Below, in pieces: positions 1-39,368 of a stretch of 39,368 nucleotides of DNA; the stretch's first letter is position 1; each line of letters starts with the position of its first letter. This DNA comes from a virus. The position numbers and the translations under genes are program-made. The DNA is taken from IMG/VR virus record IMGVR_UViG_3300018080_000324, positions 1 through 39,368 of that record. One strand, 5' to 3'. Below the pieces are notes generated by a model. It did not search any database. It was given only the letters and a program-made list of their open reading frames with translations, and was not told where the DNA came from.

Positions 1-3
1 ATT

Positions 4-402
4 ATGATGAAAACAATAATGACACTTATGGCATTTGCATTCTGCCTATCAATGAATGCACAACAGGATAGCACTATCATTCTTGAAGTGCCTATCAACG
101 AAGCTATTAATAGCGAGAATTTTGCCAAGTACACGAGGGAGCAGCATTGCCATTTGTACGAAGAGGTGAAAGAGATTAATTTCACAAGTCTTGGCGAGGC
201 TTTTTTATTATGTGAGGCTGATACCAATGTTGTATGGCAACCAGCACTTGATGTTTGTTCTACTTGCTTTACAGTAAATCAAGAAAAATACTATATCACT
301 TTTTGGGATAAAGAAGATCCAGTTTTGGATAGCTTGGGTAATGTAATAGATTACAAATTCAGGTCAGGTTTTAAGATAGTAGCAAGACCGAAGAGGAAAT
401 GA
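4..402 (+). CDS. small secreted protein, unknown function
   Basis: This 132-residue protein begins with a clear signal peptide: Met-Met-Lys, a hydrophobic stretch to about residue 18, and a likely cleavage site at NA|QQ near residues 18-21. This style is common in Bacteroidota. The mature part is about 110 residues with Cys49, Cys70, Cys85 and Cys88; the last two form a CxxC pair, so a disulphide or metal site is possible. It is probably exported to the periplasm. The start codon is 3 bases from the window edge. If the molecule is circular, the A-rich right end supplies its leader and the gene follows the fibre gene. I do not recognise the family. The exported protein at 13443 has a similar signal peptide but no obvious homology. 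Confidence 0.7.
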   Translation: MMKTIMTLMAFAFCLSMNAQQDSTIILEVPINEAINSENFAKYTREQHCHLYEEVKEINFTSLGEAFLLCEADTNVVWQPALDVCSTCFTVNQEKYYITFWDKEDPVLDSLGNVIDYKFRSGFKIVARPKRK

Positions 403-410
403 TCATTTAC

Positions 411-425
411 TTACGTTTAGCGTAA
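411..425 (+). other. small hairpin after the first gene
   Basis: TTACG and CGTAA form a 5-bp stem around TTTAG, nine bases after the stop at 402. No T-run follows directly, so it is a weak terminator candidate at best. The rest of 403-475 is featureless. Confidence 0.2.
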
Positions 426-475
426 CTAATAGCTTTTAAGAATAGCACCTTATAAAATATAAAAAGAAATCAAAC

Positions 476-724
476 ATGACAGAAGAAATAGGACTGATCT
501 CGCTGCTTTTGGCGTTCTCAGCAGGTGCTATTGCTTATATAAAAAAAATGCACGACAGAGCGATGAAATCGGCATTTGACAGCTTTGACAATGAAAGAAA
601 ACTATATGAACAAAGAATTGCAGAACTGCGTGATGACAAAGAAAAGGCTGAAAAGTCTTTTGATGCAATTCGCCAAGAAACAATGAATTTCATTAATTCT
701 GTTAATTATGTGCCGAGAAAGTAA
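476..724 (+). CDS. small membrane-anchored coiled-coil protein
   Basis: This 82-residue protein has one hydrophobic segment at about residues 5-22. A highly charged helix at about 28-72 follows, rich in Lys, Glu and Arg and with coiled-coil character. The topology is an N-terminal membrane anchor with a soluble helical tail, which is what an inner-membrane spanin looks like. The lysis genes, however, are 4.5 kb away, and the overlapping next frame does not encode a lipoprotein, so the spanin reading is weak. It lies between an exported protein and the tail tube candidate. Function unknown. Confidence 0.6.
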   Translation: MTEEIGLISLLLAFSAGAIAYIKKMHDRAMKSAFDSFDNERKLYEQRIAELRDDKEKAEKSFDAIRQETMNFINSVNYVPRK

Positions 725-851
725 TAAGATCAAAAGATCGTTGAGTAAGATCATAAAAACACAAAGTGCTGAATTGACAAAAAGTTCAATTGTGGCTCTT
801 GAGAAATTGAAGCAAGTGTGTCAGGTGGAAATGCAGACACAACAAGCATAA
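708..851 (+). CDS. small basic ORF, 47 aa, hypothetical
   Basis: An ATG at 708 opens a 47-codon frame that overlaps the end of the membrane-anchored gene by 17 bases and stops at 849-851. It begins MCRESNK, and its first 20 residues are rich in Lys and Arg. It has no signal peptide or lipobox, although Cys is residue 2. Tight overlaps of this kind are frequent in this genome, which is the main support. It may be spurious. From 852 to 990 the only thing I see is the candidate late promoter at 928-964. Confidence 0.35.
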   Translation: MCRESNKIKRSLSKIIKTQSAELTKSSIVALEKLKQVCQVEMQTQQA

Positions 852-927
852 ATTTTAAATAAGTTTTACAGATCAATTTTAACAATTATAATGATCATTC
901 ATTCAATTGTTGCCAATTAAAACAAGT

Positions 928-964
928 AAGTCATTGGAAATTGTTTTATTGATTAAGATTTTTG
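928..964 (+). promoter_or_regulatory. candidate late promoter, copy 1
   Basis: AAGTCATTG (928-936) is followed after exactly 20 bases by GATTTTTG (957-964), which fits the Bacteroidota -7 box TAnnTTTG at five of six fixed positions. The ATTG would take the place of the -33 element. Just downstream, GACAAATAATT (964-974) is shared with the copies at 31.8 kb and 18.7 kb. The start codon of the tail tube candidate is at 991. The grouping is inference from four similar sites. Confidence 0.5.
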
Positions 965-990
965 ACAAATAATTAAAAAAATAAATAGTT

Positions 991-1584
991 ATGCCCGGTG
1001 GATTTTTTGCTTACCCAAATTTAGCTTGTCCGACAAAACCTGCTGATTGTTCGACTACAACCATCGTGGTTGCTGATTCAAACAATTGCTTGGATTCGTG
1101 GGATATAAGAAAATCAGAAATAAAGAGAGTTTTTCTTGCTCCTTTTGATGGAACGTCAACTGCGCCAATTGCCGATGCAAATATGGAAGATTTGGCAACG
1201 TGGACAGGATTGATCAGCAATTCAGAAACAGTATCAGCGTTCATTCGTGAATTGTATGTTGTGGGTGATGTGCCTGTTCCAGAAAAAAATACTTTTGAAT
1301 ACAAGGGTCAGTCTATTATACAGACCAAGACATATACTGTCAATTTTGATTTGATAGACGTTAATGAAACAAACTACACACTATCAAGAGATTTTGACAA
1401 CAACAAGCAATGCTGGTTGGCGTATGAGACTGATGGTGGTTCACTTTTTGGATGGTTGCATTGCAAAATTGATTCTGATCTTGAGTTGACAAGAGGCACA
1501 GAATCAGTTGAGACGATCAAGTTCATTGCAACGACTGTTCAGACTTGTAAGCCTCCAAGATACGATTCACCATTTACATCATAA
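991..1584 (+). CDS. putative major tail tube protein
   Basis: This 197-residue protein has no transmembrane segment and looks rich in beta strands. It has four N-terminal-half cysteines (about residues 13, 20, 33 and in NKQC) and a strand-dense middle around QTKTYTVNFDLIDVNE. It stands first in an operon with two small proteins, scaffold and capsid. It has its own candidate late promoter, as expected of an abundant virion protein. A siphovirus with this tape measure needs a tail tube subunit. No better candidate lies between the connector and the chaperones on the other strand, apart perhaps from the gene at 19786. A capsid decoration protein is the main alternative. The call is from size, context and general look, not from a recognised motif. 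Confidence 0.4.
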   Translation: MPGGFFAYPNLACPTKPADCSTTTIVVADSNNCLDSWDIRKSEIKRVFLAPFDGTSTAPIADANMEDLATWTGLISNSETVSAFIRELYVVGDVPVPEKNTFEYKGQSIIQTKTYTVNFDLIDVNETNYTLSRDFDNNKQCWLAYETDGGSLFGWLHCKIDSDLELTRGTESVETIKFIATTVQTCKPPRYDSPFTS

Positions 1585-1594
1585 AAAGTAATCT

Positions 1595-1816
1595 ATGGCA
1601 AGATATAAGAATTTGTTGACAGGAAAGGTAAGGGAATTGACTGCTGAACAATACAAGCGGTTGTTCCCTCTTTTGCATAATGGCAAAGTCTATGACAAAG
1701 CGGGATGGATAGAGATAAATGATGAGCCAAAGAAGAAAGAAAGCATTGAAATAATTGCGAACTCACAAAAGGAAGAAAAGCCTAAAGTGACAAGGAGCAG
1801 AAGAAAAAAAGATTGA
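1595..1816 (+). CDS. small structural-operon protein, 73 aa
   Basis: This gene begins 10 bases after the putative tail tube gene and overlaps the possible TTG start of the next gene. Residues 1-45 look folded (MARYKNLLTGKVRELTAEQY, then KVYDKAGWIEI). Residues 47-73 form a disordered, very basic tail ending RSRRKKD. It could be a head or connector accessory protein, or an Ig-less head decoration protein. The family is not recognised. Confidence 0.6.
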   Translation: MARYKNLLTGKVRELTAEQYKRLFPLLHNGKVYDKAGWIEINDEPKKKESIEIIANSQKEEKPKVTRSRRKKD

Positions 1817-1818
1817 TC

Positions 1819-2016
1819 ATGGTTCTATTGATAAACAACAAAACGCTGAAAGAATATCCAATTTACGCTGTTGAAAAGAATGGTGAAAAGAGGAGTGCTG
1901 AAGAAGAAGCGAAGCGTATAATGATGCAATATCCGACTGTTTTCACGTTAAAAAAAGTGACAAACAAGAAGGCAAAAGACATCATTGAAGATGCAAAGGC
2001 ATCTGAGGAAAAGTAA
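1819..2016 (+). CDS. small structural-operon protein, 65 aa
   Basis: I place the start at the ATG at 1819. The frame also allows a TTG at 1813 that overlaps the previous stop as TTGA, the arrangement used at 30018, so the start is not settled. The protein is small and charged, with a beta-like beginning (MVLLINNKTLKEYPIYAVEK) and a helical Lys/Glu-rich end. It sits directly before the scaffold gene. No family is recognised. Confidence 0.55.
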   Translation: MVLLINNKTLKEYPIYAVEKNGEKRSAEEEAKRIMMQYPTVFTLKKVTNKKAKDIIEDAKASEEK

Positions 2017-2032
2017 CAAAACACTTTAAAAT

Positions 2033-2989
2033 ATGGATAAGGCATTTTTGCCTCTATCAGAGGAGGTATTGGCTGCGACCTTCAATTTAAGCAGCGAGGA
2101 GTTCTCAACTTTTTTTGAGGAAAAAGATGGTGAAAAGTCACCAATAGATGAGCAGAAGATTCGATCTAAATTATTGAGCAAGATCGGTGAACGCATTGAT
2201 GGTGTTGTTTCTGAGAAATCTTCATCAATTGAAAAAGAGGCTGAACAAAAGTGGAAGCGTTTGGCATTTAAAGAAATTGAAGATAGAGCGAAAGAAGAAC
2301 TTGGAATTGATATGCGATGGTCAGATCATGGACTGTCAAAGATCAAAGATAGTTTGACTAAGCAACAGAAGAAGTCAGAAGTTGTCGATGTAGCAAAGAC
2401 TGAAGAGTTTCAAGCTATGGTCAAAAGCTACGAAGATAAGATGACAGAACTATCAAGCAATCACCAACAGGAGTTGGCGAATTATAAGAAGGAAACTGTG
2501 ACAAGGTCTTTATCGGCTGAGTTGTTTTCTTTCTTTAAGGGCAAAGAGAATGAACTTGCTATTCCACCGAATGATGAAGTATTGAAGAAACAGATAAACA
2601 TAATGATTGAGCGAGATTTGTTCAATGATCAGATGTCTGTTGATTATGTCGATGGTGTGCCTGTTATAATTGACAAAGATGGCAAACCTGCCATTGACAA
2701 GTCGAATGGTTATAATCCATATGATTTCAATAATTACATTACATCGGTAGCAAAGGAAGGTTATTTTCCAGAACTCCAAACGCCAAAGATTTCATCTCCA
2801 AACCCAGCACAAGGCAAGGTCAAGGTGGAACTTGGGAGCGATAAATCGTTCAATATGCCAAAATTTAAAGATTTTGAAGAATTGGGTCAATTTACTCAGA
2901 GTGTGCAGTCAAATAACAACTACACAGCATCTGAAAAGTCTGCCATCATCAATGAGGCGAACAAGCAAATTGAAAGCCTCGCAGTTTAA
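2033..2989 (+). CDS. capsid scaffolding protein
   Basis: This 318-residue protein lies immediately upstream of the capsid gene, the usual scaffold position. It is highly charged and helical. Long Lys/Glu-rich segments at about residues 40-165 are predicted coiled coil. A more structured part at about 170-245 includes an FSFFKGKENELAIPP stretch, and a low-complexity linker and short helical end (about 250-318) follow. Scaffolds assemble inside the procapsid and direct capsid shape. No Ser-His-Asp protease motif is evident, so a pure scaffold is preferred over a protease-scaffold fusion. The call rests on position and composition. Confidence 0.7.
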   Translation: MDKAFLPLSEEVLAATFNLSSEEFSTFFEEKDGEKSPIDEQKIRSKLLSKIGERIDGVVSEKSSSIEKEAEQKWKRLAFKEIEDRAKEELGIDMRWSDHGLSKIKDSLTKQQKKSEVVDVAKTEEFQAMVKSYEDKMTELSSNHQQELANYKKETVTRSLSAELFSFFKGKENELAIPPNDEVLKKQINIMIERDLFNDQMSVDYVDGVPVIIDKDGKPAIDKSNGYNPYDFNNYITSVAKEGYFPELQTPKISSPNPAQGKVKVELGSDKSFNMPKFKDFEELGQFTQSVQSNNNYTASEKSAIINEANKQIESLAV

Positions 2990-3018
2990 ATTGATTACTA
3001 ATTTTTAAATAAATAGAT

Positions 3019-4101
3019 ATGGCTTATAGCGCAGGTGTTTTCACACCAACTGCTCTTCAAAAAGCAAGAGCAAAGGCATCGGAGATGTGGGCATCTGATG
3101 TCTGGAATAAACAATGGAAACGACCAACAGGTGTTTTCAATTTTTTAACCAACAGACAAGCTGTTCGTGTCCGAGACACAGGAGTTCAGACACTTATTAA
3201 TGGCAGATACTGTAATCAGCACGAAGTATGGTTCTTGAATGATGTCAATGATACATCTTCTGAAACTTATTCTGGAGATTCAGCCGATTGCACATTCACA
3301 GGAGCAGAACTGGGTTCTGATGCTAAGACTTATACAAGTTCTGATCTTGGTATCTTCAGAAGAACAGTAAATTCTGTCAAGTGTGTTCGTGAAGATGATT
3401 TTGATCTTCTCAGAGCGACAGCGATGATGAACATCAAGATGGACTTGGAATTGGAACTTGAAAAAGACCTTTTGACATTCATTACAGCAAATACAAAAGG
3501 AACTTTGACAGGTTTCTCTCCAACAACAGGAACATGGGATGAGACCAATGACAAGTGGGTGATCACACCAGCACAAGCAACAGCAGAGTTCATCGCAGAG
3601 ATTAAAAGAGAAGCGATCAAGTTCAGAATGATTGATCCTGTTCTCGTTTGCGGTAATGCTTATTTCTTGGAAAGAATGAAGGCTGATGCTGAACCGGGTT
3701 CTGGATATCAGAACTACAATGCGTTGTTGACTGATCCGAATCTTCCGATAGTTCACAACATAGTTGATCTTGATACGATCTCAGGTGGAACGAAAATGTA
3801 TCTTGTTGATGCTGCTTCGATTGCCTATATTCCGAGTCAAGAGAATCAGAATACATCGCCATTGAGCAATGTTGCTGATCTTTTCTTCTGGTATGAAAAT
3901 TCGATGAACTTGACATATAGTGACGGAGGTCAGATATTGCCTGTTCCTTTTGATTGGAGAATGAGAAAGGCTTGCACAGGTGCAAGTTCTTCTGCATTCG
4001 CTGAACATTACGAAGGTAAGGCAGCAGGTGTTATTGCTGAAGCACCACAACCAGAACAGACAATTTATCCGAACATTGTTGAGATTTCAATCGAAGCATA
4101 A
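3019..4101 (+). CDS. major capsid protein, HK97 fold
   Basis: This 360-residue protein has the size and position expected of the phage major capsid protein, 29 bases after the scaffold gene. An acidic and then long helical segment, FDLLRATAMMNIKMDLELEL at about 132-151, looks like the spine helix of the HK97 fold. Strand-rich A-domain-like sequence follows, with IDPVLVCGNAYFLERMK at about 210. The C-terminal part ends in beta strands (about residues 290-360). A strong terminator follows at 4135, which suits a highly expressed gene. No N-terminal delta domain of the HK97 type is obvious, which agrees with a separate scaffold. Confidence 0.8.
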   Translation: MAYSAGVFTPTALQKARAKASEMWASDVWNKQWKRPTGVFNFLTNRQAVRVRDTGVQTLINGRYCNQHEVWFLNDVNDTSSETYSGDSADCTFTGAELGSDAKTYTSSDLGIFRRTVNSVKCVREDDFDLLRATAMMNIKMDLELELEKDLLTFITANTKGTLTGFSPTTGTWDETNDKWVITPAQATAEFIAEIKREAIKFRMIDPVLVCGNAYFLERMKADAEPGSGYQNYNALLTDPNLPIVHNIVDLDTISGGTKMYLVDAASIAYIPSQENQNTSPLSNVADLFFWYENSMNLTYSDGGQILPVPFDWRMRKACTGASSSAFAEHYEGKAAGVIAEAPQPEQTIYPNIVEISIEA

Positions 4102-4134
4102 TCAATAAAGTGTTGTCATAGAAGTGATGGTCGA

Positions 4135-4166
4135 GGAGATTGGTCTGGTGATCAGTCTCCTTTTTT
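4135..4166 (+). terminator. rho-independent terminator after capsid gene
   Basis: GGAGATTG (4135-4142) pairs with CAGTCTCC (4153-4160) as an 8-bp stem with one G-T pair, and six T follow at 4161-4166. It separates the capsid gene from the next gene, whose start at 4179 comes soon after, so partial read-through is likely. Confidence 0.8.
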
Positions 4167-4178
4167 AATTTATAGAAT

Positions 4179-5249
4179 ATGGATTGTTTAAAATATGTCA
4201 TTGGTTTAAGTCAAGCTGACTGCAATTGTCTTGAAAATGTAACATCAAAGCCTGCTGATTTTGCCACAATCAATCAGTCATATAGTGGCTATTATGTTGA
4301 CAATGATGAGTGGTCTATTCCATTGAATGATGACATCTTTGTTGACTGTCGTGGTTCTGGTATATGGCAAACTTTGGCTGATGCTCGTGATGAGGCAATC
4401 ATTGACTTGAATGCTCATTTGCTGACTGATATTTCAAAGTATCAAACTCCAAGATATGGCAATGTAAGAGCGACAATTGGTGAGCATCAAAAGTACAGAA
4501 GCAACATCAACGGATTGACAAGAGATTATCTTGGTTTGCGAATAAGACCTTACCATCCGAGAGGTAATGTGTTGACTATTCGTTCCATAGGTCTTGCCAT
4601 TGCTGAAACCGGAACATATACCATTCAATTGGTGAATGAAGATGGAACTGTTCTTCAAAGCACTACTGTTTCTGGTGGAAGTAATACTATTACAAGTCAA
4701 AGTGTTACTTGGAAGTATAGGTTTACAAAGAATGAAACACTATATTTGCTTTATGACAGGCAAGATGGATTTCCTATCAATTCACAACTTTATTGTCCAT
4801 CATGCTCTGGTCGTAGACCTTCATATACTCAACAAGTAGAGATCAAAGGAGTGACAACAAATGGCATAACAAATGATGATTTAGTTCGTGGCAGTACGAA
4901 TGCTTATTCATATGGTTTGTTTGTTGATTTCACATATCAATGCGATTACCTTGAATGGCTTTGTGATATGTATGATGACTATTGGACATCAACGTCTTTT
5001 GGTCGATTGTATGCGAAGTTATATCAACTGTATGCTTCAATGAAATTCAACAATAAGATTATCAATAGCAATCGCATAAATTATTACACACTTGTGAAAG
5101 GTGATGATTTGATTGCTAAGAACAACGAAATAATGGAGATTTTGAATGAGACAATGCCAGAGTTGGCTTCGCAGTTGCCGAATGACTTTGTTGATTGTTT
5201 CAGTTGTAGAAATAGACACAATATTGAGACAAGAACTTTAATAGTATAA
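4179..5249 (+). CDS. probable virion structural protein with Cys clusters
   Basis: This 356-residue protein is placed between capsid and holin. The N-terminal 100 residues carry C-x-C (DCNC). The middle, about 130-205, reads as a beta sandwich: alternating hydrophobic strands around TGTYTIQLVNEDGTVL and KNETLYLLYDRQDG, resembling carbohydrate-binding jelly rolls. Two CxxC pairs follow (CPSC near 205-210 and CFSC near 342-346), so metal binding is possible. The C-terminal 100 residues are helical. It could be a head-tail adaptor or a head fibre. No family was recognised, and the structural role is inferred only from neighbours. Confidence 0.45.
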   Translation: MDCLKYVIGLSQADCNCLENVTSKPADFATINQSYSGYYVDNDEWSIPLNDDIFVDCRGSGIWQTLADARDEAIIDLNAHLLTDISKYQTPRYGNVRATIGEHQKYRSNINGLTRDYLGLRIRPYHPRGNVLTIRSIGLAIAETGTYTIQLVNEDGTVLQSTTVSGGSNTITSQSVTWKYRFTKNETLYLLYDRQDGFPINSQLYCPSCSGRRPSYTQQVEIKGVTTNGITNDDLVRGSTNAYSYGLFVDFTYQCDYLEWLCDMYDDYWTSTSFGRLYAKLYQLYASMKFNNKIINSNRINYYTLVKGDDLIAKNNEIMEILNETMPELASQLPNDFVDCFSCRNRHNIETRTLIV

Positions 5250-5259
5250 TCAAGAAAAT

Positions 5260-5553
5260 ATGAAACGAGAAATTGTAGATTCTTTCATTCGAGCAGCCAT
5301 TCAGATACTTTCGGCTGCTGCTGTATTTCTTCACTTGCCAATTATTGAAAAACTTTTGGCTGCTTTCAATTTGGCATCTCAAAACATGGACGAAGTGTAT
5401 AATGCGATCACAGTCATAATAGCGACAGCAATTGGTGTATATTCCATATTTGTTGAACCAAGCAAGGTATTGACAGAAAGTGGAACTAATAAGATAAACG
5501 CTCTGAAGCCTTCTCTTGACCGATTTAAGGCACGAGAAGAAGCAAAAAAGTAA
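5260..5553 (+). CDS. holin-like small membrane protein
   Basis: This 97-residue protein has two hydrophobic segments, about residues 8-34 and 45-66, joined by a short polar loop, and a charged C-terminal tail rich in Lys and Glu. It lies 11 bases before the endolysin gene and 10 bases after the preceding gene. A holin opens the inner membrane to release endolysin at a set time. Size, topology and position agree with class II phage holins. The sequence itself does not match one named family in my reading. Confidence 0.7.
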   Translation: MKREIVDSFIRAAIQILSAAAVFLHLPIIEKLLAAFNLASQNMDEVYNAITVIIATAIGVYSIFVEPSKVLTESGTNKINALKPSLDRFKAREEAKK

Positions 5554-5564
5554 TATCGGTCAGC

Positions 5565-6086
5565 ATGACATTTGACAAAGCTGTTGACCATATAATGAGC
5601 CTTGAAGGAGGCTATGTTGACCATGCTGTTGATAAAGGTGGAAGAACGAAGTATGGCATCACTGAAGCGAGATATCCAGATGAGGACATCGAGGGATTGA
5701 CAAAGGATAGAGCGAAGATGCTTTATCTTGAAGATTTTTGGTTGAAGTATTCTATCAATGATCTTCCTGACCTTTATCGTTTATTGATCATGGATATGTA
5801 TGTGAATCATTCCCCAAGGGGGGTTGCATTGATTGTGCAGCGTTCTATAAATTCAAAGGCTGGTCGTGATGTACTTTCTGTTGATGGCATCTTTGGTGAA
5901 AAGACGAAACGAGCGTTGATGTCATATAAACCTGAGTTGTTTCGCATCATGGCTTTCAGAGTGGACTACTATCACAGGATCATCAAAAACGATCCATCTC
6001 AAAAAGTCTTTTATGTCGGATGGATCAATCGTTGTTTGAAATTATATGCAGAAATCTATGAATTTGACGAGACAAGACTTAGTTGA
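5565..6086 (+). CDS. endolysin, GH108-type N-acetylmuramidase
   Basis: This 173-residue protein carries the glycosyl hydrolase 108 signature: LEGGY at residues 13-17 with the catalytic Glu14, then DKGGRTKYGIT at 23-33. The C-terminal half (about 80-165) fits the PG_binding_3 domain found with it, including VDGIFGEKTKRAL. The length matches the family. The enzyme cuts the glycan strands of peptidoglycan to lyse the host. It has no signal peptide, so it needs the holin encoded just upstream. Its 3' end overlaps the next gene by 41 bases. Confidence 0.92.
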   Translation: MTFDKAVDHIMSLEGGYVDHAVDKGGRTKYGITEARYPDEDIEGLTKDRAKMLYLEDFWLKYSINDLPDLYRLLIMDMYVNHSPRGVALIVQRSINSKAGRDVLSVDGIFGEKTKRALMSYKPELFRIMAFRVDYYHRIIKNDPSQKVFYVGWINRCLKLYAEIYEFDETRLS

Positions 6087-6405
6087 CACGCTTTACATAA
6101 TAGATCACAGAAAGAACTCAAATAAAATACAGACTTGTAATTTTATTGACATCGTGACTATTATTCTGACCTTTTCTTTAAAAGAATTTTTTATTGATGA
6201 AAAACTTGTGCTTCCCAAATTCTGGAATCTTTTCAAGTGGTTCAGAATTGCTAAATTCTTTATTGATGCGATCAAGCTGATCGTTTCTTGTGTGAAAGGG
6301 AAGAAGGTCACGATCAATGAATTGAGTGATCCTTTCCGGGATGCTTTAAATGAACGAGAATTTGAACAATCTGGCACAATTGACAGACTTAAAATCCATC
6401 ATTAA
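6046..6405 (+). CDS. hydrophobic protein overlapping endolysin gene
   Basis: This frame starts inside the endolysin gene (ATG at 6046, or at 6058 as Met5) and stops at 6403-6405, sharing one base with the start of the phosphoesterase (TAATG). Overlaps at both ends argue that it is a real, translationally coupled gene. The 119-residue product has two hydrophobic, aromatic-rich stretches, about 33-52 and 58-84, and a charged end. It may be membrane-associated and might help lysis. The family is unknown. Confidence 0.6.
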   Translation: MQKSMNLTRQDLVDTLYIIDHRKNSNKIQTCNFIDIVTIILTFSLKEFFIDEKLVLPKFWNLFKWFRIAKFFIDAIKLIVSCVKGKKVTINELSDPFRDALNEREFEQSGTIDRLKIHH

Positions 6406-7049
6406 TGAAAGTTCTTGTAATCGGAGACCTTCACGAGCCATTCTGTCTTGAAGGTTATCTTTCGTTTTGTAAGAAGATGTACAAAAAGCATAAATGCAAC
6501 AAGGTTGTATTTATAGGAGACATCATTGATTCACATTATTCATCGTATCATGAGACTGATCCAGACGGAATGTCGGCAGGTGATGAATTGACACTTGCAA
6601 AAAAGAAGATCAAAAAGTGGTACAAGACATTTCCAAAAGCTGATGTTGTCATTGGCAATCACGACAGAATAGTTATGCGCAAAGCATTCTCTGGTGGTAT
6701 TCCCAAAATATGGATCAAAGATTTTACTGATGTTTTAGAAGTGGCATCGTGGAACTTTGTTGACAGAGTTGTTTATGATGATGTTCAGTATCTTCATGGC
6801 GAAGGTGGAACTGCGAGAACAAAGTGCAAGGCAGATATGATGTCAACAGTTCAAGGTCATCTGCATACTCAATGTTACACAGAATGGTATGTGGGCGCAA
6901 AGTTTAAAGTCTTTGGTTGTCAAGTAGGCTGTGGCATTGATCACGATTCGTATGCAATGGCATATGCTAAAAGAGGCAAAAAACCAGCAATTGGTTGTGC
7001 TGTCATAATAGATGGAAAGACTTGCATCAATGAATTGATGTGTTTATAA
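6405..7049 (+). CDS. calcineurin-like metallophosphoesterase
   Basis: This 214-residue protein has all the motifs of the family in order: GDLH at 7-10, GDIID at 38-42, GNHD at 84-87, HG at 131-132 and GHLH at 151-154. These residues bind two metal ions and hydrolyse phosphoester bonds. Phage members may act on nucleotides, nucleic acid ends or proteins, and the substrate cannot be told from sequence. It is the last gene of the lysis group, is coupled to the gene before it, and is followed by a terminator. Confidence 0.88.
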   Translation: MKVLVIGDLHEPFCLEGYLSFCKKMYKKHKCNKVVFIGDIIDSHYSSYHETDPDGMSAGDELTLAKKKIKKWYKTFPKADVVIGNHDRIVMRKAFSGGIPKIWIKDFTDVLEVASWNFVDRVVYDDVQYLHGEGGTARTKCKADMMSTVQGHLHTQCYTEWYVGAKFKVFGCQVGCGIDHDSYAMAYAKRGKKPAIGCAVIIDGKTCINELMCL

Positions 7050-7080
7050 ATATCCATTTTGCTATCTTAGGATCAGGGGT

Positions 7081-7109
7081 GAGGTCGATTGATCTTGCCT
7101 CTTTTTTTT
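7081..7109 (+). terminator. terminator between converging genes
   Basis: GAGG and CCTC close a hairpin (7081-7101) with a weak interior, followed by eight T. It lies between the phosphoesterase gene and the convergent minus-strand gene ending at 7108. The stem is short, so confidence is moderate. Confidence 0.5.
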
Positions 7110-7302
7110 ATGTCTGATTGAATTTTTGCAATGTTTTCAGCAGTAAATCTTCAGAGACTATGCCTTCAAATTTCATGCCTTGTCGATTTTTACAAGAGCA
7201 AATCCAACTTTGAATCGAGTTGTTGTGCTTCTTTGCTTCGTGTTTTCTTTTGACTTTATAAGTGATTGTTGGTGTTTTTATAGTCATTTTTTCTGTTATC
7301 AT
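7108..7302 (-). CDS. small basic protein, 64 aa, hypothetical
   Basis: This is the last gene of the minus-strand replication operon, starting one base after the NinG stop codon. It is basic (many Lys) with a C-x-C pair (WICSCKNRQG) in the middle and a helical end. It might bind nucleic acid, but no family is recognised. An alternative start is Met6. Confidence 0.55.
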   Translation of the reverse strand: MITEKMTIKTPTITYKVKRKHEAKKHNNSIQSWICSCKNRQGMKFEGIVSEDLLLKTLQKFNQT

Positions 7303-7303
7303 G

Positions 7304-7924
7304 TCAATCTTTTTTATATATGTTCAAATAATCGTTGATGTAGTCTCTTGTCATTTCTTCTCCAGCATTTAATCTGTTCAGTATTTCGTTTGCTCTTTTG
7401 AGTGCAGCCATTTTCTCTGGCTTTGTCATTTTCAGAACAGGATAATCTCTGCGCAGTTGTTCTAATTCTTCACGCTTCTCTTTGCCATAGCGCAGTTCTA
7501 TTCCTTCGATCATCAGTTGATCATCTGTCTGTGATCTGTTTGAGTAGCTTCCTTGTTTGTGTATATTCCAAAGATTGTAGCGAAGCGCAGGACATCTGCC
7601 TACACCATAAACGTGACCAGCTTCAAATCTGCTGTTCTCATCAAATGGTTTTGCAAGGCAAGGCTGATCTTTGTCGAGCAATACAGCTATTTTATTTATT
7701 TTTTTCTGCAGTTGATCTTGTGACTGTTTCGGTTTTATGCCGAGTTCTCTTTTGTACTGTTCTTTTTTCTTCTTCCAAGCCTTCTTTCTTTCCTTTTCCA
7801 ATACTTGTTTGATGTAAATGTCTTGACATTCTTCGCTGCACCATTTTATGAAGTGCTGCGCCTTCATCCAACGTTCATAATACTCACCACAGACTCTACA
7901 CTTGTATTTTTTCTTTTTGTCCAT
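7304..7924 (-). CDS. ninG: NinG/Rap-like recombination protein
   Basis: This 206-residue protein has an N-terminal zinc finger (Cys9, Cys12, Cys29, Cys33), a Lys-rich helical linker (about 38-80) and the NinG core. The core contains AGH (102-104), a CPALRYN segment and NIHKQ (120-124) before SNR. These match the lambda NinG (Rap) family, whose members cut branched DNA such as Holliday junctions and D-loops during recombination. The gene lies after SSB and helicase in the replication operon. It is separated from SSB by a terminator, so its expression may depend on read-through. Confidence 0.85.
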   Translation of the reverse strand: MDKKKKYKCRVCGEYYERWMKAQHFIKWCSEECQDIYIKQVLEKERKKAWKKKKEQYKRELGIKPKQSQDQLQKKINKIAVLLDKDQPCLAKPFDENSRFEAGHVYGVGRCPALRYNLWNIHKQGSYSNRSQTDDQLMIEGIELRYGKEKREELEQLRRDYPVLKMTKPEKMAALKRANEILNRLNAGEEMTRDYINDYLNIYKKD

Positions 7925-7927
7925 AGT

Positions 7928-7960
7928 AAAAAAGAAGAGCCAGATTGTGCTGACTCTTCT
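7928..7960 (-). terminator. terminator between ssb and ninG
   Basis: Read on the minus strand, AGAAGAGTCAG and CTGGCTCTTCT form an 11-bp stem with one G-T pair, followed by a T-run (plus-strand A-run ending at 7933). It sits 13 bases after the SSB stop and 4 bases before the NinG start. It resembles in sequence the terminators of the 25-27 kb cassettes. Confidence 0.8.
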
Positions 7961-7972
7961 GATTTGGTTGGT

Positions 7973-8350
7973 TTAGAAAGGAAGGTCGTTCATCTTACCA
8001 TCTGCACCGACAGAGACGAGTTCTGGCATCGCAGATTCATTCTTCTTTCCAACAACTTGCACTCGTGATGCGATGACCTCTGTTGTGTATCTGTCATTGC
8101 CTTCTTTGTCCTGCCATTTGCGTGTTGTCACTTTGCCTTCTACAAATACTTGGCTTCCTTTCTGAATAAAGTCTGGAAGGTTTCGCCAATAGACAATGTT
8201 GTGCCATTCTGTTGATTCTTGCCATTCTCCATTCTTGTCTTTATAGCTTGAAGAAGTAGCTAATGAAAAGTTTGAGACTGTCTGATCACCGACATCTCTT
8301 TTTTCGACATCTTTTCCGATGTTGCCAATTAAAATGATCTTATTGTACAT
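7973..8350 (-). CDS. ssb: single-stranded DNA-binding protein
   Basis: This 125-residue protein is an OB-fold SSB: it starts MYNKIILIGNIGKDVE, has STEWHNIVYWRNLPDFI near 45-62 and KGSQVFVEGKVTTRKWQDKEG near 64-84, and ends in the acidic partner-binding tip NDLPF. It is a little shorter than cellular SSBs because the linker is short. It coats single strands at the phage fork and docks partner proteins through its tail. It follows the DnaB gene by 24 bases. Confidence 0.95.
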   Translation of the reverse strand: MYNKIILIGNIGKDVEKRDVGDQTVSNFSLATSSSYKDKNGEWQESTEWHNIVYWRNLPDFIQKGSQVFVEGKVTTRKWQDKEGNDRYTTEVIASRVQVVGKKNESAMPELVSVGADGKMNDLPF

Positions 8351-8374
8351 AATTATGATTTTGATTAAAAATAA

Positions 8375-9664
8375 TTAAAATATGTCAAAAGGACTATCAT
8401 CTGGTTCAACTAATTCATCATATACAGTAAACTTTCTATTGTTAAATGATCTTTTCCATCTGCCTGTTTCACCATGCCTGTTCTTTGCAAGTATCAATTC
8501 TGTGTATTGATCCTGTGATTCGTGGTTGTAATAATTGTCTCTGTACACAAAATATATCTGATCAGCATCTTGTTCTATTGCACCAGAATCTCTGAGATCA
8601 GAAAGCATTGGTCTTTTATCTGCTCTTTGCTCAAGTGATCTTGACAGTTGTGAAAGACAAATGGTGCATACATTACAGTCAGATTGTTTCGATGCAAGTT
8701 TCAGCTTTCTTGTCATCACGCTTACTTGTTCTGTTCTTGATAGGCGTACATCACCGGGATCAATCAACTGAAGATAATCAATGAAGACCATCTGTATTCC
8801 ATATTTACGCTTCATAAAACGCATCGAAGCGATGATGTCATCTATTTTAAACTTTTCGATTACAAATATTGGCAGTTGATTGATTTCGTTTGTGATATTA
8901 TAAATCTTTTGCATTTGTTGATCTGTGACATTGCCTTTGCGCATATCTTCGACAGATATTCCTGACTCAATAGAAATAATTGTGTAAAAGACTTGTTGTG
9001 GTGACATTTCAAGTGTGTACATTACGACAGGAAATTGCTTTGCAGCGTGTAGCATCCAATTTATTGAAAGCGTTGTTTTGCCCATTCCCGGTCTTGCGCC
9101 TAAGATTACGAGGTCTGTCAGTTGAAAGCCACCTGTGTGAAAGTTCTGATCTGAGAAGCCTGTGTCGATGCCTGTCAGACCTTGTGTTTCTTTTGCTGTG
9201 GCAATTGTTTCAAGTGCATCAAGTGAGGCTTCTTTAATATGTCCTGTGCTTTTATTGTCGATATTGCTCAAAATCTCGTTGATGCCATCATCAAGTTTGC
9301 CAATTGTTTCAGACAAATCTTTTTCGTTTATAGACATTTTGGCTTGATCAATAAGCATTGTCAGTTGATATTTTTTATATCGGTCATCAAGTCTTTCGAT
9401 GTTTTCGTAAAAAGAACCAGATACTGAGTTGTTCATCAACTCGTGCAGATCATCAAGTGTAATGTGACATTTTTTCGATACATCTTCTGCAAGAATGTTC
9501 AAGTCAATGCGTTCTTTTGATTGGTATTGCTTGTGAATTTGTCGATATATCTCTTGATTTGTTCGCTCAAAGAAGTGCGGTGGTTTCAAAAGACTTTCTG
9601 TTTCAAGAAACTTTTTGTTGTTTAGTAGAAGAGTTCCGATGACACTCTTTTCGATATTCTTCAT
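8375..9664 (-). CDS. dnaB: replicative DNA helicase, DnaB family
   Basis: This 429-residue protein is a full-length DnaB-type helicase. The N-terminal domain (about 1-100) has the usual helical pattern. The RecA-like domain has Walker A GARPGMGKT (189-197), Walker B VFIDYLQ (293-299), LSQLSRSLEQR (338-348) and LRDSGAIEQDAD (357-368). It unwinds DNA at the replication fork as a hexamer. It lies downstream of the initiator gene that holds the putative origin, as lambda P follows O. No separate loader was recognised. Confidence 0.95.
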   Translation of the reverse strand: MKNIEKSVIGTLLLNNKKFLETESLLKPPHFFERTNQEIYRQIHKQYQSKERIDLNILAEDVSKKCHITLDDLHELMNNSVSGSFYENIERLDDRYKKYQLTMLIDQAKMSINEKDLSETIGKLDDGINEILSNIDNKSTGHIKEASLDALETIATAKETQGLTGIDTGFSDQNFHTGGFQLTDLVILGARPGMGKTTLSINWMLHAAKQFPVVMYTLEMSPQQVFYTIISIESGISVEDMRKGNVTDQQMQKIYNITNEINQLPIFVIEKFKIDDIIASMRFMKRKYGIQMVFIDYLQLIDPGDVRLSRTEQVSVMTRKLKLASKQSDCNVCTICLSQLSRSLEQRADKRPMLSDLRDSGAIEQDADQIYFVYRDNYYNHESQDQYTELILAKNRHGETGRWKRSFNNRKFTVYDELVEPDDSPFDIF

Positions 9665-9748
9665 ATTTTGCGTTTTAAGACGTTTAAATTTTATTTTGAT
9701 GTATTGATACTACTTTTCAATAAAAGTGGCTTAAATCGAACGTAAATG

Positions 9749-9760
9749 CGCTTAAAAGCG
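9749..9760. repeat. short palindrome between initiator and dnaB
   Basis: CGCTTAAAAGCG is a perfect 12-base palindrome just after the initiator stop. About 20 bases further, ACTTTT and AAAAGT (around 9711-9728) make a small hairpin. No T-run is present. These could be an operator or an RNA structure in the dnaB leader. Confidence 0.25.
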
Positions 9761-9763
9761 ATT

Positions 9764-10396
9764 TCAGAACCATTTATATCTTCCATTATCTTCAATTTTG
9801 TTTTTTTCTGGTTGATTATTGAGACAGGACGACAGATATTTTGCAAATCTGTTGTAAATCTGGCTGTATTTCCATTCTTGCCAATCTTTGTTGTTTTCAA
9901 TTATTGATTTAGAGCATTTGAAGAGCAGATCATCAAGGTTTGATAGACTGAAATATTGTTTGCATAAAATCTCATATTTTGAAGCATCAGATTTCAACAA
10001 ATCAATCGGTTTCCTAATATTAATACTTTTAATATTAATACTTATATTATTCTCTTTGACATTTTTGTCAATCGTGGTTGATAATTTTGTCAATCGTGGC
10101 TTGACATTTTTGTCAATCGTAGAATGCACTAAAAAAATCAGTCTTTTCTTTACTAATGCACCATTTTTTTCATACTTAACTTTGATATATCCTTTTTTAA
10201 TCAGCGAGGATATATGTCTTGAAATAGTACAAGGATCGCAACCCATTTTTTCAGCTAAATACTCATTTGAAGGATAGGCGAAGCCATCTGTTGCAGATAA
10301 GTTGGATAATCTCAACAACAATCTCAATTCAGCAGCTTTTAGATTCTTGTCATCCAACCAGTTAACATAAAAGATGCCATATGGCTCTTTATTCAT
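9764..10396 (-). CDS. replication initiator-like protein with helix-turn-helix
   Basis: The N-terminal 100 residues of this 210-residue protein form a winged helix-turn-helix: EYLAEKMGCDPCTISRHISS at about 45-64 is the DNA-binding unit, preceded by AELRLLLRLSNL. A linker (about 95-130) is encoded by three DNA repeats and an AT-rich stretch. The C-terminal 80 residues are helical with NKDWQEWKYSQI, a pattern seen in DnaD-like and phage replication proteins. Position before dnaB and ssb supports an initiator that binds the origin and recruits helicase. An ATG start 2 bases after the upstream stop fits the operon. Confidence 0.75.
   Translation of the reverse strand: MNKEPYGIFYVNWLDDKNLKAAELRLLLRLSNLSATDGFAYPSNEYLAEKMGCDPCTISRHISSLIKKGYIKVKYEKNGALVKKRLIFLVHSTIDKNVKPRLTKLSTTIDKNVKENNISINIKSINIRKPIDLLKSDASKYEILCKQYFSLSNLDDLLFKCSKSIIENNKDWQEWKYSQIYNRFAKYLSSCLNNQPEKNKIEDNGRYKWF
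10015..10055. other. AT-rich unwinding region of candidate origin
   Basis: Only 4 of 41 bases are G or C. It contains a perfect 14-base direct repeat, TAATATTAATACTT, at 10015-10028 and 10030-10043. It adjoins the iterons, on the side away from the helix-turn-helix coding part, as the AT-rich part of the lambda origin does relative to its iterons. It codes for Asn/Ile-rich linker. Confidence 0.55.
10056..10120. repeat. three iteron-like repeats inside initiator gene
   Basis: TTGACATTTTTGTCAATCGT occurs exactly at 10056-10075 and 10101-10120. An 18-of-20 match lies at 10078-10097. The starts are spaced 22 and 23 bases apart, about two helical turns. Each outer unit contains the inverted repeat TTGAC-N6-GTCAA. 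The middle copy is in a different reading frame from the outer two, so the DNA sequence rather than the protein is repeated. This is what binding sites for an initiator look like. Confidence 0.75.
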
Positions 10397-10398
10397 AT

Positions 10399-10602
10399 TT
10401 ATCTGTTTTTAAGTTTTTGCAATAGATCTCCCAGTTGATCAAGATCACGAGACATCTTGTCAAATTCTAATTGAAGAAGTGATGCACGATCTTCTTTTGC
10501 TACACCTTGCCAGATGTTATCATTGAATTGTTGAAAAAGATCAAATACTGAATGATCTTGTAAGATGCGAATTTCTCCGTTCTCGTCTTTAAATGTTTTC
10601 AT
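10399..10602 (-). CDS. small protein, 67 aa, first gene of replication operon
   Basis: I start this at ATG 10602. The frame extends to a TTG at 10623, but that TTG is the end of a TATATTTG promoter box, so it is probably not translated. The product is acidic and helical, with a Leu-rich heptad-like end (about 35-67: LLQLEFDKMSRDLDQLGDLL). It could be a small dimeric regulator or adaptor. The family is not recognised. Confidence 0.6.
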   Translation of the reverse strand: MKTFKDENGEIRILQDHSVFDLFQQFNDNIWQGVAKEDRASLLQLEFDKMSRDLDQLGDLLQKLKNR

Positions 10603-10620
10603 TGTAAAAGTTTTTTTTTG

Positions 10621-10628
10621 CAAATATA
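10621..10628 (-). promoter_or_regulatory. -7 box of minus-strand replication operon
   Basis: Read on the minus strand this is TATATTTG, a perfect TAnnTTTG Bacteroidota -7 box. The predicted RNA start is some 10 bases before the ATG at 10602. No clear -33 TTTG lies upstream at 19-21 bases. Confidence 0.5.
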
Positions 10629-10644
10629 CATGATTAATATTTTA

Positions 10645-10652
10645 TATATTTG
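10645..10652 (+). promoter_or_regulatory. divergent -7 box upstream of a lone terminator
   Basis: TATATTTG on the plus strand is a perfect TAnnTTTG box, 16 bases from the opposing box on the other strand. It is the only visible source for RNA ending at the terminator at 10692-10728. A TTTG lies 24 bases upstream, farther than usual. Confidence 0.4.
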
Positions 10653-10658
10653 CAGAGT

Positions 10659-10728
10659 CTTTAAGTAGATTTTTTTCATGTTACACGTTTTCCTCCTCAT
10701 TCACCCAAGTTTGAGGAGGTTTTTTTTT
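10659..10728 (+). ncRNA. candidate short RNA ending at a strong terminator
   Basis: A transcript from the box at 10645 would run about 70 bases and end at the 8-bp terminator hairpin. There is no plus-strand gene between 10381 and 10816. The 5' arm of the hairpin contains CCTCCTC, like the anti-Shine-Dalgarno end of 16S RNA, and the 3' arm GAGGAGG. It may be a regulatory RNA or just insulation of the replication operon from the early operon. Confidence 0.35.
10692..10728 (+). terminator. strong terminator in divergent intergenic region
   Basis: CCTCCTCA (10692-10699) pairs perfectly with TGAGGAGG (10712-10719), and nine T follow at 10720-10728. It faces the plus strand, although no plus-strand gene precedes it. 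Confidence 0.85.
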
Positions 10729-10734
10729 GCATTT

Positions 10735-10810
10735 TTTTTAATAAATATTTTTTTTAATAAAAAAAACATATATATTTGTTGATGTAATTGATTAACAACT
10801 AAAAAAAAAC
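10735..10810 (+). promoter_or_regulatory. repeated cassette promoter, copy 1 (early region)
   Basis: T-tract/A-tract repeats (10733-10767) lead to TATATTTG at 10771-10778. The imperfect palindrome GTTGATGTAATTGATTAAC at 10778-10796 and CAACTAAAAA follow. The same block occurs at 25.2, 25.6 and 26.5 kb. The palindrome overlaps the likely RNA start, so it may be an operator for a repressor or activator. Confidence 0.65.
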
Positions 10811-10816
10811 AGACAC

Positions 10817-11059
10817 ATGAAAAAGATCTATAAATTAACTTGCCGGGACACAAAACTTCAATTCTATTGCGCAAAAGAGTATTACTCCAATAAAAAAGCT
10901 GCACATGAAAGCAAAAGGAGGTTGATTGAACTTCAAAAAAAGAAACGAGATATCCCTTATGTTGAATCACTAATTGACGGTTCTGTAGTGGTATCTGGAA
11001 GATGGGTAGTAAATCTTCAGGAAGTGCCTTTATGGAAAGACCCATCAGATTTTTTTTAA
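10817..11059 (+). CDS. small early protein, 80 aa
   Basis: This is the first gene of the early plus-strand region, directly behind the repeated promoter block and an A-rich leader. The product is basic, with a central Lys/Arg/Glu helix (about 24-46) and a beta-like C-terminal half (SLIDGSVVVSGRWVVNL). It has two cysteines. It is not recognised. Position suggests very early expression, perhaps host takeover or regulation. Confidence 0.6.
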   Translation: MKKIYKLTCRDTKLQFYCAKEYYSNKKAAHESKRRLIELQKKKRDIPYVESLIDGSVVVSGRWVVNLQEVPLWKDPSDFF

Positions 11060-11079
11060 ACCTTAAAAAAAACAAAGAC

Positions 11080-11193
11080 ATGAATCACTTTAATCCATAT
11101 TTACCACCAGAAGCACAAAATTGGCATTTAGAATATCCATCTGAACCATTGGATATTGAGCCAATCGATGTTGAAGAGAGACATGAGCGTTAA
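11080..11193 (+). CDS. small acidic protein, 37 aa
   Basis: This starts at ATG 11080 after a leader ending AACAAAGAC, like those of the neighbouring small genes. A longer frame beginning at 11002 would overlap the previous gene, so the short form is preferred. The product is acidic and Pro-rich (MNHFNPYLPPEAQ), ending EERHER. Function unknown. Confidence 0.5.
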   Translation: MNHFNPYLPPEAQNWHLEYPSEPLDIEPIDVEERHER

Positions 11194-11207
11194 TCGTTTA
11201 TTTGTAT

Positions 11208-11249
11208 GCTTGACCTGAGCAAGTCGCAAACTGCTCATATTTTTAAACT
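11208..11249 (+). promoter_or_regulatory. repeated structured leader, copy 1
   Basis: This stretch matches 26056-26098 almost base for base. GAGC-A-AGT pairs with ACT-GCTC as a 7-bp stem with one bulged A. The loop is CGCAA here and differs in the other copy. ATATTTTTAAACT follows, so it may be a terminator, an attenuator or a protein-binding hairpin in the 5' leader of the gene at 11266. Confidence 0.5.
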
Positions 11250-11265
11250 TTTAAAACAAAGTAAC

Positions 11266-11550
11266 ATGATTACAGAAATAGACAGAATATCAGAAAAATT
11301 ACAGTCTGTGCGACTTTTGACTGCTATGTCAGGAGCGACAGCATTAGAGTTTACAGTTGATGATGAAATCTGGATTGTTGATACAGATCAGTTTTGTGCT
11401 GGTCTTATCAAATATACCAAGATGGGAGCAGAAGAATGTCTGCACTACACAAAAAACAATTACAAGATGTTCATGCAGTTTCCTTTGGTGACTGCTGCTA
11501 TTTTAGAAGATAGCGATGTGACGAAAATTAACTTACATAAATCAATTTAA
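11266..11550 (+). CDS. small early protein, 94 aa
   Basis: The open frame runs back to an ATG at 11206, but that part is a leader element that also stands before another gene at 26117, where it is not coding. The start is therefore set at ATG 11266 (MITEIDRISEK). The 94-residue product looks alpha/beta with TALEFTVDDEIWIVDTDQF in the middle. It lies 2 bases before the annealing-protein gene, so it may belong to recombination. Not recognised. Confidence 0.6.
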   Translation: MITEIDRISEKLQSVRLLTAMSGATALEFTVDDEIWIVDTDQFCAGLIKYTKMGAEECLHYTKNNYKMFMQFPLVTAAILEDSDVTKINLHKSI

Positions 11551-11552
11551 AC

Positions 11553-12101
11553 ATGAAAAGTATAAATATTAAAGGCAAAGAATACATCACAGTTGATGAA
11601 AGGGTGATGGAGTTCAGAAACAAGTTTCCAAATCACAGTCTTGAGACAGAGATTGTAACTATGCAGGATGGCATGATAGTAATGAGAGCGATCATTAAAG
11701 ACAAAGATGGTCGCATAGTTTCCACAGGCACAGCTTATGAAAAAGAATCGTCTTCTTTTATCAATAAGACATCGTATGTCGAAAACTGTGAGACAAGTTG
11801 TGTCGGTCGATGTATTGGACTTTTTGGTCTCGGCATCTTGCCGGGTTCTGGCATCGCTTCTGCTGAAGAGGTGACAAATGCAATTAATAATCAAAAAGAA
11901 AGTGGAACATTTACTGCACCTAAACCGAAGCTAATCAAAAAAGCAATCCCAAAAGATGTGCTGACAAAGGTCAGTCTAAAATTGGAAGGCTGCGAATCAG
12001 TATCAGACTTGACAGAAGCGTGGAAAGAGTGTAAATCAGAGATTGATACTTATCCCGAAATTAAGACCATTTTCACAACCAAGAAAATGCTGCTACAATG
12101 A
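11553..12101 (+). CDS. single-strand annealing protein, Rad52/Erf-like
   Basis: This 182-residue protein has the look of phage annealing proteins. An N-terminal KGKEYITVDERVMEFR and a strand-rich 30-65 segment are followed by the hallmark stretch NKTSYVENCETSCVGRCIG (71-89), then an Ala/Glu-rich helix (IASAEEVTNAI). A short linker and a helical tail follow. Such proteins coat and anneal single strands made by a partner exonuclease. The next gene, overlapping by 4 bases, is a YqaJ-type exonuclease, the classic partner, which supports the call. The exact subfamily (Erf, Sak or other) cannot be fixed by eye. Confidence 0.6.
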   Translation: MKSINIKGKEYITVDERVMEFRNKFPNHSLETEIVTMQDGMIVMRAIIKDKDGRIVSTGTAYEKESSSFINKTSYVENCETSCVGRCIGLFGLGILPGSGIASAEEVTNAINNQKESGTFTAPKPKLIKKAIPKDVLTKVSLKLEGCESVSDLTEAWKECKSEIDTYPEIKTIFTTKKMLLQ

Positions 12102-12850
12102 TGAATCCAGACAAGATTGGTGGCATTGGTGCAAGTGAGATTGGCAAACTGTTCACCAGAGATGGCATAAACTCTAAGACAGCGCAATCTCTGATCTTGG
12201 AGAAGGTCGAAGAAATGATCAACGGTTACAGGCGAGAACTGACAACTGTTGCAATGCAGCATGGTTTATTCAACGAAGAAGAGGCATTTCACCATGTGGT
12301 GAAGCCTCTATTTCCGAGTTCACGTCTGAGATCAGATGAAACGATCTTCATAAAAGAGCATCTTTGGGCAACTCCAGACATCACAGATGAAGATCAACAA
12401 TGTGTCATTGACATAAAATGTCCGTACACCATATCATCATTTTTCAAGAATATAAGCAATGTTCCAAAGACTTACATTGCACAGATACAATGTCAGATGT
12501 TGGCAACAGGATATGAAAAAGGAGTTCTCTGCTATTATCTCACATCAAATAAGATTGATGAATATGGGAATAAAATTGAATACAAGATACCATTGCAAGA
12601 CAGATTTGAGATGATCAATGTTCCTTGTGAGGTTGAGATACAAGATGAAATAATGGGCAGACATGAGCAATTTCTTGAAAAGCGTAATTTATTGTATCAG
12701 ATGATCAAAGATGTTCCTGTGATCAACGACTTGGATTTTTTTTATCTGAACAAAGAGAAGAAAGTCACTCGCTTAAAAGATAAATCAAATGTCTATACTT
12801 GGGAGGGTAAAATTGTGAAAAATCAAAACATCTTTTATGTCGCAGAATGA
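12098..12850 (+). CDS. YqaJ-like recombination exonuclease
   Basis: This 250-residue protein carries the YqaJ/lambda-exonuclease nuclease core: GIGASEIGKL (9-18), HGLFNEEEA (55-63), ATPDI with Asp94, VIDIKCP with Asp105 and Lys107, and YIAQIQCQM (126-134). These residues bind metal and digest one strand of double-stranded DNA from an end. Together with the annealing protein it forms a two-part recombination system like lambda Red. Start and upstream stop overlap (ATGATG), implying coupled translation. Confidence 0.9.
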   Translation: MMNPDKIGGIGASEIGKLFTRDGINSKTAQSLILEKVEEMINGYRRELTTVAMQHGLFNEEEAFHHVVKPLFPSSRLRSDETIFIKEHLWATPDITDEDQQCVIDIKCPYTISSFFKNISNVPKTYIAQIQCQMLATGYEKGVLCYYLTSNKIDEYGNKIEYKIPLQDRFEMINVPCEVEIQDEIMGRHEQFLEKRNLLYQMIKDVPVINDLDFFYLNKEKKVTRLKDKSNVYTWEGKIVKNQNIFYVAE

Positions 12851-13076
12851 AGAAGTCATCGTGAGCTACAAAGGGAAAAAATTTCCTGCTGTTTTAGTAA
12901 ACCAGTATGCAAAGAACTTGTTTCGATGCGCTGAAGGTAAGTTGTGGACTTGTGATCGAAGAGGAACTCAATCATGGAATGCAGGAAAATGGACACAAGT
13001 CAGATTTGATGACATTGATCGAAAACCAAAAATCAGTCTTAGAGAAGGTGCTGGAATTGTTAAAGCAAACAGATAA
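12837..13076 (+). CDS. small protein, 79 aa, hypothetical
   Basis: This overlaps the exonuclease gene by 14 bases. The product is basic and beta-rich, beginning MSQNEEVIVSYKGKKFPAV, with two cysteines (about 31 and 39) and Trp-rich sequence (SWNAGKWTQVRF). It resembles small SH3-like or nucleic-acid-binding folds in outline only. No family recognised. Confidence 0.55.
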   Translation: MSQNEEVIVSYKGKKFPAVLVNQYAKNLFRCAEGKLWTCDRRGTQSWNAGKWTQVRFDDIDRKPKISLREGAGIVKANR

Positions 13077-13080
13077 ACAA

Positions 13081-13242
13081 ATGGAAAAGATAAAAGACTA
13101 CGCAGAAATAGATTTTTTGACAATGGAAATGTGGAAGCCTCGTGATTCTTTCTGGCTTCCAAATCATATAAGATTCATTTTGTTTTATTCTGAACTGAAC
13201 AGCGAAGAATTTGAAAAACATTGGCATATTTACTTAAATTAA
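13081..13242 (+). CDS. small protein, 53 aa, hypothetical
   Basis: This starts at ATG 13081, 4 bases after the preceding stop. The frame stays open back to 12907 inside that gene, but the inner ATG is preferred because it removes the overlap. The product has aromatic-rich sequence (MWKPRDSFWLPNHIRFILFY) and an acidic end. Function unknown. Confidence 0.5.
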   Translation: MEKIKDYAEIDFLTMEMWKPRDSFWLPNHIRFILFYSELNSEEFEKHWHIYLN

Positions 13243-13247
13243 AAGAT

Positions 13248-13343
13248 ATGATAAATGATATCCGTATATTCGTGATGATGTTATTCTTGTTATTTTTGCT
13301 GTTTACTTTATGGCATGAAATCAATGGAAATGATCACTTTTAA
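13248..13343 (+). CDS. tiny membrane peptide, 31 aa
   Basis: This 31-codon frame encodes MINDIRIFVMM, then a run of Leu and Phe forming one transmembrane helix (about 6-22), then a short polar end. It begins 5 bases after the previous stop. Such tiny membrane peptides are common in phages. The hydrophobic pattern supports it, but nothing else does. Confidence 0.4.
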   Translation: MINDIRIFVMMLFLLFLLFTLWHEINGNDHF

Positions 13344-13425
13344 ACTTAGAAAACAGCCAGATCACAAATTGCAAGAGTTGATTGTCAGCTTTTGGAATGA
13401 AAAAATATGGCATTCAAATAATTAA
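13324..13425 (+). CDS. tiny protein, 33 aa
   Basis: This overlaps the tiny membrane peptide by 20 bases in another frame. The sequence MEMITFKLRKQPDHKLQELI then VSFWNEKIWHSNN has a plausible composition for a small helical protein. Evidence is limited to the open frame and tight spacing. Confidence 0.3.
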   Translation: MEMITFKLRKQPDHKLQELIVSFWNEKIWHSNN

Positions 13426-13442
13426 TCAACAAAATAATTAAA

Positions 13443-13754
13443 ATGAAAACAGTATTGAAAACATTGATTCTAATCACATTGCCGATGATCGGCTTTTCAC
13501 AACAAGCCAAGCAACCGGAATACAAGCCATTGCCTGAGATGACTATTGACGCAAATGCACAAGTGGAAATAGTTTATGCAGTAGCGGAGGTGCAAAGGCT
13601 TATTCCCATTGTGGCGAGTGATACTACTGGCGTGGGTATTACGGAGGAGACAAAGTTCTTCATCAGAACAGAGACTGTGCTTGATACGATAGCAGTACCA
13701 AGATTCTTTTTCTTTGACAAGAAGAGTGGGGAAAAGATATACTTTAAGCCATGA
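13443..13754 (+). CDS. small secreted protein, 103 aa
   Basis: It has an N-terminal signal peptide: MKTVLKTLILITLPMIGFSQQ, split at about FS|QQ (residues 19-20). The mature part, about 80 residues, contains beta-like segments (VEIVYAVAEVQRLIPIVA) and FFFFDKKSGEKIYF at the end. It likely acts in the periplasm or is released. Codon choice shifts here compared with the recombination genes. The family is unknown. Its stop overlaps the start of the next gene (ATGA). Confidence 0.65.
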   Translation: MKTVLKTLILITLPMIGFSQQAKQPEYKPLPEMTIDANAQVEIVYAVAEVQRLIPIVASDTTGVGITEETKFFIRTETVLDTIAVPRFFFFDKKSGEKIYFKP

Positions 13755-14161
13755 GAGATATAAACGTAAAAGAACTAAGAATAGGGAACTACATTGAAGC
13801 TGGTTGGGAGCAAGAAATAGACAGGGGAAATGGTATTATAGAGGACGTTGAATGTAGCGAGGTTGTGGATTTTATGGGCTATGACCCTTATGATGATTAT
13901 ATTTGGGCTGGTGGACTACAAGGTCAGGAGTATGATGATTATAGACCTATCCCAATAACAGAGGAATGGTTGGAGAAGTTTGCTTTTAAAAAAGTAACAT
14001 CTTCTGCATTCGGGAAATCAACAGGTGTAGGAAATATTCTTATTGAACATACGCCAAGTTATCATTGGGTAGGATGGAGTCAGTATCCAATAAGATACGT
14101 TCACCAACTCCAAAATTTATATTACGCATTAACAGGCGAGGAATTAACAATAAAAAAATAG
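13751..14161 (+). CDS. conserved Bacteroidota phage/prophage protein, unknown
   Basis: This 136-residue protein has a pattern I know from many Bacteroidota prophages: LRIGNYIE near the start, YRPIPITEEWLEKFAF at about 65-80, and YVHQLQNLYYALTGEEL near the end. Its function has not been established to my knowledge. It is acidic and has several Trp and Tyr. It overlaps the exported-protein gene by 4 bases and stands in a block (13.4-14.5 kb) with few GATC sites, consistent with acquisition as a unit. Confidence 0.7.
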   Translation: MRDINVKELRIGNYIEAGWEQEIDRGNGIIEDVECSEVVDFMGYDPYDDYIWAGGLQGQEYDDYRPIPITEEWLEKFAFKKVTSSAFGKSTGVGNILIEHTPSYHWVGWSQYPIRYVHQLQNLYYALTGEELTIKK

Positions 14162-14180
14162 AAATTCATAAAGTTAGTAT

Positions 14181-14240
14181 ATGAGTAATCATAATTCACA
14201 AGGAGTGTCAGGTTATAGTATGACAAACCATATATTTTAA
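14181..14240 (+). CDS. possible 19-aa leader peptide
   Basis: ATG at 14181 opens 19 codons ending at TAA 14238-14240. The hairpin TCAGG-TTTTAG-CCTGA at 14241-14256 follows directly. A GTCAGG inside the peptide frame could pair with the same CCTGAC instead, giving alternative structures. This layout resembles attenuation but is thinly supported. Nothing else is seen in 14162-14317. Confidence 0.2.
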   Translation: MSNHNSQGVSGYSMTNHIF

Positions 14241-14317
14241 TCAGGTTTTAGCCTGACATATGCAGGGATGTATTAACAGAATCATTATTTGAAAAGGTAG
14301 GGGAATAAACAAAGACA

Positions 14318-14545
14318 ATGACTAAAAAGAAATCAAAAATGAGCCGAATAGAAAAAATAAAAAAACTCTGCAACCCTAAATTATCTTGGGGCTTTAAACG
14401 TCTTGGCTTAAGCCTTCAGTACACATCTTTTGGTGATGTGTATATAACGGAGGTGCAAGAAGCAGACCATTGCTCTCCAGAAGAAGCCATAAAGGCTTTG
14501 GAGGATTTGGCTGCTATGATAAAGAAACATTCTAATTCCGAATAG
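14318..14545 (+). CDS. small basic protein, 75 aa
   Basis: A Lys-rich beginning is followed by a compact segment (LGLSLQYTSFGDVYITEVQE) and a final helix (SPEEAIKALEDLAAMIKKH). Its beginning and end, MTKKKSK and AAMIKKH, recall the 48-residue protein at 21576 (MTKKEKSK and AALLIKKH). The two may be distant relatives. Function unknown. A 20-codon frame at 14552-14614 just after it is too short to call. Confidence 0.5.
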   Translation: MTKKKSKMSRIEKIKKLCNPKLSWGFKRLGLSLQYTSFGDVYITEVQEADHCSPEEAIKALEDLAAMIKKHSNSE

Positions 14546-14632
14546 TTTGTAATGATGAATAATTATAATGATTCTGTATCAGAAGAAATAAAAAACGTAA
14601 TATTAACTTACTGAAACTCATATCATAATTAA

Positions 14633-15121
14633 GTGAAAGTGAAAGTACGAGAAGATCAGATTGAAAGAGCAAAGAATTTATATCCATTTGAATCATTGCG
14701 TGGATCAATTACATCTGGACAAGGAAACATCTTTGGCGCATTGGGTGAGATCATAATCTTTGATACTTTTGTTGATGCTGGATTTAATGTTGATTTTGAT
14801 TCAACGTATGACTATGATCTAAAGATTGAAGGTCACACAGTTGATGTAAAAACAAAGAGAACAACTGTCACGCCTGAGCCTCATTATCTGTGCAGTATCT
14901 CAGCTCATAACACAACACAAGAGTGTGACTTTTATTTCTTTGTTCGGGTTCTGGAAGATTTGAGTCAATGCTTCTTGCTTGGTTATAAGAGAAAAAAAGA
15001 TTTTTTTGCGGAAGCTGATTTCAATAAAAAAGGAAGTAGTGATGTCAATGGTTGGAAGTTCAAAGATGATTGCTATAATATCAAAATAAAAGACTTAATA
15101 AAATTTGAATTTAATTCTTAG
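14633..15121 (+). CDS. putative PD-(D/E)XK nuclease
   Basis: I start this at GTG 14633, the first codon after an in-frame TAA. The 162-residue product has the pattern of a restriction-like fold: a helix with GALGEIIIFD (Glu39), then YDYDLKIEG (Asp62), then TVDVKTK (Asp71, Lys73), where the metal-binding Asp and the catalytic Lys would sit. Strand-rich sequence follows (HYLCSISA, CDFYFFVRV). Such small phage nucleases may resolve DNA structures or degrade host DNA. The match is by motif only. Its position, 1.8 kb after the exonuclease gene, fits DNA metabolism. Confidence 0.55.
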   Translation: MKVKVREDQIERAKNLYPFESLRGSITSGQGNIFGALGEIIIFDTFVDAGFNVDFDSTYDYDLKIEGHTVDVKTKRTTVTPEPHYLCSISAHNTTQECDFYFFVRVLEDLSQCFLLGYKRKKDFFAEADFNKKGSSDVNGWKFKDDCYNIKIKDLIKFEFNS

Positions 15122-15130
15122 TGTTGGTTT

Positions 15131-15160
15131 CTCTTTCGCTCTAAAAGTAGAGCGAAGAGG
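15131..15160 (+). terminator. possible weak terminator
   Basis: TTCGCTCT (15135-15142) pairs with AGAGCGAA (15149-15156), with some extension outward. Only a short T-run (ACTTTTG) follows, so it may be a terminator of low efficiency or an mRNA processing hairpin. Confidence 0.45.
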
Positions 15161-15188
15161 ACTTTTGAAATAATATAAAAACAAAAAA

Positions 15189-15440
15189 ATGAGTAAACAG
15201 ATAAAAGCACCGATTGATCTTCAGATGAAAGCATTTGAGATCGTGTCAAATAAGTTCTACAAATTCAAAGGAGATGTAGATAAACAAATAAGACAAGCAC
15301 TTGTGAAAGAATATGGTAAACTTGGCGTATATCACACGTTTGATAAATTAAAGACAGGGAAGATGGGAATCGGAGGTCTTTACAAATTCTGCAAAGTGGC
15401 TGGATTGAATCCAATGATCGTCTTTGACGATGAGATATAA
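15189..15440 (+). CDS. small protein, 83 aa, hypothetical
   Basis: Basic and helical. It starts MSKQIKAPIDLQMKAFEIVS and contains DVDKQIRQALVKEYGKLGVY and a GIGGLYKFCKVAG segment. The C-terminal part has the length and look of a helix-turn-helix, but I cannot assign it. It stands between the putative nuclease and the ParB-like gene. Confidence 0.55.
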   Translation: MSKQIKAPIDLQMKAFEIVSNKFYKFKGDVDKQIRQALVKEYGKLGVYHTFDKLKTGKMGIGGLYKFCKVAGLNPMIVFDDEI

Positions 15441-15468
15441 TCATATTAATTAATTAAAAAATTTACAA

Positions 15469-16179
15469 ATGAAAGTCTTAAAGACAACAAATTATTCTTC
15501 ATTCAAAAGTATGAAAGGCAACAGGAAGATTAATCGACTACATTTAAAGAGATTAAAGAGTTCAATGGCTGAAGATTATCTGATTTCACCGATTCTGATA
15601 AACCAGAACCATGAAATTATAGATGGACAGCACAGATTTCAAGCCGCCAAAGAACTTGAATTGCCAATCAACTACATTATCTGCAATGGTTATGGTCTAA
15701 AAGAAGTACAGCGACTCAATACGACATCAAGAAAGTGGAACGCTGATGACTACATGGAAGGTTATGCTGAACTTGGCATTGAATCATATATCAAATACAA
15801 GGAATTTAAAGAAAGGTGGAAGTTTGGACACAATGAAACTATGGCTTTACTTAATGGTTCTCAGTTCTCTGGTGGAATGAGTGAAGCCTTTACAGATGGA
15901 ACAATGAAGATATCACGAGCGCAATACATAAGAGCAGAAAAGATCGCAAAGGAAATATATCAGATTGAGCCTTATTACTTAGGTTTTAAAAGACGATCAT
16001 TTATTTACGCATTGTTGAAATTGAGAGAAAAACCACAGTTCGACTTTGATTTCTTTCTTGAAAAGTTGTCAAAACAACCAACAGCTTTGGTTGATTGTTC
16101 CAATAAAGATCAATATATCGAATTAATAGAAGAAATTTACAATTGGAGAAATAGAAACAAGGTTTCTCTTAAATATTAA
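15469..16179 (+). CDS. ParB-like domain protein
   Basis: The N-terminal 75 residues of this 236-residue protein match the ParB/Srx-like fold: SSMAEDYLISPILINQNHEI, then IIDGQHRFQAAKE at 50-62, the nucleotide-binding box. The rest is helical with no helix-turn-helix I can be sure of. Phage proteins of this type have been linked to DNA binding, CTP binding or nuclease activity. A chromosome-partition role is not implied, since no ParA is present. It ends the early operon before a two-way terminator. Confidence 0.75.
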   Translation: MKVLKTTNYSSFKSMKGNRKINRLHLKRLKSSMAEDYLISPILINQNHEIIDGQHRFQAAKELELPINYIICNGYGLKEVQRLNTTSRKWNADDYMEGYAELGIESYIKYKEFKERWKFGHNETMALLNGSQFSGGMSEAFTDGTMKISRAQYIRAEKIAKEIYQIEPYYLGFKRRSFIYALLKLREKPQFDFDFFLEKLSKQPTALVDCSNKDQYIELIEEIYNWRNRNKVSLKY

Positions 16180-16226
16180 GGTTATCAATTTCTTTCATAC
16201 CGCAGTTATTTATTAATTACGGAGCG

Positions 16227-16265
16227 AAGATCATCTGACTGAACGCAGTTGGATGGTCTTTTTTT
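16227..16265. terminator. bidirectional terminator between convergent operons
   Basis: AAGATCATC (16227-16235) pairs with GATGGTCTT (16252-16260), 9 bp with one G-T pair, and five T follow on the plus strand, overlapping the last codons of the tape measure gene. It lies between the early operon and the minus-strand tail operon. Confidence 0.75.
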
Positions 16266-18693
16266 ATCCTTTCGCTGATCTGTTTCTTTTCACAGAACCA
16301 TCTTTAAGGACAGTCTCCAAAATGCCTCTTTTCGCTTCTTTTGATATGAACCTTTGAGATGCAATTTCTTTGCCTCGCTTTTTGAAGTATTTTTCAAGAT
16401 GTCTGTCCATGACAGACTCAAAGACTTGTTCCATTTCTTCACGAGAAACGCTCTCAGGTTGCTTGTAAGCCTCTATCTTTTGCGAATGATATATGATGTT
16501 AGGTGTTGCATCTACGCCATTATACCAAGCATTTAAATCATCCACAAATCTTGAGTTGTTCTTTGCTGCTTTTATTATGTGACCAATGTTTCTTGATGTG
16601 CCTTCATCAACGATCATCTCATTGCCTCCAAGTCTGACGCCTGTATCACGACCAGATGAATGAACGACACGCAGACCACGAGAAGCTGAAACTCTGTCTG
16701 TTCCATAGCCTTCAGCGACAAAGCCTGTGTAATCGCCAATACGCTCTGCACCTCCAGAAAGAGCAGTCAAGTTTTTGATCTGTGAATTGGCTGAAGCAAC
16801 TGATGCCAACATTCCTGCAACTATACCTGCCGCAGCAGCGACACCTACAAATAAAGGCAGTTTTGAACCTTGTAAAAAGATGTTCGCAACTGCTTGTGCT
16901 AAAGCGGCACCTTGTTGTGCTAATGATTGCGCAAGTTCAATTTCTATCTGTTGCTTTCGCAGTTCATTTGCTTTCTTGTTTGCTTCTTCTTGTTCTTTTT
17001 GTAGTGCTTCAAGTTCTTCACGCTTTGTTGCTACATTATTGGCAGAACCTTCTTTCATCAACTGTTCTTCAAGTTCTAAATCTTCTTGAAGCTGTTCAAT
17101 TTGTCTTCCACGTTGTTCAGATAGAGCATCGAGTTGATCAATTTGACTTTGCAAGATGTCTTGAAAGCTATCGGCAAGTTTATTTCCAAGATCAAAGGCT
17201 GCGAGGAACTCTGGAGAATTTAAGAATGAATCAATATCTTTTCCGACCTGTTTAATCCTTCTCGACAAATAGCTTTCATCTATTGTTGGAGCAACTTTGA
17301 TCGTCAATTCTGGTGCTTCATTGTCATTACTTTCAATTGTTTTTTTCAGATTCTCAGCAGCTTTTGATGGTATTTCTGCTATGATTTCAACACCTTCTAA
17401 TTGCTTTTCAAATTTTTCTCTTTGCTCATCAAAGCCAAGATTTACATTCTCAGCAAGTTTTTCAAATGCTTTCTCAATGTCTTCAATAGGTTCTCCAAGA
17501 GACTTTGCAATGTCTATCAATGAACTCTTTTGTTCTTCAAGACCTTTCAGAGCAATTTCTCTTTGCTTCTCAAGTCTTTCAAGAGGATCACTTTCGGCAA
17601 GTTCTATTTCAAGCAACTGCTCTTTCATCGTGTTATATTGCGACACATAAGCATCTCTTAATGCTTTGACTCTTGCTTCTTGCTCTTTTAAAAGTGCGTT
17701 TTCACGAGTTTTCAATCTAATCGACAATTGAATTGATTCTAATTCAATGGCTGCAACCTTTTCTCTTGCAGCTGTTTGAGCCTCAAAGTCTTTTGTCTTG
17801 CTTTTATTTTGTGCGTTTTCCTCTTCTGCAATAGCTAATTCTTCTCTTGCTGCTTCTAATCTTTTAGCGACAAGGTCTTGTTCTATCTTAAACGCTTCTT
17901 GAACAGCAGTTAATCTTTCATCAAATGGCTTTGATAAATCTTCTGCTGTTTGACGGAGTTTGAAGATTTCCGTTCTTGATTTTGCAGTTTCAACTCGCAG
18001 ATCAATCATGCCTTTGGCAAGAGCATCTCTTCTTCTTGCAAGGTCATCAGCAGCTTTTAAATCTTCACCAAGATTGCCTATTTCTTCTCGTGCTTCTTTT
18101 ATGCCTTTGACAAGAGCATCTTTGCCTCCACCTGTAAAAAAACCAAACAAGCCTTCACCAAATGAAGAGACTGCATCGGTGACAGTTGTAAAAGTTTGAC
18201 CTATTGCTGCAATCCCTCTATTTAAAATTTCTGCTCCCTTTTGTGTTTTTGTTAAAAATGCAACAAGTGATCCAAAAGCCACAACGACTGCTCCAATACC
18301 TGTTGAAATGAGTGCAGTTTTCATCACTTTAAATGCTCCAGACAATGTAGTCACACTTTTTGCAGAAGCAATGACGGAGTTTTTCAATAATCGAAGGCTT
18401 CCAGAGACATCATTTATTGAAAGACCAAAGACTTTATAATCTTTGATGGATCTGTTTATGACATCAAGACTTTCTTTCTGCTCCTTAGTGAGTTGTTTTT
18501 GTGTCTTTGTCAGTTTATCTGTTGACTTGGCTGATTTGTCTGTTGCACTCGCATTTTCCTTCATCGTCTTGGAAATTTCACCACCTGCTTTGTCAACCTC
18601 TTTTTCAAGTTGCTGAACAGCAGCAACCATGTCAGAAGATTTCTTCAGAAACTCACCATCATCAAACTTGATAGTATAAATTAAATCAGCCAT
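16264..18693 (-). CDS. tail tape measure protein
   Basis: This 809-residue protein sets tail length. It has an N-terminal helical part with charged repeats (about 25-75), a hydrophobic segment STGIGAVVVAFGSLVAFLTK near 130-150, Gly-rich GEGLFGFFTGGG, and long coiled coil (about 200-420 and 520-600). A second hydrophobic stretch, LPLFVGVAAAAGIVAGMLAS, lies near 630, followed by a globular end. It follows the tail chaperone frames, as in most siphoviruses. At the known rule of about 1.5 angstrom per residue the tail would be roughly 120 nm. It is the last gene of the minus-strand tail operon and probably has its own late promoter. Confidence 0.93.
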   Translation of the reverse strand: MADLIYTIKFDDGEFLKKSSDMVAAVQQLEKEVDKAGGEISKTMKENASATDKSAKSTDKLTKTQKQLTKEQKESLDVINRSIKDYKVFGLSINDVSGSLRLLKNSVIASAKSVTTLSGAFKVMKTALISTGIGAVVVAFGSLVAFLTKTQKGAEILNRGIAAIGQTFTTVTDAVSSFGEGLFGFFTGGGKDALVKGIKEAREEIGNLGEDLKAADDLARRRDALAKGMIDLRVETAKSRTEIFKLRQTAEDLSKPFDERLTAVQEAFKIEQDLVAKRLEAAREELAIAEEENAQNKSKTKDFEAQTAAREKVAAIELESIQLSIRLKTRENALLKEQEARVKALRDAYVSQYNTMKEQLLEIELAESDPLERLEKQREIALKGLEEQKSSLIDIAKSLGEPIEDIEKAFEKLAENVNLGFDEQREKFEKQLEGVEIIAEIPSKAAENLKKTIESNDNEAPELTIKVAPTIDESYLSRRIKQVGKDIDSFLNSPEFLAAFDLGNKLADSFQDILQSQIDQLDALSEQRGRQIEQLQEDLELEEQLMKEGSANNVATKREELEALQKEQEEANKKANELRKQQIEIELAQSLAQQGAALAQAVANIFLQGSKLPLFVGVAAAAGIVAGMLASVASANSQIKNLTALSGGAERIGDYTGFVAEGYGTDRVSASRGLRVVHSSGRDTGVRLGGNEMIVDEGTSRNIGHIIKAAKNNSRFVDDLNAWYNGVDATPNIIYHSQKIEAYKQPESVSREEMEQVFESVMDRHLEKYFKKRGKEIASQRFISKEAKRGILETVLKDGSVKRNRSAKG

Positions 18694-18710
18694 TGTTTAA
18701 AATTATTTGA

Positions 18711-18747
18711 CAAATAAACAATCCAAGTCATTATCAAACAATGACTT
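18711..18747 (-). promoter_or_regulatory. candidate late promoter, copy 4, with inverted repeat
   Basis: On the minus strand AAGTCATTG (18747-18739) is followed after exactly 20 bases by TTTATTTG (18718-18711) and TCAAATAATT. AAGTCATT and AATGACTT (18725-18732 and 18740-18747) form an inverted repeat with a 7-base spacer, which could bind a dimeric activator. The tape measure ATG is at 18693. Confidence 0.5.
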
Positions 18748-18790
18748 TGTATGTATTATTAAAGTTGAGTTATTTCATTGAATTGAATGG

Positions 18791-19060
18791 CTAAGAGGTT
18801 CTTTGAGCCTCTTTTTTCTTTTCATAGATATACTCTGCCTCCTTGAAAGAAGTCAACAATTGTTCAAGAGGCATTCGCTCAAGATCAGAGCGATCATCTG
18901 GCAGAACAGACAATGCAAATCGCATCAGTCTTTCTAAATTTAGTAATACATTGAACTTGTCAGGATTTGATGAAGCCTCTTTGTTGTTCTCTTTAGTTAC
19001 AGGCTTTGAATTTGCTGGGTAAAATTGAGCGATTCTTCCGTTAACAATTTTAATCGCCAA
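18791..19060 (-). CDS. tail assembly chaperone, downstream frame (GT type)
   Basis: This frame has no ATG at its beginning; the first possible start is a TTG at 19060. It overlaps the upstream chaperone frame by 64 bases in the -1 phase and stays open back to just before a T9 run. The most likely expression is by -1 frameshifting, giving a fusion of about 237 residues. The 89-residue part is charged and helical at its end (SFKEAEYIYEKKKEAQ). In lambda the matching GT product loads the tape measure protein. The tape measure gene follows, which fits. Confidence 0.65.
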   Translation of the reverse strand: MAIKIVNGRIAQFYPANSKPVTKENNKEASSNPDKFNVLLNLERLMRFALSVLPDDRSDLERMPLEQLLTSFKEAEYIYEKKKEAQRTS

Positions 19061-19503
19061 AATACTGCAAAAAAAAAGTCTTTAGGGTAGATGTCTCTGC
19101 GCCAATCATTGACCTTTTCTTCAGCAATTCTGGCATCCCAAACAGTATAATCTTCATCATTTCTAAGAATGAAAAAAGTGCAAAATTCCATATACCTGTC
19201 ATAGTTCTGAGCAGCCAATTTCTCAGGATTAAAGCCTTCCATTGACTTGACAAAATCGGCTATCTTCTCAAAAGCAGACATGAATGATTCTTTGTGTGTG
19301 CCATCTTCACCTTTCTTCATCTCATTATATACATCATAGATGAACTTAGCAGCATCTTCCAGCTTAACACCTCTGGTGATCTCACTTTGCAACTGTGAGA
19401 ACTTGACCAATCTATTGTAAGGCATTTCAAGTGGTGCGATGTAGTATTTGTTTCCATTCGATTCAAATACTCCTTTTTCAAAGTCAATACGCTTCAGACT
19501 CAT
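18997..19503 (-). CDS. tail assembly chaperone, upstream frame (G type)
   Basis: This 168-residue acidic, helical protein stands before the tape measure gene, the position of lambda gene G and its relatives. It begins MSLKRIDFEKGVFESNGNKY and contains ARIAEEKVNDWRRDIYPKDF before the T-run (codons 143-145). Its last 23 residues lie past the slip site and are replaced in the predicted fusion. Its start overlaps the membrane protein gene by 20 bases. The call is from position, size and the overlap, since these proteins diverge strongly. Confidence 0.7.
   Translation of the reverse strand: MSLKRIDFEKGVFESNGNKYYIAPLEMPYNRLVKFSQLQSEITRGVKLEDAAKFIYDVYNEMKKGEDGTHKESFMSAFEKIADFVKSMEGFNPEKLAAQNYDRYMEFCTFFILRNDEDYTVWDARIAEEKVNDWRRDIYPKDFFFAVFWRLKLLTEESLNFTQQIQSL
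19069..19077 (-). other. T9 slippery site for -1 frameshift
   Basis: Read on the minus strand, nine T cover codons TTT TTT TTT at residues 143-145 of the upstream chaperone frame. A -1 slip joins it to the second frame with no stop between. The second frame has a TAA at 19084-19082, just ahead of the run, so the slip must occur here or in the short overlap after it. Confidence 0.65.
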
Positions 19504-19789
19504 ATGTCAATAATTTTGATATGACAGCACCAAAAAGGATTGCATAGAAAATCATTGCAATTGATGTGTCATCATAGAAGATAAAAAATTTGTTGTGCAA
19601 GTACCACAAGAGCGCAAGTTGTCCAGACAGACAAGCTGCACACTCAAATAAAACAGTATTTATCTTTCTGTTTGTTGTGATGTACTTTTTGAAGTAGAAC
19701 TCAGCGAAATCAAATATTTTGCCCGGCTTAGTCATCAGATGAATCCAAACTGAAGCAATGACTCCGCAAGTGATGGCATAAAAGATCAT
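19484..19789 (-). CDS. small multi-pass membrane protein within tail operon
   Basis: This 101-residue protein has hydrophobic segments at about 1-18, 45-63 and 76-92, so three transmembrane helices are likely. It carries CAACLSG in the middle, reminiscent of Cys-containing DUF1360-type membrane proteins. It overlaps both neighbours (4 bases with the upstream gene, 20 with the chaperone gene), so translation is coupled. A membrane protein between tail terminator and chaperones is unusual. Roles in superinfection exclusion or membrane-linked tail assembly are possible. Confidence 0.6.
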   Translation of the reverse strand: MIFYAITCGVIASVWIHLMTKPGKIFDFAEFYFKKYITTNRKINTVLFECAACLSGQLALLWYLHNKFFIFYDDTSIAMIFYAILFGAVISKLLTYESEAY

Positions 19790-20406
19790 GTGTATGAGTA
19801 GTTTTTACAAGCTATCTCTTCACCAACAGCAACACTATCCATGCAAGAGACATCGCCTTTTATATTGAAATTAAATGTCATGGTAATAGCAAGGTAAGGA
19901 TAATAAAGCAGACGTTCTACATTATTATAATTGTATTTTGCAAACTGCTCCTTCGTGATGTCATCAGTCTCGATCTCTGTCAGCTTAACCTCAAAACGTG
20001 CGCCATCTGATGATTTTACAACCTTGAATATATTTAAAATATCATTTATGAATGGACTTTTTGTCGTTGTTTCATCAAGACCAATCTTCTGAAGATTTAC
20101 CCATGTAAAGAGTCGAACAGGTGTGTCAAGTGAAACATCACCTACACGAAAAGAATCACCAGCATCTGTCGTTGACCCTATTTGCTCATAATACATCAGA
20201 GATTTCGTGTTGCTATCTGGAACAAGTGCTTTATATACGCCACCATTCCAACATTGATCAAAATTGCAGAACTGAGACACCGGGAAGCGAGAACCATCGT
20301 CTGAAATAGATGGATTGCTGACAATGTGTGTCAAGCCTCCATAGTTCTGAACCCATGCAAGAGACGTGAGATCACTTTGAAACTGTGCAATTGCTTTATT
20401 TATCAT
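19786..20406 (-). CDS. putative tail terminator/completion protein
   Basis: This 206-residue protein has an N-terminal helix (MINKAIAQFQSDLTSLAWV), a long beta-rich middle including DTPVRLFTWVNLQKIG and FEVKLTEIETDDI, and ends with YLAITMTFNFNIKGD. Position after the gp10-like gene and before the chaperones matches tail terminator or tail tube in siphoviruses. Because a tube candidate exists at 991, terminator is preferred. It overlaps genes on both sides by 4 bases (ATGA). Confidence 0.45.
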   Translation of the reverse strand: MINKAIAQFQSDLTSLAWVQNYGGLTHIVSNPSISDDGSRFPVSQFCNFDQCWNGGVYKALVPDSNTKSLMYYEQIGSTTDAGDSFRVGDVSLDTPVRLFTWVNLQKIGLDETTTKSPFINDILNIFKVVKSSDGARFEVKLTEIETDDITKEQFAKYNYNNVERLLYYPYLAITMTFNFNIKGDVSCMDSVAVGEEIACKNYSYT

Positions 20407-20528
20407 TTTGTTACATTTATGCCTTTTCCCATAATCCAGAAGATGACTTGTCTATCTTCTGTTATTTCTATCCTGAACAGACCTTCTTCTGCCCATTCTT
20501 TGAGCCATTTCAACGCCTTAGTTTTCAT
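20403..20528 (-). CDS. small protein, 41 aa, tiled between tail genes
   Basis: This starts at ATG 20528, overlapping the stop of the gp10-like gene (ATGA), and stops at 20403-20405, overlapping the start of the next gene (ATGA). The product begins MKTKALKWLKEWAEEGLF, an amphipathic helix, then IEITEDRQVIFWIMGKG, two short strands. Overlaps at both ends make it very likely real despite its size. Function unknown. Confidence 0.7.
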   Translation of the reverse strand: MKTKALKWLKEWAEEGLFRIEITEDRQVIFWIMGKGINVTK

Positions 20529-21001
20529 GCAAAATACTTTTTTATAAGTTCATCAAGATAACCTTTGTAATCGTTCGCCAAGTTGTCTGCTTCTTCTTTG
20601 TTTAATGCAACAAGATTTCCTTTGCTATCTTCAAATCTTTTATTATGAATACCAAAAACCTTTTTGCGATCACCAGAAACAGGCTCTGCTTTTATAGTCA
20701 CAGAATCGCCTGTGACATCAGTTATTTGTGGCAAGACCTTTCTCCACATTTCACCAGTTTGACTAAAATTTATCAACGGAAATGATGTCGTTGATTTTCT
20801 GCCAGTACGTTGCTTGAATCTCTGTGTCGATGGTGCATATGTTCCAAATGGAGTTCCTTTCGATGATTGACCTGTGTCAATGACTCGCTGTTTGGCAATG
20901 TTTATCTGCGTGAATGATGCCTTCAAAGCGATTTCTGTTCTCTTGTTTTGCCATTCTTCTGAGAACAGCTTCAGTTTTTCTGCAAATTGCCTCGCTGTCA
21001 T
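20525..21001 (-). CDS. HK97 gp10-like / virion morphogenesis protein
   Basis: This 158-residue protein resembles the gp10/gpG family of head-tail connector (neck) proteins. An N-terminal helix is followed by VIDTGQSSKGTPFGTYAPST, the SFPLINFSQTGEMWRK segment (about 74-89), strands with GDSVTIKAEPVS, and a helical end. It is the first gene of the minus-strand tail operon. It connects the capsid portal complex to the tail. Called from motif pattern and order. Confidence 0.7.
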   Translation of the reverse strand: MTARQFAEKLKLFSEEWQNKRTEIALKASFTQINIAKQRVIDTGQSSKGTPFGTYAPSTQRFKQRTGRKSTTSFPLINFSQTGEMWRKVLPQITDVTGDSVTIKAEPVSGDRKKVFGIHNKRFEDSKGNLVALNKEEADNLANDYKGYLDELIKKYFA

Positions 21002-21073
21002 GTTTTACAAATCTAATAAAATAAGTTAGACATATATTAAATTAATTTCGTATATTTATCAAACTTTAGTTCA

Positions 21074-21574
21074 ATGAGTAATACGAAAAGATACTCAAAC
21101 AGATTGATAAATCCATTGTTTAACAAGAACAATGCGATCAATTTTGCTCTTTTATTCTGGATATCAGCAACAAAGGAACACCATCCAACACGCTCTGTCA
21201 ATGACTTTATGCGTTTTCTTAATTGGGATGAAGATGATTTTCCGATGGATTCTCTATTGCGCCAATATCCAAGAACACGAACCACATTTCTGAAAAACGT
21301 CAAAGCTGCATTTGAAGTCAATGATATTATCAATAAAAGACTGAGAAAGAACTGGGTAGAATATACATTCTCGTTCTGGCGTGATGCCAGAATATTTTAT
21401 GGAGAACTTGGAGATCACATTGACACATATCTTGATTTTTTGCAGCTCAAAGACACAGCATTGATTGACACATATGACATTGCTCTCGATTATGTTCAGT
21501 ATTATCTGCACAAGGATGTGACATATGGTTTAGTTGATGACTTTATATTCCCAAATGATCTCGACAACTTATAG
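21074..21574 (+). CDS. hypothetical protein, 166 aa, head of terminase operon
   Basis: It opens the long plus-strand operon that leads to terminase. It is divergent from the tail operon across a 72-base AT-rich gap that contains TATATTTA (a -7-like box) near 21051. The product is helical with many aromatic residues (FWISATKEHHPTRSVNDFM, then WVEYTFSFWRDARIFYGE). Two genes and a methyltransferase separate it from the terminase pair. Function unknown. Confidence 0.6.
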   Translation: MSNTKRYSNRLINPLFNKNNAINFALLFWISATKEHHPTRSVNDFMRFLNWDEDDFPMDSLLRQYPRTRTTFLKNVKAAFEVNDIINKRLRKNWVEYTFSFWRDARIFYGELGDHIDTYLDFLQLKDTALIDTYDIALDYVQYYLHKDVTYGLVDDFIFPNDLDNL

Positions 21575-21575
21575 A

Positions 21576-21722
21576 ATGACTAAAAAAGAAAAAAGCAAAT
21601 TATTGCAAAGCATATCAGCAGCAAATCTTGAAGCATACAACAACAACTATGAAGAATGTATGAAGTGGCTTAGATGGGCAGCATTATTAATCAAAAAACA
21701 CACAGAAAATGACAATCAATGA
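21576..21722 (+). CDS. small protein, 48 aa
   Basis: This starts at ATG 21576, 1 base after the preceding stop. A longer frame from 21534 overlaps the upstream gene and is less likely. The helical product (MTKKEKSKLLQSISAANLEA, then ECMKWLRWAALLIKKH) resembles the ends of the 75-residue protein at 14318. It overlaps the next small gene by 14 bases. Confidence 0.55.
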   Translation: MTKKEKSKLLQSISAANLEAYNNNYEECMKWLRWAALLIKKHTENDNQ

Positions 21723-21879
21723 AATCTATGCAGCAAAAGAAATACTTGAAGGAGAAATACAAGACCTAATCGCAGAATTTATGATTGAAACTCAAGTCAG
21801 ATGTGCTGGAGTAACAATCAAGACAACACAGTTTAATGGCAAAGAAACCATCACGAGTGTACAGGTGTTAATAAAATGA
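21709..21879 (+). CDS. small protein, 56 aa
   Basis: This 56-codon frame runs between the 48-residue gene (14-base overlap) and the methyltransferase gene (1-base gap). The product begins MTINEIYAAKEILEGEIQDL and has VTIKTTQFNGKETITSVQVL at the end, an alpha-beta pattern. The snug fit supports a real gene. Function unknown. Confidence 0.6.
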   Translation: MTINEIYAAKEILEGEIQDLIAEFMIETQVRCAGVTIKTTQFNGKETITSVQVLIK

Positions 21880-21880
21880 T

Positions 21881-23152
21881 ATGAAAGGATTTGATCTAAG
21901 CAAATTAAGAATAAACCCTAACAACCCATATCCATTCTCTGGGAGTGATACAGAGTGGGCAGATTTTAAGAAGAAGCTGGACAGAGACCCTGAATTTATG
22001 GAAGCCAACAAAATAGCTTTTGATTCATCAAGAGATAATCTAATTATTGCTGGAAACAAAAGAGTTCAGGCATTAAGAGAATTGGGCTGGAAGATGATTC
22101 CAGACAAATACGTTATTGACTGCAAGGATTGGAGCGAAGAGAAGCGAGAGCGTTACATTTATGCTTCAAATTGGAATATAGGTCAATGGTCAATGGAGTT
22201 CACAAGCGAAGAACAAGCAGAAGAGTGGGGTATCACATTTGAAGAGGAAGAAGAGGTGCATCTGGAAGCGCAAGAAGATGACTATGTGCCTCCTGCGGAA
22301 ATACAAACGGATATTGTTAGAGGAGACTTGTTTGAGTTAAAAAAAGGTGATTTATGCCATAGGTTACTTTGTGGAGATTCAACAAGTGTTGATGATGTGG
22401 ACAAATTAATGAATAGCTATATAGCAAAAATGTCATTTACATCTCCTCCATACAATGCAGGTATATCAGAAAAATTATCAGGAAACACTCACTCAGGAGA
22501 TAATAAATATCAAAAATATAATGATAATCAAAGTAAAGATTCTTATTTAAAATTGTTGATAGAATTTGTGAACAATGCTCTCATTTATTCAAATTATTTG
22601 ATTTGTAATATACAAATGTTAGCAGGGAATAAGATTGCTTTAATTGAATTTTTAAATCAATATAAGAGCCAACTTATTGATATTGCAATATGGGATAAAG
22701 GTTATGGGGCACCAGCTATGGCAAAAAATGTTATGACTTCCTCATGGGAGTTTTTAATATTTATCTCTCCAGAGGACAATGCAAGTAAAGCAATTCCATA
22801 TGCAGAATTTAAAGGTACTGTAAATAATATTTACAGAAATCAAGGACAAAAACATAATGAATATTCAAAATATCACGCAGCTACCTTTCCTGTTCATCTT
22901 CCTGAGTTGATTTTGCAGTTTTCAAAAAAAGGAGATATTGTTTTAGATAGTTTTTTAGGAACTGCAACGACAATGGTCGCAGCGCATCAATTAGAGCGCA
23001 ACTGTTACGGAATGGAATTAGATGAGAAGTATTGTCAAATTGGGATAGACAGAATGTTGAAACTTGATGAGGATATACAGTTGTTTAGAAATGGAACAGA
23101 CGTTACTGAAAAATACAGAAAACGTTTATTAGCAGACGAAAAACAGACGTAA
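21881..23152 (+). CDS. ParB-like domain fused to DNA methyltransferase
   Basis: Of 423 residues, 1-125 form a ParB-like domain with LIIAGNKRVQALRELG at 54-69. An acidic linker (about 120-140) leads to an SAM-dependent methyltransferase. Motif IV is TSPPYN (187-192), and motif I, DSFLGTATT (356-364), is near the end, followed by ERNCYGMELDEKYC. Motif IV before motif I is the beta order. TSPPY is typical of enzymes that methylate the amino group of cytosine (N4) or adenine. It may protect phage DNA from host restriction. The middle third lacks GATC, unlike most of the genome, so the methyltransferase part may have been acquired. Confidence 0.88.
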   Translation: MKGFDLSKLRINPNNPYPFSGSDTEWADFKKKLDRDPEFMEANKIAFDSSRDNLIIAGNKRVQALRELGWKMIPDKYVIDCKDWSEEKRERYIYASNWNIGQWSMEFTSEEQAEEWGITFEEEEEVHLEAQEDDYVPPAEIQTDIVRGDLFELKKGDLCHRLLCGDSTSVDDVDKLMNSYIAKMSFTSPPYNAGISEKLSGNTHSGDNKYQKYNDNQSKDSYLKLLIEFVNNALIYSNYLICNIQMLAGNKIALIEFLNQYKSQLIDIAIWDKGYGAPAMAKNVMTSSWEFLIFISPEDNASKAIPYAEFKGTVNNIYRNQGQKHNEYSKYHAATFPVHLPELILQFSKKGDIVLDSFLGTATTMVAAHQLERNCYGMELDEKYCQIGIDRMLKLDEDIQLFRNGTDVTEKYRKRLLADEKQT

Positions 23153-23560
23153 ATGCCGGGTGGCAAAGGAAATATAAAGCCAGAAGATGGTAAACAATTT
23201 ACAAAAGATGACCCTCGCATAAACAGAGCAGGTCGAAAACCATCATTAAAGAAGCAACTTGAAAAGGTCGCTCTATCGGATGGGTGGCTGACGTTCGATA
23301 TAAAAGATGTTCAGATTTTAGAGGATAAGGTTAAAGTCAAAGTTCCTAAAGAAGAAGCAATGGCATTAAAGATGTTTCAGATTGCAATGGGCAAAAACCC
23401 GAATGCTGCTATGAATGCCATCAAGTTATATTTAGAGACATTTGATGGCAAGGCGAATCAGAACATAAAGATTGAAGATAAAAGACCAAGCAAGGAAGAC
23501 ATTCTTGCCGAGATCGAAGAAATTGACAAGATACTGAACGAAAGAGATGAACAGCAATGA
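23153..23560 (+). CDS. putative terminase small subunit
   Basis: This 135-residue protein begins one base after the methyltransferase stop and overlaps the large terminase start by 14 bases. It starts MPGGKGNIKPEDGKQFTK and carries DPRINRAGRKPSLKKQLEK, the pattern of the DUF5681-like leader seen in phage terminase small subunits and related packaging proteins. It has helical sequence afterwards (about 65-135). Its likely role is to recognise phage DNA for packaging. Confidence 0.7.
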   Translation: MPGGKGNIKPEDGKQFTKDDPRINRAGRKPSLKKQLEKVALSDGWLTFDIKDVQILEDKVKVKVPKEEAMALKMFQIAMGKNPNAAMNAIKLYLETFDGKANQNIKIEDKRPSKEDILAEIEEIDKILNERDEQQ

Positions 23561-25031
23561 TCTTGAACTGCGCAAACGACAACTCAAAAAGTGGCTCTTA
23601 TTAGACAAGTGCAAGACTGACTATTTCACATTTTTAAAGTATTTATTTCAGAATAAAGATGTCACTTGGAACTGGCATCATAAATATGCTTGCGGTGTCT
23701 TGCAAGAGTTTGTTGAAGGTAAGCATAGCAATCTGATGATCTTTATGCCTCCACAACATCAGAAGTCAACGATGTTGGTTGAATTTCTTGTTCCATATGC
23801 GCTTGGCATTAATCCAAATGAGCAGATCATTCTCACGATGTATAATCAGACGAAGGCTGCCGAGTACAACAGAAAGATTCAGCGTGTGATTACTGATGAG
23901 AAATACTCCGAGATATTTCCGGACACGAGATTGAATGATAGAAATGTTGTTGCTGATGCGAAAAGTCAGTATGTGAGAAACTCAGAGAAGTTTGAAGTGG
24001 TAAACAAGCAAGGCTTTCTATATGCTGTCGGTGTCTCTGGTGGTATTGCAGGAACTCCAGCAAAGATGGCACTCATGGATGATGTTATTAAGAATTATGA
24101 AGAGGCGTATTCACCTACATACAGGAATCGTGTTTACAATTGGTACACCGATGAACTTGAGGCAAGGTTACACAACGATTCACGAGTGGCATTCACGATC
24201 ACACGAAGGCACATGGATGATCTTGCAGGTCGATTGCTTGACAGAGATGGCACAGTTGAAGAGGGAGGCAAGTGGAAAGTTGTCACCATACCAGCAATAA
24301 AAGAAACGAACGAAAATGCTGATGATCCTCGCAAGATAGGACAAGCATTGTTTCCGCAATTGCACTCGCTTGAAAGACTTGAAGAAATAAGAGATAAGAA
24401 TCCAAGAACATTTGCTTCGTTGTATCAACAAAGACCTGCACCGACAGAAGGCGCAATCATCAAGCGTGAGTGGTTTAAAAGCTATGATAAAACGTCTGTA
24501 AACATCAATAATTTGCGATCTAAGACACGCATTTACATTGATGGTGCATATACATCAAATAAAGCGAATGATCCATCAGCAATCGTTGTATATGCGATGA
24601 TAAATCGAAAGGTACATATATTGAGATCGTTTCAAGAGTGGCTTGAAGCACCAGAACTTTTGAAGCGCATACAAGAGATCATTGCAACGTATGGCAATGA
24701 GAAATATACACGAGTGATGTTTGAACCAAAGGCATCCGGAAAGACACTCAAGCAGATCCTCGCTTCTTCTGGTATTCTTGCCAAAGAAGATAAAGCACCG
24801 ACAGAATCAAAGGTGACACGAGTTGAAGTCATCACACCATTCCTTGAACGTGGCGAGGTGTTATTGCCGAGCAATGAATCTGATCAAACATGGGTGAACG
24901 CATTCATTGACGAGTGCATTACGTTTCCGAGTGGCAGAGATGATCAAGTCGATTGCTTGAGTGCTATCTGTCGCATTGAACTTGCAACTGCTCCAGCAAT
25001 ACAATGGAATCAATCAACTATGCGAATATGA
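23547..25031 (+). CDS. terL: terminase large subunit
   Basis: This 494-residue protein is the ATPase-nuclease motor that packs DNA. Walker A is the variant MPPQHQKST (67-75), with Gln in place of the usual Gly before Lys. Walker B is MALMDD (174-179), and the segment FTITRRHMDDLAGRLL follows. The RNase H-like nuclease has IDGAYTSN with Asp332, EPKASGK (Glu393) and GRDDQVDCLSA with Asp465, Asp466 and Asp469. Length and order are standard. About 13 GATC sites lie in this gene. Confidence 0.95.
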   Translation: MNSNDLELRKRQLKKWLLLDKCKTDYFTFLKYLFQNKDVTWNWHHKYACGVLQEFVEGKHSNLMIFMPPQHQKSTMLVEFLVPYALGINPNEQIILTMYNQTKAAEYNRKIQRVITDEKYSEIFPDTRLNDRNVVADAKSQYVRNSEKFEVVNKQGFLYAVGVSGGIAGTPAKMALMDDVIKNYEEAYSPTYRNRVYNWYTDELEARLHNDSRVAFTITRRHMDDLAGRLLDRDGTVEEGGKWKVVTIPAIKETNENADDPRKIGQALFPQLHSLERLEEIRDKNPRTFASLYQQRPAPTEGAIIKREWFKSYDKTSVNINNLRSKTRIYIDGAYTSNKANDPSAIVVYAMINRKVHILRSFQEWLEAPELLKRIQEIIATYGNEKYTRVMFEPKASGKTLKQILASSGILAKEDKAPTESKVTRVEVITPFLERGEVLLPSNESDQTWVNAFIDECITFPSGRDDQVDCLSAICRIELATAPAIQWNQSTMRI

Positions 25032-25216
25032 TCAAATTATGCGCTTTATTATTCATTATAAGCTGTTCAGCGTGTTATCCTAAAACATACAAGGCAAAGC
25101 ATCATGACTTTGAGATCGTTGTTCTAAGAAAGCGAGGTGATGTCATTGAGGTTGATCACAATGGTGTGATCTATTGTCTTGACAAAAGAATCTTGAAAGA
25201 TTTTCACGAAATATGA
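25028..25216 (+). CDS. small lipoprotein-like secreted protein, 62 aa
   Basis: This starts at ATG 25028, overlapping the terminase stop (ATGA). An in-frame ATG at 25004 inside terminase is less likely. MIKLCALLFIISCSACYPKT is a short signal sequence with cysteines at about 13 and 16 that could be lipidated. The mature part is about 46 residues with charged strands (FEIVVLRKRGDVIEVDHNGV). It might be an outer-membrane spanin or an exclusion protein. Not recognised. Confidence 0.6.
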   Translation: MIKLCALLFIISCSACYPKTYKAKHHDFEIVVLRKRGDVIEVDHNGVIYCLDKRILKDFHEI

Positions 25217-25234
25217 TGCGATCTATTTTTTTCA

Positions 25235-25320
25235 TTTTTTTTATAAAAAAAGTATCAATTCTTTTTTTTTTATAAAAAAAACATATATATTCGTTTATGT
25301 AATTAATTAACAACTAAAAA
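25235..25320 (+). promoter_or_regulatory. repeated cassette promoter, copy 2
   Basis: Two T-tract/A-tract units flank AGTATCAATTC. TATATTCG (25286-25293) and the imperfect palindrome GTTTATGTAATTAATTAAC (25293-25311) follow, then CAACTAAAAA. It is nearly identical to 25613-25699. It stands just before the ATG at 25329. Confidence 0.65.
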
Positions 25321-25328
25321 CAAACATC

Positions 25329-25577
25329 ATGAAATTCGACAAACAAAAATTTGATTACCACGGAGGATACCTTACATACGAATTGAACTCAGGAGAAAGA
25401 AGCGTAGTCGTAGCGAGATTCAAGTATGGGGGCATGGGAGCTTTCAAGAGATTCTTAATCAAGAATTTTTCCGTAGAGGAGTATTTCAAGTTACTTGACA
25501 GCGGTTTAGCTCCCCTTGAGGTGTTAAAGACTAAAGGATACACGAAGCCCTTAGCTGCCAAGCAGCGTATTAAATAG
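25329..25577 (+). CDS. small cassette protein A, 82 aa
   Basis: Basic protein with alternating strands (HGGYLTYELNSGERSVVVAR) and two helices with KNFSVEEYFKLLDSGLAPLE. The last codons (KQRIK and stop) lie inside a 45-base repeat also found after the gene at 26117. It has its own promoter and terminator. Function unknown. It contains no GATC, unlike the flanking phage genes. Confidence 0.6.
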   Translation: MKFDKQKFDYHGGYLTYELNSGERSVVVARFKYGGMGAFKRFLIKNFSVEEYFKLLDSGLAPLEVLKTKGYTKPLAAKQRIK

Positions 25578-25607
25578 ATTGAGAAAGAGCCAGACATTGA
25601 TCTGGCT
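25563..25607 (+). repeat. 3' cassette repeat, copy 1
   Basis: A 45-base stretch beginning CAGCGTAT and ending at the terminator is repeated, with a few changes, at 26380-26423. In this copy it holds the last five codons of cassette gene A; in the other copy it is non-coding. A junction shared this way points to duplication or exchange of whole units. Confidence 0.65.
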
Positions 25608-25612
25608 TTTTT
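25588..25612 (+). terminator. terminator of cassette A
   Basis: AGCCAGA (25588-25594) pairs with TCTGGCT (25601-25607), loop CATTGA, followed by T. The same stem and loop recur at 26404. Confidence 0.85.
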
Positions 25613-25699
25613 ATTTTTTTTATAAAAAAAGTATTAATTCTTTTTTTTAATAAAAAAAACATATATATTCGTTGATGTAATTGATTAGCAACTAAAAAC
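25613..25699 (+). promoter_or_regulatory. repeated cassette promoter, copy 3
   Basis: Same T/A-tract arrangement as at 25235, with AGTATTAATTC, TATATTCG (25664-25671), the imperfect palindrome GTTGATGTAATTGATTAGC (25671-25689) and CAACTAAAAA. It lies before the ATG at 25708 and directly behind the previous terminator. Confidence 0.65.
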
Positions 25700-25707
25700 A
25701 CTAAGAC

Positions 25708-26046
25708 ATGAAAAATTCAAAAACAAAATTTCAAGTAACAGAAGAATTGATTGGAAAGTACATTAACTGCCACCTTTGGACTGATGTTTATCCTATTGGT
25801 AAAATTGTTGGAATAAAGGGCAAAACAAAAGTTTTAATACAACCAGTGGAGGCATCTGAAAACAAGACTAAAATGCATGTAGTTGTTGGTGGATATAGTG
25901 GGCACACAACTAATAATTATGCCCAGAGCTATGATTTTTTTGAGCGTGGGTTAATATTTGAAACTACGTTAAGCAATACAAGTATGAAGAACAAGCGTTG
26001 GAGAATAAGCGATAGACCACAGAACTTTTACGATTATAACTTTTAG
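25708..26046 (+). CDS. small cassette protein B, 112 aa
   Basis: Beta-rich protein. GKYINCHLWTDVYPIGKIVG, then KTKVLIQPVEAS and HVVVGGYSGHTTNN suggest a small barrel of SH3 or OB type. The C-terminal third is aromatic and basic (KRWRISDRPQNFYDYNF). It has its own promoter. No terminator is seen between it and the next gene except perhaps the structured leader at 26056. The family is not recognised. Confidence 0.6.
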   Translation: MKNSKTKFQVTEELIGKYINCHLWTDVYPIGKIVGIKGKTKVLIQPVEASENKTKMHVVVGGYSGHTTNNYAQSYDFFERGLIFETTLSNTSMKNKRWRISDRPQNFYDYNF

Positions 26047-26055
26047 AAATTAACC

Positions 26056-26098
26056 GCTTGACCTGAGCAAGTCTTGAAACTGCTCATATTTTTAAACT
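26056..26098 (+). promoter_or_regulatory. repeated structured leader, copy 2
   Basis: Nearly identical to 11208-11249. The bulged 7-bp hairpin GAGC-A-AGT / ACT-GCTC is kept, while the loop changes to CTTGAA and gains one base. ATATTTTTAAACT follows. It lies between the stop at 26046 and the ATG at 26117. The change in the loop but not in the stem suggests that the structure matters. Confidence 0.5.
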
Positions 26099-26116
26099 AA
26101 ACAAAAACAAACAGAC

Positions 26117-26377
26117 ATGAAAACTAAAAAATTGTATGAATCTAAAGCAGCTGCAAGAAATGAAGAAACATATGGCATTACAGCAAAATCTTGCATCTGC
26201 TGTAACAAACCAACGAATGAAGATTTCTTCGTTCATATGTCCACCGAGTGGGAGGTGATACCTGCTCTCGCAACAGACGAAATGTTGCAACAAGCAGGAA
26301 TAGAGTCACAAGGTTTATTTCCAATTGGTTCTTCGTGCGCAAAAAAAATGGGCGATAAATATATTATTTTAGCTTAA
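26117..26377 (+). CDS. small Cys-containing cassette protein C, 86 aa
   Basis: It has CICC at residues about 26-29 and a later Cys in IGSSCAKKMG (about 74), so a treble-clef-like metal site is possible. The pattern (CxxCC, then HMSTEWEVIPA, then FPIGSSCAKK) recalls small zinc proteins of Bacteroidota phages. It is the only cassette gene behind the structured leader instead of the palindrome promoter. Function unknown. Confidence 0.6.
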   Translation: MKTKKLYESKAAARNEETYGITAKSCICCNKPTNEDFFVHMSTEWEVIPALATDEMLQQAGIESQGLFPIGSSCAKKMGDKYIILA

Positions 26378-26379
26378 AA

Positions 26380-26423
26380 CAGCGTATCAGATAGATTAGG
26401 AAGAGCCAGACATTGATCTGGCT
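26380..26423 (+). repeat. 3' cassette repeat, copy 2
   Basis: It matches 25563-25607 from CAGCGTAT to the terminator stem, with a few base changes and one deletion. Here it is non-coding and follows the stop of cassette gene C by 2 bases. Confidence 0.65.
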
Positions 26424-26429
26424 TTCTTT
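26404..26429 (+). terminator. terminator of cassette C
   Basis: AGCCAGA-CATTGA-TCTGGCT, the same hairpin as at 25588, followed by a T-rich tract. Confidence 0.85.
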
Positions 26430-26516
26430 ATGTTTTTTTTATAAAAAAACTGTGATTTATTTTTTAATTCAAAATGTTGTTGTATATTAGCTGATGTAAT
26501 TGATTAGCAACTAAAA
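26430..26516 (+). promoter_or_regulatory. repeated cassette promoter, copy 4
   Basis: The T/A tract is followed by a diverged stretch, then TATATTAG (26483-26490), the imperfect palindrome GCTGATGTAATTGATTAGC (26490-26508) and CAACTAAAAA. The outer pair T-A of copy 1 is C-G here, keeping the symmetry. It precedes the ATG at 26526. Confidence 0.6.
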
Positions 26517-26525
26517 AAAACAAAC

Positions 26526-26789
26526 ATGAAAAATTTTACAACAGCAGATATTAAAAAATTTGGAAAAGTAACAAAAATCGCGTCTGGGTACTATCAATAC
26601 AATGGCAAAAATTTTACGCTTGATATTGAGAAGGAAACATATGATACAACATACTGGTCTTTACAATACACAGGCGATAATGAAAAACTTTTAGAAGATA
26701 TTTATGGTTGGAACCAATATGAAACAAAAAAGGAAGCAGTATGGGCGGCACGTTGCATGGATTTTAAAATTGAAAATAATATGCTATAA
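26526..26789 (+). CDS. small cassette protein D, 87 aa
   Basis: Starts MKNFTTADIKKFGKVTKIAS. The middle is beta-like and aromatic (GYYQYNGKNFTLDIEKE, YWSLQYTGDNEKLLEDIYGW), and the end is a helix with AVWAARCMDF. It has its own promoter and terminator. Function unknown. No GATC within it. Confidence 0.6.
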   Translation: MKNFTTADIKKFGKVTKIASGYYQYNGKNFTLDIEKETYDTTYWSLQYTGDNEKLLEDIYGWNQYETKKEAVWAARCMDFKIENNML

Positions 26790-26816
26790 TAATTTTTCAT
26801 AGTTTTTAGTTTTTGA

Positions 26817-26848
26817 GAGTCAGATCATTTGATCTGGCTCTTTTTTTT
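26817..26848 (+). terminator. terminator of cassette D
   Basis: GAGTCAGATC and GATCTGGCTC form a 10-bp stem with one G-T pair around ATTT, followed by eight T. It belongs to the same sequence family as the terminators at 25588, 26404 and 7928. Confidence 0.9.
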
Positions 26849-26911
26849 ACACAAGCAAATCATTTACGCATGATCAATTTTGATTCTTTTGATGTCCATA
26901 TTAAAACAATA

Positions 26912-26948
26912 AAGTCATTGGAAAAGATTGATAAATTAGTCATCATTG
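26912..26948 (+). promoter_or_regulatory. candidate late promoter, copy 2
   Basis: AAGTCATTG (26912-26920) with GGAAA after it, as in copy 1, and CATCATTG (26941-26948) at exactly 20 bases. The portal ATG is at 26955, so the RNA would have almost no leader. The box fits TAnnTTTG weakly. Confidence 0.4.
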
Positions 26949-26954
26949 CATGAT

Positions 26955-28889
26955 ATGGAAACGCTCAACGAACAAGAGATATTAGATTTTGTATTTCAGT
27001 CGCTGACAGTCAGTCAGTTTCATTCTCATTACGCTAAGACTGTTGAAATTGCTGATTATTGGAGGTCTATAATCTCTGGAGAAAATCAAGAATCAATTAT
27101 CTTGAAAAAAAGAGCAAATGACACAAATGCTCAGAAGGAAGAATCAGTCAGATTATTCAACACACACACACCATATCTCACAAATCGTTTAAAGTCTGTT
27201 TTTAAGAAGGTAGACAAGACGAAGCGTGTCAACAAGGTACTTGCACCAATTGAACAAGAAAGCGTCTCAGATCAAGCGTGGGCATCATTCTCGCAAAGAT
27301 TAAGAATGTTCTATCAAGAAGAATCGCTTGATGATTATTTGAATACGAGACTGATTGATTATGCAACTACTGATCCGAACGCATACTTGCTGATTGACTT
27401 TTTTCCTTTTGATAATGCAAGAGAGTTTCCTGTCACATATCCAATGATCTTTTCATCAGCAGATACCATCTTGAAAGGTTCTGATCATCTTGGTTTGCAG
27501 TTCATTTGTTTCCGAAAACCAATAAAGAGATCAGCAAACGCACCTGAGTCATATAAGCAGACTTTTGATTCATCAAAGACGGACATACAAAAGCAGTTGT
27601 ATGTTTATTATGTCTATACTCGAAACAACAGTTATGAGATCATTGTTGAAGATGTCGCAATGGTTTCAGAGTATGATGTGAGCAATTCTGAACTGAGAAC
27701 TGAAACATATTCCACAGCAGAAGGCAAGACAAATTCAGTATCATTTTATTATTCTTCAGGAGTTCATAATAGTGGCAATGTACCTGCCATAAGTCTGGGA
27801 TATGTCAAGGATTTATCCGCTAACTATGACATAAATGAAAGCATTTACAGACCAGCGAAGGAGGTCTTGAATGAGCATTGCGAGAAGAAGTCAAAACTTG
27901 ACAATCAGATGGCATTGTTTGGCTTTATTCGTGCTTACTTTTACACGCAGCGTTGCAGTTACAGAGACTCTGATGGAAACTATTGTACGAATGGTTACAT
28001 AAACGATCATGTCTGTCCATCATGCGATGGAACAGCAGTTGTAAGCGGTGAGAAACAATCACGCATCAGTCGTAATGAGTTTGAGATCACAGAGGTTGAG
28101 ATTCCATTGCCGACAAGCGGTGACAATGGTGAGATTCTTGATCTTTCACGATTGGTTCACATGGTCGAGATACCAGAAAACGTTTTCAAAATGTATCAAG
28201 ATCAAGTTGATCATTTGGCAAAGCTGACATCACTTGCCTTGTTCAACACCAATATCTTTGACAAGTACAACAACGAAAGCGGAGCGGAAACAGCCACAGG
28301 CATCAGAGAACTTGTTCAAAGCAAGAACAATGTGATTCATGAGTATGCAGAGCATAAGGCGAAGATATGGCGTTTCATTGTCGATCAGATGCTGCATTAT
28401 TTTAATCTGCGAGGCAAGGTGAACAGAAACATGGTCTTTGATGAAGATTTAGTTCCTCTAAGTGACGAGCAGATCATATCGCTAATAAGTCAAGGTAAGA
28501 CTGCAAATGTTTCGATGGAATACATCAGAAATCTGGAGTCTGACTTGATGGCTATGAAGTACAAAGACAACGATGATGAGTTGCAATGGTTCTCGCAGAA
28601 AAACAAGTGGAAGCCTTTCTTCAATAAGTCAGAAAACGAAGTGTTGTCAGCATTGTCGATGCTCCCGGTAGATCATAGCAAGAAGATTTTGTGGCTATTT
28701 TTTGAGGATATATTCAATGAGATAAGAAGTCAAAGCATCTTGCAAGGCGTTGAAGGTGAATATCAGATTCCTTTCCATTACCTTAATTACAATGAGCAGA
28801 AAGATGTCATCAGATATTATGTCGCAATCTATCGTGCGCAGCTTGAAAGCGAAGAAGTCATTGATTTAGATGATGATATTGATGAATAA
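26955..28889 (+). CDS. portal protein with inserted Cys cluster
   Basis: I start this at ATG 26955; the frame also has an upstream TTG at 26946. The 644-residue product has the size, acidic helical layout and order (terminase, portal, F-like protein) of the dodecameric portal through which DNA enters the capsid. Near the middle it holds Cys334, Cys344, Cys354 and Cys357 (spacing C-x9-C-x9-C-x2-C), a zinc-ribbon-like insertion that is not typical for portals. Residues after about 480 are helical and acidic, ending LDDDIDE. Confidence 0.85.
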   Translation: METLNEQEILDFVFQSLTVSQFHSHYAKTVEIADYWRSIISGENQESIILKKRANDTNAQKEESVRLFNTHTPYLTNRLKSVFKKVDKTKRVNKVLAPIEQESVSDQAWASFSQRLRMFYQEESLDDYLNTRLIDYATTDPNAYLLIDFFPFDNAREFPVTYPMIFSSADTILKGSDHLGLQFICFRKPIKRSANAPESYKQTFDSSKTDIQKQLYVYYVYTRNNSYEIIVEDVAMVSEYDVSNSELRTETYSTAEGKTNSVSFYYSSGVHNSGNVPAISLGYVKDLSANYDINESIYRPAKEVLNEHCEKKSKLDNQMALFGFIRAYFYTQRCSYRDSDGNYCTNGYINDHVCPSCDGTAVVSGEKQSRISRNEFEITEVEIPLPTSGDNGEILDLSRLVHMVEIPENVFKMYQDQVDHLAKLTSLALFNTNIFDKYNNESGAETATGIRELVQSKNNVIHEYAEHKAKIWRFIVDQMLHYFNLRGKVNRNMVFDEDLVPLSDEQIISLISQGKTANVSMEYIRNLESDLMAMKYKDNDDELQWFSQKNKWKPFFNKSENEVLSALSMLPVDHSKKILWLFFEDIFNEIRSQSILQGVEGEYQIPFHYLNYNEQKDVIRYYVAIYRAQLESEEVIDLDDDIDE

Positions 28890-29779
28890 TGCGCAAGAAA
28901 TCACGAAAACGATCAGAATTAGTTGACTCTGTCGAGAAGAAGGCATTGCTTCTGTTTGAAAAGCTGGAGCGTGACTTTTATCGTTCCATCATAAATGAAT
29001 TTCGTGATCTTCTGACATTCAAAGACAACATGATTGTCAACTCTACAAAGAATCACGTTGCTCTTCATAAACTTGCCGAATTTCAAGAAAAGTTTAAGAA
29101 AGAAAAGGTGATGCCAGTCATTACATGGATTGCAAATCAGCTTATCAAAATCACCAAGACGAATGTCGAATACTTTGACAATTTTGATGTGAAGAAGATA
29201 CAAGGTAAGGTTACGAAAGATAGCGTTGCAAAGTATGGCATCAAAAAGACTGGCAATGTTGTCAAGATAGCAAAGGGAAGTCTGCTGGATCAGTTGAGCA
29301 AGTTTGAAGAACCATATATGGCAATCAGAAATATAGGCACACGAGCGATTGCACAAGGAATGCCATTGAAAGAATTTCAGTCAATTATAAAGAACGAGAT
29401 TTTACCAGAGGGCAAGTTTGGAAAGATAAAGAGTCACTTTCAGACGATAGCGCAAGACTTATTTGTTGAGCATGACAGAAATGTGAACAACGAATTTGCA
29501 GACAGACTTGGACTGATGGCGTTCATCTACGAAGGAGGATTGATTGAAACATCAAGAGAATTCTGTAAAGAGAAGAATGGTAAAGTATTTACACGAGAAG
29601 AAGCAGAGCAATGGGCATTTGAAGATTTTGAGGGTAAGCCTTCTGGCGGTTATGATCCTCTTTCAAATATGGGAGGGTATAATTGCAGACATCACGCAGG
29701 GTGGATTGATGAGAAAGAAGCTATAAGGCGCAGACCAGATTTAGAACAATATTTCAAAGACAAAAAAGCGAATAGATGA
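28889..29779 (+). CDS. Mu F-like minor head protein
   Basis: This 296-residue basic protein overlaps the portal stop by one base (TAATG). The N-terminal 200 residues are helical. The C-terminal part has the phage Mu F-like pattern: ETSREFCKEKNGKVFTREEA (about 220-240), GGYDPLSNMGGYNCRHHAGW (about 255-275). Members are head proteins near the portal, some linked to processing or ejection. Position directly after portal is standard. Confidence 0.88.
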   Translation: MRKKSRKRSELVDSVEKKALLLFEKLERDFYRSIINEFRDLLTFKDNMIVNSTKNHVALHKLAEFQEKFKKEKVMPVITWIANQLIKITKTNVEYFDNFDVKKIQGKVTKDSVAKYGIKKTGNVVKIAKGSLLDQLSKFEEPYMAIRNIGTRAIAQGMPLKEFQSIIKNEILPEGKFGKIKSHFQTIAQDLFVEHDRNVNNEFADRLGLMAFIYEGGLIETSREFCKEKNGKVFTREEAEQWAFEDFEGKPSGGYDPLSNMGGYNCRHHAGWIDEKEAIRRRPDLEQYFKDKKANR

Positions 29780-30021
29780 TTGTGAGATTTACAAGCTATG
29801 ACTATGAAAAATATATGGAAGATGACTATGATTGGAGAGATACAGAAACTTACATTTATGTCGATATGAGTGAGATACCAGCATTCTATCAAGTTGATGA
29901 GCAGTTCATGGTCATCAATATAATGGGTGCAGAATATCTGATTGACTGTCACGTTTCACGATTTATTCAATATCTTGGAACTCCTATGGTTTACGAAGCA
30001 AATAATATCACAGCGAATTGA
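29776..30021 (+). CDS. small acidic protein, 81 aa
   Basis: It overlaps the F-like gene by 4 bases (ATGA) and the next gene by 4 bases (TTGA). It is acidic and Tyr-rich, with strands (TYIYVDMSEIPAFYQV, FMVINIMGAEYLI). It may be a head completion or tail-tip accessory protein. Not recognised. Confidence 0.6.
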   Translation: MIVRFTSYDYEKYMEDDYDWRDTETYIYVDMSEIPAFYQVDEQFMVINIMGAEYLIDCHVSRFIQYLGTPMVYEANNITAN

Positions 30022-31769
30022 AACACATCAACGAGGCATATCAGTTTTTTTTGACGTTTCCAGATACTGGATTGACTCAAGTATATCCAGACGTTGGCGA
30101 GTTGTCATGGCAATGGGAGTATCATGATGATCAGCGTGTCTGGACACTTGAACTTGATACTGATCTTGTCTTTACTGACAACACAGGTCATGCTACATTT
30201 TCAAAACTGTCAGCATTTGAAGAAGATACAGTTGGCTGTTATGAGATACCTTTGACGATTAAGTATCGCAAGTCAGATCAGACATGGCAGCAATGCTATG
30301 TTGGATATTTACCATATCGCAAAGGTACATGGGACTATTCAAGGGCAACGCTTGAAATAAAGCCTGTCAGCAATGATTCAATGCGATGTGTGATAAACAA
30401 CTGGAAGATAAAGAAGAACCTTTTCGATGTAGAGTCACGAAAGACTTTAAATTCTATCATTGGAGAAATAGAAGAAAAAATTGTCAGTAGATATGATGTC
30501 ATTCCCGATCCACCTCCGGGAGTTGGATGGGTCGCAATCAGAATTGATAAGATCACAGAATATGATGACAATCAATACACAGGAGATCCGCTTTATATAG
30601 AATATGTTGTCACTTATGCACGAGAATACACTACATCTGTTCAGACCAGCGATGAGTGGACATTGATTAGTGGCACATATTATCGAGAACCTGCGATTGC
30701 GAACAAAAGAACATCGACATCAGCTGTTCAAGTTGGTGGTTCTGGTGTAGCTGTTGAAGTCACAGAAACGACACAATGGGATATCATTGACATAACTGCT
30801 GACAATGGCATTCCGTTGAAAGATGCGATTGAATATCTTGCTTCGCAATGTTCATTGTCTGTAATAAGCGAGTTCTTTTCTATTAATTCCACAGGCGAAG
30901 AAATATATCTGAAAGAATATGAAGATGCAACAGTTGATTTCAATAATGTTGTAATTTATCAAGCGAGTGATTTAATAATTCCAGATGCCAATCAAAACGC
31001 AACCATTCTTGAACAGTCGTTTGAAACTTTGCTTGGTGACTTGATGACAAAACTTGATTTATATGTCTTTTATGACACGAGTCTTTCTGCACTACGAATA
31101 GAGCATTCAAGCTATCGAGCAAGAAGAAGGATGTTGAATCTTGAGCAGAGCGAATTTGCACACGATCTCAGAGGGAAACGATCCTACGAATACAATGAAA
31201 GCGATTTCCCACAGATTGAGTTGTTTACTGATGCTTATGAAGATTCGGGTGTTGATTTTGCTGATGCCAGAATTGAATATGAGGCAATCTGTTCATCCAA
31301 TGATTCTCAAACGAAAGAAAATGAGTATAAGTGCGAAAACAGTATTTATGATCTTGCTGCCATATACAAGAAAGACGAGTTGCTTGAAGAAAAAGAGATC
31401 AGAACAGCGATGGTAATTGTTGCGCTTGATTCGAGCAATAATGTAATATATGACAAAGGTGAAATAACTGGCAATGTTATCGCTAATGGTGTTTTTGCGT
31501 GGGCAAATGTATTGCCAAAATATCATCTTAGAAACAGACCATTGCTTGAAGGAACTATCAATGGCAAGGTGACAGAGTTTTCACAGACCAAGCCAATAAG
31601 AAAGCAGAATGATTTGACTGTTTCGATGTCACGAACTGATTTCTTCACTAATTTCAAGCCAGAAGATAGAGTCAAAACGCAGTTTGGATGGGGTGAGCCA
31701 CAGTCTGCTGAATATAATGAACCGACACAAGAACTTGATTTGAGTGTTGCTTTCAGAATAAAAAGATAA
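30018..31769 (+). CDS. tail tip / baseplate-type protein, 583 aa
   Basis: The start is TTG at 30018, overlapping the upstream stop as TTGA; there is no ATG for another 118 codons, so the non-standard start is well supported. The protein is beta-rich. Its first 150 residues (FFLTFPDTGLTQVYP, then YEIPLTIKYRKS) resemble distal tail proteins. The central and C-terminal parts have strands and LVFTDN-like repeats, and ELFTDAYEDSGVDFADARIE. In phages it would close the tube and link to the fibre. The exact family is unknown. Confidence 0.55.
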   Translation: MKHINEAYQFFLTFPDTGLTQVYPDVGELSWQWEYHDDQRVWTLELDTDLVFTDNTGHATFSKLSAFEEDTVGCYEIPLTIKYRKSDQTWQQCYVGYLPYRKGTWDYSRATLEIKPVSNDSMRCVINNWKIKKNLFDVESRKTLNSIIGEIEEKIVSRYDVIPDPPPGVGWVAIRIDKITEYDDNQYTGDPLYIEYVVTYAREYTTSVQTSDEWTLISGTYYREPAIANKRTSTSAVQVGGSGVAVEVTETTQWDIIDITADNGIPLKDAIEYLASQCSLSVISEFFSINSTGEEIYLKEYEDATVDFNNVVIYQASDLIIPDANQNATILEQSFETLLGDLMTKLDLYVFYDTSLSALRIEHSSYRARRRMLNLEQSEFAHDLRGKRSYEYNESDFPQIELFTDAYEDSGVDFADARIEYEAICSSNDSQTKENEYKCENSIYDLAAIYKKDELLEEKEIRTAMVIVALDSSNNVIYDKGEITGNVIANGVFAWANVLPKYHLRNRPLLEGTINGKVTEFSQTKPIRKQNDLTVSMSRTDFFTNFKPEDRVKTQFGWGEPQSAEYNEPTQELDLSVAFRIKR

Positions 31770-31776
31770 ATAAACA

Positions 31777-31813
31777 AAGTCATTGTTCATGCCTTGATTT
31801 AGTCAAATAATTG
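31777..31813 (+). promoter_or_regulatory. candidate late promoter, copy 3
   Basis: ACAAAGTCATTGTT matches copy 4 over 14 bases. AATAATTG (31806-31813) lies 20 bases after it, ending in TTG as in the others. TCAAATAATT is shared with copies 1 and 4 but stands 11 bases closer. The ATG at 31822 follows with almost no leader. Confidence 0.4.
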
Positions 31814-31821
31814 CATCTATT

Positions 31822-33612
31822 ATGCGAACAAAGTTTTCAGAATTATCAACGATACCATTCTACACGTCAAGACAAGAGCAGCATCTCTACACATTTGATA
31901 GCAATGTTCCTGTATTACTGTTTCCTGACTTTGCTTCGATTAAGTTTCAGCTTATATTTAAAAATGATCTTCAGACGTATCAAGGTGCTACAATAAAGAG
32001 CGATACAGCAACGTACGTTCCTGACTCTGTGTCATACAATAGCATCACACAAGATGTTGACAATGATGGCAATGATGAGTTCTTTCTTCAATTCGATGGC
32101 TTTACTTATGCAACACCACCAACAGAAGATAAATATTGGATTGAACTCTTGATTGATGGAGTGACGTATTATTCAGAAGTATTTTTCATTTGTTCAGCCA
32201 AGTACAAGATTGAGTGGTATGATGACTGCTCATCAAAAGACTTTGGAAATTTTGATTCTGGATGGAAGAACATCTTGTATCTCAATGACTTTTTTCCGAC
32301 AGTCACAAACATTGAAGAACAGATTGAAGAACGTGCTGATGGTTATGGCAACAACAAGAAAATATATCAAAGATCAGAAATCGTTTACACAGCGCAAGTA
32401 AAAGGCTCAAACTTTCTGCGCCACGCATTCAATAACATCAAATATTACGACAATATAGAGTTGACACATATCGACTCTTCACAAACGTGGACAATTTATG
32501 ATTTAAAAGGTGAAAGTGGCGGTGGAAATGGTGCTTATGCGCTTGATATAACGTACAAGACGGAAGATTATGAGAAACTTGAGTGTAACATCAGCGCATA
32601 TGAAAACGCTCCTTATACCGACCCTGACACGCCTTCTCCGGGTGATCTGACTTGCGGTGCTTTTGCTGTCACAATAGTTCAAAGCGGCTTTCAGCTATCA
32701 TATACGTTGTCAAATGATCCAGATGCAACAGTTGTTGAGGATATAACATGGACAAGAAATGGTCGATTTTTGGGCAAGGGATCAACAGTCACGCTTGGTG
32801 ATTTTGGCAATTATGGAGTTCGCATACAAAAGAAGAATTGCATTGTAACAGACTATTACAATTATCAAGACGTTTGCATCGCTATGCAGACAAGCGTGAG
32901 CGTAAACAATGACATCATAAATGCTTCGACATCGAATGCACCTTCTACTGTCTCTTATGAAGTTTACAATCCATCTGGTTCTCTTGTCAGCAGTTCATTG
33001 CCATATACTGCTGTTGCTGATGGTGTGCATACAGTCAAAGTTTCTTCAAATGATTGTGAAAAGATATACAATGTACCTGTGAACATTACAGGATCAGTTG
33101 ATTGTTCGTTTACTTTTGAACTGTCGAAAGATGCTTCAAATACTTTGAGTGTTGTAAACAACACAGCAGTCAGTTATTCTGTCGAATGGTTCAAGGTTAT
33201 CAATGGGAGTGAAGAGGTTTCTGTCGGCACAGGTGACACTCATGACATTGATGGTGAAGGCTTGTTCATTGCAAGAATGACATCTTCTGGTTGTTCATTG
33301 GATGTGCTTTATGTTTACCTTGAGACTGCTGTCAATCAAGGTTTCACATTTCAACTGTATGAAAGGTCATTGAATTACTCAGGATCAAATTACGATGTGG
33401 CAAACTTTACGCTTCCGCATCCAAGCATATTCACAGAAGATGAGATTGATGATCGTTTGAGGGTTGTTGTTAATGGAGTCACATACGCATACAAAGGAAC
33501 TACAACTGCGATCAATGAATATACTATTGACTTTGCAAATAATAGGATAACTCCTCATGTCGCATTTGCGACTGATGACATTCAGCTTTATAGAACATTT
33601 ATCAAGAAGTAA
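31822..33612 (+). CDS. tail protein with Ig-like repeats, 596 aa
   Basis: The N-terminal 250 residues are beta-rich tail-like sequence. From about 265 there are repeated Ig-like units with paired cysteines: AFAVTIVQSGFQLSYTLSND, then SVDCSFTFELSKDAS and a similar SYSVEWFKV stretch, each near 90 residues. Such repeats on phage tails often bind cell-surface sugars weakly. The C-terminal part (about 510-596) is aromatic, with VVNGVTYAYKG. It overlaps the fibre gene by one base (TAATG). Confidence 0.65.
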   Translation: MRTKFSELSTIPFYTSRQEQHLYTFDSNVPVLLFPDFASIKFQLIFKNDLQTYQGATIKSDTATYVPDSVSYNSITQDVDNDGNDEFFLQFDGFTYATPPTEDKYWIELLIDGVTYYSEVFFICSAKYKIEWYDDCSSKDFGNFDSGWKNILYLNDFFPTVTNIEEQIEERADGYGNNKKIYQRSEIVYTAQVKGSNFLRHAFNNIKYYDNIELTHIDSSQTWTIYDLKGESGGGNGAYALDITYKTEDYEKLECNISAYENAPYTDPDTPSPGDLTCGAFAVTIVQSGFQLSYTLSNDPDATVVEDITWTRNGRFLGKGSTVTLGDFGNYGVRIQKKNCIVTDYYNYQDVCIAMQTSVSVNNDIINASTSNAPSTVSYEVYNPSGSLVSSSLPYTAVADGVHTVKVSSNDCEKIYNVPVNITGSVDCSFTFELSKDASNTLSVVNNTAVSYSVEWFKVINGSEEVSVGTGDTHDIDGEGLFIARMTSSGCSLDVLYVYLETAVNQGFTFQLYERSLNYSGSNYDVANFTLPHPSIFTEDEIDDRLRVVVNGVTYAYKGTTTAINEYTIDFANNRITPHVAFATDDIQLYRTFIKK

Positions 33613-36600
33613 TGAGAATAATACTTTCAATATTATTTTGTTTTGCGTATTTATTTGGCTTTTCTCAAGTCAAGAATAAACAGATGGAGACAAGTGCTTC
33701 TCCAACTATGTTTTTGATGACCAAAAATGATGCTACACTTGGCAATGTCAGACAGTTTGTGACAGCTTCAGAGGCTGCTGATACATTGAATGCAAATTTT
33801 AGCTTTAATAATATATACAACATTGACGGCACTCTAACAGGAACAAGATCATTGTCATTGGGAGGTTATGATCTTACGTTTCTTCAAAGTGGAATTGGTG
33901 ACGTTGTCTTTTATGGCAATAATGCAGTATGGACAAACTATACAAACTCACATCAAGCAAAGATTGGAGCGTATAATAGTGGAACTTTTGTAGGTAGTGA
34001 ATCGGCTTCACCTTTTGAGTTCAGAATTGGGAATACTGCTCAAGCGATTATTGAAAGTGATGGTGATGCTTATTATTATAATGATCTTGGAGTTGGTATT
34101 TCTCCTGCCTATGCTTTAGATGTAGTTGGAGAGTTTAGGTTGAATAATGCAACTGAGGGAATTGATAGGGTTCTAAGATCGGATGCAAATGGTCTTGCTT
34201 CATGGGTTGATCTTGGCACTCTTGGAGGTGGTACAGATGATCAAACATTGCAAGAAGTATTGACAAGCGGCAACGATGCAGGAGGCTTAGAGGCTTTGAA
34301 TTTTGCAGAGGTAGAATCAGATGAATTTATCGGAGATTTGAGAGGAGCAGTTCTGTTTAAAGCACAGGCAGGAGAAACATTAGCAAAAGGAGAAGTCGTT
34401 TATGTCTCAGGTATTTCAGGGAATACTACAATAGTCTCTAAGGCAGATGCAGATGATGCTAATAAGATGCCAGCTTTTGGGGTAGTGGCAGTCGCAGCCA
34501 ATTCGGGCAACCCTGTCGATATTTATACCTTTGGTACATTGGCAAATTTAAACACATCAGCATTTACCTTAGGTGATATATTATACGTCTCAACTACCGC
34601 AGGTCAATTAACTGCAACTCCTCCAACGGGCGAATCAGCATTGATACAAAATATAGCCAAAGTGACGAGGGTGGACAATGCTGCTGGTTCTATAAAAATC
34701 TCAGGCGCAGGAAGGACTAATGCTACACCCAACCTAAATACAGGTAGGTTATTTGTGGGTAATGCCTCAAATCAAGCGGTAGCAGATGGCACAATGTATG
34801 TTGATATAGCGAATAGTAGGGTTGGTATAAATACGACATCGCCTGACTCAAAATTAGAAATCCAAGACGGATACTCGCATACAGATTTAAGTGGACTGAG
34901 TGGGGCAATTGGTAGAACGGCATTACTTACTACAATTAGTTCTGACAATGATTTAGTCACATGGTCAGTATCAAGCGATGGAGCAGGTGTTGCAGATAGG
35001 TTTTCGATGTATAGCAATGACATAAGTAATGCACTATTTCGTTTGAGTTATGACCAAAATTCTTGGCTAAATGTAGGTGGGGGAAACGTTGGTATTGGCT
35101 TGACAAACCCATTAGAGCGTTTTGTCGTTAGCGGTGGGAATATGCAGTTAAGGGGAACTACATATACTGACTTTACAGACTATTGGGGTTCAAGTGATAA
35201 CTCTGCTTTTTTTACACCTTATGGATTTTTGGGTTCAAGTGGTTCATTTGCAGTTTCTTTATATTCTAACGGATACAGAAACGATAGCTCAGGATTTACT
35301 TACATAGGTACTAATGGAAATACATCAACTGCGAGTGGTATTGATTTATTGCCTACTGGAGATATTTACTTTAGAAATGGTACTGCGAGTGGAACTGTAT
35401 TACCAATAAGAATGACTATAAAAAACGGAGGGAATACTGGTATAGGAACATCATCACCAACAGAGTTGCTTCACGTCAATGGTTATGCAAGGTTTGGCAA
35501 TAGGGTTGCCATTGGAAATGCAACGACAAGCGCAGCAGACTTGTATATTTATTCAACCAGTAACACTAATATAAGACTGGCAGATGGTTCAACCTATACA
35601 GATATATTTCACAATGATGGTTCTGGAACAAGTGTAACATTAATAGACATAGACCCAACAGGCACAAGTAGTGGCACGAATGAGTTTAGAATAGATATTG
35701 ACAATACAAGGGAAGTAACTATTACTCCAACAGGTATGGGATTAAATGGTATTACTGCACCTTCAGCAACCCTTGACGTAAACGGAGACGTAGAGATAGC
35801 AACAGTACCAACAGAGAATACAGATAACATTTTAACTTATGGTTCAACAGGCTTAGTAAGTCAAAGAACACTTGCAAACTTAGGAGATGAGATAATTTCA
35901 GCTAACGGATATTGGGATAGGTCAGGTGGTTTAATTTATCCGTCAAACGTAGGTGATGAAATATTTTTGAATGGTAGTGGTGCAAGTGATACGCCAAGCT
36001 ATCAAATACGAACAACATTAGGTGCGAGAATATGGCACATGGGAATACCTGCTACAAATGAATTTCAAATAGGCTATGGAGCAAATATTACTTCAAACCC
36101 TGTCATGAGATTTGATGCCACAGGCAACGTAGGCATTGGCTTGACCAACCCATCAGCAAAACTAACAGTAGATGAAAATACAGATGTAGGCTTAGAAGTA
36201 TTCGGTGGAAATGTAGGTAGAGATATTGCAAGGTTTCATAGGGATGTGGGAACAACTACAACAGTAGGTATTAATGGAAATGGTTCTGCGGCACAGATGT
36301 ATTTTAAAAATCCCGTAGGTGGATATTATAGTATAGGAAATGATTTTAATGGAGATTTTCAGATATCAAATTCTCAATACTTAGGAACAGATGTCAGGTT
36401 TCATATAGAAGCCACAACAGGCAACGTAGGCATTGGCTTGACTAATCCTCTCAGGACGCTTGAAATAACAAACACAGGGTCAGCATATGAGGCAGCATTA
36501 GAAATAAATTCAAATAGCGATGCAGCTAATTGGGCGAGGTTAGATTTAACTAATGTAAATGCTACGCCTCAAAGCGGTTCAGAGAAAGGCTTTACAATAT

Positions 36601-39341
36601 ATCAAAATCAAGCAGGAAATGTTGGTCTGCAAAACCTGTCAACAGGGCGTATAGATTACATTGTCAAAGAACCAACACAATATCATAACTGGTATGTAGG
36701 CAGTTCAAATAATATGATGAGCCTATCAACATCACAAGGATTGCAAGTGAACAGTGATGCGCCAAATCAAAATGTTATACGAGCAAACAGTTCAGATGGT
36801 CAGCAGTTACATTTATTGGCAGAAGATAGCGGTACTAATGGATTTTACAGAATGTTTGATGCAAGTCAGACAGAAGATATAAGACTAAACACAAACGGGG
36901 ATAGTTGGTTTAATGGTGGTGATGTAGGCATTGGCTTGACAAACCCATCCCAAAAACTCGAAGTGGCAGGAAATGTAAAATCTTATGTATCGGGTTCATC
37001 AACATACTTTCAGTCGTGGTATGATGTTAGTGCTTCTAATTCATCAGCAGATTATAACGGATGGGGTTTTGAAAGTGATTTTGGTGTTGTGCAAATTAGA
37101 CCAAAATCATCAGGACATCAAAGCATTCAATTAAATCTTGGTAATACAGGAAGTAGGGAATGGCAAACAATAATACTTGCATATAGTAGTAATGTTATAT
37201 GGCAAACGCAAGGAAATACCAAGATGTATCTTGATACTAATAATTTGAGTTTATATGATACTGGCGTTGCTAAGATTGTACTAAATCCTATCGGTGGTAA
37301 TTCTTACATAAACTCAGGAAACGTAGGAATAGGCACAGTCTCACCTGACAAAGAATTAGACATTGAGGCTACAAGCCCCGAAATAAGACTAACAGATTCT
37401 GATGACTTGAGTTATGCTGATGTCGGTTATTCTGCCGAGGTCTTTACTGTTAGGGTTGATGATTCTAATCAAGGAGCAGGGGTGTTTCGTGTAAATGTAG
37501 GAGGTAATGAGGTATTTAGAGCTATTGAAGGTGGAAACGTAGGTATAGGTACGACCACTCCCGCCAAGCAGCTTGAAATAGAAAACACAGGTGCTGATGC
37601 TACGATGATAGTTCAGACAACAGATGACTACAATGCCTATATCGAATACCAAAACAATTCGGGAGGCGGTGGACTAAATTATAGAACTGGAGTAACAACA
37701 TCAGAGCATTGGGATATATCTTCTTCGGGACAGACCATGCTTCGGTTGGATAGGGCAAATAATAGAGTTCAAGTGATAGACCAAGAATTGAGAGTATCTT
37801 CTACTGGCTCGGAGTATATCTTTTTCAATACAGACAACTGGGGAATGATAGATGAGTTTGCAAATCTGCGAATAGAATTTGATGCCAGTTCGAGCAATCC
37901 ACTTGGAACAACTATGACTACTTACAACAACAACTTGTATTGGGTATTTGATAGTGCTACTGATGATTATCGTCTCCGCACAGGTTCATATGATAATCTT
38001 AAATATGAAAAGACCACAGGTACGATAGGAGAGTATTTCGAATTGGGATTTGATGAATTAAAGGTATATAGCGAGACTGACTTTTTCACTTTAACAAAAG
38101 TAGACCACACAGGAGGATTTCCAGAGACAAGCAGCTTTTTATTTTATGACGATGGATACATACATGCGGGTAGTGGGATAGCTCATAAGGATGATAGTGA
38201 TACATACATTAAGTTTACTACTGATAAGATACAGACATACGCAGGTAGTTCAGCATCTGCAAAAGCTACATATAATATAAGTGGGGTAACTTTTAATGAA
38301 GGTGCATCTTCATCTAATGATTTTAGGGTTAATGGAACAACAAGTCATATGATATTCGGAGATGCAAGTGCCAATAAAGTAGGAATATTTAATGGTAGTC
38401 CAAATGCAGAACTTGATGTGGTAGGTCTAATAGAAGCTACAAGCCATATTATTTCGGGTGTTGGTTCGGGTGGAGTTGCTATGACAATAAACGATGGAAA
38501 GGGAAACGCAAATTTAACATTTAACCATACCGCAGGTGTTCCTGAACAAGCAGGAGCGGCAGCAAGGATTGAAGTAAATACGGATAACACAACTAATGCT
38601 TATATGTATTTTGAATTGAAGGAAAACAACGCTACATCAAGTATAAACTTAGTAAATGCTTTAACATTATTTCAAGATAATGCAGTTAGCACAACAAGTG
38701 CTTATGCAGCAGTAAATGATAACACACCAAACCATCCATTTACAGTTGCATGGAATGGAAGCCAGTATTTCAGAGTTGAGACAGATGGCGATTTATCTTT
38801 GGCACACAATGGAGGCGGCACAGTATCAATAGGTCATATATCACCTGACGCTACAAAGGTTCTTGATGTTGAGGGTGATTCAGAATTTAATGGAGATGTA
38901 GAGTGGGAAGATGGGGGTCTTGGCAGAATACATAAAACTGCAACAACAACCTCTACTGGCTCTCCAGTTGAGATAACGGCTTATGATTCTGGTTCTGCAT
39001 TAGACGTTGGTGCAGCAGTTACAGTAACAGAATCTACTGGTGTTATTGAAGTAAATTTCACTGGCTATTACAGGGTAAGTTTTACTGCTACAATGAAAGG
39101 AACAGATGCTACGAATGAAGGAGAGATTAGATTAAGAATTGATGATACGATTATCACCGAACATTTGGCAGATGAAATTTATCACGAAGGTCTTAATCCT
39201 ATGAGTCATGGAGTTTCATTTATAATGCTGCTCACCGCAGGAGATGACTTATCTTTGTATGTTGATGATGTAACTGGTTCAGGTAATACTGAGGCATCTT
39301 ATGTAAGTTTAAATGTTGAAAGAATATTTGGTTACGATTAA
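33612..39341 (+). CDS. giant tail fibre / adhesin with signal-like N-terminus
   Basis: This 1909-residue protein is the largest product in the genome. Residues 1-20 (MRIILSILFCFAYLFGFSQV) look like a secretion signal, odd for a virion protein. The body has about 12 copies of a GNVGIGxTNP...LEV motif known from Bacteroidota surface proteins and fibres, separated by beta-rich spacers. The last 135 residues form a jelly-roll-like head (GYYRVSFTATMKGTD, then ASYVSLNVERIFGYD) of the C1q/TNF type, probably the receptor-binding part. From about residue 210 onward (34.25 kb) the DNA has no GATC. A long trimeric fibre is inferred. Confidence 0.8.
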   Translation: MRIILSILFCFAYLFGFSQVKNKQMETSASPTMFLMTKNDATLGNVRQFVTASEAADTLNANFSFNNIYNIDGTLTGTRSLSLGGYDLTFLQSGIGDVVFYGNNAVWTNYTNSHQAKIGAYNSGTFVGSESASPFEFRIGNTAQAIIESDGDAYYYNDLGVGISPAYALDVVGEFRLNNATEGIDRVLRSDANGLASWVDLGTLGGGTDDQTLQEVLTSGNDAGGLEALNFAEVESDEFIGDLRGAVLFKAQAGETLAKGEVVYVSGISGNTTIVSKADADDANKMPAFGVVAVAANSGNPVDIYTFGTLANLNTSAFTLGDILYVSTTAGQLTATPPTGESALIQNIAKVTRVDNAAGSIKISGAGRTNATPNLNTGRLFVGNASNQAVADGTMYVDIANSRVGINTTSPDSKLEIQDGYSHTDLSGLSGAIGRTALLTTISSDNDLVTWSVSSDGAGVADRFSMYSNDISNALFRLSYDQNSWLNVGGGNVGIGLTNPLERFVVSGGNMQLRGTTYTDFTDYWGSSDNSAFFTPYGFLGSSGSFAVSLYSNGYRNDSSGFTYIGTNGNTSTASGIDLLPTGDIYFRNGTASGTVLPIRMTIKNGGNTGIGTSSPTELLHVNGYARFGNRVAIGNATTSAADLYIYSTSNTNIRLADGSTYTDIFHNDGSGTSVTLIDIDPTGTSSGTNEFRIDIDNTREVTITPTGMGLNGITAPSATLDVNGDVEIATVPTENTDNILTYGSTGLVSQRTLANLGDEIISANGYWDRSGGLIYPSNVGDEIFLNGSGASDTPSYQIRTTLGARIWHMGIPATNEFQIGYGANITSNPVMRFDATGNVGIGLTNPSAKLTVDENTDVGLEVFGGNVGRDIARFHRDVGTTTTVGINGNGSAAQMYFKNPVGGYYSIGNDFNGDFQISNSQYLGTDVRFHIEATTGNVGIGLTNPLRTLEITNTGSAYEAALEINSNSDAANWARLDLTNVNATPQSGSEKGFTIYQNQAGNVGLQNLSTGRIDYIVKEPTQYHNWYVGSSNNMMSLSTSQGLQVNSDAPNQNVIRANSSDGQQLHLLAEDSGTNGFYRMFDASQTEDIRLNTNGDSWFNGGDVGIGLTNPSQKLEVAGNVKSYVSGSSTYFQSWYDVSASNSSADYNGWGFESDFGVVQIRPKSSGHQSIQLNLGNTGSREWQTIILAYSSNVIWQTQGNTKMYLDTNNLSLYDTGVAKIVLNPIGGNSYINSGNVGIGTVSPDKELDIEATSPEIRLTDSDDLSYADVGYSAEVFTVRVDDSNQGAGVFRVNVGGNEVFRAIEGGNVGIGTTTPAKQLEIENTGADATMIVQTTDDYNAYIEYQNNSGGGGLNYRTGVTTSEHWDISSSGQTMLRLDRANNRVQVIDQELRVSSTGSEYIFFNTDNWGMIDEFANLRIEFDASSSNPLGTTMTTYNNNLYWVFDSATDDYRLRTGSYDNLKYEKTTGTIGEYFELGFDELKVYSETDFFTLTKVDHTGGFPETSSFLFYDDGYIHAGSGIAHKDDSDTYIKFTTDKIQTYAGSSASAKATYNISGVTFNEGASSSNDFRVNGTTSHMIFGDASANKVGIFNGSPNAELDVVGLIEATSHIISGVGSGGVAMTINDGKGNANLTFNHTAGVPEQAGAAARIEVNTDNTTNAYMYFELKENNATSSINLVNALTLFQDNAVSTTSAYAAVNDNTPNHPFTVAWNGSQYFRVETDGDLSLAHNGGGTVSIGHISPDATKVLDVEGDSEFNGDVEWEDGGLGRIHKTATTTSTGSPVEITAYDSGSALDVGAAVTVTESTGVIEVNFTGYYRVSFTATMKGTDATNEGEIRLRIDDTIITEHLADEIYHEGLNPMSHGVSFIMLLTAGDDLSLYVDDVTGSGNTEASYVSLNVERIFGYD
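35077..37550 (+). repeat. GNVGIG-type repeats in fibre gene
   Basis: The DNA word GTAGGCATTGGCTTGAC, or close variants, recurs at about 35088, 36129, 36427 and 36926. Shorter related forms lie near 35434, 37321 and 37538. They encode the GNVGIG motif in the same frame. Their near identity at DNA level, including third codon positions, points to recent duplication or exchange within the gene. Confidence 0.7.
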
Positions 39342-39368
39342 TTATGGAAATGATACAATAAAACAATA

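Follow-up and report, generated by a model that had tools for sequence, protein, structure and literature searches.

How do small genes come to be inserted between the essential late genes of a phage, and what allows them to be replaced one unit at a time? This question is raised by a stretch of viral DNA, hereafter the window, which is a complete IMG/VR virus record of 39,368 bases. Four small open reading frames (ORFs) of 82, 112, 86, and 87 aa lie there, as an earlier note on the sequence had claimed, between the genes for the terminase large subunit and the portal protein. The note viewed the interval as a slot in which units of one gene each are exchanged through shared 5' and 3' ends. 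Our comparison with related phages points the same way, and also draws attention to a 28-nt RNA pseudoknot that closes one of the units and recurs in phages of very different hosts.

Layout of the terminase-portal interval

The elements of the interval, with its flanks, are as follows.

23547..25031, + strand: terminase large subunit, left flank of the slot (PHROG 38, E = 2e-96; Pfam Terminase_6N/6C)
25004..25216, + strand: small lipoprotein-like ORF (70 aa, lipobox-like ISCSAC), kept with the left flank in relatives
25226..25328, + strand: candidate promoter-leader block 1, with the -7-like box TATATTCG at 25286-25293 and the leader ATGTAATTAATTAACAACTAAAAA
25329..25577, + strand: cargo ORF1, 82 aa (phrog_22119; relatives in the Sinorhizobium phage phiM12 group)
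25562..25612, + strand: shared 3' block, made of the last codons of ORF1 and the terminator; near-same sequence behind the ORF3 homologue of contig L009
25583..25612, + strand: intrinsic terminator 1 (fold z -5.1)
25605..25707, + strand: candidate promoter-leader block 2, with the -7-like box TATATTCG at 25664-25671
25708..26046, + strand: cargo ORF2, 112 aa (phrog_19789, 4e-7)
26059..26086, + strand: H-type RNA pseudoknot TGACCTGAGCAAGTCTTGAAACTGCTCA, followed by TATTTTTA, 12 nt past the ORF2 stop
26117..26377, + strand: cargo ORF3, 86 aa, Cys-containing; its homologue in L009 (95% identity) stands behind a different gene
26379..26431, + strand: non-coding copy of the shared 3' block, including terminator 2 (sequence repeat; fold z -3.2)
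26424..26525, + strand: candidate promoter-leader block 3, with the -7-like box TATATTAG at 26483-26490
26526..26789, + strand: cargo ORF4, 87 aa; another ORF takes its place in L009
26815..26846, + strand: terminator 3, closing element of the slot (fold z -5.9)
26946..28889, + strand: portal protein, right flank, with the ATG probably at 26955 (PHROG 7376, E = 1e-13; 99% identity in L007/L015)

The lipoprotein-like ORF at 25004-25216 overlaps the end of the terminase gene, and its product may serve in lysis or at the surface.

Shared 5' and 3' ends of the units

ORFs 1, 2, and 4 are each preceded by a block composed of an A/T-rich stretch, a TATATTCG or TATATTAG box, and the conserved leader GATGTAATTGATTARCAACTAAAAA. 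The blocks had been described as near-identical, which holds for blocks 1 and 2 (93% over 60 nt) but not for block 3 (72%), where the leader is common and the upstream part more divergent. ORF3 has no promoter block, and the RNA pseudoknot stands before it instead. A fourth copy of the promoter-leader lies outside the slot, at 10748-10824.

Promoters of Bacteroidota (sigma-ABfr) have the consensus TAnnTTTG at -7 and TTTG at -33. The -7 boxes found in relatives (TATGTTTG, TACATTTG, and TATATTTG) fit TAnnTTTG, as does the copy of the window at 10771, whereas the three slot copies (TATATTCG, TATATTCG, and TATATTAG) are each one base off, and the -33 region, where TTTG is expected ~19-21 nt off, holds a T-rich stretch with no clear TTTG. 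Judging from this sequence match, we regard the slot promoters as candidate Bacteroidota-type promoters. A scan of the region for sigma-70 promoters gave matches no more frequent than in shuffles. Every leader copy contains ATGTAA, a start codon with a stop codon at once behind it (10782, 25297, 25675, and 26494).

On the 3' side, the three terminators, which follow ORFs 1, 3, and 4, indeed form one sequence family, and their folds beat all shuffles; terminator-like sites in the region number 9, against 1.3 expected. The 3' repeat, put at 45 bases in the earlier note, extends over ~50 nt; it ends ORF1, supplying its last codons and its terminator, and forms the non-coding tail behind ORF3. Over ~50 bases, the ORF3 tail of L009 is closer to the ORF1 tail of the window than to the window's own ORF3 tail.

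Exchange of cargo in relatives

The earlier note had proposed that the terminase-portal interval be compared in related phages. Relatives were retrieved by terminase and portal searches, and the comparison draws on only three arrangements of the slot, all on contigs from few metagenomes, and several of these contigs end inside it. L007 and L015, whose terminase and portal proteins are 95% and 99% identical to those of the window, carry new cargo, namely, four other genes (68, 66, 65, and 93 aa); a single promoter is present there, and no terminator was recognised. L009 carries a re-shuffled set, in which the 66-aa gene of L007 stands right after the promoter and is followed by ORF3 (95% identical), the terminator tail, promoter 3, and a new gene in place of ORF4. 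Hence, the same gene has different neighbours, and the same tail follows different genes. The similarity of the relatives' DNA to that of the window is lost at 25334, at most 6 bases from the start codon behind promoter 1, and comes back at 26905, 41 bases before the portal gene. The slot DNA had no match in a search against the phage collection.

The fourth promoter-leader block marks the start of a second slot.

10739..10816, + strand: candidate promoter-leader block 4, with TATATTTG at 10771-10778
10817..11056, + strand: cargo ORF of the second slot, 80 aa; another ORF in L018/L019 and in L021
11211..11237, + strand: second pseudoknot, TGACCTGAGCAAGTCGCAAACTGCTCA, 17 nt past a small ORF ending DVEERHER

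In L018, L019, and L021, similarity is lost at 10823, the start codon, and comes back at the next gene (11062-11067), with other cargo in between. Furthermore, the otherwise divergent contigs L034 and L035 have an island of ~145 bp, 88-93% identical, which comprises one small ORF and the pseudoknot and ends ~10 nt past the latter, and so the pseudoknot also travels with genes.

The proposal of exchange through shared ends is borne out: the flanks stay while the cargo changes, breakpoints fall on the common 5' block and 3' ends, and a second slot uses the same block. Tandem duplication inside one genome could produce the promoter and tail repeats, and in ordinary phage mosaicism, driven by illegitimate recombination, such repeats would be local duplications with no role in exchange. 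However, the breakpoints match the leader or the start codon in two slots and in several relatives, and one tail is common to different genes in different phages, and we consider mosaicism of this kind an unlikely explanation. We favour the reading of the terminase-portal interval as a moron-type exchange slot of units with a shared promoter-leader and with terminator or pseudoknot 3' ends, the pseudoknot serving as a 3'-end module, and hold this reading with good confidence. Each unit would have the shared Bacteroidota-type promoter-leader on its 5' side and one of two portable types of 3' end, either a hairpin terminator of the family or the 28-nt H-type pseudoknot, and homologous recombination in the shared ends would swap the body of the gene, beginning at its start codon.

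A moron is a single gene, equipped with a promoter and a terminator of its own, that has been inserted between late genes. As with the morons of lambdoid and other phages, the slot holds promoter/terminator gene units between essential late genes that are absent or different in relatives; the inserted genes differ in the close relatives L007, L015, and L009, and own promoters and terminators are recognisable in the sequence. Unlike morons, the slot has several units in a row, with the common promoter-leader and 3' ends as exchange joints, one of its units ends in a pseudoknot, and its promoter type is Bacteroidota-like. The slot is a clear case in which phage genes are swapped as units via common beginnings and ends, and comparison with relatives exposes the joints.

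The cargo proteins

What the exchanged genes do is less apparent from their homologues. The named phages contain distant relatives of ORF1, with no assigned function, and no homologue of ORF2, ORF3, or ORF4 was found in them; in the scan of viral contigs, ORF3 was recovered in L009 only and ORF2 had no relative. The single-sequence structure predictions of ORF2 and ORF4 (pLDDT 53 and 47) were too poor for a fold search. The note had suggested anti-defence or exclusion genes, and small size and high turnover, both displayed by the cargo, are typical of such genes in phage accessory loci. On the other hand, the cargo has no Pfam or PADLOC match, the PADLOC result being a weak negative since its models describe defence and not anti-defence; its PHROG matches are only to families of unknown function, none of them characterised, and no usable fold is at hand. 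An anti-defence or superinfection-exclusion role, left without backing by these searches, is therefore a doubtful assignment; the cargo genes are likely candidates for accessory host-interaction functions more broadly.

The absence of GATC from the cargo, which the earlier note had pointed out, carries little weight: when synonymous codons are shuffled, ~21% of the shuffles likewise leave the four ORFs with no GATC (mean, 1.3; P ~0.2), and GATC occurs in all three slot terminators. The longest GATC-free stretch of the genome is elsewhere, at 21893-23512 (1,619 bp), over the methyltransferase gene, with 1 GATC in the gene against ~4 expected. The DNA methyltransferase region is also a second hypervariable interval, window positions 22242-23125 being replaced by ~2.8 kb of other sequence in L007 (806-3648).

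A 28-nt pseudoknot in phages

The junction between ORF2 and ORF3, CTTGACCTGAGCAAGTCTTGAAACTGCTCATATTTTTAAAC, is found again at 11,210 and in L007. Its 28-nt consensus is NGAC-C-TGAGYA-A-GTCN-(1-5)AAAC-TGCTCA, in which NGAC/GTCN forms helix 1 (4 bp), C is loop 1, TGAGYA/TGCTCA forms helix 2 (6 bp), one base lies between the helices, and the third loop consists of 1-5 bases plus AAAC. A structure descriptor was run on 1.55 Mb of fetched DNA and gave 208 hits, compared with a single one in a first-order Markov control; this descriptor overlooks variants, so that counts of the pseudoknot are lower bounds.

The two interleaved H-type helices are backed by covariation. In 70 distinct copies, 98.3% of the cells are paired and 8 of the 10 pairs vary on both sides (4/4 in helix 1 and 4/6 in helix 2), and the covariation score is 0.515, compared to 0.189 for shuffled copies and at most 0.08 when the partners are slid. 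Because the descriptor demands pairing, the only unbiased test of the structure is a pattern that leaves some pairs free: the outer pair was then Watson-Crick in 64 of 103 cases, against 29 expected (maximum of 47 in 5000 shuffles), and opposite G the free base was C or T in 103/103. The alternative fold, a simple hairpin, lacks strong stability.

The exact pattern matched 34 viral contigs, and a slightly relaxed one at least 120. A 32-base query retrieved 52 phage records at a loose E-value, the best of which are clear: Lactobacillus prophage Lj771, phages KC5a and phig1e, Staphylococcus phage StB12, and Anoxybacillus phage A403; cyanophages and crAss-like phages are among the weaker matches. 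In the best phage matches, the site carries no annotated feature. Several phage records have three to six copies. In one scan of 85,000 bacterial and archaeal genomes, only 23 stretches with the pseudoknot were found, spread over many phyla.

No Rfam 15 family covers the pseudoknot, at either the gathering score or a permissive E-value, and literature searches by concept and by sequence returned no description of it; "undescribed" is provisional, given that the survey of Fremin et al. 2023, which reportedly lists candidate structured RNAs in phages, could include the motif. The preQ1-I riboswitch, the T4 gene 32 leader, the retroviral and luteoviral recoding pseudoknots, and ToxI are likewise compact pseudoknots, built of two short helices and a third loop rich in A. 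The phage element differs from them in its C loop, its AAAC loop, and its TGAGYA/TGCTCA helix, in its location behind the stops of unrelated genes, in occurring as single dispersed copies and not as tandem repeats, and in having no Rfam match. A self-cleaving ribozyme and a ToxI-type antitoxin RNA were set aside, as the conserved bases and the single dispersed copies do not fit.

Two minor observations concern the surroundings and the variation of the element. A second recurrent hairpin, CTGCACCCC-TTCATCGGGGAGTCGCAG, occurs just 5' of the pseudoknot in L020, L023, L064, L091, L139, and L149, sometimes before a nuclease-like gene (VVDGDTI), and L096 contains at 11099-11135 a divergent pseudoknot-like copy, AGTCTTGGAACATGACTTAAAACTGTTCTTA, which begins a few bases from the 3' end of a tRNA-Met gene.

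Position and possible action of the pseudoknot

Only 2 of 169 distinct copies fall inside a sense ORF of at least 150 codons. With ORFs, and hence stop and start distances, as called by a simple ORF caller, the distance from the upstream stop to the pseudoknot peaks at 5-6 nt (28/103 non-redundant upstream genes) and is 12 nt or less in about half, and the gap before the next start varies broadly (median, 50 nt); in phig1e, the pseudoknot stands 3 nt past the annotated stop. The genes before and after it belong to many unrelated families. The proximity to stops and the unrelated neighbours point to an action at the 3' end of the preceding gene rather than to the regulation of one kind of downstream gene, and we propose that the pseudoknot is probably a portable transcript 3'-end module. 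Some copies adjoin tRNA genes, and some stand just 5' of tRNA, scaffold, or other genes, for which the pseudoknot may have a 5' role; scaffold or coat genes follow shortly in Lj771, phig1e, StB12, and A403.

The eight bases 3' of the pseudoknot are poor in G (0.07) and rich in T (0.41); the T fraction reaches 0.40-0.50 at positions 3-8 past the 3' strand of the helix and is at background at position 9, with G near zero. A U-tract (at least 5 T in eight) is present in 46/162 copies, including those of the window, versus 3-5 in control windows, while ~70% of the copies have an A/C-rich, G-poor stretch instead.

The T rise in register with the helix, the U-tracts in the phage group of the window, and the tight spacing to upstream stops are what would be expected of a pseudoknot-type intrinsic terminator or attenuator, in which the stacked helices (4 + 6 bp) and the U-tract make RNA polymerase pause or release. 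Some copies thus resemble intrinsic terminators, from which the element nevertheless differs in being a pseudoknot and not a hairpin. Since most copies lack a U-tract, termination cannot be the common function, and a full stop in the middle of the head operon, before the scaffold genes of Lj771, phig1e, and StB12, would be harmful unless partial; as a general account, we view termination as tentative. It is somewhat easier to envisage, though still short of an even chance, that the pseudoknot marks a 3' stabilising or processing boundary: once the G-poor single strand behind it has been cleaved, 3'-to-5' exonucleases would be halted there, and the preceding gene would have a stability of its own. 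The location 5-12 nt past stops and beside tRNA genes, the G-poor stretch across groups, and the indifference to the identity of the preceding gene agree with this, as do the recurrent antisense spacers described below, which suggest that the transcript is present in infected cells; yet a short pseudoknot alone may be too weak, and copies upstream of tRNA genes are left unexplained. The H-type geometry and the frequent spacer of 5-8 nt past the stop also resemble stimulators of recoding, that is, of stop-codon readthrough or -1 frameshifting of the preceding gene. In the window copy, which we examined in this respect, no open frame extends past the ORF2 stop, the frame hitting TGA four codons on, inside the pseudoknot; moreover, copies adjoin tRNA genes and the spacing is often >10 nt, and recoding appears very improbable.

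Our current working hypothesis is that the preceding gene's transcript is what the pseudoknot acts on, in the manner of a compact 3'-end module. In the phage group of the window, with its U-tract, it would most likely be a weak terminator or attenuator, and in other phages more likely a 3' stabilising or processing boundary within a polycistronic mRNA.

CRISPR spacers matching the pseudoknot

Three of the matches in bacterial and archaeal genomes are CRISPR spacers in an Ignavibacteria chromosome, CP054675.1 (L178/L194). Its array has 140 spacers (138 distinct), five of which match the pseudoknot in one orientation and at different offsets. Among the neighbours of the array are cas10/csm1, csm2, RAMP proteins, csm4, cas6, cas1, and a Card1-type nuclease, which correspond to type III-A. 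Assuming the reading direction usual for this repeat type, as judged from the ATTGAGAC end, crRNAs from the array would be antisense to the pseudoknot, as RNA targeting needs. Acquisition of spacers from RNA by an RT-Cas1 was considered and discarded: a reverse transcriptase domain is absent from the neighbouring Cas1, and the single orientation is for this reason better ascribed to type III RNA targeting. The spacers support transcription of the pseudoknot in phages, independently of the sequence statistics.

Whether all these properties belong to one family is a balanced question, and we give an even chance to the view that the element represents an undescribed 28-nt pseudoknot family of tailed phages of many phyla, often multicopy, that functions as a portable 3'-end module and gene-exchange joint and is a recurrent target of type III CRISPR. 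Its conservation just behind stop codons in phages whose hosts include Bacteroidota, Bacillota, and cyanobacteria suggests that phage transcripts can be delimited by a general means across very different hosts. The pseudoknot is short enough for direct reporter tests, and its genomic copies could serve as ready targets when RNA is probed or the choice of spacers by type III systems is studied. Among the other spacers of the Ignavibacteria array, several look like transcript hairpins, for instance a recurring CCCTTCGGAAGGCGG...GGGGTCTGTTTAGATAAAC, as if structured or end regions were favoured.
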